Source: Desulfonatronum lacustre DSM 10312
GTDB taxonomy: Bacteria; Desulfobacterota; Desulfovibrionia; Desulfovibrionales; Desulfonatronaceae
Reading direction: 5' to 3'
Length of the DNA stretch: 64,000 nucleotides
Assembly: GCF_000519265.1 (NCBI RefSeq)
Contig: NZ_KI912608.1
Location: 3,401,421 to 3,465,420, forward strand
Shown here: positions 1 through 64,000 of the stretch, in pieces
Numbering within the stretch: the first letter of the stretch is position 1
Layout of the letters: each line of letters opens with the position of its first letter
Translations under genes and position numbers: made by a program
Notes under the pieces: model-generated
What the model saw: the letters and a program-made list of their open reading frames with translations, nothing else
Databases searched by the model: none
What the model was told of the DNA's origin: nothing

Positions 1-1170
1 GATCCCGGCGATTTCCGTCTGGCCGTAGATCTGCTTCAGGTTTACGCCCAGAGCGTGAAAAAAGCGAAAGGTGTCCGGCCCCAAGGCCGCGCCGCCGGTA
101 GTGGCGGAGCGAATCCGGGAAAAGCCCAGCCGGTCGCGCAGGGCCCGGAACAGACCGGCGTCGGCCAGGACCTTGCCCAGACGCAAGGCCGGACCGGGCT
201 TGGTTCCGGCAAGCAGGCATTCGGCGTAGCGCGTGCCCATGGGCAGGAAGAGGTTATATAGAAAGCGCTTCAGCGGGCTGGTCTCCATGATCTTGACTCG
301 TACCCGGGCGGCCAGATTCTCCCAGACCCGGGGAGGGGAGAAGATCAGGTGCGGCCCGATCTCCCGGATGTTTTCCTGCACCGTGTCCGGCTCCTCCGGA
401 AAGTTGACGCAAAAGCCGAACAGCAGGGCCGAGGCCACGGCCATCATCTGCTCGCCCATCCAGGCCAGGGGCAGGAAAGAGACGAACTCGTCGGTGTCGT
501 GCTTGGGGTCCACCCGGCCCAGGTTGGTGGCCATGGACAGCAGGTTGCGGTGGGAGAGCATGGCCAGCTTGGGCCGTCCGGTGGTTCCGGAGGTGGTGGC
601 GATCAAACAGGTGTCGTCGGGCTGAAGCCGGTCCACCCACTGGGCGAACTGGCCCGCATCGGGGCGACCCTGTTCGCAAATCCGTTCAAAGGGGTGCAGG
701 CCGTCTTCCTTGTACCCGGACAAGCCCTTGGCGTCATGGTAGACCACGTATTGGAGATGGGGCACGCGCTGTTTCAGGTCCAGCATCTTGTCCACCTGCT
801 CCTGGTCTTCGGCCACGACCATCCGGCAGTTGGTGAGCGAAAAGATGTACTCGATCTCCTCCACCGGTGCGTCCTGGTACAGCCCCAGGGCCATGCCGCC
901 CAGGGACTGGATGGCCAGCTCGGCCCAGAGCCATTCCGGACGGTTGTCGCCGATGAGCACCAGCACGTCGCCCTTGCCCAGGCCGAGCTTCTTCATCCCC
1001 GCGGCGAATTCCGAGGTTTTGCGCAAGTAGTCGGTCCAGGAATACGGCTGCCAAACGCCCCATTCCTTTTCCCGCAGAGCCGTCTTGGCCCCGAATTGCG
1101 CGGCGTTGTCCAGCAACAACCGGGGCAGTGTTGTATCATAAGGGCGTTGGGAACGTTGTTCTTCCTGCAT
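1..1170 (-). CDS. AMP-dependent acyl-CoA synthetase (C-terminus outside window)
   Basis: Activates a carboxylic acid to its acyl-CoA through an acyl-adenylate (ANL superfamily), probably in the cytoplasm. The 390 visible residues hold the phosphate-binding motif TTSGTTGRPK (residues 192-201) and the adenine-site motif YGQTE (382-386). The rest, including the small C-terminal domain, lies beyond position 1. The ATG at 1170 follows a GGAAG ribosome site. Length and the long insertion after the P-loop resemble long-chain (FadD15-like) ligases, but the substrate cannot be read from sequence. It follows livG and the CBS/ACT gene on the same strand. This suggests a role in activating branched-chain or aromatic acids from amino acids, which is inference from context. 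Confidence 0.88.
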   Translation of the reverse strand, partial: MQEEQRSQRPYDTTLPRLLLDNAAQFGAKTALREKEWGVWQPYSWTDYLRKTSEFAAGMKKLGLGKGDVLVLIGDNRPEWLWAELAIQSLGGMALGLYQDAPVEEIEYIFSLTNCRMVVAEDQEQVDKMLDLKQRVPHLQYVVYHDAKGLSGYKEDGLHPFERICEQGRPDAGQFAQWVDRLQPDDTCLIATTSGTTGRPKLAMLSHRNLLSMATNLGRVDPKHDTDEFVSFLPLAWMGEQMMAVASALLFGFCVNFPEEPDTVQENIREIGPHLIFSPPRVWENLAARVRVKIMETSPLKRFLYNLFLPMGTRYAECLLAGTKPGPALRLGKVLADAGLFRALRDRLGFSRIRSATTGGAALGPDTFRFFHALGVNLKQIYGQTEIAGI

Positions 1171-1231
1171 TGCGTCTTCCGTGTCGTTCTAAGGCGATTC
1201 TTTCTTCGTAAAGTTCAAGGGGGGCGCGTGG

Positions 1232-2014
1232 CTATCTTCCGACAAACGACGCGTTGTCGCTGCCCAGGTAGGCGGCGATGACGTTCGGGTCTGCCTGGAC
1301 CTGGACCGGGGTGCCGGTGGCCAGGACTTGGCCGAAATCCAGGACGATCACCTGGTCGGAGATGTCCATGACCACGCCCATGTCGTGCTCCACAAGAAGG
1401 ACGGTGATGCCCCATTCCTCGTTGATGTCCAGGATGTAGCGGGCCATGTCCTCGGTTTCTTCCAGGTTCATCCCGGCCATGGGTTCGTCCAGGAGCAGCA
1501 GTTCCGGTTCTCCGGCCAATGCCCGGCCCAGTTCGACCCGTTTTTGCACCCCGTAGGGCAGCTTGCCCGCCACCTGATGGCGGTAGGGGGACAGGCCGAG
1601 AAAGTCGATGATTTCCTCAATGCGCTTGCGGTGCAGATCCTCGCTGCGCCGAGCCTTGCCCCAGTAGAACAGGGACGAGAGCAAACCGTAATTCAGGCGG
1701 ATATGGCGGCCGACCATCAGGTTGTCCAGCACGCTCAAGCCCTTGAACAGGGCGATGTTCTGAAAGGTCCGCGAAAGTCCGGCCATGACCCGGTCATGGG
1801 CTGCCATGGGGAGCAGGTCTCGTCCGTTCAGGGCGATTTTGCCCTCGTCCGGATGGTACCGCCCACTGATGCAGTTGAGCATGCTCGTCTTGCCTGCGCC
1901 GTTGGGGCCGATGAGCGAGGCGATCTGGCCCTGCTCCACGCTGAAGCCGACATTCAGCAAGGCGGCCAGGCCGCGAAAGGTCAGCGTGACGTCGCGGACT
2001 TCCAGCATGGCCAT
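1232..2014 (-). CDS. livG: Branched-chain amino acid ABC transporter ATPase, LivG-type
   Basis: Cytoplasmic ATPase of a high-affinity branched-chain amino acid importer or a related HAAT-family system. It shows Walker A GPNGAGKT (residues 36-43), a Q-loop (SRTFQNI), an ABC signature region degenerated to PYGVQKR, Walker B LLLLDEP and an H-loop (VEHD). The length of about 260 residues and the insertion before the signature match LivG. The ATG at 2014 is preferred over an upstream in-frame GTG at 2026, because AAGGAG lies 11 nt upstream; ATG 2008 is also possible. It starts 2 nt after the CBS/ACT stop codon, so the two are co-transcribed. The permeases, LivF and binding protein are not visible and may lie beyond the window start. 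Confidence 0.9.
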   Translation of the reverse strand: MAMLEVRDVTLTFRGLAALLNVGFSVEQGQIASLIGPNGAGKTSMLNCISGRYHPDEGKIALNGRDLLPMAAHDRVMAGLSRTFQNIALFKGLSVLDNLMVGRHIRLNYGLLSSLFYWGKARRSEDLHRKRIEEIIDFLGLSPYRHQVAGKLPYGVQKRVELGRALAGEPELLLLDEPMAGMNLEETEDMARYILDINEEWGITVLLVEHDMGVVMDISDQVIVLDFGQVLATGTPVQVQADPNVIAAYLGSDNASFVGR

Positions 2015-2016
2015 TG

Positions 2017-2673
2017 CTAGCACCACTCCTTGGCGAAATCGCAGGGGCCGACGACATGGTAGCCGCGTTCCAACAAGGCCTTGAGAACCGGTCCCGGATC
2101 GTCCATCTGGATCCGGATGACGACCATCCGCTTCGTATTGTGATAAAACGTGGCCGTGGAGATGATGCTCACGTTCATGGCCGCGATGATGTTCGAGACT
2201 TCGGCGATGACCCCGGTGCGCTCCACGACCTCGAAGACGATTCGCGACCCGCCCTGGGCCAGCCCCATTTCCTCCACCAGAACGTCAAGCATCACGTTGC
2301 GGTTGATGTACCCCAACAGAATGTTTTTGGAGTCCACCACGGGCAGCCCGGCCAAGTCCTTGTCGTACATGATTTTGGCGGCTTCCTCGATTTCCATCTG
2401 CGGAGGAACGGATGGGACATCCTTGAGGATCATTTTTTCCACCGTCAGCTTGGACATCAGGTAATTCAACTCATGCCGACTCAGGGTGGTCACCGGGGAG
2501 GGCAGGGCCGACCGGACGTCCTCCTTGCGCACCGCCCCGATGTAGCGGCCCTTTTCGTCAACGGCCATGAGCATCCAAAGGCGGCCTTTTTCCATGATCT
2601 TGTCCGCCTCCATCACCAAGGTCTTGGGGGTGATGGTGGGCATGTCCGTGAGCATTTTCAGTCCGACATACAT
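2017..2673 (-). CDS. CBS-domain pair plus ACT domain protein (AcuB-like)
   Basis: A 218-residue likely regulatory protein. Two CBS motifs fill about residues 8-135 (repeats begin near MLTDMPTITP and MILKDVPSVPP). An ACT-like domain follows at about 143-215 (RIVFEVVERTGVIAEVSNIIAAMNVSI). CBS pairs usually bind adenine nucleotides and ACT domains amino acids, so it may sense energy and amino acid state for the downstream transporter and ligase; that is inference. There is no catalytic motif. First gene of the leftward operon with livG and the acyl-CoA ligase. Confidence 0.85.
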   Translation of the reverse strand: MYVGLKMLTDMPTITPKTLVMEADKIMEKGRLWMLMAVDEKGRYIGAVRKEDVRSALPSPVTTLSRHELNYLMSKLTVEKMILKDVPSVPPQMEIEEAAKIMYDKDLAGLPVVDSKNILLGYINRNVMLDVLVEEMGLAQGGSRIVFEVVERTGVIAEVSNIIAAMNVSIISTATFYHNTKRMVVIRIQMDDPGPVLKALLERGYHVVGPCDFAKEWC

Positions 2674-2942
2674 GGCGGGATTCTCCTTGGGCTTGCGGGG
2701 AACATGGGTTGTGAATTTTCGAACTCAACGGAATGGAGCAGGCGATGGAGTTTTTGTCCAATACTTGCTCCGTCAACGGCGATATGAAGGCATGAACGGA
2801 GTGTTTGGCGTGCCGATGTCGGCACTGATAGCCGCTCAAGCCGTTGGAGTCCAGCGGAGGTTGCGCAGGCAAGGAATTTGGGGAGTGGGCGGGTGTTTTT
2901 CCTCCCTGGACGATACCGGAGGTTTCCAGTATGGGGGTCCCC

Positions 2943-3299
2943 ATGCACGAAATGTCAATTGCCGAGTCCTTGATCCGGATCGTGGAGGCCGAGATGGCCA
3001 ATCATGGTCTGCGTACCGTGCAGCGGATAACCATCCAGCACGGCGCGCTGTCCACCATGGTCCCGGAGGCCCTAGATCTGGCCTTTGAGGCCATGACCCT
3101 TGGCACGGCCCTGGAAGGGGCGGTGCTGGAGTATGAAAAAGTGCCGCTGTCTTTGCGATGCTCCAAGTGCGAAACGACGTTTTCACCTGAGGTGCGCAGC
3201 CTGCACTTCGCCCCCTGTCCCTCTTGCGGCGAAGAGTTCGCGCATACCGTGCTCACCGGCAAGGAACTGAACATTGCTCATATCGAAGGAGACACTTGA
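2943..3299 (+). CDS. hypA: Hydrogenase nickel incorporation protein HypA
   Basis: Nickel chaperone that passes Ni to the [NiFe] hydrogenase large subunit together with HypB. The sequence opens MHEMSIAESL, with the His2 known in the family to bind nickel. The C-terminal half has a zinc ribbon with two CxxC pairs (CSKC and CPSC). About 118 residues, normal for HypA. The start is debatable: an ATG at 2931 (adding MGVP) has a better GGAGG spacing of 8 nt, but family HypA proteins begin MHE and use the N-terminal amine and His2 for nickel, so 2943 is preferred. hypB follows 4 nt after the stop. Its likely client in this window is the hydrogenase at 50.3-53.0 kb. Confidence 0.93.
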   Translation: MHEMSIAESLIRIVEAEMANHGLRTVQRITIQHGALSTMVPEALDLAFEAMTLGTALEGAVLEYEKVPLSLRCSKCETTFSPEVRSLHFAPCPSCGEEFAHTVLTGKELNIAHIEGDT

Positions 3300-3303
3300 T
3301 ATT

Positions 3304-3966
3304 ATGTCCAAAACCATTCCCGTGATCCGTAATATTCTGGATGCCAACAACCGCTTGGCTGATCAGCTTCGCAACGTCTATGCGGAAAACAGCCTGCTGG
3401 CCCTGAACCTGATGAGTTCGCCGGGAGCCGGCAAGACCTCACTTCTGGAGCGCACTTTGAGCGATCTGCGCGATGAACTGCGCATGGCCGTAATCGAGGG
3501 CGACCTGCAGACGGACAACGACGCCCGGCGCGTGGCCGCCACCGGGGCCCAGGCCGTGCAGATCAACACCGAGGGCGGCTGCCACCTGGATAGCTCCATG
3601 ATCCTGGAGGCCTTGAAGCAGATGGACCTGGCGGCCCTGGACGTGCTGTTCATCGAGAACGTGGGCAACCTGGTCTGCCCCGCGGAGTTCGACCTGGGCG
3701 AAAAGGCCAAGGTGACCCTGCTCAGCGTGACCGAGGGCGACGACAAGCCGGAGAAGTATCCGATGATGTTCGCTCAGTCCAAGGTGCTGTTGCTGAACAA
3801 GATCGACCTGCTACCCTACGTGGATTTCGACCTGGAAAGGGCGACCCGCTTCGCCCGCGCCCTGAATCCGGAAATCGTCGTCTTCCCGGTTTCCTGCCGC
3901 ACGGGAGAAGGGCTGGAACCCTGGTATGCGTGGCTCAAGGACGCAGCGCTGGCGGAGCGCCGGTAG
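3304..3966 (+). CDS. hypB: Hydrogenase nickel incorporation GTPase HypB
   Basis: SIMIBI-class GTPase that drives nickel delivery to [NiFe] hydrogenase. P-loop SPGAGKTS at residues 39-46, switch region EGDLQTDNDARR, ENVGNLVCP metal-binding segment and the NKIDLL guanine-specificity motif are all present. At 220 residues it lacks the His-rich N-terminal nickel-storage stretch found in some HypB proteins. The ATG at 3304 follows GAAGGAG; an in-frame TTG at 3274 overlaps hypA and is not favoured. It forms an operon with hypA and ends 46 nt before a strong terminator. Confidence 0.94.
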   Translation: MSKTIPVIRNILDANNRLADQLRNVYAENSLLALNLMSSPGAGKTSLLERTLSDLRDELRMAVIEGDLQTDNDARRVAATGAQAVQINTEGGCHLDSSMILEALKQMDLAALDVLFIENVGNLVCPAEFDLGEKAKVTLLSVTEGDDKPEKYPMMFAQSKVLLLNKIDLLPYVDFDLERATRFARALNPEIVVFPVSCRTGEGLEPWYAWLKDAALAERR

Positions 3967-4012
3967 CATTACGGGGCGATCATTTCAGTCGATAGCATTT
4001 AGTCGATGACAT

Positions 4013-4040
4013 AAAAGGCGGGCTTTCAGCCCGCCTTTTT
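4013..4040. terminator. Bidirectional rho-independent terminator between hypB and the HAD gene
   Basis: Perfect GC-rich stem (AAGGCGGGC / GCCCGCCTT) with a 5-nt loop, flanked by A and T runs on both sides, so it can stop transcripts from both convergent genes. The stop codon of the HAD gene lies inside it. Confidence 0.9.
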
Positions 4041-4688
4041 CTTTCCCCGCGCAAATCGTGCATAAGCGTCCGGAAACAAGGTCACGTCATCAATACGCAC
4101 ATCCACGTACGCCTCGCCGTTGCCCGGCCCATTGCCTGGGTCAATGAGCACCGTGGCCATGCCGAATTCCTTGGCCGTCTTCAGGTTCACGGCCATGTCC
4201 TCCACCATCACGCACCGCGATCCCGGGACGCCGAGTCGACGCAGCGTTTCCCGGTACGGTTCGGGGTAGGGCTTGGGCCGGTAGGCCGCCAGCCGGACGT
4301 CGAATATTTCGGTAAACACCTCCCGGAGCCCCAGAACCTTCAGAACTCGCTGGGCATGGGCCAGCGAACCGTTGGTCAGGACGACCTTGACACCGGGCAG
4401 GGCCGCCAGGGCCAAGGCCAACTCCGGGCAAGGCCGCAGGACCGCGGCCACGTCCACGTCGTGGACGTATTCCAGGTAGTCTTCCGGGTCCACGCCGTGG
4501 TGCTTGGCCAGACCGACCATGGTCAGCCCGTATTCCCGCCAATACAGGCGGCGCAGCGCGTCCACCTGTTCTTCAGGAATACCGGCCCGTTCGTGCATGT
4601 ATTGGTTGATCCGGGCGTCGATCAGCGGAAATAACGAGTTCGACGCCGGATAGAGGGTGTTGTCCAGATCGAAGATGAACGTATCCAT
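4026..4688 (-). CDS. HAD-superfamily hydrolase, pyrimidine 5'-nucleotidase type
   Basis: Probable phosphatase of the HAD superfamily (SDT1/pyrimidine 5'-nucleotidase-like). It begins MDTFIFDLDNTLYP, with the nucleophile motif DLDNT near residue 8, then the helical cap. Motif II follows (VVLTNGS), then the Lys region (RPKPYPEP) and the motif III acid pair (VMVEDM). Predicted cytoplasmic, about 220 residues. ATG 4688 has an AAGGA ribosome site 6 nt upstream; longer in-frame starts give an atypical N-terminus. The C-terminal RGKKKAG tail is encoded by the terminator stem. Substrate not predictable. Confidence 0.85.
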   Translation of the reverse strand: MDTFIFDLDNTLYPASNSLFPLIDARINQYMHERAGIPEEQVDALRRLYWREYGLTMVGLAKHHGVDPEDYLEYVHDVDVAAVLRPCPELALALAALPGVKVVLTNGSLAHAQRVLKVLGLREVFTEIFDVRLAAYRPKPYPEPYRETLRRLGVPGSRCVMVEDMAVNLKTAKEFGMATVLIDPGNGPGNGEAYVDVRIDDVTLFPDAYARFARGKKKAG

Positions 4689-4849
4689 GAGAATCCTTGG
4701 TTCGGCTTGTTTTGTGGGGAATGGTCGCTGGAAGGAATTGGCGCAATCCGCAAAAGACGACGCGATGGGGCTTGTCAGTTTCAAGCGGAATTGACACTAT
4801 GACATAGCCACTCAACCGGCGAACCTCAACCCGCTCAGGAGATCCACAC

Positions 4850-6814
4850 ATGCGCATGCCGCGATTGACGCTCCACGTCTTGTTTGCCGTGGCCGCTCTG
4901 TTTATCTGGCTTAGTCCCGCCCAAGCCGCTTCCGTGGAAGAACAGCGAAGATTGTTTCTCCAGGCCGAGGAGGCGTTGCGCAAAGGGCAGCGTCAAGCCT
5001 ATCTGGGCCTATTGCCTCGCCTCGACGGCTACCCGTTGACGCCCTATCTGACCGCCACTGACCTGGAGCGAAGGCTCGGGTCCGGATCGACAGCGGAGGT
5101 CCGGGCTTTTTTGAAGGCCTACGGCGACATTCCGGCATCGGATTCCCTGCGTCGGAAGTGGCTGCGTGAGCTGGCCAAACAGGCTCGCTGGGCGGATTTT
5201 CTTCAGGACTATACTCCCCAGACCAACGAGGACCTTCTGTGCCTCTACGGTCAGGCCTTGCTGGGGGCCGGAAAGACCGGCCCGGCCATGGAGCATGCCA
5301 GGGAGATGTGGCTTTCCGGCACATCCCGTCCCAAAAGCTGCGACCCGCTCTTCGCGGCATGGAGAGGTAAGAATCTTCTGAGCCCGGAACTGGTGGCGGA
5401 ACGGATTCGGCTGGCCATGAACGGGGGACAGGCAGGGCTGGCCCGGTATTTGACCCGGTATCTCCCCCCGGAAGAGCGCCCCTGGGTGGAGTACTGGTGC
5501 AAGGTGGACGAGAGCCCCGGTTTGGTGCTGGAGCGCAACTGGAGCGGCGTCCGAAGTGATTTCGCCCTCCCGGTGCTGGCTCACGGCATGCGCAAATTGA
5601 CCCGCGTTGACGCTACCCGGACAGCCGGGGATTGGGACCGGCTCCGCTTGCGGAACGGTCTGGAACGGGAGCGATTCGCCGATATAGAAGTGGATATTGC
5701 CTTGTTCATGAGCCTGCGTTTCGAGGACGGGGCCGTGGAGCGGATCGGGGCTCTTCCAGTGGACCTGAGAAGTGATCGGTTGCGGGAGTGGGGTGTTCGG
5801 GCGGCCTTGCGCCAACAGGACTGGTCGGCGGTACTGACCAAGGTGGACGGGTTGACCAAAGGCCAGCAACAAGAACCGCGCTGGCGCTATTGGCGGGCCC
5901 GGGCCTTGGAGCAGACCGGCTGGGCTGAACAAGCCCTGGCCCTGTACAATAATTTGGCCAGTGAGACGCACTATTTCGGCATGCTTGCCGCGGACCGTCT
6001 CGGACAGCCCTACAAGGTGGAACACCAGCCCGTGGCCGTGACCGCGGAGATGCTGAACACTGCCAAGCAAGATATTGGCCTACGCCGGGCCGTGGAATTT
6101 TTCGCCCTGAAGCGCTACGGCCCGGGGCGCAGCGAATGGCAACGGGCGCTGCCCCGGCTGGATGAAGGCGTTAAGTTGGCCGCGGCCATCTGGGCCAGGG
6201 ATATTGGGTGGCACGATCGGGCCATCACGGCCGTCGTGGCCGCGCGTCACGATACGGACTTGGAAATCCGCTTCCCCCTGCCCTATTCATCCCAGATCAT
6301 GGCCCAGAGTACGGCCAAAAACCTCAATCCGGCCTGGGTCTACGGTGTGATGCGCCAGGAGAGCCTGTTCATGGAAGACGTGGGCTCGTCCGCCGGCGCC
6401 CTGGGGCTGATGCAGATCATGCCCCAGACCGGCCAACGCATTGCCGGATGGCACGGAGAACGGCTTTCCAGCTCCCGGCTGCTGCTCCAGCCCGAGCGGA
6501 ACATCCGCTTCGGAACCACGTATCTGCGTCGCCAGTTGGATGATCTCCAGGACCATTACGCCCTGGCCACCGCCGCCTACAATGCCGGTCAACACCGGGT
6601 CAAAGGCTGGCTGCCTCAGGGCGTTGAACTCCCCGCGGACATCTGGGTGGAGACCATCCCGTTCAACGAAACCCGCAACTACGTGGAACGCGTCCTGTCC
6701 TACACCGCCATCTACGAACACCGCCTCGGCCAACCGTTGACCCGGGTCAGTCACCGCCTCCCCCCGGTCCAGCCCTGGGACGGGGGAACTCGGGTGGCGG
6801 AAAGCGGGTATTGA
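4850..6814 (+). CDS. slt: Soluble lytic murein transglycosylase (Slt70-like)
   Basis: Periplasmic enzyme cleaving the MurNAc-GlcNAc bond of peptidoglycan with anhydro-ring formation. The 654-residue product starts with a signal peptide (MRMPRLTLHVLFAVAALF..., cleavage after AQA near residue 26). A long alpha-helical superhelical U/L domain fills about residues 30-460. The C-terminal SLT domain has MRQESLF with catalytic Glu near residue 504, then GALGLMQIMPQT and AYNAG. AGGAG precedes the ATG. Single gene, divergent from the HAD gene. Domain order and length match E. coli Slt70. Confidence 0.93.
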   Translation: MRMPRLTLHVLFAVAALFIWLSPAQAASVEEQRRLFLQAEEALRKGQRQAYLGLLPRLDGYPLTPYLTATDLERRLGSGSTAEVRAFLKAYGDIPASDSLRRKWLRELAKQARWADFLQDYTPQTNEDLLCLYGQALLGAGKTGPAMEHAREMWLSGTSRPKSCDPLFAAWRGKNLLSPELVAERIRLAMNGGQAGLARYLTRYLPPEERPWVEYWCKVDESPGLVLERNWSGVRSDFALPVLAHGMRKLTRVDATRTAGDWDRLRLRNGLERERFADIEVDIALFMSLRFEDGAVERIGALPVDLRSDRLREWGVRAALRQQDWSAVLTKVDGLTKGQQQEPRWRYWRARALEQTGWAEQALALYNNLASETHYFGMLAADRLGQPYKVEHQPVAVTAEMLNTAKQDIGLRRAVEFFALKRYGPGRSEWQRALPRLDEGVKLAAAIWARDIGWHDRAITAVVAARHDTDLEIRFPLPYSSQIMAQSTAKNLNPAWVYGVMRQESLFMEDVGSSAGALGLMQIMPQTGQRIAGWHGERLSSSRLLLQPERNIRFGTTYLRRQLDDLQDHYALATAAYNAGQHRVKGWLPQGVELPADIWVETIPFNETRNYVERVLSYTAIYEHRLGQPLTRVSHRLPPVQPWDGGTRVAESGY

Positions 6815-6824
6815 TCAATATCTG

Positions 6825-6997
6825 GTATCTACTCAGCATATTTTGTGTCCGTTCTTGCTCTGGCAATCGGGGTCGGAGTCGGTATCGGAGTCGAAATCGG
6901 AACAGGAAGAATTGAGAACGCATCCCAGCGTTTTCGATCCCGATCCCGATTCCGACCCCGGCAACGGCAACGCCATTACTCTGTGCTGAGTAGTTAC
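6825..6997 (+). mobile_element. Element B, copy 1: 173-bp MITE-like element with 8-bp target duplication
   Basis: Non-coding element bounded by 13-bp inverted repeats GTATCTACTCAGC (6825-6837) and GCTGAGTAGTTAC (6985-6997). It is flanked by an exact 8-bp direct repeat AATATCTG (6817-6824 and 6998-7005). Inside are two hairpin arms of G-R-N-R-T-C hexamers (about 6866-6900 and 6933-6962) around a loop containing CATCCCAGCG. It ends 26 nt before the hicB-like start codon, so the promoter of that pair must lie in or before it. No transposase is encoded. Other copies are at 42889, 53354 (inverted) and a fragment at 26187. Confidence 0.85.
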
Positions 6998-7022
6998 AAT
7001 ATCTGGGGAACAGGAGAGCGTT

Positions 7023-7262
7023 ATGATGGGAAACTACACGGTCAGGGCGTTTTGGGATTCGGAGGCCGGGGTCTGGGTGGCGGAAAGCGACGATGTCCCT
7101 GGATTGGTCACTGAAGCGGAGACCATGGAACTCCTGGTTGAAAAACTCCATGGTCTCATTCCGGAGCTTCTGGAGGAAAATGGAGTCCTGACCGCTGGGA
7201 TACGTCGGGAAATTCCGTTTTGCATTTACGGCCAACGCATGGAAACATTGGCATATGGCTGA
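7023..7262 (+). CDS. hicB: HicB-like antitoxin (DUF1902 type)
   Basis: A 79-residue protein of the partial RNase H-like HicB fold: YTVRAFWDSEAGVWVAES then DVPGLVTEAETMELLVEKL. It should neutralise the HicA toxin encoded next. The reading frames overlap by 8 nt (ATGGCTGA), indicating translational coupling. The order antitoxin-toxin is the reverse of classical hicAB but is common for DUF1902 modules. CAGGAG lies 8 nt before the ATG. The product lacks the C-terminal DNA-binding domain seen in longer HicB proteins, so autoregulation is uncertain. Element B ends immediately upstream. Confidence 0.82.
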   Translation: MMGNYTVRAFWDSEAGVWVAESDDVPGLVTEAETMELLVEKLHGLIPELLEENGVLTAGIRREIPFCIYGQRMETLAYG

Positions 7263-7449
7263 CTTTGCCGAAAGCGTGCGACGTGTTTTGACCAAGGCGG
7301 GCTGTTTTCTTATCCGCCAGGGCAAGGGGGACCATGAAATTTGGTACAGCCCGATTTCTCATACCCGATTTCCCGTGGATGGGAAAATCAAGTCGCGTCA
7401 CACAGCCAATGGCATTCTGAGACAGGCAGGATTACCGAAACAGTTTTAG
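7255..7449 (+). CDS. hicA: HicA-type mRNA interferase toxin
   Basis: A 64-residue double-stranded-RNA-binding-fold protein of the HicA family. The hallmark GDHEIWY segment carries the catalytic His, followed by a basic HTRFPVDGKIKSRH region and LRQAGLP. HicA cleaves mRNA in the cytoplasm to arrest growth when antitoxin is lost. It is coupled to the antitoxin gene by an 8-nt overlap. Converges on the aspartokinase gene, whose stop is 10 nt away. Confidence 0.85.
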   Translation: MADFAESVRRVLTKAGCFLIRQGKGDHEIWYSPISHTRFPVDGKIKSRHTANGILRQAGLPKQF

Positions 7450-7459
7450 CGGTGGTGAT

Positions 7460-8857
7460 TCAGGCCTTGCGGGGCAACGCGCAGGCGGGGTTGGCGAAAA
7501 AAGCGGTGTGGATGGCCGTGACGGCTTTGTGCAGGTCGGTTTCGCGGACGATGAAGTAGAGGGCGGCCGGGGAAGGGCCGAAGGCGATCATTTCGATGTT
7601 TACCTGGCACTGGGCCGCGGCGCTGAAGCAGGCCGCGGCGATGCCGGGCTTGGAGGACAGCCCCTTGCCCACCACGGCGATCAAGGCCTTGTTCGTGTTT
7701 TTTTCGAGCTTGCGGTAGGGGCGGGGATGCAATCCGGCCAGGGCCTGGGCTGCCGGTTCCAGGTCCCGGCGGGACAGCAGCAGGCTGATGCAGGTCTGGG
7801 AAGTGACCACGGACTTGATGTTCACCCCCCGGGCGGCCACGGCCGCGGCCACCTCGCCCAGGATGCCGCGGCGCTTGCCCACTCCCGAGGCATGGACCTT
7901 GAGAATGGCGATGTCCGTGGTGTGGGCCACGCTCTTGATCACTCCGGGAGCGGCCTTGCCCCGGGCCGTGATCCTGCTGCCGATCTTGTCCGGCCGGAGC
8001 GTGTTGGTGATGACGATGGACAGGCCTTTTTTGCGTAGGGGCTCCACGGTCCGGGGATGCAGGATTTTCGCCCCGAAGTAGGCCAGCTCCGCGGCCTCGT
8101 CGTAGGCCAGCTCCGGGATCAACCTGGCCTGGGGCACGAATTTCGGGTCCGCGCTGAGGAACCCGTCCACATCCTTCCAGATTTCCAGCACCTCGGCCCC
8201 GGAAATGGCCGCGAACACGGCCGCTGAATAGTCGCTGCCCCCGCGTCCGAAGGTCGTGGTTTCCCCGTCCGCGTTGACGCCGTAAAATCCGGGAATGATG
8301 GTGATCTGCCCGCCGTTGAGGTGGCATGCGAGCCGCTCCTGGAAATTGTTTTCCGACGGAGCCAGAAGGGCCGTGGCGTCTCCGAACTTGCCATCCGTGA
8401 TCACGCCGATCTCCTCCGGCAGTCGACAGGACGCCTTGCTGCCCCGGGCGTTGAGAATCGCGGCCAGGAGTTGGGCGCAGATCTTTTCGCCGAACCCGCT
8501 GATGGCGTCGACCATCCGCGGGGTGACGTCCTTGGTGTAGTGCAGGCCGTAGAACAGCCGTTCCAGGCGGGCCAGGGTTTTGCCCAGCTCGCGGGAATAG
8601 ACGCGGACGTCCTTGTCGTCGCGGATCAGATGCCGGGCCACCAGCATGTGCTTGTGCTTCAGGCGGTCCATGACCCGGCCCACCGCTTCCTCCTCGGCCA
8701 CGGCCTGGGGCATGGCCTCCAGGAGCAGGTCCGTCACGCCGCCCAGAGCCGAAACCACGATGAGGTTGCCCCGGCCGCGGGTGACCAGCAGGTCCAGGAT
8801 GGCGGCGATGGTTTCCTTGCCGTTCAGGCATCCGCCGCCGATTTTGATGACTTTCAT
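7460..8857 (-). CDS. lysC: Aspartate kinase
   Basis: Phosphorylates aspartate as the first step toward lysine, methionine and threonine. The 465-residue product starts MKVIKIGGG (amino acid kinase fold) and has GRGGSDYSA at the ATP/aspartate site and EIWKDVDGF. Two C-terminal ACT domains lie at about 320-385 (ILKVHASGVGKRRGILGEV) and 395-460 (NKALIAVVGKGLSSKPGIAAA), as in allosterically inhibited monofunctional enzymes. No homoserine dehydrogenase domain is fused. ATG 8857 overlaps the mqnE stop as ATGA, so translation is coupled to an unrelated pathway gene. Longer in-frame starts run into mqnE and lack family support. Confidence 0.92.
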   Translation of the reverse strand: MKVIKIGGGCLNGKETIAAILDLLVTRGRGNLIVVSALGGVTDLLLEAMPQAVAEEEAVGRVMDRLKHKHMLVARHLIRDDKDVRVYSRELGKTLARLERLFYGLHYTKDVTPRMVDAISGFGEKICAQLLAAILNARGSKASCRLPEEIGVITDGKFGDATALLAPSENNFQERLACHLNGGQITIIPGFYGVNADGETTTFGRGGSDYSAAVFAAISGAEVLEIWKDVDGFLSADPKFVPQARLIPELAYDEAAELAYFGAKILHPRTVEPLRKKGLSIVITNTLRPDKIGSRITARGKAAPGVIKSVAHTTDIAILKVHASGVGKRRGILGEVAAAVAARGVNIKSVVTSQTCISLLLSRRDLEPAAQALAGLHPRPYRKLEKNTNKALIAVVGKGLSSKPGIAAACFSAAAQCQVNIEMIAFGPSPAALYFIVRETDLHKAVTAIHTAFFANPACALPRKA

Positions 8858-9930
8858 GCGGACGGGTCCGGAGGCGTCGGCTCGAAGCGACTGGTGCGCT
8901 CCACCGGGGTGAAGCCGGCCTGGGTGATGATTTCCATGATCTGGTCCCGGGTCATGCCCTTGGGGGTCTGGGCTCCGGCGGCGTGACCGATGCGTTCTTC
9001 GACGATGGTTCCGTCCAGGTCGTCCGCGCCGTACCACAGGCCCATCTGAGCCGTCTTGATCCCGGTCATCACCCAGTAGGCCTTCAGATGCCGGACATTG
9101 TCCAGGACGATGCGGGACACGGCCAGCATCCGCAGGATGTCCAGGCCGTCCGGACCTTTGGCCTGGAGGTCGTTATGCCCGGGCTGGTAGGGCAGGGGGA
9201 TGAAGCACATGAAGCCGCCGGTGCGGTCCTGCAGGTCGCGCAGGGCAATGAGGTGGTCCAGACGGTCGGCCCAGGTCTCAATGTGGCCGAAAAGCATGGT
9301 GGCGTTGGAGCGGATGCCCAGTTCGTGGGCCAGTTGGTGGATTTCCAGCCACTGTTCGCCGGAGACTTTTTCCGGACAGAGCTTGGCGCGCAAAGCCGGG
9401 GAAAAGACCTCCGCGCCGCCGCCGGGCAACGCGTCCAGGCCCGCGACCTGGAGGCCTTCCAGGACCTGACGCGGGGAAATGCCGCCGCGCTGAGCCAGAA
9501 AGGCCACCTCCACCGCGGTGAAGGCCTTGACCGAGGCCGTGGGGCGGGCCTGTTTCACCGCGCTGACCAAATCCAGGTAATACTGGTAGGGCAGCTCCGG
9601 GTTCAGGCCGCCGACAATGTGGATTTCCCGAACCGGCTCGTCGCCTCGGGAGCGGACCCGCTCCGCGGCTTCGTCCACGGTCAGGGTGTAGGCGTCTTCG
9701 TCCCCGACCCGGCGGCTGAAGGCGCAGAACCGGCAGGCGTTCTGGCAAATGTTCGTATAGTTGAGGTGTTGGTTGTAGACGAAATAGGCGTTTTGGCCGT
9801 GCAGCCCGGAGCGTCGGGCCAAGGCCAGCCGTCCCAGGACATGGATGTCGGCCTCCCGGACCAGGGTCAGGGCCTCGTCCCGGCTGAGCCGGACATTGTC
9901 GGCGGCCTTTTCAACGATGTGATCAAGCAC
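8854..9930 (-). CDS. mqnE: Aminofutalosine synthase, radical SAM (MqnE)
   Basis: Radical SAM enzyme of the futalosine menaquinone pathway, joining the enolpyruvyl benzoate intermediate to an adenosyl radical. The CxxxCxxC cluster-binding motif is visible as NYTNICQNACRFCAFSRR, near residues 55-72. The C-terminal half (RFEP, GADDLDGT) is typical of MqnE/MqnC/CofH relatives; MqnE fits best. The start is GTG at 9930 (V-L-D-H-I), preceded by AAGGAG with 8-nt spacing. 358 residues. It lies between sppA and the overlapping aspartokinase gene. Menaquinone is the expected quinone of anaerobic sulfate reducers. Confidence 0.87.
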   Translation of the reverse strand: MLDHIVEKAADNVRLSRDEALTLVREADIHVLGRLALARRSGLHGQNAYFVYNQHLNYTNICQNACRFCAFSRRVGDEDAYTLTVDEAAERVRSRGDEPVREIHIVGGLNPELPYQYYLDLVSAVKQARPTASVKAFTAVEVAFLAQRGGISPRQVLEGLQVAGLDALPGGGAEVFSPALRAKLCPEKVSGEQWLEIHQLAHELGIRSNATMLFGHIETWADRLDHLIALRDLQDRTGGFMCFIPLPYQPGHNDLQAKGPDGLDILRMLAVSRIVLDNVRHLKAYWVMTGIKTAQMGLWYGADDLDGTIVEERIGHAAGAQTPKGMTRDQIMEIITQAGFTPVERTSRFEPTPPDPSA

Positions 9931-9967
9931 GTGGGATTCTCCTTGCTTCGGCGTTTTCCCGGGCCGT

Positions 9968-10858
9968 TCAACGGAAGACCCACAAAGGACCTTGAACGCG
10001 CAGCTCTTCTTCCACCGAGCCGAGAATTTTTTTCCAGAGCGACTGGTCTCGCTTCGGGTCTTCGATGAGGTCGACATACTCGTCGATCTCGGCAATGGAC
10101 CGCAACAGGTCCAAGGCTTCCTCCTGCCCGCCGAGGGCGTCGATCAGCCCGAGTTCCAGGGCCTGTAAACCGGTCATGATCCGGCCGTCGGCGAGTTTCT
10201 CCACTTCCTCCAGAGGCATGTCCCGGCCCTGGGCAATATCCCGGGTGAACTGGCCGTGCATGTCCATGACCACGGCCTGGAGATAGGCCCGTTCCTCGAG
10301 AGTCAGTTCCTCAAAAGGCGTTCCGGTGGTTTTGAACACGCCGCTGGACACGGACTCCCGGCGGATGCCCAACTTTTCCATCAGCCCCTGGAGGTTGGTC
10401 AGCTCCATTTTCACGCCGATGCTTCCGGTGAGGGTCCCCGGGTTGGCCACGATCTTGTCTGCGGCCACGGCCACGTAATAGCCGCCGGAAGCGGCCACGG
10501 CCCCCATGGAGACGACCACCGGTTTGTGCTCTGCCAAACGTTGCAGGCCGCGGTGCAGTTCTTGGGACGGCCCGACCACCCCGCCGGGCGAGTTGACCCG
10601 GACCAGGACCCCCAGGACCGTGGGATCCTCGCGCAGTCGGCGAATCCAGTTCAGGGTATCCGTGGGATCCAGAATCATTCCCTCAACGTGAACCACGCCG
10701 ACCTTGGGGCTGGAAAAGGCCAGGAACGCGCCGGGGTGTTTGTCGGCGTAAGAACGCCAAACGGCCATGGCCCCGGAAACCAGGGCCACGGCCGTGAACA
10801 TCAACAGTAATCCAAAGAGGAATGGATGACGCTGACTGAAGCTGGGATTAGTCTTCAG
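9968..10858 (-). CDS. sppA: Signal peptide peptidase SppA (36K type), probable CTG start
   Basis: Membrane-anchored serine protease that degrades cleaved signal peptides. It shows the ClpP/crotonase-like S49 fold: LVRVNSPGG, then VAASGGYYVAVAADK with the likely nucleophile Ser and a Lys, then TGSIGV. No ATG, GTG or TTG occurs in frame before the hydrophobic anchor (HPFLFGLLLMFTAVALVSG). A TTG at 10804 or ATG 10801 would cut through it. A CTG at 10858 gives the natural N-terminus M-K-T-N-P-S-F-S-Q-R before the anchor and sits 4-6 nt after GAGGAAGG. This start overlaps the rpsA stop codon by 11 nt, implying coupling. 296 residues. Confidence 0.85.
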   Translation of the reverse strand: MKTNPSFSQRHPFLFGLLLMFTAVALVSGAMAVWRSYADKHPGAFLAFSSPKVGVVHVEGMILDPTDTLNWIRRLREDPTVLGVLVRVNSPGGVVGPSQELHRGLQRLAEHKPVVVSMGAVAASGGYYVAVAADKIVANPGTLTGSIGVKMELTNLQGLMEKLGIRRESVSSGVFKTTGTPFEELTLEERAYLQAVVMDMHGQFTRDIAQGRDMPLEEVEKLADGRIMTGLQALELGLIDALGGQEEALDLLRSIAEIDEYVDLIEDPKRDQSLWKKILGSVEEELRVQGPLWVFR

Positions 10859-12590
10859 ATGTTCCTTCCTCGATATTTTGCCGGATCAGGTCGCCCAGGT
10901 TGGTGCTGGCGGCCTGGGTGGATGCTCCGACATTGCCGTGGAATTCCCGGCCTTTCTTCAACTCGTCCTCTTCCAGGGCCTTGATGGACAGGCCCAGGCG
11001 GCGTTCATCCGCGCTGACGTGGATGACCCTGGCCTGAATGACCTGACCTTCCTGGAACAATTCGCTGGGCTTCTTGATCTTCTTCCGACTGACCTCGGAA
11101 ACGTGGACCAAGCCTTCAATCCCTTCCTCGACCTCAATGAACAGGCCGAAGTCCGTGATGTTGGTCACGGTGCCGGAAACGGTGGAGCCCACGGGATAGC
11201 GCTGGGGCACCAGGGACCACGGATCTTCCGTGAGCTGCTTGACGCCCAGGGTGAATTTCTCGCTGTTCTTGTCCACGGTGAGCACTTTGGCCTGGACCAC
11301 GTCGCCGACCTTGTACATCTCGCTGGGATGGCGGACTTTCTTGGTCCAGGAAATGTCCGACACGTGGATCAGGCCGTCGATGCCGTCTTCGATGCCCACG
11401 AACATGCCGAATTCGGTGATGTTTTTGATGGTGCCCTCAAGCACGGTGCCGTCCGGATATTTCTCGCCGACCACGTCCCAAGGATTGGGCGCGACCTGCT
11501 TCATGCCCAGGGAGATGCGCTTCTTTTCCTGGTCCACGCCCAGGACGATCACGTCCACGGCATCGCCGACTCGGACCATCTGGGAGGGATGGCGCAGCTT
11601 GCGGGTCCAGGACATTTCGGAGATGTGCACCAAGCCTTCAACGCCCGGCTCCAGCTCCACGAACGCGCCGTAGTCCACCAGATTGGTGACTTTGCCGGTC
11701 AAGCGGGTGTCTTCGGGGAATTTGGCCGCGATGTTGGTCCACGGATCCGGGACCAACTGCTTCAGGCCCAGGGAAACTTTCTGGTTCTCCTTATCGAAGT
11801 TGAGGACCATCAGTTCCAGGTCGTCGCCGATCTGAACCATTTCCTTGGGATGACGAATGCGCTTCCAGGCCATGTCCGTGATGTGCAGCAGACCGTCCAG
11901 GCCGCCGAGATCGACAAACACGCCGTAGTCGGTGATATTCTTGACCTTGCCCTCAATCGTCTGCCCTTCCTCAATGTTCTGGAGCAGGCTCTGACGCATG
12001 CTGTCGCGTTCTTCCTCAAGCAGGACGCGGCGGGACACGATGACGTTGCTGCGTCGGCGATTGACCTTCAGGACTCGGAATTCGAAGTCCTGCCCGACCA
12101 AGGCGTCCATGTCCGGTACCGGTCGCAGATCCACATGGGAGCCGGGCAAAAAGGCCTCCACGCCGTCCACGTCCACATGATAGCCGCCCTTGATGCGTTT
12201 GGTGATCGTCCCCGTGATGACTTCATTGGAATCCAGGACGCCCTCCAGCTTGTCGAACAGCTGCATGCGTTTGGCCTTTTCCCTGGAGAGGAGTATCGAG
12301 CCTTCTCCTTCGTTTTTCTTGATCACGTAGACGTCGATCTTGTCGCCCATCTTGATTGTGAGACAGCCGTCCTGGTCCTTGAATTCCGCGGCCGGAATCT
12401 GACCCTCGGACTTAAAGTTCACGTCCACCAGGATGTGATCCCCGTCGATTTTGACGACCTCACCTTGAACGATGCTCCCTTCATCGACATCGCCGAAGTC
12501 GTCGTTCAAATACTGCTCCAGCTCCGCCTCGAAGTTGAGTTCCATCTCCTGGTCGAACTGATCCTGCGTCTCTTCTGTTGTGTTGGTCAT
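10848..12590 (-). CDS. rpsA: 30S ribosomal protein S1
   Basis: mRNA-binding ribosomal protein needed for initiation on structured or weak leaders. 580 residues with six S1 OB-fold repeats; the last four are highly similar, each with a G-x-V-x-N-I-x-D/E-F/Y-G pattern (e.g. KNITDYGVFVDLGG, TNITDFGLFIEVEEG). The acidic N-terminus (about 45 residues) and the Ser/Glu-rich C-terminus resemble deltaproteobacterial S1. ATG 12590 follows GGGGGAA. First gene of the leftward rpsA-sppA-mqnE-lysC group. Confidence 0.96.
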   Translation of the reverse strand: MTNTTEETQDQFDQEMELNFEAELEQYLNDDFGDVDEGSIVQGEVVKIDGDHILVDVNFKSEGQIPAAEFKDQDGCLTIKMGDKIDVYVIKKNEGEGSILLSREKAKRMQLFDKLEGVLDSNEVITGTITKRIKGGYHVDVDGVEAFLPGSHVDLRPVPDMDALVGQDFEFRVLKVNRRRSNVIVSRRVLLEEERDSMRQSLLQNIEEGQTIEGKVKNITDYGVFVDLGGLDGLLHITDMAWKRIRHPKEMVQIGDDLELMVLNFDKENQKVSLGLKQLVPDPWTNIAAKFPEDTRLTGKVTNLVDYGAFVELEPGVEGLVHISEMSWTRKLRHPSQMVRVGDAVDVIVLGVDQEKKRISLGMKQVAPNPWDVVGEKYPDGTVLEGTIKNITEFGMFVGIEDGIDGLIHVSDISWTKKVRHPSEMYKVGDVVQAKVLTVDKNSEKFTLGVKQLTEDPWSLVPQRYPVGSTVSGTVTNITDFGLFIEVEEGIEGLVHVSEVSRKKIKKPSELFQEGQVIQARVIHVSADERRLGLSIKALEEDELKKGREFHGNVGASTQAASTNLGDLIRQNIEEGTSED

Positions 12591-12839
12591 TGTGTTCCCC
12601 CTGAACCTTGTCCTACGACAAAAATTTTTTGCTACGCCCTAGCAGAACAATCCAGCGTTGACAACTGTTGCACTTTCGTCGCTCGGGGGGGAAGCATGCA
12701 GGGAGTTGGGTTCCGCCTCGGCTTCGCTCAACGTTCCGGCAGACCTTGCTTCTGGAATATCAGGTTTGTAATGCACTGAAACCATTCGGCTAGTCGTCTG
12801 TGCTTTAGGCGCCGTGGAGCTCGGGCGCTAGAGACTGGA

Positions 12840-14585
12840 TCAGGGAATGGACCGTGGGTGGCTGGAAAGGGCCACGCTATAAAGATTTCGATCAACAAGA
12901 ATCAACCGCCCCTGCTCCAGCCGATACACCCGCTCCATGTATTCCAGCCCCGCCGGACGATGGGTGATCAGCAGCACGGAACGGCCCTGCATCAGAGGGA
13001 GCAGTTCCGCCCACAACTCGGCCTCGGTCCCGGCGTCCAGCCCTTCGGTGGGCTCGTCCAGGATCAGGATCGGGGCGTCCTTGAGCAGGGCCCGGGCCAC
13101 GCTCAACCGCCGGGCCTGACCGCCGGACAGCCTGGCCCCCAACTGACCGACCCGGGTGTTCAGCCCCTCTGGCAAGGACGCGGCGAACTCATCCAGCCGG
13201 GCCGTGCGCAGTGCCTCCCAAAGCTGGGCCTGCGTGGCTTGGGGACGCCCCAGGCGCAAGTTCTCGGCAATGGTGGCGTTGAACAGGAACACATGCTGGG
13301 AGACCACGGCCATCCGGGCCCGGACTTCATCGCCGGATACGCTCCGCAATTCCCGCCCGGCAAGCCGGATCTCGCCGTGGTCGTACTCCCAAAATCTGAG
13401 CAGAATCTGCTGCAGGGTGGTCTTGCCGGACCCGGCGGATCCCACGATGCCGACCCGCCCGCCCTGAGGCAGGTCAAGATTCAAGCCGCGCAGCGTCGGT
13501 TTATCGCGGTCTGAGGTTCCTCCTGGATAGGTGAACCACAGATCGCGAATCACCAGATCTCCTTCCGACGGCATTTCCCGCGGCTCCAGAGGTTCGGTCA
13601 CCGGAGCCCTGGCCTCGGTGATCTCCAGGATGCGTCCCGCGGCCATCCGGATTTGGCCCCACATCCGCCACGCTCCGGGCAGGGGCAAAATAGCCTCGAA
13701 GCTGACCAGAGCCAGGACGGCCAGCATGGGCAACGTGGCCGGGGACCAATCTTCCGAGCCCACCAGGGAAATGCCTGACAACAACACCAGCCACATGGCC
13801 AGCCCGGAGGCCAGCCCCACCATGCCCTGAGCCATGCTCTCCAGCCGGGCCGTCCGGGTTTGCAGCCGGATCAGCCGGTCATTCTCCCGCTGAACCAGTT
13901 CCCGGTGCCTGGGTCCGGCTCCGTAGACCAGCAACTCCTCCATGCCCCGCAGGCCGTCCACCACCAGGCAACGCAGCCGGGAGGCCGCCTGCACCTGTTC
14001 CGCGCCGTCCGCCGCGCCCCGATACAGACAAAATGCCGGCAGAACGGCCCCGGCCAGCAGCCAGAGTCCGGCCACGCCCAGAGCCAGGCCCGGATCAAAG
14101 AAAAAGAAAAAAACGAAAGCGACCCCGGCCACGCACACCGCCGTCCCGGCGGGCAGGAGCAGGCGCAGATAGAAGTTGTCCAGCAGGTCGATGTCCGCCC
14201 GCAACCGGCTGAACAAATCCGCGCTGTGCATCCCGCCTCGTCCGTCTTCCTTTTTCAGACCAGCGGGCGCCAGGGGAACCAGACGCTGGAAAAACCGCAC
14301 CCGCAGATCGGCCAGAAGGCGCAACGTGGCGTCATGGCTGACCAGCCGTTCGAAATAGCGCCCCACGCTGCGAACAATGGCCAGGGTCCGGATGGCGCCG
14401 GCAGGCAGGAAATAGTTGAACAACACTCCGCTGACCCCGGCCAGGGCCATGGAGGCCAGAAACCAGGCCGCCAGGGCCAGCAAGGCCATGTTGGCCAGCA
14501 CCGTGACCACGGAACAGAGCAGACCCAGGAGCAGCCAGGGCCACTTGGCCCGAGCCATGGAGAGCAGGAGTCGAAAAACGCGCAT
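12840..14585 (-). CDS. cydC: CydC, heterodimeric thiol exporter subunit (ABC)
   Basis: With CydD forms the ABC exporter of glutathione/cysteine required for cytochrome bd assembly. The N-terminal half has six membrane segments (MRVFRLLLSMARAKWPWLLLG... onward). The C-terminal ATPase shows Walker A GSAGSGKTT, signature LSGGQARRL, Walker B ILILDEP and H-loop LITHRP. ATG 14585 overlaps the cydD stop (TGATG), so the upstream in-frame start is not needed. About 581 residues. No cydAB lies in the window. A bd oxidase in a sulfate reducer would fit the other oxygen-defence genes here. Confidence 0.9.
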   Translation of the reverse strand: MRVFRLLLSMARAKWPWLLLGLLCSVVTVLANMALLALAAWFLASMALAGVSGVLFNYFLPAGAIRTLAIVRSVGRYFERLVSHDATLRLLADLRVRFFQRLVPLAPAGLKKEDGRGGMHSADLFSRLRADIDLLDNFYLRLLLPAGTAVCVAGVAFVFFFFFDPGLALGVAGLWLLAGAVLPAFCLYRGAADGAEQVQAASRLRCLVVDGLRGMEELLVYGAGPRHRELVQRENDRLIRLQTRTARLESMAQGMVGLASGLAMWLVLLSGISLVGSEDWSPATLPMLAVLALVSFEAILPLPGAWRMWGQIRMAAGRILEITEARAPVTEPLEPREMPSEGDLVIRDLWFTYPGGTSDRDKPTLRGLNLDLPQGGRVGIVGSAGSGKTTLQQILLRFWEYDHGEIRLAGRELRSVSGDEVRARMAVVSQHVFLFNATIAENLRLGRPQATQAQLWEALRTARLDEFAASLPEGLNTRVGQLGARLSGGQARRLSVARALLKDAPILILDEPTEGLDAGTEAELWAELLPLMQGRSVLLITHRPAGLEYMERVYRLEQGRLILVDRNLYSVALSSHPRSIP

Positions 14586-16393
14586 CACCCACCGTCCCGG
14601 CATGCTTCTTGTGAACGCGCATCCTTCGGCGACGCGAGTTCCACCACCATGTCCGCGAACTCCCGAACTCTGGAATCATGGGAAGCGACAATCACGGTCC
14701 GTTTGCCCGAAAGTCCGCCCAAAAATCCGCCTGAAAGTCCACCTGAAAGTCCACCGGACACTTTGCCCAGTGCGTCCAGCACCATCCCGGCGCCCTGGTC
14801 GTCCAGGTGCGCCGTGGGCTCATCCAGAAGCAGCAACGGCGCGGGTTTGGCCAGAGTTCTGGCCAAAACCCGGGTCAGGGCCAAGCGCTGGCGCTGCCCA
14901 CCGGACAACCCGGCCCCGCCTTCGCCCACCCGGGTTTGCCAGCCCTGGGCCATGGCGGTCAGGTCGCGATCAAGGCCGGTCAGCGCGGCGATCTCGTTCA
15001 GGGCCTCCCAGTCCAGCGTGTCCGCCATTCCAGGCTGCCCAGTCGGTTCGAAAGAACCGCCCAGCAGGACGTTCTCCCACAGCGAGGCCGGTGCGATATA
15101 CGGATTCTGAGGCATCCAGGCCACATGCCGCAGCCAGTGTTCCAGGTCCACGTCCGCCAGATCCGTCCCGTTGGCCAGGATGCGTCCGCCCTCCGGGCGG
15201 GCCGTGCCCAGAAGCAACCGCAACAGGGACGTCTTGCCCACGCCGCTGGGCCCGATCAGGGCCACACGGCTTCCGGGCGCAACGCGCAGGGAAAAGCCGC
15301 GCAACACCGGTCGGTCCGGTGCATGGCTGAAATCCAGATTCTGAATGTCCAGGTCCACGGAGGACCATACCGGGCAGCGCTCAGATTGGCGGCCAGACAC
15401 CTGAGGCTGCTCGGCCAGCAGGGCCGTCAACCCCTCGGAAGCGGCCATGGCCGAAAGCCGGGAATGATAATGAACGCCCAGGGTGCGCAGAGGGAGATAG
15501 AATTCCGGGGCCAGCAAGAGGATGAAGAACCCGGCCTGGAAAGGCATGGTCCCGGAGAGCAGCTTGAAGCCGATGATCACGGCCACCACGGCCAGACTGA
15601 CCGTGGAGAAGAACTCCAGGACCAGGGCGGAGAGAAAGGCGATCCGCAGCACGGACAACGTCGATTCCCGGTAATCGTCGGTGATCTCGGCGATGATCCG
15701 GGCTTCCCGACGGGTCGCGTTGAACAGCCGCAGCGTGGTCAGGCCTTGCAGGCTGTCCAGAAACCGGGCGCTCAGCAGCGCCAGCCGCCGCCACTGGCGC
15801 TGGTTCAGCTTCTCGGCCCGGGAACCGATCAGGAACATGAACAGGGGGATGAACGGCGCGGTGAACAGCAGGATCAGCCCGCTGATCAGGTCCATTGGAA
15901 AGACGAAGGCCAGGACGGCCAGGGGAAGCAAAGCAGCCAAAGCGGCCTGCGGCAGATACCGGGCGAAATAGGCCTCCAGCCCTTCGATCCCGTCCACCAC
16001 GTGATGGGCCAGATCGCCGCTGGAGCGCCCGCGCAGCCGTTCCGGACCCAAAGCCGCCAAGTGGTCCATGACCCGCATCCGGAGCCGGCTCTTGACCCGC
16101 ATCGCGGCCCGAACCCCGAACTGCTCCCCGCCCCAGACCAGCCCGGCCCGGATCAGCATCAGTATCGGCAGGGCCACCAGCGCTCCGAAGACGTCCTCCA
16201 GCCCGGCCGCCTCAAACAGGACCTGATGCACCACCCAGGCCAGCAACCCGGCCTGAACGATCAACAAAACCCCGGCCGCCGCCGCCAAGCCGATCCCCGC
16301 CAGCAACAGCCCGCGCACCGAACGTGCATTCGCGCGCAACCAGTCCTTCGGAGCCGGATGGTCGGCCCTTGTGTCTGTTTTGGAAGCGATCAC
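14585..16393 (-). CDS. cydD: CydD, heterodimeric thiol exporter subunit (ABC)
   Basis: Partner of CydC in the inner membrane. 602 residues with six N-terminal membrane segments (e.g. GLLLAGIGLAAAAGVLLIVQ, LISGLILLFTAPFIPLFMFL). The ATPase domain has Walker A GPSGVGKTS, signature LSGGQRQRL, Walker B LLLLDEP and H-loop VASHD. Between Walker B and the H-loop is an unusual low-complexity insert GGLSGGLSGGFLGGLSG, encoded by a 12-bp tandem repeat at 14709-14759. cydC follows in TGATG overlap. Its start lies 14 nt after the TumE-type toxin gene, which is upstream on the same strand. Confidence 0.9.
   Translation of the reverse strand: MIASKTDTRADHPAPKDWLRANARSVRGLLLAGIGLAAAAGVLLIVQAGLLAWVVHQVLFEAAGLEDVFGALVALPILMLIRAGLVWGGEQFGVRAAMRVKSRLRMRVMDHLAALGPERLRGRSSGDLAHHVVDGIEGLEAYFARYLPQAALAALLPLAVLAFVFPMDLISGLILLFTAPFIPLFMFLIGSRAEKLNQRQWRRLALLSARFLDSLQGLTTLRLFNATRREARIIAEITDDYRESTLSVLRIAFLSALVLEFFSTVSLAVVAVIIGFKLLSGTMPFQAGFFILLLAPEFYLPLRTLGVHYHSRLSAMAASEGLTALLAEQPQVSGRQSERCPVWSSVDLDIQNLDFSHAPDRPVLRGFSLRVAPGSRVALIGPSGVGKTSLLRLLLGTARPEGGRILANGTDLADVDLEHWLRHVAWMPQNPYIAPASLWENVLLGGSFEPTGQPGMADTLDWEALNEIAALTGLDRDLTAMAQGWQTRVGEGGAGLSGGQRQRLALTRVLARTLAKPAPLLLLDEPTAHLDDQGAGMVLDALGKVSGGLSGGLSGGFLGGLSGKRTVIVASHDSRVREFADMVVELASPKDARSQEACRDGG
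14709..14759 (-). repeat. In-frame 12-bp tandem repeat in cydD
   Basis: About four imperfect copies of a 12-bp unit encoding Gly-Gly-Leu-Ser, placed between Walker B and the H-loop of CydD. Repeat number should be able to change without frameshift. Confidence 0.8.
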
Positions 16394-16407
16394 GAGGGGT
16401 CAAACGG

Positions 16408-16791
16408 TCAAACGGAAAGGTTCGATGAAGGATGGACTGGCTGAAGATCGAGGGCGACTTCTCTCAGGACTTCATGCAAGTCAGCCCCTTTGGAAGGCAA
16501 GACATCAATTACCCCATCACGAGCAACGTGCTTGTGGTGAGGAAAAGTGGCGACGTCAGGCCAATGTTTCGCGTTGTCCCAGCGGATGATCAAGGCATCA
16601 CCCTGTGTCTGCCAATGGTAGGCATATTTGAGCATGGCCCCATTGACCACCACCTGACGAATAAAGAGCAAACTGCCGTCTATAAAAACTATCCTCGCCT
16701 TCAATCGAAGGTTTGCGCCTTCCCTGTCGAAATGCGTTACTGTCCAGGATGCGACAATCTCCTTGTGCTGTTCGACGATGTCAGCCAACAT
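16408..16791 (-). CDS. TumE-family (DUF6516) toxin
   Basis: A 127-residue protein with the DUF6516/TumE pattern: YAYHWQTQGDALIIRWDNAKHWPD followed by TFPHHKHVARDGV. Family members are proposed toxins of type II toxin-antitoxin pairs; the catalytic role is not established here. It overlaps the preceding small gene by 11 nt, as expected for a coupled pair. Just downstream (14 nt) is cydD on the same strand, so the pair may share transcripts with cydDC. Confidence 0.75.
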   Translation of the reverse strand: MLADIVEQHKEIVASWTVTHFDREGANLRLKARIVFIDGSLLFIRQVVVNGAMLKYAYHWQTQGDALIIRWDNAKHWPDVATFPHHKHVARDGVIDVLPSKGADLHEVLREVALDLQPVHPSSNLSV

Positions 16792-17065
16792 GACGAATTT
16801 CTTCCAACTTGTCTTTCCACCAGGACAGGGCGGTGTGAGCGAATTCCCAATCCATCAAGTCGTCATCCATCTGAAAGTCTTCTTCGTTCAGCATCGACCG
16901 AACACGTTCCTTGAAGGCATGGAATGGTTCTGCGTATTTTTCCTCGAACAGCGCACATTCTGCTTCATATCGACTCATTTTAGACAAAGCCAGTAACGTC
17001 GCGTGCTCTCTCAAGACATGATCCTCACGCTCTCCGGCTTGCTTCAAAATTTCCACGACAGTCAT
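16781..17065 (-). CDS. Probable antitoxin partner of the TumE-type protein
   Basis: A 94-residue acidic, helical protein (MTVVEILKQAGEREDHVLREHATLLALSK... ending WWKDKLEEIRHVG) with no recognised DNA-binding motif. Size, charge and the 11-nt overlap with the TumE-type gene make it the likely antitoxin, by position rather than by homology. It lies 28 nt after the M48 protease gene on the same strand. Confidence 0.6.
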   Translation of the reverse strand: MTVVEILKQAGEREDHVLREHATLLALSKMSRYEAECALFEEKYAEPFHAFKERVRSMLNEEDFQMDDDLMDWEFAHTALSWWKDKLEEIRHVG

Positions 17066-17093
17066 GGTCTTCTCCGGCAGATGATTAAGGATT

Positions 17094-19073
17094 TTATGCC
17101 CCCGCCACCTGCCCGGGCAACAGCGGCGGCATGGGGCATTCCAGGGCGTCGCTCACGGCCCGCAGTATTTCGGCCTGGGCGATGGAGACTTGGCCGTCGG
17201 CCACGATGACCGCGGCGCAGGCCGTGATCAGGTCGCGCTTGGAGGATTCGCGCAGGCGGACCAGCTTGGTCAAAGCCGTGTCCAGGGCCTGGATGCCGCA
17301 CTGCTCCCGGGTGCGCAGCCCCAGGCCGGGCAGGCGCAGTTCCTTGGCCCCGGCCTCGAAGGCCATGGCCGTGTCTTCGGCCCGGGCTCCCACATGGGCC
17401 AGGGCGGAGAGGATCAGCGAGGTCTGATCCACGGCCTGGTGCAGGGCCACGTGACCAAATGCCGAGGGCCGACCCGGCTCGAAGGACGGCTCCAGGTGGC
17501 GGAGTACGGCCCGGTGTACGGCCCACTCAAACAGCCCGACCCGTCCATCGGCCTGAATCATCCCGTGCAGCGCGGAACGAAACGCCGGATAGCGATCAAA
17601 CGGCATCCGGCGCAGGGCCGGGAAGCAGATATCCATCAACGGGAGGCGCAGTTCCCTGGGCAGTTCCAGGCGTGCCAGATTGGCCACCTCCCGGGCCAGG
17701 GACGGCCCGAAAATCTTGTCCAGCAACGCGAACTGCGCCCTGGCCACGCTCTGCTCCCGACTGAGCAGCATAGCGAACACCACCCACTGGGCCTGGCCCG
17801 TGTCGTGGGCAGCGTCCAGCAATACGGGAGGAATTCGCTCCCGGAGCCCTCGGGCATGAGCCACATGGGCATCATCCAGTCGGCCCACGGAGGCGGTCAG
17901 GTCAATTGCTTTGGGCGTGCCTGACTGGACAGCGGGTCGCGACGAAGGACCGGGGCGTTCCTGGTGCTGTTCCTGGTACTGTTTTGGGGTCAGACCGGAA
18001 AAACCGAACTCATTGGCGGCAGCGTCTTTCGCGGTTCGCACATGTGGCCGGGGAAAGTCCGATATGACCGGATACGTTCCGTCCCAACCCGGCTCCACCC
18101 GCCGGATGCGCTCCTCCAAGGGGGGATGGGTGGCGAACAGGGAGGTCATGAGCACGTTCACGCCCTGGGCGAAAAACATGTGGCTGGCCTGGGCCGCGTT
18201 GGCGTGCTCCAGTCGCGACCCCTGGGAAATCGCGCCGATCTTCTTCAGCACCTCGGCCATGGCCCGGGAGTCGCGGGTAAACTGGACCGCCGAGGCGTCG
18301 GCCAGGTACTCCCGTTGCCGGGAGACCGCAGCCTTGATCATGCTTCCGAAAAACATCCCCAGGGAGCCCACCAGGATGAAGCCCACGCCCAGCACCAGGG
18401 GCAAGGCAGCACCCCGACGATCCCGGGACCGCCCGCCATAGACGGTCATCCGCAGGATCACCCGCCCGGCCAGCCCCAGGATGATCAGCCCGTGGATCAC
18501 GCTCATCAGCTTGATGTTCATGCGCATGTCCCCGTTCAGGATATGGCTGAACTCGTGCCCGATCACGGCCTGCAACTCCGAACGGGTCAACAGCCGGGCG
18601 GCCCCGCTGGTCAGTCCCACCACCGCGTCGCCGGGGTTCTGGCCCGCGGCAAAGGCGTTGATGCCGCTCTCCTGGTCCAGCATGTACACCGGAGGCACGG
18701 GCAGACCCGAGGCGATGGCCATTTCCTCCACCACGTTGAGCACCTTGCGCTCATCCGGGTTGGCGCTGTCCGGCATCACCAGCCGCCCGCCCAGCAGTTC
18801 GGCCACCGCGGCCCCGCCACGCCGGAGCTGGACCATCTTGAAAATGGTCCCGAACCCGATAATAGCCAGGATGATCGCTCCCAGCATGGCCAACAGGTCG
18901 GCCATGCTCTTGAACTCCCTCCAAGCCTGGGTCGCGTTGGGCGCATCGGTCAGCAGCAACAGATAGATCAAGGCATAGACCGTGAACACGATGCCGATGG
19001 TGGCCAGAATGAACAGCACCACCAGCACCGCGCTCTTGCGTCGAGCCCGTTCCTGGCTCTCAAAAAAATCCAT
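17094..19073 (-). CDS. M48-family membrane zinc metalloprotease
   Basis: HtpX/Ste24-like membrane protease. Two N-terminal membrane segments (about residues 17-38 and 55-78) precede the zinc motif HEFSH within AVIGHEFSHILNGDMRMN. Further membrane segments and a conserved EYLADASAVQFTRDS region with the third zinc ligand follow. The C-terminal 300 residues form an additional cytoplasmic helical region of unknown function, so the 659-residue length is about twice that of HtpX. It follows the LemA gene by 12 nt; LemA plus M48 protease is a recurrent pair. Confidence 0.88.
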   Translation of the reverse strand: MDFFESQERARRKSAVLVVLFILATIGIVFTVYALIYLLLLTDAPNATQAWREFKSMADLLAMLGAIILAIIGFGTIFKMVQLRRGGAAVAELLGGRLVMPDSANPDERKVLNVVEEMAIASGLPVPPVYMLDQESGINAFAAGQNPGDAVVGLTSGAARLLTRSELQAVIGHEFSHILNGDMRMNIKLMSVIHGLIILGLAGRVILRMTVYGGRSRDRRGAALPLVLGVGFILVGSLGMFFGSMIKAAVSRQREYLADASAVQFTRDSRAMAEVLKKIGAISQGSRLEHANAAQASHMFFAQGVNVLMTSLFATHPPLEERIRRVEPGWDGTYPVISDFPRPHVRTAKDAAANEFGFSGLTPKQYQEQHQERPGPSSRPAVQSGTPKAIDLTASVGRLDDAHVAHARGLRERIPPVLLDAAHDTGQAQWVVFAMLLSREQSVARAQFALLDKIFGPSLAREVANLARLELPRELRLPLMDICFPALRRMPFDRYPAFRSALHGMIQADGRVGLFEWAVHRAVLRHLEPSFEPGRPSAFGHVALHQAVDQTSLILSALAHVGARAEDTAMAFEAGAKELRLPGLGLRTREQCGIQALDTALTKLVRLRESSKRDLITACAAVIVADGQVSIAQAEILRAVSDALECPMPPLLPGQVAGA

Positions 19074-19085
19074 GATGTACCCAGC

Positions 19086-19676
19086 CTAGAATTGAACTTT
19101 GGGCGCTTCCCGAAACTCCCGACCCTCGAACTCCAGCAACGTAGCCTGCTCGAACCCGAACATCCCGGCAAAGATGGTCTGGGGAAAGGACTCCCGGTAG
19201 GTGTTGTAGGTCATCACTCCGTCGTTGAAGGCCTGCCGGGCGAAGGCGACCTTGTTTTCCGTGCTGGTCATCTCTTCGCTGAGCTGCATCATGTTCTGAT
19301 TGGCCTTCAGGTCCGGATAGCTCTCCACCAGGGCGAAGAGCTTCCCCAGCGCCCCGGACAGCATGCCCTCGGCCCCGGCCAAACCGGCCATGGCCGCGGC
19401 CTGCCCCGGATTGGCCGACGCTGCCTGCATGGCGCCGTAGGCTTGGTTCCGGGCCGCGATCACGGCTTCCAGGGTCTCGCGTTCATGGGCCATGTAGGCC
19501 TTGGCCGTTTCCACCAGATTGGGAATCAGATCGTAGCGCCGCTTGAGCTGCACGTCGATCTGGGCAAAAGCGTTCTTGTACCGGTTCCTGAGGGCGACCA
19601 ACTGGTTGTAGATGCGCACCACCAGAAAGCCCAGGGCGACAATCAAGACAAGGGCGACGATCAGTGACGTGGACAT
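19086..19676 (-). CDS. lemA: LemA family protein
   Basis: Membrane-anchored coiled-coil protein. One N-terminal membrane segment (MSTSLIVALVLIVALGFLVV) is followed by the signature NQLVALRNRYKNAFAQIDVQLKRRYDLIPNLVETAKAYM. Helices and the NTYRESFPQTIFAGMFGF region come next. 196 residues. ATG 19676 is 8 nt after AGGAG; the longer in-frame start lacks a site. Function is unsettled; its constant partner is the M48 protease directly downstream. Confidence 0.9.
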   Translation of the reverse strand: MSTSLIVALVLIVALGFLVVRIYNQLVALRNRYKNAFAQIDVQLKRRYDLIPNLVETAKAYMAHERETLEAVIAARNQAYGAMQAASANPGQAAAMAGLAGAEGMLSGALGKLFALVESYPDLKANQNMMQLSEEMTSTENKVAFARQAFNDGVMTYNTYRESFPQTIFAGMFGFEQATLLEFEGREFREAPKVQF

Positions 19677-19929
19677 GATGGATTCTCCTGTTTGAAGGGC
19701 GAAAAGGAAGCGGCAAGCGTAGCCAATCGGCTGCTTCGGCAAACACCTTGTGAAGTTGATGAAAACGACGGGATTGTCAACGGCTGGGATTGACCGCCCC
19801 TCGGAGTCTTTCGCCGGGATGCCGATCCGGCCTCTTTCCAGTCATGTCCAGTCGAGCGCTCCCACACCCGACTGGACATACCTCAACGTCACTGTCGGGC
19901 AGGGATGAACGTTGACGCGAGCAAAGGCC

Positions 19930-19949
19930 ATGTACTATATCTTGTACAT
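19930..19949. promoter_or_regulatory. Palindromic operator upstream of yefM-yoeB
   Basis: Inverted repeat ATGTAC - 8 nt - GTACAT ending 18 nt before the yefM start. Known YefM autoregulatory operators contain palindromes with a TGTACA core, which is seen here at 19943-19948. Binding by the YefM/YoeB complex is inferred. Confidence 0.65.
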
Positions 19950-19967
19950 CAACCAGGAGAAAGAACC

Positions 19968-20222
19968 ATGCGCATCGTATCCTTTTCCGAGGCCCGCAAC
20001 GGATTGAAAGCCGTGCTCGACACCGTGATCAACGACGCGGACTGCACCATTATCAGCCGGCGAGACGCACCTGCCGCCGTGATCATGTCCATGGACTCCT
20101 ACAACAGTTTGATGGAGACCGTGCATTTGCTGAAATCTCCGGCCAACGTCGACCATTTGCGGGAATCCATCCAGCAGTACAGGGAGGGTCGGCTGGTCGA
20201 GAGAGAGACGACCGATGAATAG
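19968..20222 (+). CDS. yefM: Antitoxin of the Phd/YefM family
   Basis: An 84-residue antitoxin. The N-terminal DNA-binding half MRIVSFSEARNGLKAVLDTV and the SRRDAPAAVIMSMDSYNSLMETVHLL core are diagnostic of YefM. The charged C-terminus is the expected toxin-wrapping region. ATG 19968 follows AGGAG. The yoeB start overlaps its end by 8 nt. A TGTACA-type palindrome lies just upstream. Confidence 0.93.
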   Translation: MRIVSFSEARNGLKAVLDTVINDADCTIISRRDAPAAVIMSMDSYNSLMETVHLLKSPANVDHLRESIQQYREGRLVERETTDE

Positions 20223-20475
20223 GCGCCTGGCCTGGACCATCGCGGCCTGGACTGACTATGTGTTTTGGCAAACCCAGGATAAAAAGACGCTCAAAAGGAT
20301 CAACAAACTCATTGCCGATGCGCAACGCTCTCCATTCGAAGGAATCGGCAAGCCTGAAGCACTCAAGGAAAACCTAGCCGGATTCTGGTCACGGCGGATC
20401 GATGAGACGAACCGCCTGGTTTACGCGGTGGACGACACCTCCATCACGATCATTTCCTGCCGGTATCACTACTGA
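20215..20475 (+). CDS. yoeB: YoeB mRNA interferase toxin
   Basis: An 86-residue ribosome-dependent endoribonuclease of the RelE superfamily. It has GIGKPEALKENLAGFWSRRI with the catalytic Glu and Arg positions, then ETNRLVY and the C-terminal SCRYHY with catalytic His. Length and ending match E. coli YoeB. Coupled to yefM by 8-nt overlap. Confidence 0.94.
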   Translation: MNRRLAWTIAAWTDYVFWQTQDKKTLKRINKLIADAQRSPFEGIGKPEALKENLAGFWSRRIDETNRLVYAVDDTSITIISCRYHY

Positions 20476-20548
20476 GACGCACCGCAAGGTCAAGCTGCCT
20501 ATCGAGCAGGTCGTTTACACCGCGAAACTGCTTGACGGCCCAACTTCA

Positions 20549-20580
20549 GGGGCCTAAAATCGGGCTTGATTTTGGCCTCT
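20549..20580. promoter_or_regulatory. Hairpin between yoeB and mazE
   Basis: Inverted repeat GGCC-T-AAAATC / GATTTT-G-GCC around a 6-nt loop, with no convincing T run. It could be a weak terminator for yefM-yoeB or an operator for the next module. Confidence 0.35.
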
Positions 20581-20604
20581 CAAGACAACAAAGAAGGAGG
20601 AAAA

Positions 20605-20838
20605 ATGCTTCAAGCCAAATTCAGTCTGGACAAGCCGCAACATCGTTTCATCCAGCAATATAGAGACTTGGGATTCAAGGACAAAAGCCAGATGGTCCGG
20701 GTTGCCCTGGACCGCCTGAGCAACGACTTGGAGCAGCAGCGACTGCGGGAATCCGCGGCCCTGTATGCCGAGGTCCATGCCCAGGATACGGAAACACCTG
20801 AATGGAGCGATGATGTGGTGGCAAAGTGGCCGGAGTGA
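20605..20838 (+). CDS. mazE: MazE-like ribbon-helix-helix antitoxin
   Basis: A 77-residue protein: MLQAKFSLDKPQHRFIQQYRDLGFKDKSQMVRVALDRL looks like a ribbon-helix-helix domain. The acidic tail ending WSDDVVAKWPE would bind the toxin. ATG 20605 follows AAGGAGG. The toxin gene starts within its stop codon (TGATG). Called MazE by role; it is not the AbrB-type MazE of E. coli. Confidence 0.82.
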   Translation: MLQAKFSLDKPQHRFIQQYRDLGFKDKSQMVRVALDRLSNDLEQQRLRESAALYAEVHAQDTETPEWSDDVVAKWPE

Positions 20839-21191
20839 TGCTTTTGAAACGAGGGATGGTCATCGACGTCAACCTTGATCCCGTCAAAGGTTCGGAGACC
20901 GGCAAGGTTCGCCCCTGCGTCATTGTCACCAACGATACCTACAACGCCCGCGTCCCGGTGATTCAGGTCACTCCGATCACGGCGTTCACCGAGAAAAAAG
21001 GGCGCATCGTCACCAACGTGATCATCGAACCCACGAAACAAAACGGACTGTCCAAGCAATCCGTGGCCGACTGCCTGCAAACCCGTCCCATTGATCATCA
21101 ATCTCGTTTCGTGGCCGTTCGCGGCGAACTGGCCGCGGAGGTCATGGCCCAGGTCGATCAGGCTTTGCGGCGGGTTTTCAGCCTGGCCTGA
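20838..21191 (+). CDS. mazF: MazF/PemK-type mRNA interferase
   Basis: A 117-residue toxin. Hallmarks: KRGMVIDVNLDPVKGSETGKVRPCVIV (RP-V segment with the catalytic Arg), then VTPIT, KQNGLSKQSVADCLQTRPID, with the loop residues that cleave RNA. Starts in TGATG overlap with its antitoxin gene; an in-frame GTG 12 nt upstream is less likely. Confidence 0.93.
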   Translation: MLLKRGMVIDVNLDPVKGSETGKVRPCVIVTNDTYNARVPVIQVTPITAFTEKKGRIVTNVIIEPTKQNGLSKQSVADCLQTRPIDHQSRFVAVRGELAAEVMAQVDQALRRVFSLA

Positions 21192-21213
21192 TCGCGATTT
21201 CCGCTCACCTCCC

Positions 21214-22125
21214 TCACTCCACCTCGTACCGCTCATCCCGTTCATCAGCGTCTGATAGCTCTTCAATATCCAAACCGCCAACCGCGTCACCGTACTTTCT
21301 CGAAACCTGCCCTTCCAGAAACGACCGCAACCCCTCCACATACCTCGCCCCGGAAGTCAGAAAACCCGCATTGTGCCCTCCGGAGATTTCCAGGAACATC
21401 TTTGGTTCGGGCGCGGCGGCGAAGAGGGCCTGGCCATGGGCGTAGGGGATGATGTCGTCTCCCGGGCTGTGCACCACCAGCACCGGTGAATGGACGTCGC
21501 CCAGTCGGCCCAGGGTGTTGTAGCTGTATTTGGCCAGCCAGCGCACCGGAAGGAAGGGATAGAGCCGGGCGGCCATGTCCGGCAGGGAGGTGAAGGTGGA
21601 TTCCAGGATCAGAGCGCCCGGAGCCTTCTCCCGGCCCATCTGCGCGGCCAGGTACGCGGCCACGGCCCCGCCCAGGGAGCGTCCGAAAAGAATGATCCGC
21701 TCGGGCTCGACGCCTTTTTCCTCGACCAGAAAGGCCCAGGCCGCCTGAGCGTCCAGATAGGTGCCGGCCTCGCTGGGTCGTCCCTCACTGCGCCCGAAGC
21801 CGCGGTAGTCGAAGATCAGCACGGACAGGCCCAGGTCGCGGAAGATGCGGATGGAGTCCAGGCGATGACCGATGTTTCCGGCGTTGCCGTGGCAAAAAAG
21901 CACCACGCCACGGGCGTCCTCGACCGGAACGAACCAGGCGTTGAGGTTCACCCCGTCCGAGGCGGTGAGGGTCAGATCCTCATAGTCCAGGCCATAGATC
22001 GCCGGGGTCTGGGTAATCTCGGCCATGGGATGATAGACCAGGGCGTCCTGGCGAACATAGACCCATCCGGCCAGCCCCAGGTAGAGCAGAACCAGGATTA
22101 CGGCGATGGTCAGGGTTGAATGCAT
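21214..22125 (-). CDS. Membrane-anchored alpha/beta hydrolase
   Basis: Serine hydrolase of the S33/DUF1749-like group (BEM46/ABHD13-like). An N-terminal membrane anchor (MHSTLTIAVILVLLYLGLAG) precedes the fold. LFCHGNAGN forms the oxyanion site, FGRSLGG is the nucleophile elbow, SPGDDIIP holds the Asp and SGGHNAG the His. 303 residues, with an acidic C-terminal tail. Substrate unknown. Confidence 0.88.
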   Translation of the reverse strand: MHSTLTIAVILVLLYLGLAGWVYVRQDALVYHPMAEITQTPAIYGLDYEDLTLTASDGVNLNAWFVPVEDARGVVLFCHGNAGNIGHRLDSIRIFRDLGLSVLIFDYRGFGRSEGRPSEAGTYLDAQAAWAFLVEEKGVEPERIILFGRSLGGAVAAYLAAQMGREKAPGALILESTFTSLPDMAARLYPFLPVRWLAKYSYNTLGRLGDVHSPVLVVHSPGDDIIPYAHGQALFAAAPEPKMFLEISGGHNAGFLTSGARYVEGLRSFLEGQVSRKYGDAVGGLDIEELSDADERDERYEVE

Positions 22126-22135
22126 GGCCGACTCA

Positions 22136-23005
22136 CTAGTCGCAGGGTTGGTGGGGAAGGCCGCGTCGGAATTCTGATTCGTTTAGGCGATTCGTCCAGT
22201 ATCCGGAACAGAGACCGAAAAGCCGCCAGGCCTCCAGTTCGGCCCGTTCAAACAACTTCGACCAGTTCACGGCATGAAAGTCACGCCAGAAACCCTCCCT
22301 TCCGTCGTGCCCCGGGTCCGTGAAACCGGGCTCTCGGTCCAGTTGCGCGTAGCACAGATTGAGCAGAACCGAGAGATCCAGCACCGGCGGATGGTGCAGT
22401 GCGCGGACCAGGGCGTGGGCGGTACGCCCCTGGACGAGTCGATTGACCAGGAGTTGAACGGACAAGGCCGCGTGGAGGTCGCCGCGTCGCAGGCCGACCT
22501 CCGCGGCCAGGCGATGCAGCACCCCTACTCTTTTGGCCGGATAGGGCCAGATAATCCGCGGATAACGGCAGCAGCGGTTGATTTGCTGATCCAGGGCTGT
22601 TTCCACCAGCCGGTGCAGGGCGATGCTTTGTCCGGTGGAAGCCTGGCCGGGACGCTTGCCGGACAGGGCGTCCACCACGGGATGCATGACCCTGTCCAGG
22701 GCCACGTGGGACAGGTAGCCCAGAATAAAGGCCTTGTCCCGTCCGAGCTCGTCCTGTTGCGCCCAGGCCGCCATGCGGCCAAAGGCCTCGGTCCGGGTCC
22801 GCGGATCCGATCCGTGCAGCACACGGGCCATCCGCCGCCCGCGAGAGAGGGGGTGATAGAAAAAGGCATCCGGGATGATCGAGCCTAGGGAGAAGAACAA
22901 GGGGTAGGCCTGGACCAAGGCCTCGGCGGATCGAGCGCCCTCGCCTGTTCCAGCCGAGCGCCAAAGCCGTCGGGCGAACCAGAGATGGGTGTTTTCCTTG
23001 GGCAT
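22136..23005 (-). CDS. Zinc-dependent phospholipase C family protein
   Basis: A 289-residue helical protein opening MPKENTHLWFARRLW, with metal-ligand type residues as in the zinc-dependent phospholipase C (PF00882) family. Further conserved pieces are LGSIIPDAFFYHP and FILGYLSHVALDRVMHPVVD. No signal peptide is seen, so the product appears cytoplasmic, which is common for this annotated group in sulfate reducers. ATG 23005 has GGAGG 7 nt upstream. Enzymatic activity unproven. Confidence 0.75.
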   Translation of the reverse strand: MPKENTHLWFARRLWRSAGTGEGARSAEALVQAYPLFFSLGSIIPDAFFYHPLSRGRRMARVLHGSDPRTRTEAFGRMAAWAQQDELGRDKAFILGYLSHVALDRVMHPVVDALSGKRPGQASTGQSIALHRLVETALDQQINRCCRYPRIIWPYPAKRVGVLHRLAAEVGLRRGDLHAALSVQLLVNRLVQGRTAHALVRALHHPPVLDLSVLLNLCYAQLDREPGFTDPGHDGREGFWRDFHAVNWSKLFERAELEAWRLFGLCSGYWTNRLNESEFRRGLPHQPCD

Positions 23006-23066
23006 GCGATACCTCCGCGGCGCATCGAAATCGCAGGTTCCAATCGCGCGGCTGAGCAATTACGTG

Positions 23067-24191
23067 TCAGGTCAGCAAATGCAGTCCGTACTTTTTGGAC
23101 ACCAGGGCCTGAAATTCCGTCACGGTGGCGAAGCAGGCCTTGAGCCTCTTCCGCTCCGCCGCGGAAAGCCGATCCGGCATGATGAAATTGTCCGGCTTGT
23201 CCCTCTTTTCGATCATTTCGGCCTGATTTCCGGTGCGCAGAACGTGAAAAAAAGCATAGGCCTCCCGCATCCTCGCCCCAAATTCGGCGGATAATGCCCC
23301 TGCCTCCAGCAGACCCGTGATTCGTTCCTCGGTGGAGGTCGACAAAACGCCGTGCTCCGCGGCCAAGGTTCGGATTCCCTGGGTCAGGGGAAAAATTCCG
23401 CCTTTTTTTACGTCCAGCCCCCCCTTATGTGCCCCGCTCTTCTGAACGACGAAATTGTTGAACAAGCCCAGGGGCGGGCTGAAGCGCACGGCTTCGCGGG
23501 CCAGGTAGCGCAAGATCAGAGGACGTTCGGCGATCCGCCGGAGCAAATGCCGCCGGAGCTTCCAGCCCGGTTCCGGGGCTCCGGCCACGGGGCGCATGTC
23601 CAGCAGCACGGACATCTTCAGGATGCCCTGCCCATCGATCTCGTCGCTCATGTGGTCCACGGCCCGCTCCCACTCCGCGACGCTCAAACGCCATTGCGCG
23701 GCGTTGATCATCACGCCGTGCGGGCAGGGAGGAACGCCCAGTTCCAGAAGCATCCGGACGAATCGATGGGCGAAGACCTCGAAAAAAATCGCCGCCTCGT
23801 CCCCCTCTTCATCGTCATAAACCAGGGCGTTGTCCTGGTCCGTGGCCAAATATTGCTCCTTACGCCCCTCGCTGCCCAAGGCCAGCAGACAAAAAGCCGC
23901 CGGAGGCGGTCCGGTCCCGGCCAAAACCAGGTCATGCACCCGGATCAGGATCTTGTCGCGCAAATCGGCGATCAGCCGACCAAGGGCAAAGACGTCGTCT
24001 CCACCGTCGGAGAAACGGCCAAGGCAGTGGCCAGCGGAACGGGCCGCGAACTCCTGGACCGAGCCGAAGGCCCGGGCCAGGTCCGCAAGGCTTTCGGCCC
24101 GGGCGATTTCGCCGGACAGGCTGTCCGGGTCATCGCTCCGAGCCGAGAGCCGTCGTCGTTTTTCGTCGCTGTCTGTGGGTTCGTGGGTCAT
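23067..24191 (-). CDS. DUF294 nucleotidyltransferase-like protein
   Basis: A 374-residue protein with the GlnD-like nucleotidyltransferase motif [22 protein letters not shown] (about residues 110-131) and a C-terminal DUF294_C region ending [14 protein letters not shown]. It lacks the CBS and cyclic-nucleotide domains found in longer relatives. ATG 24191 overlaps the actP stop (ATGA). The recurring pairing with a sodium/acetate symporter suggests post-translational control of uptake, which is inference. Confidence 0.82.
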
Positions 24192-25735
24192 TCAGCTCCG
24201 ACGCCCAGATAGTTCCTGATCTTCTGTTCCTCGTACCTGCGCGACGCTTCCGGGTCGGGCCTGAGCTTGGAGCCCAGATATCCGGCCGCGAATGCCGCGG
24301 TCATGGAAATGATGGCCGGGTTGCGCAAGGGGAAGATTGCCATGGGATTATCAAGGATGTCCACCCAGACCGTGGGGCTGATGATGATCAGGCCCACGGC
24401 CAGCGTGGTGCCCGTGCCGATGCTCAGGGCCGCGCCGAAGGTGGAGAAGTTCCGCCAGAGGATGGACAGCAGCAAGGCCGGAAAATTGGCGCTGGCCGCG
24501 ATGGCAAAGGCCAGGCCGACCATGAAGGCCACGTTCTGGCCCTTGAAGGCCAGGCCCAGGGCAATGGCCACCACGCCCAAGCCCAGAGTGGCGATCCGCG
24601 CCACCTTGACCTCCTCTTCCTCGGAGGATTTCCCGGAGCGGAAGACGCTGACGTACAGATCGTGGGACAGCGTGCTGGCCCCGGACAGGGTCAGCCCGGC
24701 CACCACGGCCAGAATGGTGGCGAAGGCCACGGCGGCGATGAAGCCCAGGAAGACGGTTCCGCCGGTGGCCTCGGCCAGCAGCAGCGCGGCCATGTTGCCG
24801 CCGGAATCCATGGCGGCGATGACGTCCTGGCCCACGATGACCATGGCTCCGAAGCCGATGGTGAAGGTCAGAATGTAGAAGTAGCCGATCAATCCCGTGG
24901 CGTAGAACACGGATTTCCGGGCCTCTTTGGCGTCGGGCACGGTGTAGAAACGCATCAGGATGTGCGGCAAACCCGCCGTACCGAACATCAGGGCGATGCC
25001 CAGGGACAGGGCGTCCCAGGGATTGGTCACCAGCCCGCCCGGAGACAGAACCCCGTCGCCGTAGGTCAGGGCCGCCTGCTTAAACATCTCGCCGTAGCTG
25101 AACCCAAAATGGAGCAGAATCAGAAAAACCATCAGCGTGGCCCCGCCCAGCAGCAGGACCGCCTTGATGATCTGCACCCAGGTCGTGGCCAGCATGCCCC
25201 CGAACAGCACGTACATGATCATGACCATGCCCACGATGACCACGGCCAGCTCATACGGCATCCCGAAAATCAGCATGATCAACGAGCCGGACCCGACCAT
25301 CTGGGCGATGAGATAGAAGCACACGGTCATCAACGAGCCGATGGACGCGGCGATGCGGATCGGCTTTTGGGACAGCCGATAGGCCACCACGTCCACGAAG
25401 GTGTACTTCCCCAGGTTGCGCAGCGGCTCGGCGATCAGGAACATGATGATCGGCCAGCCCACCAGAAACCCGATGGAATAGATCAGGCCGTCGTATCCCC
25501 GCAGGGAGACCAGGCCGGCAATGCCCAGAAACGAGGCCGCGCTCATATAATCCCCGGCCAGGGCCAAACCGTTCTGCCAGCCGGTCACGCTTCTGCCCGC
25601 GGCGTAGAACTGGGAGGCGGAGCGGCTTTTCTTGGCCGCGTAATAGGTAATGACCAGGGTGGCGCAGATGAAGAAAAGGAAAAAGACGATGGACGTGATG
25701 TTGGGCTGGCCGATGGAGGTGACGATCTGGTCCAT
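24188..25735 (-). CDS. actP: Sodium:solute symporter, ActP-like
   Basis: Inner-membrane SSS-family transporter, probably of acetate or another small monocarboxylate. 515 residues with about 13 membrane segments. The SSS signature region is seen as [30 protein letters not shown], and [23 protein letters not shown] is typical of ActP. It forms an operon with DUF485 (1 nt upstream) and the DUF294 gene (overlapping downstream). Confidence 0.9.
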
Positions 25736-25736
25736 T

Positions 25737-26045
25737 TTAGTCCCTCCTCATGCTTTTCAACACGTCCTTGACGGACTTGTCGTAGGAGGAGTTGGCCCAG
25801 AACACGTAGACGCCGGTCAGGACCCAGGCCAGGACAATGAGCAGCATCCCCACGGGAATGCCGATGGTCAGATGTTCTCCGATCTTATACGCCAAAACGT
25901 CCTTGGCGAATGCCAGGACGAGAATGAATCCATAGTACGCGACCAGCATGATCGCGGCCAGAGTGAGGGAAACCTTCCATTTGCGGACGACCAGTTTCTG
26001 GAACTTTTCGGCGTCCAATGAGCCTTTGGGACGATCAGTGGGCAT
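25737..26045 (-). CDS. DUF485 small membrane protein
   Basis: A 102-residue YjcH-like protein with two membrane segments (about residues 27-48 and 62-84), and [30 protein letters not shown]485 proteins nearly always precede actP, as here. ATG 26045 follows AAGGAG with 6-nt spacing; the longer in-frame start would run into upstream repeat-derived sequence. Confidence 0.88.
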
Positions 26046-26373
26046 GGGCAATCTCCTTGAGAGGTGAAATACGAACAGGATTGTTCGGGTACAAAACCCG
26101 CGAACCATGAACCCCCTTGTTCGATTTTGCACATGCTCCTCGCCGAACGGCGCGATTGGGAAGGTCAGGGAACGGGAGACCATAAACCTACCGATCCCGA
26201 CTCCGACCCCGACAACGGCATTACTCTATGCTGAATAGTTATAGCTTATTTTGATACAAGAATATCTCTCTCGTCCGTGGATAGCATGCTGGGCAATCAC
26301 CATGCCGTAATGATGAATTTGCCTCGCCAGGCCTCTCTTCCAGTCCGTTCGTTTGTGGTGTACACGCCATACC
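26046..26373. other. Intergenic region between DUF485 and the ABC-F gene
   Basis: A divergent intergenic stretch of 328 bp. It holds the element B fragment (26187-26242) and AT-rich sequence after it that may include a promoter for the ABC-F gene. I see no further gene or clear operator. Confidence 0.6.
26187..26242 (+). mobile_element. Element B, truncated copy
   Basis: Right end only: hexamer arm (CCGATCCCGACTCCGACCCC), ACAACGGCATTACTCT and terminal repeat GCTGAATAGTTAT (26230-26242). The left arm and left terminal repeat are absent, so no target duplication can be judged. Confidence 0.75.
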
Positions 26374-28311
26374 ATGGCTGCGCCGATTCTCATCTCCTTC
26401 ACCGGTCTGACCAAGGCCTTTACCGCCCACCCGCTGTTCACCGGCATCACCCTCGGCCTGTTCGAAGGCGAGCGCACGGGACTGATCGGTCCCAACGGCT
26501 CCGGAAAATCCACCCTGCTCAAAATCATCGCGGGGTTGGAAGAACCGGACCAGGGCGAGGTGCATCGGCGCAAGGACGTGCGCGTGGTCTATCTCGCCCA
26601 GGAAGAGCGCTTCGCTCCTGGAAGCACGGTGGAACAGGTTCTGCTGGAAGCCCTGACCGAAAAATCGCCTGAAAAATCGCCTGCCGAATCATCTGCCGAA
26701 TCATCTGGAGGGTCAGTCGAAAGACCTTCTGAGCCACTCATCGAAAGCCATTCAACCCCAGAAGCCTTTCAGCGCGTCTGGGAGATATCCAGCCGCCTGC
26801 ATCTGCCCGACGGCTCCACCCCGGTGGACACCCTGTCCGGAGGCTGGCGCAAGCGCCTGGCTCTGGCCCGGGCCCTGATCCAGGAACCGGACCTGCTTCT
26901 GCTGGACGAACCCACCAACCACCTGGACCTGGAAGGCATCCTCTGGCTGGAAAAGCTGCTGCTTCAGGTTCCCTTCGCCTTTGTCCTGGTCAGCCACGAC
27001 CGGGTCTTTCTGGAAACCGTCACCAACCGGATCGTGGAACTGAACCGCGTTTACCCCGAAGGGTTCCTGCGGGTGGAGGGCAACTACAGTACGTTTCTCG
27101 ACAAGCGCGAAGCTCTCGTCGCGGCCCAGGAGGTCCAGGAACAGGTTCTGGCCAACAAGGTTCGTCGGGAGATCGAATGGTTGCGGCGCGGGCCAAAGGC
27201 CCGAACCATCAAGGCCCGGGCGCGCATCGACGAAGCCCATCGCCTCCAGGACGAACTGGCCGATGTCGGCGCCCGCAACGCCCTCAAGCAGACCGTGGAT
27301 ATCACCTTCGACGCCACGGGCCGCAAGACCAAACGGCTGTTGGAGGCCCGGGATGTGAGCCTGTCCATGGGAGGGCAAGTGCTTTTTTCCGACCTGGATA
27401 TCCTGCTCTCCCCCGGAACCCGCCTGGGAATCATGGGACCCAACGGCGCGGGCAAAAGCAGTCTGATGCGGCTGCTGCACGGTTCGCTTCAGCCGGGCCA
27501 AGGGACGCTGCGCCGGGCCGACGGTCTGCGGATGGTCTACTTTGATCAGAAGCGCGAACAGCTCGATCCCGAAGCCACCTTGCGCCAAGCCCTGGCGCCC
27601 ACCGGGGACACCGTGGTCTTCCAGGACCGCGCCCTGCACGTGGTCACCTGGGCCAAGCGCTTTCTGTTCCGGCCGGACCAACTCGGGCTGCCGGTGTCCC
27701 TGCTTTCCGGCGGGGAACGGGCCAGGGTGCTTATCGCCCGGCTGATGCGCACCCCGGCGGACGTCCTGCTCCTGGACGAACCCACCAACGACATCGATAT
27801 TCCGACCCTGGAAGTGCTCGAGGAAGGGTTGCGGGAGTTCCCCGGGGCCATCGTGCTGATCACCCACGACCGCTATTTGCTGGATACCCTCTGCGACCGG
27901 TTGTTGGCCCTGGAGCCGGGAAAAGACGGACACGGTCAGACGCGCTATTTTTCGGATTATGCTCAGTGGCTGACGGCGCGTTCATCCTCCGCCGTATCCG
28001 CCGTATCCATCGAATCAGGCGACAAACCCGTTGCTGCCAAGCCGTCCGCCCCCAAGCCGCGGCGTCCGGTCAAGCTTTCCTACGGCGAACAGCGGGAACT
28101 GGACGGCATGGGGGAACGGATTCGGGAGGCCGAGGTTTTGGAGCAGGAGCTGCGCCAGGCTTTGGAAGCTCCCAAAAACGTCTCCAACGCCGAGGTTCTG
28201 GCCGACCTGGCCGCCCGACTGGACCGGGCCGAGGCCGGCCTGCTCGGCCTTTATGAACGTCTTGACGAACTGGAAACCAAGCAACGGGAATATGAACATG
28301 CCCCGACGTGA
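26374..28311 (+). CDS. uup: ABC-F family ATPase (Uup-like)
   Basis: Soluble twin-ATPase protein of the ABC-F family, acting on ribosomes or DNA metabolism rather than transport. Domain 1: Walker A GPNGSGKST, signature LSGGWRKRL, LLLDEPTNHLDLEG. A linker with AKARIDEAHRLQDEL follows. Domain 2: GPNGAGKSS, LSGGERARV, LLLDEPTNDID. The C-terminal coiled coil (YGEQRELDGMGERI onward) supports Uup. A low-complexity insert (EKSPEKSPAESSAESSGG) between Walker A and signature of domain 1 arises from 12-bp repeats. ATG 26374 is chosen at MAAPILIS; no strong ribosome site is seen. Confidence 0.9.
   Translation: MAAPILISFTGLTKAFTAHPLFTGITLGLFEGERTGLIGPNGSGKSTLLKIIAGLEEPDQGEVHRRKDVRVVYLAQEERFAPGSTVEQVLLEALTEKSPEKSPAESSAESSGGSVERPSEPLIESHSTPEAFQRVWEISSRLHLPDGSTPVDTLSGGWRKRLALARALIQEPDLLLLDEPTNHLDLEGILWLEKLLLQVPFAFVLVSHDRVFLETVTNRIVELNRVYPEGFLRVEGNYSTFLDKREALVAAQEVQEQVLANKVRREIEWLRRGPKARTIKARARIDEAHRLQDELADVGARNALKQTVDITFDATGRKTKRLLEARDVSLSMGGQVLFSDLDILLSPGTRLGIMGPNGAGKSSLMRLLHGSLQPGQGTLRRADGLRMVYFDQKREQLDPEATLRQALAPTGDTVVFQDRALHVVTWAKRFLFRPDQLGLPVSLLSGGERARVLIARLMRTPADVLLLDEPTNDIDIPTLEVLEEGLREFPGAIVLITHDRYLLDTLCDRLLALEPGKDGHGQTRYFSDYAQWLTARSSSAVSAVSIESGDKPVAAKPSAPKPRRPVKLSYGEQRELDGMGERIREAEVLEQELRQALEAPKNVSNAEVLADLAARLDRAEAGLLGLYERLDELETKQREYEHAPT
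26659..26707 (+). repeat. In-frame 12-bp tandem repeats in the ABC-F gene
   Basis: Two copies of a unit encoding Glu-Lys-Ser-Pro, then two of a unit encoding Ala-Glu-Ser-Ser, in a surface region of ATPase domain 1. Confidence 0.8.
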
Positions 28312-29530
28312 CCAATTCGCAGTACCGCTGTACCGGGCCGCGCGGGTCGCTTTTGCGACGGCGCTTTTCCTGTTCTTGAGTCTGCTTCCGGGACTGCTTC
28401 CGGGACTGCTTCCGGGACTGAGCGCCGCCCAGGCCCAGGGTTTCGTCCCCTCGTCCTCCGCAGCGGCGGCCGCCTATCTGCTCATGGACGCGGACAGCGG
28501 GCGACTTCTGGTGGCCCAGGACATCGACGCCCCGAGGGAGCCGGCCAGCCTGACCAAAATGATGACCGTCTACGTGGCCGGACAAAAGTTGCTCCAAGGG
28601 GCCATCTTCATGACCGACGAAGTCCGGGTGAGCCAAAATGCCTGGCGGATGACCGGATCCCGGATGTTCCTGGATCTGAACTCCACCGTGTCCGTGGCCG
28701 CGTTGCTGCACGGGATCATCGTCCAGTCCGGCAACGACGCCAGCGTGGCCCTGGCCGAACACGTCGCCGGCACCGAGGCCGAATTCGTCGAGTTGATGAA
28801 CCGCACCGCCCGGGAACTGGGCATGACCCGGACCACCTTCGCCAACGCCACCGGGCTCCCGGCTCGGGCCGCAGTCCAGACCACGGCCCGGGACATGGCC
28901 ACCCTGTCCCTGGCCCTGATGCACGACCATCCCTACCTGTACAGCCTGCATTCCATCAGACACTTCGAGTATAACAACATCAACCAGACCAACCGGAACC
29001 GCCTGCTTCACCACGACCCCACCGTGGACGGCATCAAGACCGGCTACACCCGAGCAGCGGGCTATTGTCAGACCACTTCGGCGATGCGCGGCGAAATGCG
29101 GCTCATCGCCGTGGTTCTTGGCGCGGGCTCCACGGCCGCCCGCACCCGACTGAACCAGGAACTTCTGGACTACGGTTTCAGCCACTACGAAACCCATCGG
29201 CTGCATACTCGCGGAGAGCCCCTGGGCGCGATCAGGGTCTGGAAGGCGCGTCAAAGCGAGCTGCCTTACGGCCTGGACACGGACATCGTGGTGACCATCC
29301 CCAGGGGACGACTTCCGGATCTGGACCGACGCGTCTCCCTTTCCCTGACCGAGCCGGTGCTCGGCCCGATGCTTCGGGGCCAGAAGGTCGGCGAACTGCA
29401 GATCGTCCTGGGCGATCAAATCCTGGCCAGAGAGGACCTCTTCACCCTGGCTGAGGCGGCTCCCGCCGGTTTTTTCAGCCAAGTGGTGGACTCCGTCCGC
29501 CTGCTTCTGTTACGCACCAATCTGCTCTGA
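28292..29530 (+). CDS. dacA: D-alanyl-D-alanine carboxypeptidase, PBP5/6 type
   Basis: Periplasmic penicillin-binding protein trimming peptidoglycan pentapeptides. Signal peptide with a repeated h-region (LLPGLLPGLLPG, 12-bp repeats at 28382-28417) ending near AQAQ. Active-site motifs are SLTK (in PASLTKMMTV), SGN (VQSGNDAS) and KTG (GIKTGYT). The C-terminal PBP5 beta domain is followed by a likely amphipathic membrane anchor (FFSQVVDSVRLLLLRTNLL). 412 residues. The start (ATG 28292 or 28298) lies within the last codons of the ABC-F gene, so the two are coupled. Confidence 0.93.
   Translation: MNMPRRDQFAVPLYRAARVAFATALFLFLSLLPGLLPGLLPGLSAAQAQGFVPSSSAAAAAYLLMDADSGRLLVAQDIDAPREPASLTKMMTVYVAGQKLLQGAIFMTDEVRVSQNAWRMTGSRMFLDLNSTVSVAALLHGIIVQSGNDASVALAEHVAGTEAEFVELMNRTARELGMTRTTFANATGLPARAAVQTTARDMATLSLALMHDHPYLYSLHSIRHFEYNNINQTNRNRLLHHDPTVDGIKTGYTRAAGYCQTTSAMRGEMRLIAVVLGAGSTAARTRLNQELLDYGFSHYETHRLHTRGEPLGAIRVWKARQSELPYGLDTDIVVTIPRGRLPDLDRRVSLSLTEPVLGPMLRGQKVGELQIVLGDQILAREDLFTLAEAAPAGFFSQVVDSVRLLLLRTNLL
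28382..28417 (+). repeat. Perfect 12-bp tandem repeat in the dacA signal peptide
   Basis: Three exact copies of CTGCTTCCGGGA encode Leu-Leu-Pro-Gly in the hydrophobic core of the signal sequence. Copy number would set the length of that core. Confidence 0.9.
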
Positions 29531-29556
29531 CTCCGCTGACCACATCCCCGCCAGCC

Positions 29557-31584
29557 ATGGACCAGGACCACGCATCTCACCTCCAAGCCGCCTTGGATGA
29601 AGCCCACGCCGAAATCGCCCGTCTTCGCGACCAGCGGAAAGACGACCGGCGCGAACTGGAAGCGTTGCGTGAAGCGCGGGACAACCTGCATGCCCTGTTT
29701 CACCACGGTCCCGACGCCATATTCATCTGTTCCTCGGCCGACCGAATCATCGACCTGAACCACAGGGCCGCGGACCTGTTCGGTTTGCCCCGCATGGAAC
29801 TCATGGCCCTGAGTCCGCGCTTGGATCTGCTTCGCCCCCGCGGCCCGTTGGACAAGTTCGAGGACATCCGGGCCAAACTCCCGGACGGGGACGTCCTGAA
29901 CTTCAACTGGGTGGCCAAGCGCCCCGGAGACGGCAAACTGTTTCCGGTGGAAATCTCCCTCGCCAAGACCATCTGGGACCGCCAAGACGCCATGCTGGTC
30001 TGCCTGCGGGACATCACCCAGAACCGCCGGATCAAGAATCTGCTCCGTCGACGACGCAAATTGCTGGCCGTGATCCTGGACGGCACCCCCATCGCCACCT
30101 TTGTGATCGATACGGAGCACCGGGTGATCTTCTGGAACAAGGCCTGTGAAATCCTGACCGGCGTGCCCAGGAGCGAATGCCTGGGCAAGCCGGTGGACTC
30201 TCGTATTTTCTATCCCGAGCCGTCCAGGCCGGTATTGGCCGATCTTGTTCTGACCATGGACCGACCAAAAATTGCCGCCCTCTACCGGGATAAAAATCTT
30301 TCCCCCAGCGCGTTCATCCCGGAGGCTTTCGAGGCCTCGGACCGGTTGGCCATCCAGGGCGCGGCGCGTTCCATGTACTTCCTGGCCGCCCGGTGCCGGG
30401 ACGAACGCGGCGAAATCGTCGGAGCCATCGAGACCATCCAGGACATTACCGAACGGACCCAGGCCGAAGCCGAGCTCCGGGCCAGCAAGCGCCTGCTCAC
30501 GGAGATCACCGCGAACATCCCCGGAGTGGTCTACCAGTATCAGGCTTCCGGCGAGGAACAGGGGAGTTTCACATTCATCAGCGAGGGCATCTGGAACCTG
30601 TTTGGGCTGCCCGCGGAAAGTACGCTCCGGAAACCGGAACTGTTTTTCGAGCGCGTCGATCCCGAAGTTCGCAAGCGCTTTTCCACGTCCCTGACCTGCT
30701 CCGAACCTCCCGAGCACCCGGTGGAGTTCGAGTTCTCCATGCGTCGGGACGAAGGCGGGATACGCTGGTTCAAGAACAGCTCCCTGGCGTCCAGAAACCG
30801 GGATGGAACGGTGGTCTGGAACGGGATGCTCACGGACATCACGGAAATCAAGCGCGTCGAATCGTTGCGGGCCGACGTGGAGCGGATGGTTCGCCACGAC
30901 CTGAAGTCGCCCCTGACCGGCATAGGCGGACTGGCCAAGGTGTTGCTGCGCGAGGAACTTCCCGACCGCCAGCGGGAGATCGTGTCCACGATCTACCAGA
31001 GCGCCATGAAGCTTTTGCACATGCTCGGCCATTCCATGGCCCTGTTCAAGATGGAGGAGGGCGCTTACGAACTTCAGCCGGAACCCTTCGATCTGATCCG
31101 GATGCTGCATGGCCTGCACGAGGAGTTTCTGCCGTCGGCCATCGCCAGGTCCCTGGAGTTCGTCTATCTGTTGGACGGCAACCCCCTGCCCTGGGACGAC
31201 CGATACATGCTCTCCGGAGAGGCGATCCTGCTCGAATCCCTGTTCGCCAATCTGATCCAGAACGCCGTGGACGCCGCTCCGGAAGGCACCCGGATCACCA
31301 TTGCCGTTCGTTCTCCGAAGAACAACGGATCAGACCGCCATCAAGGGAGTCTCCGAGGTGCGATGCATGAAATCGACATCCACAACTTCGGCGCCATACC
31401 GGAAGACATCCGCGATCATTTTTTCGATCGCTACGTAACCTACGGCAAGGAGCACGGCTCCGGCATTGGAACCTACAGCGCCATGCTCATCGCCAAGACC
31501 CACGGAGGGACCATCCGGTTCACCACCTCCGAAGCCGAAGGGACCCACCTGGTCGTCTCCCTGCCCCGGCGCCATCCCGCCTGA
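29557..31584 (+). CDS. PAS-domain sensor histidine kinase
   Basis: A 675-residue soluble sensor kinase. An N-terminal coiled coil (residues 5-45) is followed by three PAS domains (about 48-155, 165-300, 310-430). HisKA follows with phospho-acceptor His near residue 446 (MVRHDLKSPLTGIGGL). The HATPase has N-box NLIQNAVDAAPEGT and G-box GSGIGTYSA. No membrane segment is seen, so the signal is probably intracellular redox or a ligand bound by PAS. No response regulator is adjacent. Convergent with another kinase 5 nt away. Confidence 0.9.
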   Translation: MDQDHASHLQAALDEAHAEIARLRDQRKDDRRELEALREARDNLHALFHHGPDAIFICSSADRIIDLNHRAADLFGLPRMELMALSPRLDLLRPRGPLDKFEDIRAKLPDGDVLNFNWVAKRPGDGKLFPVEISLAKTIWDRQDAMLVCLRDITQNRRIKNLLRRRRKLLAVILDGTPIATFVIDTEHRVIFWNKACEILTGVPRSECLGKPVDSRIFYPEPSRPVLADLVLTMDRPKIAALYRDKNLSPSAFIPEAFEASDRLAIQGAARSMYFLAARCRDERGEIVGAIETIQDITERTQAEAELRASKRLLTEITANIPGVVYQYQASGEEQGSFTFISEGIWNLFGLPAESTLRKPELFFERVDPEVRKRFSTSLTCSEPPEHPVEFEFSMRRDEGGIRWFKNSSLASRNRDGTVVWNGMLTDITEIKRVESLRADVERMVRHDLKSPLTGIGGLAKVLLREELPDRQREIVSTIYQSAMKLLHMLGHSMALFKMEEGAYELQPEPFDLIRMLHGLHEEFLPSAIARSLEFVYLLDGNPLPWDDRYMLSGEAILLESLFANLIQNAVDAAPEGTRITIAVRSPKNNGSDRHQGSLRGAMHEIDIHNFGAIPEDIRDHFFDRYVTYGKEHGSGIGTYSAMLIAKTHGGTIRFTTSEAEGTHLVVSLPRRHPA

Positions 31585-31589
31585 CGTTC

Positions 31590-33179
31590 TTATCTGTTCC
31601 ACGTTTCTTGTCGCGGTTCTTGGTCGAAATGCCCGGCAACAGGCGTTTCCATGTCCACGTAGGGTTGCAGCAGCAGGTCGACCTGGGTGCCCTTGCCGGG
31701 TCGGCTGCTCAGGCGCAGGTCGCCCCCCAGGTCGCTGATGATCTTCTTGGTCATGGCCAGCCCCAGGCCGGCTCCGGACCCGGTTTGCTTGGTGGTGAAG
31801 AAGGGGTTGAAGATCTTGTCCTGGATCTCCACCGGAATGCCGTGACCGGTATCCTCGATGCTGATCAGGACCTGGCGGCGTTCCATGGCCGTGGTCACCG
31901 TGAGCCGCCCGCCATCGGGCATGGCCTCCAGGGCGTTCTTGATCAGATTGATCAAGCACTGTTTGAGCAGTTCGGCGTCGGCCCGGATCCTGGGCACTTC
32001 CTCCCCGAGCCGGACGTCCAGGATCACGCCGCGTTCCTGACTGCCGATCCCGAGCACCTGCACGGTTTCGGCGACGACCTGATTGGCGTCCACTTCCGCC
32101 AGTTCCGATGACGTGGGGCGGGCGAAGTTGATGATGTTCTTCAAAATTTTGTCCAGGCGTTTGGACTCTTCCAGAATGATCCGCACCTTTTCCCGGCTGT
32201 TCTCGGTCAGTTCCTGAGAGCGCAGCAGGGAGTTGGCGAACCCGCCGATGGCAAACAAGGGGTTGCGGATTTCATGGGCGATGTACGTGGACAATTCACC
32301 GATGGCGGCCAGCTTTTCGGCCTGCTGCAAGCGCTTCTCCATTTCCGTGCGCAACGTGACGTCCCGACGCACTTCGATCATCCGGTGCACCCGCCCGGTT
32401 TCGTCGAACACCGGGTAGGCGGTCACCTGGTAGTAGTGGACCCGGCCCTGCTCATCCATCCAGGTTTGCAGCGTCTCCTGCTCCCGTCGATGCGCAAGGG
32501 TCGTCAACACCGGCCAGTCCCGGCGCGTCGGACCGCAGGCCACCTGGCCCGGTCCGGCGGGAACCGTGCTGCTGGATTGATGCAGCAACGCCTGCTTGTC
32601 CACGCCGTGCCGCTCGCAGACCTGTCTGTTCACGTCCAGAATGCGTCCCTGGTCGTCCAGAAAGAAAATGTCGTCCGGCAGTTCGTCGACAATGGTGTTC
32701 AGCAGGGTTCGGCTGCCGCGCAGATCGGTCTGGCATTTACCGGAAACCTCGTTCATCACCAGCAGACAACACAGAAAGACCGCGCAGGCGCGGTCCAATA
32801 AGGCCACCGAGGGCGGCAATATCCGGCGCAGGCTGCGCACGGTTTCCGAGTCACCCGATAGATTCACCACCAGATTGATGTCCGGATGGGCCGCCATCAT
32901 GGCCGCCGGGTCCGTGAACCGGAGGATGCGCCGCTTCGTCAGTTCCTGCTCGTGCGCCGCCGGAACCTGACCTGTGCACGCCGCGAGGCGCATGCGGGGA
33001 AGATGCGTTTCGTGCGCCGCATGGTCCAGCAGTCCCAGGATCGCGGCAAAGATCGACGAGAGGGCCGCGTCGTCTCGCCGAACCGATCCAGCCTCCGGGC
33101 AGACCAATCCGACCAGGAAGTCTCCTTGGGCCGCTTCCAGGACGCGAACGGCTTCATTGTAACCTGCTGAAAGATGCAT
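31590..33179 (-). CDS. PAS sensor histidine kinase with an unassigned N-terminal domain
   Basis: 529 residues: an unassigned N-terminal domain (1-150), a PAS domain (about 170-295) and HisKA with AYIAHEIRNPLFAIGGFAN. HATPase has N-box NLIKNALEAMPDGG, DTGHGIP, FFTTKQTGSGAGLGLAM. ATG 33179 has GAGGA 6 nt upstream; upstream ATG 33206 is possible but lacks a site. The closest kinase in style is the one at 34782-35996, suggesting related signalling. No cognate regulator is nearby. Confidence 0.88.
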   Translation of the reverse strand: MHLSAGYNEAVRVLEAAQGDFLVGLVCPEAGSVRRDDAALSSIFAAILGLLDHAAHETHLPRMRLAACTGQVPAAHEQELTKRRILRFTDPAAMMAAHPDINLVVNLSGDSETVRSLRRILPPSVALLDRACAVFLCCLLVMNEVSGKCQTDLRGSRTLLNTIVDELPDDIFFLDDQGRILDVNRQVCERHGVDKQALLHQSSSTVPAGPGQVACGPTRRDWPVLTTLAHRREQETLQTWMDEQGRVHYYQVTAYPVFDETGRVHRMIEVRRDVTLRTEMEKRLQQAEKLAAIGELSTYIAHEIRNPLFAIGGFANSLLRSQELTENSREKVRIILEESKRLDKILKNIINFARPTSSELAEVDANQVVAETVQVLGIGSQERGVILDVRLGEEVPRIRADAELLKQCLINLIKNALEAMPDGGRLTVTTAMERRQVLISIEDTGHGIPVEIQDKIFNPFFTTKQTGSGAGLGLAMTKKIISDLGGDLRLSSRPGKGTQVDLLLQPYVDMETPVAGHFDQEPRQETWNR

Positions 33180-33207
33180 GGATTCCTCGTGGGGTTGACG
33201 AGCCATA

Positions 33208-33333
33208 ACAGTCCGTTGAAAAATACCCAATTGCTGCGTCGCTGCAAAAAGTTCAAACTCTCACGTATGAATAAATACGCTTCGACCTTGAACTTTTATT
33301 GCTCCTTGCACTTGGGGTTTTTGAACGGACTGT
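33208..33333. repeat. 126-bp quasi-palindromic intergenic element
   Basis: Ends are inverted copies ACAGTCCGTT (33208-33217) and AACGGACTGT (33324-33333). The similarity continues inward through GAAAAA...CCC and AAGTTCAA/TTGAACTT to a central palindrome near CGTATGAATAAATACG. The RNA would fold into one long imperfect hairpin. It lies between the divergent kinase and rimO genes. No target duplication is evident. Confidence 0.8.
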
Positions 33334-33424
33334 GACGAAAGACTTTTTCAACACTCAGACAAGTTCCGTGCCAAGCGCTGGGCGCAATTCCCGAAAGTCC
33401 TCAAACCGCGAGCAACGGACCCGA

Positions 33425-34771
33425 ATGTCAAGCCATACCCTCAATCCCATTCCGACTTCAAGCGACCCCGCGGACCCCGCCGGGCCGGGCGTCTGGTGCG
33501 TCAGCCTGGGCTGTCCCAAAAACCGCGTGGATACGGAGCGCATGCTCGGAGCGCTCGGCCCCGGGCGGGTGGTGCAGGACATCCATCAGGCCCAAATCGT
33601 GTTGATCAACACCTGCGGCTTCATCGCCCCGGCAGTAGAGGAGTCCACCCGCGTGATTCTGGAAACCGCGCAGGACATCGCCGACCTTCACCCCCGGCCC
33701 CTACTGGTGGTCGCGGGGTGCCTGGTTTCCCGGTTCGGGGCGGAACTGCGCGAAGCCATCCCGGAGGTGGACCTCTGGCTGAACGTGGCCGAGGAGGACC
33801 AATTGATTCCACGGCTGGCCGACCTGGGCCGCGCGCTCCCCCTAGCAACGCCGCCCGGCCGGGTCGTCAGCACCAAGCCGGTCTACGCCTATCTGAAAAT
33901 CGGCGAAGGCTGCGACCATCGCTGCCGCTTCTGCACCATCCCGTCCATCCGCGGCCCGCTGAAAAGCGCGCCGCCGGACCTGATCGTGGCCGAGGCCCAA
34001 GCGCTTCTGGGGCAGGGCGTCCGGGAACTGATTCTGGTGGCCCAGGATCTGACGTCCTACGGCCGGGACCTGGGCTCACGAAACGCCTTGGAATCCCTGC
34101 TCGCCCGGTTGGCCGGACTGCCTGGACTGGACTGGCTGCGGCTGATGTATCTCTATCCCGCCGGCCTGACGCCGCGCCTGCTGCGTTTTCTGGCCGAACT
34201 CGGACCGCCTCTGCTGCCCTATTTCGACATCCCCTTGCAGCACGCCCACCCGGACATCCTCCGGGCCATGGGCCGCCCCTTCACCGGAGATCCGCGCTAC
34301 GTGGTGGACCGGGTCCGGGAGCATTTTCCGGAAGCGGCCCTGCGCACCAGCCTGATCGTCGGCTACCCCGGCGAACGGCCCCACCATTTTCAACAGCTCT
34401 CCGATTTCGTCGCCGAAACCCGGTTTCACCATCTCGGAGTCTTCGCCTTCTGCCCGGAGCCGGGAACCAAGGCCGCGGCCCTGCCCGGCCAGGTCGGCGC
34501 CAAGACCAAGGCTCGACGCCGTGAAGGGCTGATGAAGCTGCAAGCCGACATCAGCGCCGAAATCCTCGCACAATACCAGGACCGGGAAATGGACGTGTTC
34601 GTGGAACGTCCCAGCCCTGAATGGCCGGGACTTCATGAAGGCCGGGTCTGGTTCCAGGCCCCGGAAGTGGACGGCATCACCTACGTCAGCGGCGAAACCA
34701 TCCGCCCCGGCGAATTGGTCCGGGCCGAAATCACCGATACCAAGACCTATGATCTGGCGGCTTTGGTTTGA
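33425..34771 (+). CDS. rimO: Ribosomal protein S12 methylthiotransferase RimO
   Basis: Radical SAM enzyme adding a methylthio group to an aspartate of ribosomal protein S12. N-terminal UPF0004 domain: VSLGCPKNRVDTE, INTCGFI and VAGCLVSR give its three cysteines. The radical SAM motif is GCDHRCRFCTIPSIRGP (CxxxCxxC). A C-terminal TRAM domain follows (REMDVFVERPSPEWPGLHEGR onward). 448 residues. Start ATG 33425 gives an N-terminus slightly longer than usual; the true start could be a few codons later. Confidence 0.94.
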   Translation: MSSHTLNPIPTSSDPADPAGPGVWCVSLGCPKNRVDTERMLGALGPGRVVQDIHQAQIVLINTCGFIAPAVEESTRVILETAQDIADLHPRPLLVVAGCLVSRFGAELREAIPEVDLWLNVAEEDQLIPRLADLGRALPLATPPGRVVSTKPVYAYLKIGEGCDHRCRFCTIPSIRGPLKSAPPDLIVAEAQALLGQGVRELILVAQDLTSYGRDLGSRNALESLLARLAGLPGLDWLRLMYLYPAGLTPRLLRFLAELGPPLLPYFDIPLQHAHPDILRAMGRPFTGDPRYVVDRVREHFPEAALRTSLIVGYPGERPHHFQQLSDFVAETRFHHLGVFAFCPEPGTKAAALPGQVGAKTKARRREGLMKLQADISAEILAQYQDREMDVFVERPSPEWPGLHEGRVWFQAPEVDGITYVSGETIRPGELVRAEITDTKTYDLAALV

Positions 34772-34781
34772 TAAGGAGGCG

Positions 34782-35996
34782 TCAATCTCGCGCTTGTTCC
34801 CACGCCCTGGGAAAAATCATGGCGACCCTGGCGCCTTTGCCCGGTGAACTCGTGATCTCCAGATTGCCTCCGTGCAGGGCCATGATCCTCTGCGCGACAG
34901 CCAATCCCATTCCGGTCCCCACCGCCTTGGTGGTGAAGAACGGGTCGCGGACAAAGGGGGTATCCTGCTCGGAAATTCCTCGTCCTTTGTCCACAACGAG
35001 CACGACGAGGGCGTCCTCGTTTGCCCGTGCTTCGATGGTCACAATCTTGTCTTGATCGGGCGCTCCGCCATAGGACTCGAAGGCGTTTTCCAGGATCGCG
35101 TCCAGGGCCGCGGCCACTTGTCCGGAGTCGGCCTGGATTGTCCAGTCCGGGGAAAGCGAGTCGGATGCTTCGAGTATTCTTTCGGGATGCGCGGCGCACT
35201 CGCGAACACGTTGGACGGCTCCGAGCAGTACGTCTTGCACGGCAAGACGCTCGAGCGTCCCGGGGACGATGGAGACGTACTCCCGGACGGCGGCGGCCAT
35301 CCGCTCCAGACGCTGGGCCGACTCCATCACGCTTCGGAGATACTCCGCGACCTTGTCCGGGTTGTCCGTGTGCTTTGCGGCGAGCCCCGCGAACCCGCCG
35401 ATGGTCATGATCGGATTGCGGATTTGGTGGGCAATGGACAGGGCCAGGTTGTTCAGGCTGTCGGCCCGCTGCTGCTCCGCGAGACGCTTCTCTTCCAGAG
35501 CGGCCTTTTCCCGCTGGTGCATCAGGTGCAGCTCGGTCAGGTCCTGAACCAGGACGACCAACCTCCAGTCGTCCCCGCCGAAACGCAGGAACGAAGAGGT
35601 GATCTTCAAGAAAAACCACTGGCCGTCCGGCCTCGCGTACCAGACTTCCCGGCTCTCCCGAACCCGCGCCTCCTGAATCACGTCCAGGATCGCGTCGTTG
35701 AACTCGTTGTTCTCGGGATGGCCGATAAACAAAACGCTCCATCCCTGCTCCAGCAGCGTGTCTTTGGAGAAGCCGAGAATGGCGGCCAAAAGAGCGTTGA
35801 CCTGAAAAACCCGTCCTTCCTTGCCCACGATCATCAAACCGGCGGGCATGCTTTCCAGCACGTTTTCGACAACGCTCTCCCGGATCAACTCATTCGGATC
35901 GTTGTCCGGGACGACGCTCCGCTTGCCGGATTCTTGCCAGACCTCGGAGGGAGACGTTTTCGGCTCCAATGGGGATTTTCGAGAAGGAGGGGGCAT
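34782..35996 (-). CDS. PAS sensor histidine kinase
   Basis: 404 residues: PAS domain (about 42-155), coiled linker, HisKA with ALSIAHQIRNPIMTIGGFAGL (His190). HATPase carries N-box ILENAFESYGG, DKGRGIS, DPFFTTKAVGTGMGLAVAQ. The N-terminus is taken at MPPPSRKSP, with GGAG 8 nt upstream; upstream in-frame ATGs at 36011 and 36167 are possible. Ends convergently 10 nt from rimO. The kinase core resembles NtrB/ZraS-type enzymes. Confidence 0.86.
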   Translation of the reverse strand: MPPPSRKSPLEPKTSPSEVWQESGKRSVVPDNDPNELIRESVVENVLESMPAGLMIVGKEGRVFQVNALLAAILGFSKDTLLEQGWSVLFIGHPENNEFNDAILDVIQEARVRESREVWYARPDGQWFFLKITSSFLRFGGDDWRLVVLVQDLTELHLMHQREKAALEEKRLAEQQRADSLNNLALSIAHQIRNPIMTIGGFAGLAAKHTDNPDKVAEYLRSVMESAQRLERMAAAVREYVSIVPGTLERLAVQDVLLGAVQRVRECAAHPERILEASDSLSPDWTIQADSGQVAAALDAILENAFESYGGAPDQDKIVTIEARANEDALVVLVVDKGRGISEQDTPFVRDPFFTTKAVGTGMGLAVAQRIMALHGGNLEITSSPGKGARVAMIFPRAWEQARD

Positions 35997-36267
35997 CGGG
36001 AATTTCTCCATTCGACTCGTCCAAGATCGGCAAGCCGCGGTGAAGGTCGAAGTCGACCCTATATCGCAACCTCGGCGTTTGCCAAGACAATGCTCGGGGA
36101 ATGTTAGGGGAAGCGTCCTCGAGCCTTCTTTGTGGAGCAGCGCCTTCAACAAAATTGCCAGGGCCACATGACGTTTCTAAAAACGGCGCCGTGCCGCGCG
36201 GCACCGTCAGGGTCATTTTTGTTTTCTGGAAAATCAATATAATTTCAGATATTTAGGTTGCAGCATA

Positions 36268-36453
36268 TTCAAAGGGAACCCCCAGGGTGGGCCAGCAACC
36301 ATCGAAATCGCTATCGAAATCGCTATCGAAATCGCTATCGAAATCGCTATCGAAATCGCTATCGAAATCGGAAAGTTTCCAGAAATCGATTTCGATCACG
36401 ATTTCGATTTCGATACCGATTCAGAGCCCCCGTAGTGCGAGAACAAATCTGTC
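36268..36453 (+). repeat. Element A, copy 1: hexamer-arm hairpin element
   Basis: About 185 bp. The left flank TTCAAAGGGAACCCCCAGGG is shared with copy 2. The left arm begins with exactly five copies of the 12-mer ATCGAAATCGCT (36301-36360). The right arm (36390-36420) is built of GATTTC-type hexamers complementary to the left arm. The right flank contains GAGAACAAATCTG, also shared. It lies in the 577-bp region upstream of the TraB gene, which otherwise shows no gene. Confidence 0.85.
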
Positions 36454-36573
36454 CTGCCGGCGCCGTGTCGCCCGCTTGCCCTCCAATCCGGCACGGTGTA
36501 GACAATTCCATTTTTTGCCGTGCTCAAAATGAACTGCTGCCCGGCTTCATCCCTCTTTCCAGAACCAAATCGA

Positions 36574-37809
36574 ATGCACCCAGAACCATCTTCCCCGTCA
36601 TCTCCCTCTGTCGAAGCGGCCGAAACCGGTCAACAGGCCCAGGTCCTTGAACTTCCGTCCTGCGTGAAGCACGTCCGGGTGGGCGGGAAGGACGTGTATC
36701 TCGTGGGCACGGCCCATGTGTCCAAGCAGAGCGTTGAGGACGTCCGGACCACGGTGGAGATGGTTCATCCGGACACCATCTGCGTGGAACTGTGCCCGTC
36801 CCGGCATCGGGCTTTGATAGACCGGGACGGCTGGCGCAAGATGGACATCATGCGGGTGATCCGGGAGCGCAAGACGCCGTTTCTGCTGGCCCAACTGGTC
36901 CTTTCCTCGTTCTACCGCAAGCTGGGCGACCAACTGGGCATCCAGCCCGGAGCGGACATGGCCGAGGGCGTGCGCTTGGCCAAGGAGACCGAGGCCCATC
37001 TGGTCCTGGCGGACCGGGAGGTGGAGATCACCTTGAAACGGACTTGGCGGCATCTGGGCTTTCTGGAAAAGTTCAAGATGGTCGGGCAGTTGCTGATGGG
37101 CCTGATCTTTGCCGGCAAAATCGACGACGGCGTTGTCGAATCCCTGAAGCAGAAGGACCAGATGGAAATCCTGATGGACGCCTTTGCGGACGAATTCCCC
37201 CAGGTCAAGCGCCGGCTCATCGACGAGCGCGACCTGTTCCTGGCCCAGAAGATCCGCGAGGCCCCAGGCCAGACCGTGGTCGCCGTGGTCGGGGCCGGGC
37301 ACATGGCCGGGATAGAAAACCACATCCACCAGGATACGGACCTCGGCCCCCTGACGGTCCTGCCGCCCAAGTCCAATATCGGCTCGTTCCTGAAGTGGGC
37401 CATTCCCATCGCCATCGTGGTCCTGATCGCCTGGGGATTTCTCAAGGAAGGCCAGGCCCACGCCATGGAATCGGCCATCATCTGGGTCGCCCTGAACAGC
37501 GTTCTTGCCGGGCTGGGCGCGGTGCTGGCCTGGGCCCATCCGTTGACCGTACTCACGGCCATGGTCGCCTCGCCGTTCACCAGCCTGAATCCGATGATCG
37601 CCGCCGGATTCGTGGCCGGATTCGTCCAGGCCCTGATTCGGCGGCCCACCGTGGCGGACCTGGAAGACCTGCCCCAGGCCATCACCTCCCTGAAAGGCTT
37701 CTGGACCAACCCCTTGTGCCGGATTCTGCTGGTGGTGGCCCTGGTCAACCTGGGCAGCTCCCTGGCGGCCTTCATCTCCGGCGGCTGGATCGCGGCCCGG
37801 ACATTTTGA
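36574..37809 (+). CDS. TraB/GumN-family membrane protein
   Basis: 411 residues. The cytoplasmic N-terminal half carries the TraB pattern (VYLVGTAHVSKQSVEDV, CVELCPSRH, VAVVGAGHMAGIENHI). The C-terminal half has about four membrane segments, e.g. WAIPIAIVVLIAWGFL. Family members were linked to pheromone shutdown in enterococci, but the biochemical function is unknown; the GTAHVS/GAGHM motifs resemble metalloprotease-like TIKI/EreA folds. Start ATG 36574 gives a Ser/Pro-rich leader. Followed by a strong terminator. Confidence 0.85.
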   Translation: MHPEPSSPSSPSVEAAETGQQAQVLELPSCVKHVRVGGKDVYLVGTAHVSKQSVEDVRTTVEMVHPDTICVELCPSRHRALIDRDGWRKMDIMRVIRERKTPFLLAQLVLSSFYRKLGDQLGIQPGADMAEGVRLAKETEAHLVLADREVEITLKRTWRHLGFLEKFKMVGQLLMGLIFAGKIDDGVVESLKQKDQMEILMDAFADEFPQVKRRLIDERDLFLAQKIREAPGQTVVAVVGAGHMAGIENHIHQDTDLGPLTVLPPKSNIGSFLKWAIPIAIVVLIAWGFLKEGQAHAMESAIIWVALNSVLAGLGAVLAWAHPLTVLTAMVASPFTSLNPMIAAGFVAGFVQALIRRPTVADLEDLPQAITSLKGFWTNPLCRILLVVALVNLGSSLAAFISGGWIAARTF

Positions 37810-37811
37810 AC

Positions 37812-37844
37812 AAAGGCCGCCACCCCGGCGGCCTTTTCGCTTTT
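37812..37844 (+). terminator. Rho-independent terminator after the TraB gene
   Basis: Stem AAAGGCCGCC / GGCGGCCTTTT with a 5-nt loop followed by TTTT-CGC-TTTT. Confidence 0.88.
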
Positions 37845-37930
37845 CCGCTCCCTTTCGACCCGGCACGTATCCAGTCCGGTCCGGACAATCATCTGCCCAG
37901 CCCACCGACATCCGCCGAACCCTCGCCAGG

Positions 37931-38086
37931 GCAATTTTGTTCTCGAGCTATGGGCGCTCTGGATCGGTATCGAAATCGAAATCGTGATCGAAATCGATTT
38001 CCGGCAATGTTCCGATTTCGATAGCGATTTCGATAGCGATTTCGATTTCGATGAGTTATGCTCCACCCAGGGTGTTCCCCCCTTGA
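37931..38086 (-). repeat. Element A, copy 2 (inverted)
   Basis: Inverted relative to copy 1. Reading the minus strand: TTCAAGGGGGGAACACCCTGG flank, two ATCGAAATCGCT-type 12-mers, GGAACATTGCC loop side, hexamer arm, then GAGAACAAAATTG. Flanks match copy 1 but the number of 12-mers differs (2 against 5). It lies upstream of the E1 alpha gene; 38087-38267 shows nothing else beyond a possible promoter. Confidence 0.85.
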
Positions 38087-38267
38087 ACGTCATCCTGTCT
38101 ATCACTCTGAAATCATGAAAATTTTTCAGAGAACAAAATAGCCCTGGAGCCCTCCCTTTTAGGGGTTCAAGAAGCACTGTTTTCCTGCTACCTCATTTCT
38201 TCCATCAAACGCCTGGCCGCACCGTCGCGCGGCATCGCCCGCAACCATGTCACCGCACGGAGGTTTC

Positions 38268-39233
38268 ATGAATATCCCCGAGGAAAAGCAAAAGGAAATG
38301 CTCTGGACCATGCTGCTGTCCCGCCGGTTTGAGGACGAACTGGCCGAGTTGTGCAAGATCGAGGGCAAAATCCCCGGAATGACGATCCTCAGCACCGGAC
38401 AGGAGGCCGTGGGCTCCGGGGCTTGCGCGGCCCTGGCCCCGGAGGACGTGATCATCTCCAACCACCGCAGCCACAATCACCTTCTGGCCAAGGGGGCCGA
38501 CCCCAACGCCCTGATGGCCGAGATCTACTGCAAGCGCACCGGCTGCAACAAGGGCAAGAGCGGCACGCTGCACCTGGCCGTGCCCGAGGTCAACGCGCCC
38601 TGTACCTCCACCGTGGTCGGAGCCGGGCCGCCCATTGCCGTGGGTCAGGCCTTTGCCCAACAGTACAAGGGCGAACAGCGGGTCACGGTCTGCTTTTTCG
38701 GCGACGGCGCGGCGGCAGAGGGATCAGTGCACGAGGCCATGAACCTGGCCGCGCTGTGGCGGCTGCCCGTGATCTTCATCTGCGAGAACAACGTCTACGC
38801 CGGGGCCCAGCGCTATGAAGAGCACGCCCCGAACCCGAGCATGGCCGACCGGGCCACGGCCTACGCCATGCCCGGCGAGGCGGTGGACGGCAACGACGCC
38901 CTGGCCGTGTATCAGGCCGTGCGGGACGCCAGGGAGCGTGCATTGGCCGGAGAAGGGCCGAGCCTCATCGAGTGCAAGACCTACCGCTGCCGGGGGCACG
39001 GAGAAGCCGATCCCCAGCATTATCAGCCCAAGGAAGAGATTTGCGCCTGGCAGGAAAAATGCCCCATCCCCCGCCTGCGGGATGACCTCCTGAGCCAGGG
39101 ACTGATCACCCCGGAAGAGGTGCGGGACATGGAGGCCCGGGCCGAGGCCGTGGTGAAGGAGGCGGTGCGTTTTGCGGAAGACAGCCCGTTTCCCAACCCT
39201 GAAGAGGCGCTGGAGGATGTTCTGGTGGCGTGA
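38268..39233 (+). CDS. TPP-dependent 2-oxoacid/acetoin dehydrogenase E1 alpha subunit
   Basis: 321 residues. Catalyses thiamine-diphosphate-dependent oxidative cleavage or decarboxylation with the beta subunit. TPP motif GDGAAAEGSVHEAMNLAALW...ICENN and the phosphorylation-loop-like YRCRGHGEADPQHY are present, as in PdhA/AcoA. ATG 38268 follows GGAGG. Partner beta subunit 194 nt downstream, past a long palindrome. No E2 or E3 gene follows. That is unusual for a multienzyme complex, so the electron or acyl acceptor is unclear. Confidence 0.88.
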   Translation: MNIPEEKQKEMLWTMLLSRRFEDELAELCKIEGKIPGMTILSTGQEAVGSGACAALAPEDVIISNHRSHNHLLAKGADPNALMAEIYCKRTGCNKGKSGTLHLAVPEVNAPCTSTVVGAGPPIAVGQAFAQQYKGEQRVTVCFFGDGAAAEGSVHEAMNLAALWRLPVIFICENNVYAGAQRYEEHAPNPSMADRATAYAMPGEAVDGNDALAVYQAVRDARERALAGEGPSLIECKTYRCRGHGEADPQHYQPKEEICAWQEKCPIPRLRDDLLSQGLITPEEVRDMEARAEAVVKEAVRFAEDSPFPNPEEALEDVLVA

Positions 39234-39290
39234 CCGATTGGAAAAGCCGGAATAGCCGCTCAGCACAATTTCATGAGAAAGCATGTGTTG

Positions 39291-39385
39291 GTCCGGCATG
39301 TCTCGATTTTTGGGAATCGCTTGTTTGACTGAGCTACGAGGCTGGCGAAGGAGTTGCGAGGCCCAAAAATCGAGACATGCGGGAC
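39291..39385. repeat. Long inverted repeat between E1 alpha and E1 beta
   Basis: Arms of 24 nt (39291-39314 and 39362-39385) pair with one mismatch. The core CATGTCTCGATTTTTGGG is matched by CCCAAAAATCGAGACATG, with a 47-nt loop. No T run. As RNA it would be a very stable intercistronic hairpin; it may be a repeated element rather than a terminator. Confidence 0.8.
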
Positions 39386-39427
39386 CGCTGGTGAAGCACT
39401 GCGAGCCATAAGCAAAGGAAGGATATC

Positions 39428-40405
39428 ATGCAGAAACTCGGAATGGGACAAGCCATAAATCAGGCCCTGCGGGAGGAAATGCGCCGCGACCCCAACGTGT
39501 TCATCGCCGGAGAAGGCGTGGGCGTGAGCATTCACTTGAACCCCATGTTTCCCACCCACGGCCTGCTGGAAGAGTTCGGGCCGAAGCGGGTCAAGGACAC
39601 TCCGGTTTCCGAAGCGGCCATCGCCGGGTTGGCCGTGGGAGCGGCCGAGGCCGGGCTGCGGCCGGTGGTGGAAATCATGTTCAACCCCTTCTTCACCCTG
39701 GCCTCGGACATGATCGTCAACCACGCGGCCAAGCTGCGTTACCTGTCCGGCGGCAAATCTACGTTTCCCCTGGTGGTGCGTATGAAATCCGGCGCGGGAA
39801 TCGGCGCCGGATGTCAGCATTCGCATAACCTGGAGGCCTGGGTGGCCCATTGCCCCGGCCTGAAGGTGGTCATGCCGGCCACGGCGGCGGACGCCAAGGG
39901 ACTGCTCAAATCAGCCATCCGGGACGACAATCCGGTGATCTTCATCGAGCATATGGGCCTGTACTTCGCGCCCATGCCCGTGCCCGAAGGGGAATATCTC
40001 ACTCCCATCGGCAAGGCCGAGGTCAAGCGACCGGGCACGGACGTGACCGTGGTCACCTGGTCCGGCATGCTCGGCGTGGCCATGGCCGCGGCGGAAAAGC
40101 TGGCCCAGGAAGGCGTGGAGGTGGAAATCGTGGATCTGCGCACCCTGGTCCCCCTGGACAAGGAGGCCATCCTCGCTTCCGTGGCCAAGACCGGCCGACT
40201 GGTGGTCCTGCACGAAGCCACCCGCACCGGAGGCTTCGGCGGAGAAGTCGCTGCCGTGGTCATGGAGGAAGGCTTCAACCTGCTCAAGGCCCCGCTGCGC
40301 CGGGTCACCGGCCCGGACATCCCCGTCCCGGCCAGCCCTCCGCTGGAACGGTTCTACATCCCAGGCGACGACCAGCTGATCGCGGCGATCAAGGAGATTC
40401 TGTGA
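39428..40405 (+). CDS. TPP-dependent 2-oxoacid/acetoin dehydrogenase E1 beta subunit
   Basis: 325 residues of the transketolase pyrimidine-binding plus C-terminal domain type. Conserved regions: FIAGEGVG (activating Glu), DTPVSEAAIAGLAVGAAEAGLRPVVEIMF, HSHNLEAWVAHCPGLKVVMPA and TRTGGFGGEVAA. Pairs with the upstream alpha subunit. Start ATG 39428 follows AAGGAAGG. The molybdopterin oxidoreductase gene starts 55 nt downstream and may share the transcript. Confidence 0.9.
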   Translation: MQKLGMGQAINQALREEMRRDPNVFIAGEGVGVSIHLNPMFPTHGLLEEFGPKRVKDTPVSEAAIAGLAVGAAEAGLRPVVEIMFNPFFTLASDMIVNHAAKLRYLSGGKSTFPLVVRMKSGAGIGAGCQHSHNLEAWVAHCPGLKVVMPATAADAKGLLKSAIRDDNPVIFIEHMGLYFAPMPVPEGEYLTPIGKAEVKRPGTDVTVVTWSGMLGVAMAAAEKLAQEGVEVEIVDLRTLVPLDKEAILASVAKTGRLVVLHEATRTGGFGGEVAAVVMEEGFNLLKAPLRRVTGPDIPVPASPPLERFYIPGDDQLIAAIKEIL

Positions 40406-40460
40406 GATTTTGTAACCACATCCTCGCCCGCCCCCTGAACCGCAACGCACAGGAGGAACC

Positions 40461-42748
40461 ATGCGCATCAACCGACGGACCTTTTTGCACTACTCGACCC
40501 TGGTGGCCTCGTCCCTGGCCCTGAGCGGCCTGCCCCTCTACGCCTACAACCCCCAGTCCGGGGCCGGGCCACGGGACGGGGTGCGCCGCAGTTATTGCGG
40601 CCTGTGTCACCCGCGCTGCGGCACCCTGCTGCACATGAAGGACGGCAAGGTCTTCGAGGTCAGCGGGGACCCGGACCATCCGGTGACCCGTGGCCTGATC
40701 TGCGAGCGGGGGTTGCTCATGCCGGAGCATATCCATCACCCGGACCGGATAATTATCCGCTGAAGCGGGTCGGGGCCCGGGGCGAGGGGAAATGGGAGCG
40801 GATTTCCTGGGATCAGGCCCTGGACGAGGTGGCCGCCAGGCTGAGTCGGCTGCGTGACGCCCACGGGCCGGAAACCCTGGGCTTCACCCACGGCACCAGC
40901 CGGACCCATCACTGGGACTGCCGCCGGTTCTACAACCTGTTCGGCTCGCCCAACGTCTGCGGGGCGAACAACATCTGCATGTGCCCGTCCTACGCCACGG
41001 AGTTCGCCACCTACGGCGGCATGGCCCGGGGCAATGCCCGGCAGGCCAAGTGCCTGGTGGTCTGGGGCAAGGCCTCGGCCAACTCCTCGCCCATCCAGGC
41101 CTGGCCGGCCACCCAGCAGGCCAGGCGCAACGGGGCGACGATCATTGTGGTGGATCCCCGGGAGATCGAGGAAGTGGCCCTGGCGGACATGTGGCTGCAG
41201 ATCCGGCCGGGCACGGACCTGGCCCTGATGCTGGGCTGGATCCGGCTGATCATTGAAGAAGAGCTGTACGACGCGGACTTCGTAGCCCAGTGGACCGTGG
41301 GCTTCGACGAACTGCGGGAGGCGGTGCGGGAGTACACCCCGGAGAAGGTCAGCGGGATCACCTGGCTGCCCGTGGAGCAGATCACCGCAGCGGCCCGGAT
41401 CTACGCCACCTCCAAGCCGGCCCAGCTGCCCTATGCCTACGGCCTGGACAAGCAGGGCATCAATTCCACCCAGTGCGCCCGGGCCCGGGCCATCCTGCGG
41501 TCCATTACCGGCAACCTGGAGATCCCGGGCGGGGAAACCTTCGGCCAGACCCCGGAGGTGGCCCGGGTGCGCGGGGAATTCGACCTGGTGGCCGCCGAGG
41601 CCATCGGCCCGGAGCAGCGGGCCAAGCAGCTCGGAGCGGACACGTACCCCTTTTTCGGCTTCCCCGGCTGGGAGCGCAACCTGGCCAACAACCGGAAGCT
41701 GCCCAAGGGCCAGGTCAACCCGCCGTCCATGTACCGGACCTGCGTGGCCCACATTCGGGACGTGTTCCAGGCGGCGATCACCAAAAAGCCTTACCCGATC
41801 ACGGCCATGTTCTCCGTGGCCAGCAATCCGATGCTCTCCTTCCCGGACCCGAAAATGGTCTTCAACGCCCTGACCGCCCTGGAGCTGTACGTGGTCATGG
41901 AATACTACATGACCCCCTCCGCGGCCCTGGCGGACTATGTTTTCCCCTCGGCCACCACGGTGGAGCAGCCCGAACTGTGGGTCACCGGCGGGTTCTGCAT
42001 GGCCTGTCCTCCGGGCATCGAGCCGCTCTACGAACGCCGGGACACCTATCAGTTCTACCGCGGCCTGGGTCTGCGCCTGGGCCAGGAAAACGACTGGCCG
42101 TGGGAGAACCTGGAGCAGGCCTGCGACTTTCGTCTGGAGCCCACGGGGCTGACCTTCCGGGAGCTGACCGAGCAGTATGGTTTTTTCGGCACGCCCGAAT
42201 TCAAGCGCTACGAAACTTCAGGCTTCGGCACCCCGTCGGGCAAGGTGGAGCTGTATTCCAGCATCTTCGAGGAGTTGGGTTGCGAGCCACTGCCCACGTA
42301 CAAGGAGCCCCTCTGGAGTCCGGCCGGGAATTCGGATCTGGCCCGGGAGTTTCCGCTGATCCTGATCACCGGCAGCCGGTTCATGCCCATGTACCATTCC
42401 GAGCAGCGTCAGATCGCATCGGCCCGGAAGGTGAATCCGGATCCACTGGTCCTGCTGCACCCGGAAACAGCCCGGGAACTGGGCCTGGAGAACGATCAGT
42501 GGGTGCTCGTGACCTCGCCCAAGGGCAAAATCCGGATGCGCCTGCGCACCTCCACCCGCATTCATCCGCGAATGGCCGACGCGCAGCACGGCTGGTGGTT
42601 CCCGGAACGCAGGCAGGAGCTTCCGGAACTCTTCGGGGTCTACGAGTCCAACGCCAACATGCTCTGCCCGCTGGAACCGGAACATTGCAGCCCGGAAATC
42701 GGCTCCTGGCCGCATTCGGCGTTGTTGTGTCGGGTTGAGGCCGCGTAA
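40461..42748 (+). pseudogene. Tat-exported molybdopterin oxidoreductase, frameshifted
   Basis: DMSO-reductase-superfamily enzyme expected in the periplasm. The N-terminus has a Tat signal (INRRTFLHYSTLVASSLALS). A 4Fe-4S motif follows (YCGLCHPRCGT ... GLICERG), then Mo-bisMGD domains (GATIIVVDPRE, RSITGNLEIPGGETF, DYVFPSATTVEQPELW, SGKVELYS). The frame that starts at 40461 stops at 40761-40763. The remainder (to 42748) is one frame back, the switch being needed near 40752-40756 so that HPDRII joins YPLKRVGARGEGKWERISW. No classic slippery heptamer is seen. Either a real 1-nt loss or a sequence error; the rest (about 660 residues) is intact. A Cys in NNICMCPS may ligate Mo. Substrate unknown. 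Confidence 0.85.
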
Positions 42749-43085
42749 TACCAATTCTACTTCGGCAATGCGTTTTTCGCTTGAGAAAATGCAGTTATCG
42801 GGGTCGGTATCGGGATAGATACTGTTTGTTCGCCAATAATCCTAATTCGACCCCGATGCCGATGCCGAAAGAGAAGCTTTGAATGAGAGTATCTACTCAG
42901 CTCATTTTGCGTCCGTTCATGCTCCGGCAATCGGGGTCGGGGTCGGCGCTTCGCTATCGGAGTCGGAATCGAAACAGGAAGAAATCAGAACACATCCCAG
43001 CGTTTTCGATCCCGATCCCGATTCCGACTCCGACCTCGGAACCGGTATTACTCTATGCTGAATAGTTACGAATTAGAAATGGTAT
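42748..43085. mobile_element. Element C, copy 1, interrupted by element B
   Basis: Ends ATACCAATTCTA (42748-42759) and AGAAATGGTAT (43075-43085) are inverted repeats. Inside is a hexamer-arm hairpin (about 42796-42870) with the loop text GTTTGTTCGCCAATAATCC, which recurs inverted at 49579. The right part is split by element B copy 2. The left end abuts the stop codon of the molybdopterin gene. Confidence 0.75.
42889..43069 (+). mobile_element. Element B, copy 2 (181 bp), nested in element C
   Basis: Terminal repeats GTATCTACTCAGC (42889-42901) and GCTGAATAGTTAC (43057-43069). It is flanked by GAATGAGA (42881-42888) and GAATTAGA (43070-43077), a 7/8 match target duplication. Removing it plus one duplicate restores an element C end resembling the copy at 49579. 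Internal arms and the CATCCCAGCG text match copy 1. Confidence 0.85.
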
Positions 43086-43110
43086 AACGGGTCAATCCGT
43101 CCCAACGCCT

Positions 43111-43162
43111 AAACGCCTGAACCGCCCGGAACCATAGGTTGCGGGCGGTTCAGGCGTTTTTG
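43111..43162. terminator. Long-stem terminator between the molybdopterin and NicO genes
   Basis: Stem of 16-17 bp (ACGCCTGAACCGCCCG / CGGGCGGTTCAGGCGT) followed on the plus strand by TTTTTGG. Serves the plus-strand gene; the AAACG run on the other side could serve NicO. Confidence 0.85.
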
Positions 43163-43170
43163 GCCGACAA

Positions 43171-44253
43171 TCAAACATACCCGGCGCTGAGCAGCAGGCT
43201 CGCGCCCAGGATGATTATCAAGGCCGCGCCCAGGCAGGCCAGGGTGCGGTGCAGGATGGCGAAGAGGCGTTTAGAGCGACGGCTGACGCCCAGCACGGCG
43301 TTGGTGGAGCCGACGGTGATCAGTCCCAAGGCCGAGGCGGTCAGGCCCATGCCCAGGGCCAGGGGGATCATGGCCGCCAAACCGGCCCAGAAGACGTTCA
43401 GACTGAGGGTGAAGAGCAGGATCAGGGCCGCGCCGGGGCAGGGCATCAGGCCGGTGGCCAGGGACAGGGTGATGATGTCCCTGGGGCTGGAACGCGGGCA
43501 CTCATCGGCCTCTTCACCGGATTTCCCCTTTGCCGCCCGCCACCAGTCGAGCAAGGTCTTGCCCAGGAGGAAGAAGCCGATGAGTACGATCAGCGCGTAG
43601 CTGATGGACTCCAGCCTTCCTTCCACGGAGTGGAACGCGGCGATGTTCGCCCGCCCCAGAGCCCAGGAAAGCCCGACAATGATCACCACCGCGGAGAGGA
43701 TGTGGGTGGCGGTGATCAGGTTGCCGAAAAGCAGGGCCTGCCGCCAGGTTCCCCGTCGGGAGACGAAATAGGAGCAGACGATGGATTTGCCGTGCCCCGG
43801 CCCCAGAGCGTGCACCACCCCGTACAGAAACGAGAGCAGCATCAGCTGCCAAGTGGCTGCCCCAAAAGGCCGTTCCTGGATCTGGCGGGCGTAGCTGGTC
43901 ATCCGCTGGCGCAGCTCGCGTTGCAGGGCGATCATCTCGGCGAAAAACGGAGGCGTGATGCGCGGGGCCGCGGACGGAGGGCGGGCCAAAGGACGGTCCG
44001 GAGGTTCGCGGGAAGGCTGCCCGACTCGCTCTTCCAGTGCCGGGCGGCCTTGTTCGGCGGGCTGGCCCAAAAGCTCCCCGGCGGATTCGTCGATGTGTTG
44101 CCCAGTGGGTTGCACAGTTGATTGGCCCGTTGATTGTTCAGGGGGCCGTTCCCGGGACGGGGGAGTGAGAAACGGATTTTGGGCCAGGGCTTGGCCGATC
44201 CAGAGCAACACAAGCATGGCCGTAATCAGGGCGGTTATGGTGGTGCGGATCAT
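43171..44253 (-). CDS. NicO/RcnA-type nickel/cobalt transporter
   Basis: Membrane transporter of the high-affinity nickel/cobalt (NicO) family. Signal/anchor segment (MIRTTITALITAMLVLLWIG), a Gln/Pro-rich periplasmic stretch of about 80 residues with short repeats (STGQSTVQPTGQ), then about six membrane segments. The hallmark HALGPGHGKSIVCSYF and the ATGLMPCPGA motif are present. 360 residues. Uptake for hydrogenase or export cannot be decided; the hydrogenase operon and hypAB in the same window favour nickel supply. Divergence from neighbours suggests its own unit. Confidence 0.85.
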   Translation of the reverse strand: MIRTTITALITAMLVLLWIGQALAQNPFLTPPSRERPPEQSTGQSTVQPTGQHIDESAGELLGQPAEQGRPALEERVGQPSREPPDRPLARPPSAAPRITPPFFAEMIALQRELRQRMTSYARQIQERPFGAATWQLMLLSFLYGVVHALGPGHGKSIVCSYFVSRRGTWRQALLFGNLITATHILSAVVIIVGLSWALGRANIAAFHSVEGRLESISYALIVLIGFFLLGKTLLDWWRAAKGKSGEEADECPRSSPRDIITLSLATGLMPCPGAALILLFTLSLNVFWAGLAAMIPLALGMGLTASALGLITVGSTNAVLGVSRRSKRLFAILHRTLACLGAALIIILGASLLLSAGYV

Positions 44254-44289
44254 GCCGTGGACGCGCTTCCGGAGCGGGAAGCGGAATGG

Positions 44290-53653: not shown

Positions 53654-54856
53654 TCACTCTGGAACGCGAGCGATCACCTCCCGTCCGATCTTGCTGCCGA
53701 ATTCCTGGCAGGCGTCCAGATCCTGGTCCGTGGGGACGTTTTTGACGCGCAACGGTTCGGCAACGATCTCCACCTTGGCGGATTGCAGGAACTCGGATAT
53801 CTGTTTGGCCGCCTCGCCGCTCCAACCGTAAGAGCCGAAGGCCGCGCCGATTTTGCCTTGTGGCTTGAGTCCCTTCATATAAGTCAACATGTCCGCGAGT
53901 AATGGGAGCATGCCGTTGTTGTGGGTGGGGGAGCCGGCGACGATGGCCTGAGCATCCATGATAAACGGCATCACGTCGCTGTGATGGGCCGATTTCAAGG
54001 AAAACATCTGCACGCTGACGCCTTCGGCCATCATCCCATCGGCAATGGCCCGGGCCATCCGTTCCGTGCTTTTCCACATGGTGTCGTAGAAGACTACGGC
54101 CTTGCGCTGGGGCTTTTGGGCGCTCCACTCTCCATATTTGGCCAGTATTTCCGGAATATGGGTCCGCCAGATCAGCCCGTGGTCCGGTGCGATCATGTCG
54201 ATGTCCCAGCCCACCTCCCCGACCTTTGCCAAAAGCTTTTGAACCAGAGGAGAGAAGGGCAGAATGATGTTCGCGTAGTAACTGGCGGCCAAGTCGAACA
54301 GCAGACTCTTGTCAACCTGGTCGTCGAACCGTTCGCTGGAAGCCAGGTTTTGACCGAAAGCGTCGCTGGAGATGAGCAGCTTGTCCTCCGGCAGGAAGGA
54401 AAACATACTGTCCGGCCAGTGCAGCATCTTGGTTTCCAGAAAGGTGACCGTACGCTTGCCCAGGCTGATGCTCTGGCCGGAGGCGACGACCTCGTAGGGC
54501 CAGTCCTCACGGTGATAATGACTGATCAAAGCCTGCTTGGCGATGGGCGAGCAGAACACCTTTTCCGGTTTGACGATCTCCATGATCTTGGGCAACGCCC
54601 CCGAGTGGTCCGGCTCCACGTGGTTGACGATAAGATAGTCGATTTGTTCCGGATCAATGGTGGCCTTGAGGCAACGTAATAATTCGTCCACATGGTTCGC
54701 CGGGACCAAATCGAACAGGGCGATTTTTTCGTCCTTGACCAGGTAGGCGTTGTAGGTGGTGCCGCGAGGGGCAAGGGAGTAGCCGTGAAAATCCCTGAGG
54801 TTCCAATCCACGGAACCGACCCAGAAAATATCCTTTTTGATTTCGACTGGCAGCAT
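53654..54856 (-). CDS. roo: Rubredoxin:oxygen oxidoreductase (flavodiiron protein)
   Basis: Reduces O2 to water (or NO to N2O) with electrons from rubredoxin. 400 residues: N-terminal metallo-beta-lactamase diiron domain with the ligand motif HVEPDHSG plus SDAFGQ and PDHGLIWR. The C-terminal flavodoxin domain has YDTMWKSTERMA, SPTHNNGMLP and GSYGWSGEA. ATG 54856 follows GGAG at 7 nt. Lies downstream of two rubredoxin genes, its electron donors, but separated from them by a terminator-like hairpin. Confidence 0.95.
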   Translation of the reverse strand: MLPVEIKKDIFWVGSVDWNLRDFHGYSLAPRGTTYNAYLVKDEKIALFDLVPANHVDELLRCLKATIDPEQIDYLIVNHVEPDHSGALPKIMEIVKPEKVFCSPIAKQALISHYHREDWPYEVVASGQSISLGKRTVTFLETKMLHWPDSMFSFLPEDKLLISSDAFGQNLASSERFDDQVDKSLLFDLAASYYANIILPFSPLVQKLLAKVGEVGWDIDMIAPDHGLIWRTHIPEILAKYGEWSAQKPQRKAVVFYDTMWKSTERMARAIADGMMAEGVSVQMFSLKSAHHSDVMPFIMDAQAIVAGSPTHNNGMLPLLADMLTYMKGLKPQGKIGAAFGSYGWSGEAAKQISEFLQSAKVEIVAEPLRVKNVPTDQDLDACQEFGSKIGREVIARVPE

Positions 54857-54870
54857 TCGTGTTCTCCAAT

Positions 54871-54904
54871 AAAAAAGCCCTCTCCCGGACTTCTGGAGAG
54901 GGCT
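54871..54904 (-). terminator. Terminator/attenuator between rubredoxin and roo
   Basis: On the minus strand: stem AGCCCTCTCC / GGAGAGGGCT followed by TTTTTT, only 15 nt before the roo start codon and 20 nt after the rubredoxin stop. It should end most rubredoxin transcripts and leave partial readthrough into roo. Confidence 0.85.
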
Positions 54905-54923
54905 TGGTAGGTGATGGTCCGGG

Positions 54924-55082
54924 TTACCCTTCCGGCTCGAAATTGTCCTTGGACGCTCCACAGACCGGACAGGCCCAGTCAGCGGGAACATCGTCGAAGC
55001 TGGTTCCCGCGGCGACGCCGCTGTCCGGATCGCCTTCCGAGGGGTCGTAAACGTAACCGCAGATACTGCACACATATCGCAT
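54924..55082 (-). CDS. rub: Rubredoxin
   Basis: A 52-residue Fe(Cys)4 electron carrier: [14 protein letters not shown] ... [18 protein letters not shown], both CxxCG knuckles intact. ATG 55082 has AAGGAG 7 nt upstream. Expected donor to Roo encoded next. Confidence 0.96.
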
Positions 55083-55127
55083 AAGCGACTCCTTAAGTTG
55101 GGCTAAAAGGTGGGCAAAAGATTTCAA

Positions 55128-55343
55128 TCATCCTTTGGGAGCTTCCTCGACGGCCGAACCGGGCCCGGCCAAAGGGCGGAACGATTTGGTTCCGGCTCCG
55201 CAGACCGGGCATTTCCACGTATCCGGCAGATCCCGAAATGCCGTTCCGGCAGATATCTTGCCGCGCTTGTCGCCCCGGTCGGGGTTGTAGATGCATCCGC
55301 AATTCGTGACTTGGCACTGGTACATGTCTTCCGGGGTGGCCAT
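55128..55343 (-). CDS. Rubredoxin-2-like protein with CX4C knuckle
   Basis: 71 residues. The second knuckle KCPVCGAG is normal, but the first is CQVTNCGCIYNP, with four residues between the cysteines and an extra Cys. This is like the second rubredoxin described in some Desulfovibrio. A 17-residue Gly/Pro/Glu tail follows. Located between dfx and rub, so probably a superoxide-reductase donor. Expected to be cytoplasmic. Confidence 0.88.
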   Translation of the reverse strand: MATPEDMYQCQVTNCGCIYNPDRGDKRGKISAGTAFRDLPDTWKCPVCGAGTKSFRPLAGPGSAVEEAPKG

Positions 55344-55420
55344 GCTTTCTCCCTGTGTTCCCCGCCGTTAGGCGGGTTAGTCGTCAAGCGGGATGCCGAG
55401 TTGGAAATCAAGCAACTCGG

Positions 55421-55795
55421 CTAGGCCTTCCAAAGGCCGTGCAGATTGCAGTATTCGCGAGCCGTGACCTGTTCGGCCTGAATACAGAATTCAGCCACGG
55501 GCTCTTGGCCGGGTTGCAGGAACTGCTTGTACGACTTGCCGTCCGCGATGATTTCGATCCATTCGATGTAGTGCTTGGCTTCCATGGGGTGAAGAGTGCT
55601 TCCCACGGTCACCTTGTAACCGTTGGCCGTCTTTTCCACCACGGGCACATGTTTTTCCTTGGCGGCGTCCACGGTGTTTTCAGTCATCAACTTCATGGGT
55701 TCGCCGCAGCAGACCAGCTCTCCGCCACCTCCGTGCAGGACGTCGATGATGTTGCCGCACAGGTCACACTTGTACACTTCATGTTGTTGGGCCAT
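55421..55795 (-). CDS. dfx: Desulfoferrodoxin (superoxide reductase)
   Basis: Reduces superoxide to peroxide without making O2. 124 residues, class I (2Fe). The desulforedoxin-like N-terminal centre is YKCDLCGNI...LVCCGEPM. The SOR centre has KHVPVVEK (Glu/Lys lid and His), [16 protein letters not shown] and CNLHGLW. ATG 55795 follows AAGGAG at 8 nt. Peroxide formed would be removed by the rubrerythrin encoded upstream. Confidence 0.95.
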
Positions 55796-55887
55796 TCCTA
55801 CGCTCCTTGTCTGATTCATGGGGAATAAGGATAAGTTGAAGCCTATTCGGATACGAACCGCCCGTCAAACCATTTCCAAATACTTTC

Positions 55888-55929
55888 GCCCGGCCGGTGG
55901 ATCTTTCGGGTGGTACTTCCGGCCGGGCG
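55888..55929. promoter_or_regulatory. GC-rich hairpin between rbr and dfx
   Basis: Perfect 11-bp stem CGCCCGGCCGG / CCGGCCGGGCG with a 20-nt loop, 10 nt after the rbr stop. No T run; likely an mRNA-stability or weak termination element. Confidence 0.6.
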
Positions 55930-55939
55930 CGGTTGAACG

Positions 55940-56515
55940 CTACCAATTTTCCTTAAGGACTTCAAAATGCGCCTGGGGATGGTCGCAGGCCGGACACGTG
56001 TGCGGAGCCTTGGTTCCGGAGCCGACATACCCGCAGTTGCGGCAACGCCACGTCACGGAAAGGTCCTTCAGAAAGACCTTCCCGGATTGAATGTTCGCGG
56101 CCAGTTCGCGATATTGCTTTTCGTGCTGCCGCTCGGCAATGGCGATAGCCTCCATGGCCGCGGCGATTTCCGGAAAACCTTCTTCCTTGGCGACCTTGGC
56201 GAAACTCGGATACATTTCGGTCTGCTCGTGGTGCTCGCCTTCGGCTGCGGCGATCAGGTTCTCATAGGTGTTGCCGATCACCCCGGCCGGAAAGGAGGCC
56301 GTGATTTCCACCTCGCCGCCTTCCATGAACTTGAACAGACGCTTGGCATGTTCCTTTTCCTGGTTGGCCGTTTCCTCGAAAATAAAGGAAATCTGCTCGT
56401 ACCCTTCCTTCTTGGCCTGCTTGGAGAAGTAGGTGTACTTGTTGCGCGCCTGGGACTCCCCGGCAAATGCGACCAGCAGATTCTTCTCGGTTTGGGTTCC
56501 TTTCAGTCCGCTCAT
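55940..56515 (-). CDS. rbr: Rubrerythrin
   Basis: NADH-linked peroxide reductase in the cytoplasm. 191 residues: a ferritin-like diiron domain with the ligands in AFAGESQARNKY, ETANQEKEHA, EGEHHEQTEMYPSF and AIAIAERQHEKQY. The C-terminal rubredoxin domain is WRCRNCGYV...CPACDHPQ. ATG 56515 follows GGAGG at 8 nt; an earlier in-frame ATG 56530 overlaps that site. Second gene of the perR-led cluster. Confidence 0.96.
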   Translation of the reverse strand: MSGLKGTQTEKNLLVAFAGESQARNKYTYFSKQAKKEGYEQISFIFEETANQEKEHAKRLFKFMEGGEVEITASFPAGVIGNTYENLIAAAEGEHHEQTEMYPSFAKVAKEEGFPEIAAAMEAIAIAERQHEKQYRELAANIQSGKVFLKDLSVTWRCRNCGYVGSGTKAPHTCPACDHPQAHFEVLKENW

Positions 56516-56584
56516 GATGATGTCCTCCATGGTTTCGTAGGGTTTCGTGGTTCAAAACAGGTCGCGCATCGAGAGAACGCTTTG

Positions 56585-56998
56585 TCAGCCGTTTTCACGC
56601 GCTGTCATGCAATCCGCGCAAATGCCGTACAGCTCCAGCCAGTGCCCGGTAATCCGGAATTCACTCTCGGCCTCAAGGGCGGGGTCCCGGCGCATGACCA
56701 CCGAAGCGGCGTCCGAAGGCAAATCTCCAACCTTTCCGCATTCAACGCAGCAGACGTGCAGATGCGGGTCCACGAACGCGTCGAAGCGCATTTGCGAACC
56801 GATCTTGTCCAGCTTGCGGATGAGTCCCTGGGAGTGCAAAAATTCCAAGTTGCGGTAGATGGTCCCCAGGCTGACATGGGAAAGGCGCTTGCGCACCAAG
56901 TCGTAGACCTCGTCGGCGGTGGGGTGTGTCCGAGTCCCGCGCAGTTCTTCAAGGATGATTCTTCGCTGTGGCGTCAAACGAGGGTTGGATTTCGGCAT
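56585..56998 (-). CDS. perR: Peroxide-responsive Fur-family repressor (PerR)
   Basis: 137-residue metalloregulator: winged helix LTPQRRIILEEL...THPTADEVYDLV...VSLGTIYRNLEFL, metal/oxidation site DAFVDPHLHVCCVECG, and a second CxxC (CADC) for structural zinc. PerR is preferred to Fur because of the neighbours (rbr, dfx, rub, roo) and the position of the HxHxxC segment. Probably represses the cluster and itself; no perfect PerR box was identified, although an AT-rich stretch lies at 57025-57060. Confidence 0.88.
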   Translation of the reverse strand: MPKSNPRLTPQRRIILEELRGTRTHPTADEVYDLVRKRLSHVSLGTIYRNLEFLHSQGLIRKLDKIGSQMRFDAFVDPHLHVCCVECGKVGDLPSDAASVVMRRDPALEAESEFRITGHWLELYGICADCMTARENG

Positions 56999-57169
56999 GA
57001 TTGGCGTCCTTCTGTTGCGTAAACGAGAACTATTCCTATTAGCTGTTGATGCAGTTTGTCAAGCCTCGGAATGAACAAGGGCCGACTTTATCGTGCTCAG
57101 CGAAGCGAAGCTCGTTCTCGTGCCCGGAATCGAGAAAAATCGAGCGGAGTGAGACCGCGCGTAAAACAT

Positions 57170-57212
57170 AAGGGGGCGGCCCCGGCAATGTCCGGTCCGC
57201 CCCCTTCCTTTC
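57170..57212. terminator. Terminator downstream of the chemoreceptor gene
   Basis: Stem AAGGGGGCGG / CCGCCCCCTT with a 17-nt loop, 34-76 nt past the chemoreceptor stop. Confidence 0.7.
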
Positions 57213-57245
57213 CTTCGCGTCGAAATACGTAGAAATCGTGTCCGG

Positions 57246-59258
57246 TCAATTGTCCTGAAACTTCTTGACCAGTTCGTTCAGTCGCTCAGACATTTGCGCG
57301 ATCTCCTGAATGCCCCGATCCGCCTCCTGAATGTCCCGACTGTTGGCCGTGGACAATTGACTGACCTGGCCGATGCTTTCATTGATTTCGTCGCTGGTCA
57401 CGGATTGCTGCTCAGCAGCGGTGGCGATGGTCCGGATCATGTCCGCCATGGATTCGGACCGCTCAACGATTGTTTGCAGGGCTTCCCCGGCGACCAGGGC
57501 CTTTTCGGCCGTGTTTTCGACCACGGAGCGGGTTTGCTCCATTTTCTCCACGGCGTTCCGGGTGCTGGACTGGATCGTGGTGATTACCTCCTCCACCTGC
57601 TTGGTGGCTTGCACCGTACGTTCCGCGAGCTTGCGAACCTCGTCGGCGACAACGGCGAAACCGCGTCCGGCGTCTCCGGCCCGGGCCGCCTCGATGGCCG
57701 CGTTCAAGGCCAGAAGGTTGGTCTGGTCGGCGATATCATTGATCACGTTCAGGACTTGGCCGATGTCCTCGGCCCGTGAGGCCAGATCGTTCAGGGAGCG
57801 GGCTAAAGCGTCCGTATCCTGAGCCACGCGCTTTACGTCGTCCACCGTCTCCCGGACGCCCTGACCGCCCTCCTGGGCGCTCTGCGTGGCCTGGGCCGCG
57901 GCTTCAGCGGTTTGGGCCGAACTGCGGGCGACCTCGATGACCGTGGCCGTCATCTGGTTCATGGCCGTGGCCGCCTGGGTGGTCTGTGACTCGGTCATCC
58001 CGATCCGATCGCTGACCGTGATCATCTGGTCCGAAAGTCTTTGGGCCATGTTCCGCAGAGAGTTCGACACCTCGGTTACATCGCGGGCCACGACAAGCAA
58101 ATGGTCTTGCTGTTTCTGTATCCGAGCCTTGGCTTTTTCCTCCTGGGTCAGGTCGATGACCACACCAATGGCGCCGATCACCTGACCCTGAGCGTTTTTG
58201 AGCGGAGAAACTTCACGGTATATCGGCACAATGTGTCCGTCGGGATGGGTGTATTCCCGCTTGCCTTTGACAATCGTGCCCTCGCGAATAACCTGTGAGG
58301 CGGCGCAGGAGCCTGGGGCCACCCCCATCATCTCGCATGTTGGGTGCCCGAGGATACTTTCTCTGGATTTGCCAAGCAATTCGACTGCTTGGTCGTTGAT
58401 AAAGGTGACTTTTTCTTCATGGTCCGTCACGTAGAGGGGGACGGCAATGCCCTCTAAAACTTCTTTGTTGTACTCCAATTGATCCTGGATGCTTTTGACC
58501 ATCGTCCCCAGGTTGCGGGCCAGCCGCCCCAGTTCGTCGGAACCGGTGATGTCAAAGGTGACGGAGTAGTCGCCCTGACTGATTTTTTGGCTCGCGCCGC
58601 TCAATGTCGCTATTTTTCCGACAACGGCTCTGCGCATGAAAATCAACAGGCTGGCCAGTAAAATGGCGAATCCGCCAAAGGAAAGCGCCGCTCCTTTGAC
58701 TTGATGGTCCCTGAGCGTCGCCATTTCCACGCCCACGTCTTGAAAAACGAGCATGGCGCCCAAAATGGGCTGGGATCGACCATGGCAATGGTAACAGGCT
58801 GGTTCATTGGGGATTGAACGGAGGCGAACATAGTATGGCCTCTCAGCGGTATCCAAAAGTACGGCCCGGTCCGTCTCCCGGCTCAGGCCCTCTTGCAGGA
58901 TTGCCCGTATTTCCTGCTGACCATACACCGTGAGCATATCCTCCCGCACCACTTTCGGCCGAGTCGCGTAGGTGATGTTGCCTCGAAAGTCGGTCAGATA
59001 CACGTCGATATCAGTGTACAGGTTCTCGACCTTGGCGAACTGGTCCCGGGTCCCCTCGTCGTCACCGACGATCATCGGTTCTTCGATAGCCATTTGCAGC
59101 AGATCCGACACCCGCGTGCCCATGGAATCGATCTGATGCATGGTGTCGGTGCGTTGCCAATACGAATTGACGAGCAGGAGGGCCACGAAAACCGATGCCG
59201 TCAAGATGGTGACCAGAACGAGAATCTTTGCTCCCAGGGAGTTGCGCAGCATATTCAT
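57246..59258 (-). CDS. dcrA: Heme-binding methyl-accepting chemotaxis protein (DcrA-like)
   Basis: Transmembrane chemoreceptor, probably redox or O2 sensing. 670 residues: first membrane segment (about 12-32) and a periplasmic domain of about 160 residues with one c-type heme site CYHCH (residues 155-159). A second membrane segment (about 190-210), HAMP ([11 protein letters not shown]...) and a PAS domain with [11 protein letters not shown] (about 270-380) follow. The signalling domain has the hairpin tip [43 protein letters not shown] 59258 follows GGGAG at 6 nt. It lies 17 nt after the tetraheme cytochrome gene. Confidence 0.9.
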
Positions 59259-59275
59259 GATTGTCTCCCTTGCGG

Positions 59276-59752
59276 TCAATGCGCCCCGCTGTAGAGCAGC
59301 GGCTTGTAGTTGATCACTTGGACTCGTTCGTCTTCATGGCACGGGCGGCAGACGTCGAGGGACAGACTGCCGAGGATGTCGTCCTGGTGGCCGGTCCTTG
59401 CGTGTACGGAGCCCGGGCCATGACAGCTTTCACACCCCACATGGGCCATTTCCGGAGTTTCTTCGAAGCTTCGAAATCCTCCTGGCTGCCCATACCCGGT
59501 AGTATGACACCCGTAGCATTCTCGAAGTTCCTCCGGTGTCAACTTGGGAGCCATCAGCCGGACGCTGTGGTCGGAGTTGGCTTTGTTGGCGTGCTCCATG
59601 AACCGTTCATACTCATCCGGATGACAGTACGAGCACTCCTTGGACCCCACGTAGCTTGTTCCCGACGGTCCCTGCGCGCCGATCATCAGCGGCAGAAGAA
59701 ACGCCAGGGCGAACCATAGGATCAAAAAGATCCCGAACGTTGCCTTTTTCAT
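59276..59752 (-). CDS. Tetraheme c-type cytochrome, cytochrome c554-like
   Basis: 158 residues with an N-terminal signal/anchor ([23 protein letters not shown]). Four CxxCH heme sites: CSYCH, CYGCH, CESCH, CRPCH. The spacing and the [15 protein letters not shown] start resemble the multiheme cytochrome_C554 group. Periplasmic and probably membrane-attached. It immediately precedes the heme chemoreceptor gene in one operon, so it may supply or relay redox state to the receptor. ATG 59752 follows GGAGG. Confidence 0.9.
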
Positions 59753-59879
59753 CGTCGCCTCCAGTTTCGATCCAACATACAAAAATGCATGACAAAAATG
59801 AAAAATTTCAAAATATACAAGACCTTTTTGGTATGCCTCTAGTCAAGGTTTGTGAAAAAAGCAACGTATATTGGAATTA

Positions 59880-60653
59880 TCAAGGTATCATCCAGGGGCT
59901 CAAAAAATCACCAACCTTACCGGTTGCTTCCAGGTGCCGGATCAAAGCGCTGCCCATGACCACCCCGTCCACGGCGGATTCCACGCCCTGAAGCTGAGTC
60001 GGGGAGTGCAGGCCGAAGCCCAAGGCCAGGGGAATGGAGAAGGTTTGTCTGGCTTGGAGCAGGGCCTCCCGGAGTTCCTCCGGCAGGGCGTCCCGGACCC
60101 CCGTGGTCCCCATGACCGAGACGAAGTAGACGAAACCCGAGGCCTTTTCAGCATGAAGTGAGAGCCGCTCCATGGAGCTGTTCAGGCCGACCAGCGGGAT
60201 CAGGGCGATGCCGTGCTTCTGAAGAATATTACGAATCTCGACGTTTTCCTCCAAGGGCAGATCGGCAATGATCAGCCCGTTCACCCCGGCCTGCTCCGCG
60301 TCCCGAGCCAGTTTGGGAATGCCGTACTGAAGAAAGGGATTCATATAGCCCATCAGCACGATCCCGGCCCGGATGGTCGAGCGCCTTCGAGTCAGTTCCT
60401 CCAGTATCCAACCCAGCGTGACGCCCTGCTCCAGGCAGTGCAGGGCAGCCTGCTCCACCACCGGTCCGTCGGCCACGGGATCGGAAAAAGGCACGCCGAT
60501 CTCGATGATGTCAGCACCCGCGGCGTCCAGATCCTGAATGTGCTTCCAGAAAGCATCCTTGGTCGGATATCCGGCGGGCAAGTAGGGCATCACGGCCTTA
60601 CGACCCTGGGCCAGGGCCTGATTGATCTTATCGGTCAAATGACTTGTGGACAT
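59880..60653 (-). CDS. trpA: Tryptophan synthase alpha chain
   Basis: Cleaves indole-3-glycerol phosphate to indole for TrpB. 257-residue TIM barrel: MPYLPAGYPTKDAFW, catalytic Glu/Asp in DIIEIGVPFSDPVADGPVVEQAA, DLPLEE, MGTTGVRD and GFGLHSPTQL. Last gene of the trpDCFBA operon on the minus strand. Confidence 0.97.
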   Translation of the reverse strand: MSTSHLTDKINQALAQGRKAVMPYLPAGYPTKDAFWKHIQDLDAAGADIIEIGVPFSDPVADGPVVEQAALHCLEQGVTLGWILEELTRRRSTIRAGIVLMGYMNPFLQYGIPKLARDAEQAGVNGLIIADLPLEENVEIRNILQKHGIALIPLVGLNSSMERLSLHAEKASGFVYFVSVMGTTGVRDALPEELREALLQARQTFSIPLALGFGLHSPTQLQGVESAVDGVVMGSALIRHLEATGKVGDFLSPWMIP

Positions 60654-60695
60654 TAGGGTTCTCCGGAAAGGTTAGAAGGAGTGGGTATTCAATAG

Positions 60696-60804
60696 TCAGG
60701 AGTCAGGAGTCAGAAGTCAGAGAGAAAAGCTGTTGCATTCAACCCCTAAACCGTATTTCCTCTCAGGTCTCAGCCATCAGGTCTCAGCCATCAGGTCTCA
60801 ACCA
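60696..60804. repeat. Short tandem repeats between trpB and trpA
   Basis: Two sets: copies of a 7-8 bp unit GTCAGGA/GTCAGAA at 60696-60722, and about three copies of the 14-bp unit TCAGGTCTCAGCCA at 60761-60804. The second set begins inside the last codons and stop of trpB. Confidence 0.8.
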
Positions 60805-61976
60805 TCTCTCTTCGCCAGCGCCTGTCGCACGATCTCCAAATCCTTGTCTCCACGACCGGAGAGGCAGACGATGACGTCGGTGGTGGCGGGCAGGGTTCCG
60901 GAGAGGCTGAGGACGTGGGCCAGGGCGTGGGAGCTTTCCAGGGCCGGGAGGATGCCTTCGGAGCGGGTCAGGCGCATGAATCCGGCCAGGGCCTGATCGT
61001 CGGTGACGCAGACGTACTCGGCCCGGCCCAGGGCCTGAAGGTGGGCGTGTTCCGGGCCCACGCCGGGGTAGTCCAGGCCTGGGGCCAGGGAGTGGGAGGG
61101 CAGGATCTGGCCCTCGGGGGTTTGCAACAGCTTGGTCATGGTACCGTGCAGCACTCCGGGGGTTCCGGTGCTGAGGGTGGCGGAATGACAGCAGCCCGGC
61201 GAACCGTCCCCGGCGGCTTCCACGCCGATGAGGGCCACCTGCTCATGGGGCACGAAGGCATGGAACATGCCGATGGCGTTGGACCCGCCGCCCACGCAGG
61301 CCACGACCCGGTCCGGCAGCTTCCCGGTGCGTTCTCGAAACTGGGCCAGGGCTTCCCGGCCGATCACGGCCTGCAGCTCGCGCACCAGCAGGGGAAAGGG
61401 GTGCGGCCCCACGGCCGAGCCCAGGCAATAATGCGTGGCGGCCTGCTCGGCGATCCAGTGGCGCATGGCCGCGTTGATGGCGTCCTTCAGGGTCCGGCTG
61501 CCGGACTCCACGGGCCGGACCGTCGCGCCCAGCAGTTCCATGCGCTGGACGTTGTGGGCCTGGCGGACCACGTCCTCCGCGCCCATGTACACGATGCACT
61601 CCAGACCCAGCAGGGCCGCGGCCGTGGCCGTGGCCACGCCGTGCTGCCCGGCCCCGGTTTCGGCCACCAGCTTGGTCTTGCCCATGTGCTTGGCCAGCAG
61701 GGCCTGACCCACGGTGTTGTTGATCTTGTGCGCCCCGGTGTGGGCCAGATCCTCGCGTTTCAGCCAGACCCCGAAACCGACTTCCCGCGAGAGGTTAGCG
61801 CAGTGATACAAGGCCGTGGGGCGACCGACGAAATGAGTCAACAACTCGGTCAGCTCACGCTGAAACGCCTCCCCGGCCATGATCCGCCCCATGGCCTCCT
61901 CCAGTTCCAACAGCGGGGGCATGAGCAGTTCCGGAGCGAACCGCCCGCCGAAATCGCCGAAATATCCTTTTTTCAT
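60798..61976 (-). CDS. trpB: Tryptophan synthase beta chain
   Basis: PLP enzyme condensing indole with serine. 392 residues: [20 protein letters not shown] lysine in [37 protein letters not shown] and [12 protein letters not shown]. 141 nt separate it from trpA, wider than usual in trp operons and filled with short repeats. Confidence 0.97.
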
Positions 61977-62051
61977 GTGATGTTCCTCTGATTTGGGTTC
62001 ATGAGTGTGACGAATGGAGTCCTGGTTGCCGTTAGTATCTCTCGATATCAG

Positions 62052-62180
62052 TGTCCAAATCGCAATCGAAATCGCAATCGAAATCGGAGAGAAATACGCA
62101 CCACTACCGCATGTCCGCCGCCTTTGATGTTTCTTCTTTCGATTTCGATCACGATTTCGATTTCGATTTCGATTTGGACA
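62052..62180. repeat. Element A, copy 3, overlapping the 3' end of trpF
   Basis: 129 bp with ends TGTCCAAATCG (62052-62062) and CGATTTGGACA (62170-62180). Left arm has AATCGC/AATCGAA hexamers, right arm GATTTC hexamers, loop about 60 nt. Flanks differ from copies 1 and 2, so it shares arms rather than a full consensus. The right arm encodes the last residues of TrpF. Confidence 0.8.
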
Positions 62181-62844
62181 ACTCGCTGGGCATGGCTTTG
62201 ATGCGTTCCATGACCTTACGCAGCAGCACGGAACTCTTCCTTCCCGGAGCCTCCTCCACCCCGGAATTCAGATCCACGCCCCACGGACGACATCTGCCCA
62301 AGGCTTCCTGGATATTGTCCGGGCTCAGGCCTCCGGCCAGAAGCCAGGGCCGAGGAAAGGTCAGGCGGGCTAGGGACGGGAAATCCAGGCTGACGCCGTG
62401 ACCGCCCACCGCGGTTCCGGCGTCCAGGAGCACGGCCCGGCACGAGGACGCGAACGCGCCCATGTCTCGTTCCAGGTCTGCTAAGTTTGGATAGCGCAAG
62501 GGCCAGAAGACCTTGACCACTCGTTCCGGCCCGACCTTTTCGCAGAAACGTCGGTCCTGACCTCCGTGAAGCTGGGCCAAGTCCAGATCGGCCTGGTCCA
62601 TGATCTCCCGAACCTCTTCAGCGGTTTGGAGCACGAAGACCCCGACCCGCGCGGCCCGGCCTCGGGGCAGGGCCGCGACATGGTCCGGGCTCACGTTTCT
62701 GGGGCTGGGCGGGTAGAAGATGAAGCCGGTCCAGTCCACGCCCAGCTCCTCGCACAGCGCCACATCCTCGGGGCGCCGCAAGCCGCAGACCTTGACCAGG
62801 GGGCCGTCGACCCTTGAACTTCCTTGGCGGATTTGCTCACTCAT
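62149..62844 (-). CDS. trpF: Phosphoribosylanthranilate isomerase
   Basis: Converts PRA to CdRP in the third committed step. 231 residues: [70 protein letters not shown] and [16 protein letters not shown]. The C-terminus after RIKAMPSEL is a Ser-Lys repeat (SKSKSKSKS) read from element A copy 3, and the stop lies within the arm. The tail is not part of the family fold. The start overlaps the trpC stop by 8 nt. Confidence 0.95.
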
Positions 62845-63661
62845 GGGACTTTTCCTTGCGCAAAGCCCGCAGGAGTTCCGCCAGGGCCTGTCCGGGATCG
62901 GGTTCCTGCATCAGCCGGGAGCCGATGAGCAGGCCGTGAAAGCCGGCGTCGCGCATCCGGGCCATGTCCTGGGCCGTGTTCATGCCGCTGGCGCTGATCC
63001 AGACCTCGCCTTCGGCCTTGTGCCGAATCAGGTTCTCCGAAACGCGCAGGTCCGTGGTCAGTCGATCCAGATCCCGGTTGTTGACCTGAATCAGCGTCGA
63101 ACTCGCCGCTTTGGCCTTGTCCAGATCCTCCTCGTCAAAAACCTCCACCACGGCCTCCAGGCCGAACGTCCAGCATTCGGCCAGCATGGATTCCAGTTCC
63201 GCCTGGTTGAGCATCCGGGCGATGAGCAACAGGGCCGAGGCCGGGGTGGCGGCGGTTTGGCGAACCTGCAGAGGGTGAAGCAGGAAGTCCTTGCGCAGCA
63301 GGGGCAGGCCGAGGGCGGCCATGACCGGGAGAAAGTCCAGGCTGCCCTGGAAATAGGCTTCCTCGGTGAGCACGGACAAGGCCGCTGCTCCGGCCCGGGC
63401 ATACCCGGCGGAGGCCTGCTCCGGAGTCCAGCTTGCATTGATCACCCCCCGGCTGGGCGAGGCCCGCTTGTACTCCGCGATCACCGCGCCCGGTCCCCGC
63501 TCCAACAAGGCTTTGGCCAGGGACGGACGAGGAATGGTGGACGGCTCGGGCAGGCGGCCCGCGGATTCCAGGGAGATCAGCTCCCGGATTTCAGCCTGCT
63601 TGGCCTGGCGAAAGCGCTCAAGCATGGAGCTAGCCATGGAGCTAGCCATGGAGTCCCCCAT
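62837..63661 (-). CDS. trpC: Indole-3-glycerol phosphate synthase
   Basis: Ring closure of CdRP to indole-3-glycerol phosphate. 274 residues at the longest start: IAEYKRASPSRGVI (catalytic Lys), LTEEAYFQGSLDFL, LLRKDFLLHPLQV, LEAVVEVFDEEDL, IQVNNRDL and SASGMNT. The N-terminus MGDSMASSMASSMLERF has four in-frame ATGs (63661, 63649, 63637, 63625), created by a 12-bp tandem repeat that also contains the trpD stop; family proteins usually begin near MLERF. The real start is uncertain. Confidence 0.95.
   Translation of the reverse strand: MGDSMASSMASSMLERFRQAKQAEIRELISLESAGRLPEPSTIPRPSLAKALLERGPGAVIAEYKRASPSRGVINASWTPEQASAGYARAGAAALSVLTEEAYFQGSLDFLPVMAALGLPLLRKDFLLHPLQVRQTAATPASALLLIARMLNQAELESMLAECWTFGLEAVVEVFDEEDLDKAKAASSTLIQVNNRDLDRLTTDLRVSENLIRHKAEGEVWISASGMNTAQDMARMRDAGFHGLLIGSRLMQEPDPGQALAELLRALRKEKSHE
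63625..63652 (-). repeat. 12-bp tandem repeat at the trpD/trpC junction
   Basis: Two copies of ATGGCTAGCTCC followed by a third ATG. In one frame it gives repeated trpC start codons (Met-Ala-Ser-Ser), in the other the TAG that ends trpD. Confidence 0.85.
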
Positions 63662-64000
63662 GAAGTACTCGGCCGCTCACGCCCCGCTTCATCGCGGCCC
63701 GGGCCAATTCCGCGCATTCCACCAAGGTCTTGCCCTCTTCCAGCAGAAAAAGGCAGGCCGCCAGATTCAGGGCCGCCATCTGGACCATGGCCGTTGGGCC
63801 GCCGCCGCCAAGAATTTCCCGCAGCACGCCCACGGCATGGTCCTTGTCCCGGACCGCCACGTCCTCCGGCGCATGGCGGTCGAAACCCAACCGTTCCGGG
63901 TTGATGGCCGTTTTTTCCATGATCCCGTCCTTGACCAGATAGCAGCGGGCCGGGCCAAAAGTGGTCAGTTCGTCGAACCCGCCGGCCCCGTGGACCACCA
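63642..64000 (-). CDS. trpD: Anthranilate phosphoribosyltransferase (C-terminal part)
   Basis: The last 118-119 residues are visible; the rest lies beyond the window. VVHGAGGFDELTTFGP and GGGPTAMVQMAALNLAACLFLLEEGKTL match the C-terminal domain of TrpD. Overlaps trpC by up to 20 nt, stop TAG at 63642-63644. Transfers phosphoribosyl to anthranilate. Confidence 0.93.
   Translation of the reverse strand, partial: VVHGAGGFDELTTFGPARCYLVKDGIMEKTAINPERLGFDRHAPEDVAVRDKDHAVGVLREILGGGGPTAMVQMAALNLAACLFLLEEGKTLVECAELARAAMKRGVSGRVLHGGLHG

What the first reader, a model, noticed from the sequence alone, without database searches (positions are those of the whole stretch)
6825..6997. New non-coding mobile element family (element B) with 13-bp TIRs and 8-bp target duplications
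Three complete copies (6825-6997, 42889-43069, 53354-53520) and one fragment (26187-26242) share ends GTA(T/A)CTACTCAGC. The flanks show 8-bp duplications AATATCTG, GAATGAGA/GAATTAGA and AACGTGAA: two exact, one 7/8. The 8-bp duplication and GTA-type ends resemble IS66-like transposition, so a full-length IS with these ends may mobilise them in trans. The density (four in 64 kb) implies many genomic copies.
Basis: partly seen in the sequence, partly recalled or inferred. Interest (0 to 1): 0.75.

Follow-up and report, generated by a model that had tools for sequence, protein, structure and literature searches.

The report
Hairpin MITE family of IS66 type
The window carries three copies of a short non-coding jumping element (at least 77 full-length copies genome-wide) whose ends match those of a widespread bacterial transposon, IS66 of the single-gene ISBst12 type; no copy of that transposon is left in the host, so the parasites appear to have outlived their engine.

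Summary
The three copies, their 13-bp inverted ends and their 8-bp duplications are as described, and the genome (3.76 Mb, one contig) holds at least 77 full-length copies. Of these, 35 have perfect and 12 have 7/8 target duplications; other duplication lengths are essentially absent. Two insertions have precise empty sites in species of the same genus, and a third has a paralogous empty site inside the window. The element is non-coding, folds back strongly, and lies mostly between genes. The IS66 guess is right in kind and can be narrowed: GTAACTAYTCAGC is the end of a widespread 1.7-kb, single-ORF IS66 subgroup (ISBst12 group). Of 59 such elements, 45 carry it at both ends, 18 of those with 8-bp duplications. 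An active member is published (ISDge4). The window's genome has no IS66 transposase, but a congener keeps a decayed one that ends in exactly this terminus. Unrelated fold-back MITEs with the same ends and duplications occur in other genomes, one with 29 copies beside the intact IS. I file it as a MITE of the IS66/ISBst12 group: a new member of a known kind, apparently without a driver in this strain. Mobilisation was not tested experimentally.

The parts
6817..6824 (.). left copy of the 8-bp target duplication AATATCTG
6825..6997 (+). element B copy 1, 173 bp, MITE with 13-bp TIRs GTATCTACTCAGC (6825-6837) and GTAACTACTCAGC (6985-6997)
6998..7005 (.). right copy of the 8-bp target duplication AATATCTG
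42881..42888 (.). left target duplication GAATGAGA
42889..43069 (+). element B copy 2, 181 bp, TIRs at 42889-42901 and 43057-43069; nested in a copy of repeat element C
43070..43077 (.). right target duplication GAATTAGA (7/8)
49575..49605 (-). paralogous empty site: GCTTT-GCATTAGA-ATGGTATAACG in the uninterrupted element C copy, read on the - strand, matching the flanks of copy 2
53346..53353 (.). left target duplication AACGTGAA
53354..53520 (-). element B copy 3, 167 bp, inverted relative to copies 1 and 2; TIRs at 53354-53366 and 53508-53520
53521..53528 (.). right target duplication AACGTGAA
26187..26242 (+). element B fragment, right end only (end ATAACTATTCAGC)

Best explanation
Element B is a non-autonomous DNA transposon (MITE) of about 150-190 bp. 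Its 13-bp terminal inverted repeats (GTAWCTAYTCAGC) are the recognition ends of a single-ORF IS66-family transposase of the ISBst12 group. That transposase, supplied in trans, moved the element into staggered-cut target DNA, leaving an 8-bp duplication; the targets are A/T-rich and mostly intergenic. Between the ends lies a fold-back filled with NNTCGG hexamers whose number varies in 6-bp steps, and this interior encodes nothing. Shown here: the ends, the 8-bp duplications, precise empty sites, identity of the ends with those of the IS group, and presence of a decayed transposase with the same end in the genus. Inferred: that a transposase of this group did the mobilising, and that it was lost from (or never fixed in) this genome after the family had spread, leaving it immobile unless the transposase returns.
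For: Observation: 77 full-length copies, 35 with perfect and 12 with 7/8 8-bp duplications, and virtually no other duplication length. Empty sites: the copy at C1:403004 (CGTGAATC duplicated) is absent in congener G005, which reads a single CGTGAAAC; the copy at C1:1892770 (TTATCGGT duplicated) is absent in congener G001, which reads a single TCCTCGGT; paralogous empty site for copy 2. Ends: intact 475-aa transposase L176 (NCBIfam IS66 NF033517, 288 bits against a cut-off of 180; Pfam PF03050 and DUF6444) lies in a 1717-bp element with GTAACTATTCAGC at both ends. Of 59 relatives with scored ends across many phyla, 45 have GTAACTAYTCAGC within 1 mismatch at both ends, and 18 of those have a perfect 8-bp duplication; the search asked only for GTA, mutual similarity and duplication. 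In congener G001 a transposase C-terminus (62% identity) runs into the exact end GTAACTACTCAGC. Independent fold-back MITEs with these ends and mostly perfect 8-bp duplications occur in six more genomes that hold IS66 relatives, one with 29 copies beside the intact IS with GTAACTACTCAGC ends. ISDge4, ISBst12 group, 449-aa transposase, ends GTGACTACTCAGCA/GTAACTGCTCAGCA, made an 8-bp repeat CCTCGATG in an observed transposition (PMC12898284).
Against: The window's own genome has no IS66 transposase by family profile, by protein or by clade alignment, so the driver is inferred from congeners and ends only. Beyond 13-16 bp the element has no clear similarity to any IS found, so it is not shown to be an internal deletion of one. 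The left end is often GTAT, whereas the ISBst12-type elements found have GTAA. Thirty of the 77 copies lack a recognisable duplication (probably decay or recombination; their nearest-neighbour identity is lower, 89% against 95%).
Confidence: 0.9

Rival explanations
1. Element B is a MITE, but is mobilised by a transposase of another family that also makes 8-bp duplications.
For: No IS66 transposase is in the genome; several IS families make 8-bp duplications (established knowledge).
Against: Only the ISBst12-type IS66 elements were found with these exact 13-bp ends; DDE_Tnp_1 transposases (IS4/IS5-like) are absent too; a congener's IS66 remnant ends in the exact B terminus. Not every transposase family was searched in this genome.
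Confidence: 0.05
2. The repeat is chiefly a functional hairpin (terminator-like, REP-like or regulatory RNA) kept by selection, and transposition is incidental.
For: Strong fold-back (z -7 as DNA; interior z -3.4 to -6.5 as RNA); 68 of 79 sites intergenic.
Against: Precise 8-bp duplications and empty sites in related species show insertion, not conservation at orthologous places; copies stand in co-directional, convergent and divergent gaps alike; no Rfam match; fold-backs in other genomes with the same ends have unrelated sequence.
Confidence: 0.04
3. The copies spread by recombination or replication slippage of hexamer-rich hairpins, without a transposase.
For: The genome is unusually rich in NNTCGG hexamer hairpins (241 pattern matches against 0-43 in 40 relatives); copy lengths vary by 6 bp.
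Against: Fixed 13-bp ends, 8-bp duplications in 47 copies, and precise empty sites.
Confidence: 0.01

Closest known systems
IS66 family, ISBst12 group (single-ORF; ISDge4 of Deinococcus geothermalis is an active member, PMC12898284)
   Same: Terminal inverted repeats GTGACTACTCAGCA / GTAACTGCTCAGCA in ISDge4 against GTAWCTAYTCAGCACA here; 8-bp target duplication
   Different: ISDge4 carries a 449-aa transposase; element B carries none and shares only the ends
Classical three-gene IS66 elements (TnpA/TnpB/TnpC)
   Same: GTA start of the ends, 8-bp duplication, PF03050 transposase
   Different: Ends in the same order read GTAAGCG..., which do not match element B
Bacterial MITEs such as MITEPsy1 (Pseudomonas syringae, PMC3189936)
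   Same: Short non-coding element bounded by an IS's ends, target duplication, presumed mobilisation in trans
   Different: MITEPsy1 has 18-nt ends, 4-bp duplication, ISPsy2-like ends and few copies; element B has 13-bp IS66-type ends, at least 77 copies and no partner IS in the genome

Membership tests
MITE (non-autonomous DNA transposon) | terminal inverted repeats | tested here: met
   13 bp, up to 16 bp (GTAWCTACTCAGCACA), in 77 copies
MITE (non-autonomous DNA transposon) | target-site duplication | tested here: met
   8 bp exact in 35 copies, 7/8 in 12; shuffles give 0.4 and 0.4
MITE (non-autonomous DNA transposon) | precise insertion seen against an empty site | tested here: met
   two interspecies sites and one paralogous site
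MITE (non-autonomous DNA transposon) | no transposase or other gene inside | tested here: met
   longest start-to-stop ORF 69 aa; end-to-end open frames are put down to the hexamer repeats
MITE (non-autonomous DNA transposon) | mobilised in trans by an autonomous element with the same ends | not testable with these tools
   the autonomous partner is absent from this genome; end-matched partner present as a remnant in a congener and intact elsewhere
IS66 family, ISBst12 group (as source of the ends) | ends GTAACTAYTCAGC | tested here: met
   45 of 59 single-ORF IS66 elements carry them within 1 mismatch at both ends; same 13-mer in element B
IS66 family, ISBst12 group (as source of the ends) | 8-bp target duplication | tested here: met
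   21 of 59 IS loci with a perfect 8-bp duplication; ISDge4 likewise
IS66 family, ISBst12 group (as source of the ends) | encodes the IS66 DDE transposase | tested here: not met
   element B encodes nothing; it is a satellite of the group, not an IS66 element itself

The most novel reading that the evidence does not exclude
The ISBst12-type IS66 transposase readily adopts any DNA held between two 13-bp ends, provided it folds back on itself. Hairpin MITEs of unrelated sequence have therefore arisen many times across phyla, and the fold-back is part of the transposition mechanism rather than an accident.
Probability: 0.2. Interest if true: 0.6.

Novelty: new member of a known kind. Interest (0 to 1): 0.42.

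Why it matters
It ties an abundant unannotated repeat family, and similar ones in other genomes, to a named and poorly studied transposase group. It supplies a 13-bp end motif that finds both the group's IS elements and its MITEs. It also gives a clear case of MITEs persisting in large numbers where no transposase remains. The Bathymodiolus symbiont genome with 29 MITEs beside intact ISs offers a present-day model of the active stage. No held paper links ISBst12 with MITEs, though the held library is not the whole literature.

Tried and rejected
IS66 search in the own genome: none. IS4/IS5-type DDE_Tnp_1 search: none. Classical IS66 elements of the order: ends GTAAGCG, rejected as partner. B-like elements in genus g14 with only the left 64 bp alike looked at first like possible IS ends but proved to be MITE-like too. 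Rfam: no family matches anywhere in the window. Plasmid and phage records: no similar DNA. A profile HMM built from an imperfectly oriented alignment matched both strands of each copy and was not used for counts. The end-like site at 23051 is a chance match. One look-up with a placeholder accession was a wasted call.

Full report
Check of the observation. The three copies and the fragment are present at the stated coordinates with the stated ends and flanks. In the window the 13-bp end pattern at up to two mismatches occurs 8 times against 0.76 expected, and no shuffle reached 8. The window lies in a 3,761,451-base single-contig genome; there the pattern at up to one mismatch occurs 178 times, against 3 for its reversed control. 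Reading the stretches around these sites gave 77 distinct full-length copies, 149-239 bp long with most at 161-187 bp. Thirty-five have a perfect 8-bp flanking duplication and twelve a 7/8 one. Re-pairing left and right flanks at random gives 0.4 and 0.4. Exact duplications of 4, 5, 6, 7, 9, 10 or 11 bp occur in at most two copies each. Copies with a duplication are closer to their nearest relative (median 95%) than those without (89%), as expected if the latter are older or recombined.

Empty sites. Joined flanks of two insertions were searched in the eight genomes of the genus. At the copy at C1:403004 the filled site reads TTTTTGGAT-CGTGAATC-[B]-CGTGAATC-AAAACC, and congener G005 reads TTTTGGGAT-CGTGAAAC-AAAACC. 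At the copy at C1:1892770 the filled site reads GTCGT-TTATCGGT-[B]-TTATCGGT-TTGAATA, and congener G001 reads GTCGT-TCCTCGGT-TTGAATA. Inside the window, copy 2 interrupts a copy of another repeat (element C) whose uninterrupted sister at 49.6 kb reads GCTTT-GCATTAGA-ATGGTATAACG, against GCTTT-GAATGAGA-[B]-GAATTAGA-AATGGTATAACG. Insertion was therefore precise, and these insertions most likely postdate the divergence of the species.

Anatomy. The ends extend to about 16 bp (GTAWCTACTCAGCACA). The interior is a fold-back of NNTCGG hexamers with a GAACAGGAA...TTTTCGAT centre; as single-stranded DNA copy 1 folds 7 standard deviations below shuffles. Thirty-six of 77 lengths fall in one class modulo 6, consistent with gain and loss of hexamer units. 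No start-to-stop frame exceeds 69 aa; frames open end to end are a by-product of the repeats (interpretation mine). With a simple codon-based gene caller, 68 of 79 sites fall between genes, though about 91% of the window is called coding; the gaps are co-directional, convergent and divergent alike. The duplicated targets are A/T-rich, with A favoured at positions 1 and 2.

The driver. The genome has no IS66 transposase by Pfam profile, by tblastn with a related transposase or by an alignment of 14 clade members; DDE_Tnp_1 transposases are absent as well. In 297 genomes of the order, 68 have IS66 transposases. The classical ones start GTAAGCG. A divergent, single-ORF group has other ends: L155 GTAACTTCTCAATAGTTC and L161 GTAACCGCTCACAGGGTA, both with perfect 8-bp duplications, and L158 GTAACTATTCAGC/GTAACTATTCACC. 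L176, with an intact 475-aa transposase, has GTAACTATTCAGC at both ends of a 1717-bp element; NCBIfam and Pfam name it IS66. In congener G001, which also carries element B copies, a C-terminal remnant 62% identical to the L158 transposase runs directly into GCTGAGTAGTTAC, the exact right end of element B. G007 keeps a possible shorter remnant (weak, E 0.001).

The group at large. A scan of the species-genome collection with the L176 transposase gave 363 relatives, of which 80 were kept. Ends were sought only by the letters GTA, mutual similarity and duplication. Of 59 elements scored, 45 have GTAACTAYTCAGC within one mismatch at both ends, 21 have a perfect 8-bp duplication, and 18 have both; ten carry GTAACTACTCAGC exactly. 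A published active member, ISDge4 of the ISBst12 group, has ends GTGACTACTCAGCA and GTAACTGCTCAGCA and produced an 8-bp direct repeat on transposition (PMC12898284). That is nearly the same end and the same duplication length. The assignment of the L176 clade to the ISBst12 group rests on its single ORF, its ends and this paper, not on a tree.

Other MITEs with these ends. A paired-end pattern search in 35 genomes found 42 exact-ended copies in the own genome and further families elsewhere, with zero in all reversed controls. These include a second subfamily in this genus with a GGATTCCCGCCTTCGCGGGAATGACG interior, and unrelated families in two deltaproteobacterial MAGs, a Desulfocapsa MAG and Bathymodiolus methanotrophic symbionts. 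In the B. japonicus symbiont there are 29 MITE copies, and its intact ISs have the same GTAACTACTCAGC ends. Of the 15 loci L305-L319, 11 have perfect 8-bp duplications and two have 7/8. Their interiors are unrelated in sequence yet nearly all fold back beyond chance (interior z from -1.6 to -6.5 over all families tested).

Verdict. Element B is a MITE whose ends belong to the ISBst12 group of IS66. It works like any MITE: ends recognised in trans, staggered 8-bp target cut, insertion mostly between genes. Shown: ends, duplications, empty sites, group identity of the ends, remnant transposase in the genus. Inferred: actual trans-mobilisation, and loss of the transposase from this lineage. I found no held paper that describes ISBst12-group MITEs, or this end motif in a transposon other than ISDge4. 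As a kind it is known; the family, its link to ISBst12 and the recurrence of fold-back interiors appear to be new.

Noticed in passing
G000:C1:1179645-1179824, 1180016-1180180, 1651335-1651487, 2962849-2963020 (L067, L076): A second MITE subfamily with the same IS66-type ends but an interior built on CTGGATTCCCGCCTTCGCGGGAATGACG; also in congeners G001, G003 and G007, two of these three with perfect 8-bp duplications.
   Followed up: partly
G365 (Bathymodiolus japonicus methanotrophic symbiont; L260, L315): 29 copies of a 176-bp MITE beside intact ISBst12-type elements with the same GTAACTACTCAGC ends: a candidate active system.
   Followed up: partly
whole genome; window 36289-36418, 37963-38050, 49603-49703, 62041-62171: NNTCGG and ATCGAA hexamer hairpins of several kinds are very abundant here (241 matches of the NNTCGG pattern) compared with 40 relatives (0-43). 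Element B's interior is one of them; why they share this hexamer is unexplained.
   Followed up: partly
window 36289-36459 and 37924-38070: Inverted copies of another hexamer repeat flank the ORF at 36598-37911; a third, similar array lies at 62041-62171.
   Followed up: no
window 42733-43089 and 49566-49720: Repeat element C (ends near GTWATACCA) occurs twice; one copy is the target of a nested element B insertion.
   Followed up: partly
L102, L112, L123 (G033), L103, L113, L124 (G059), L104, L115 (G045): A related fold-back family in another family of the order shares the left 64 bp at about 81% identity, with ends GTAACTGTTCAGC/GTAACTGTTCACC.
   Followed up: partly
L181:1200-1500 (G001:C27): What looks like a remnant of another IS transposase lies immediately upstream of the IS66 remnant.
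   Followed up: no
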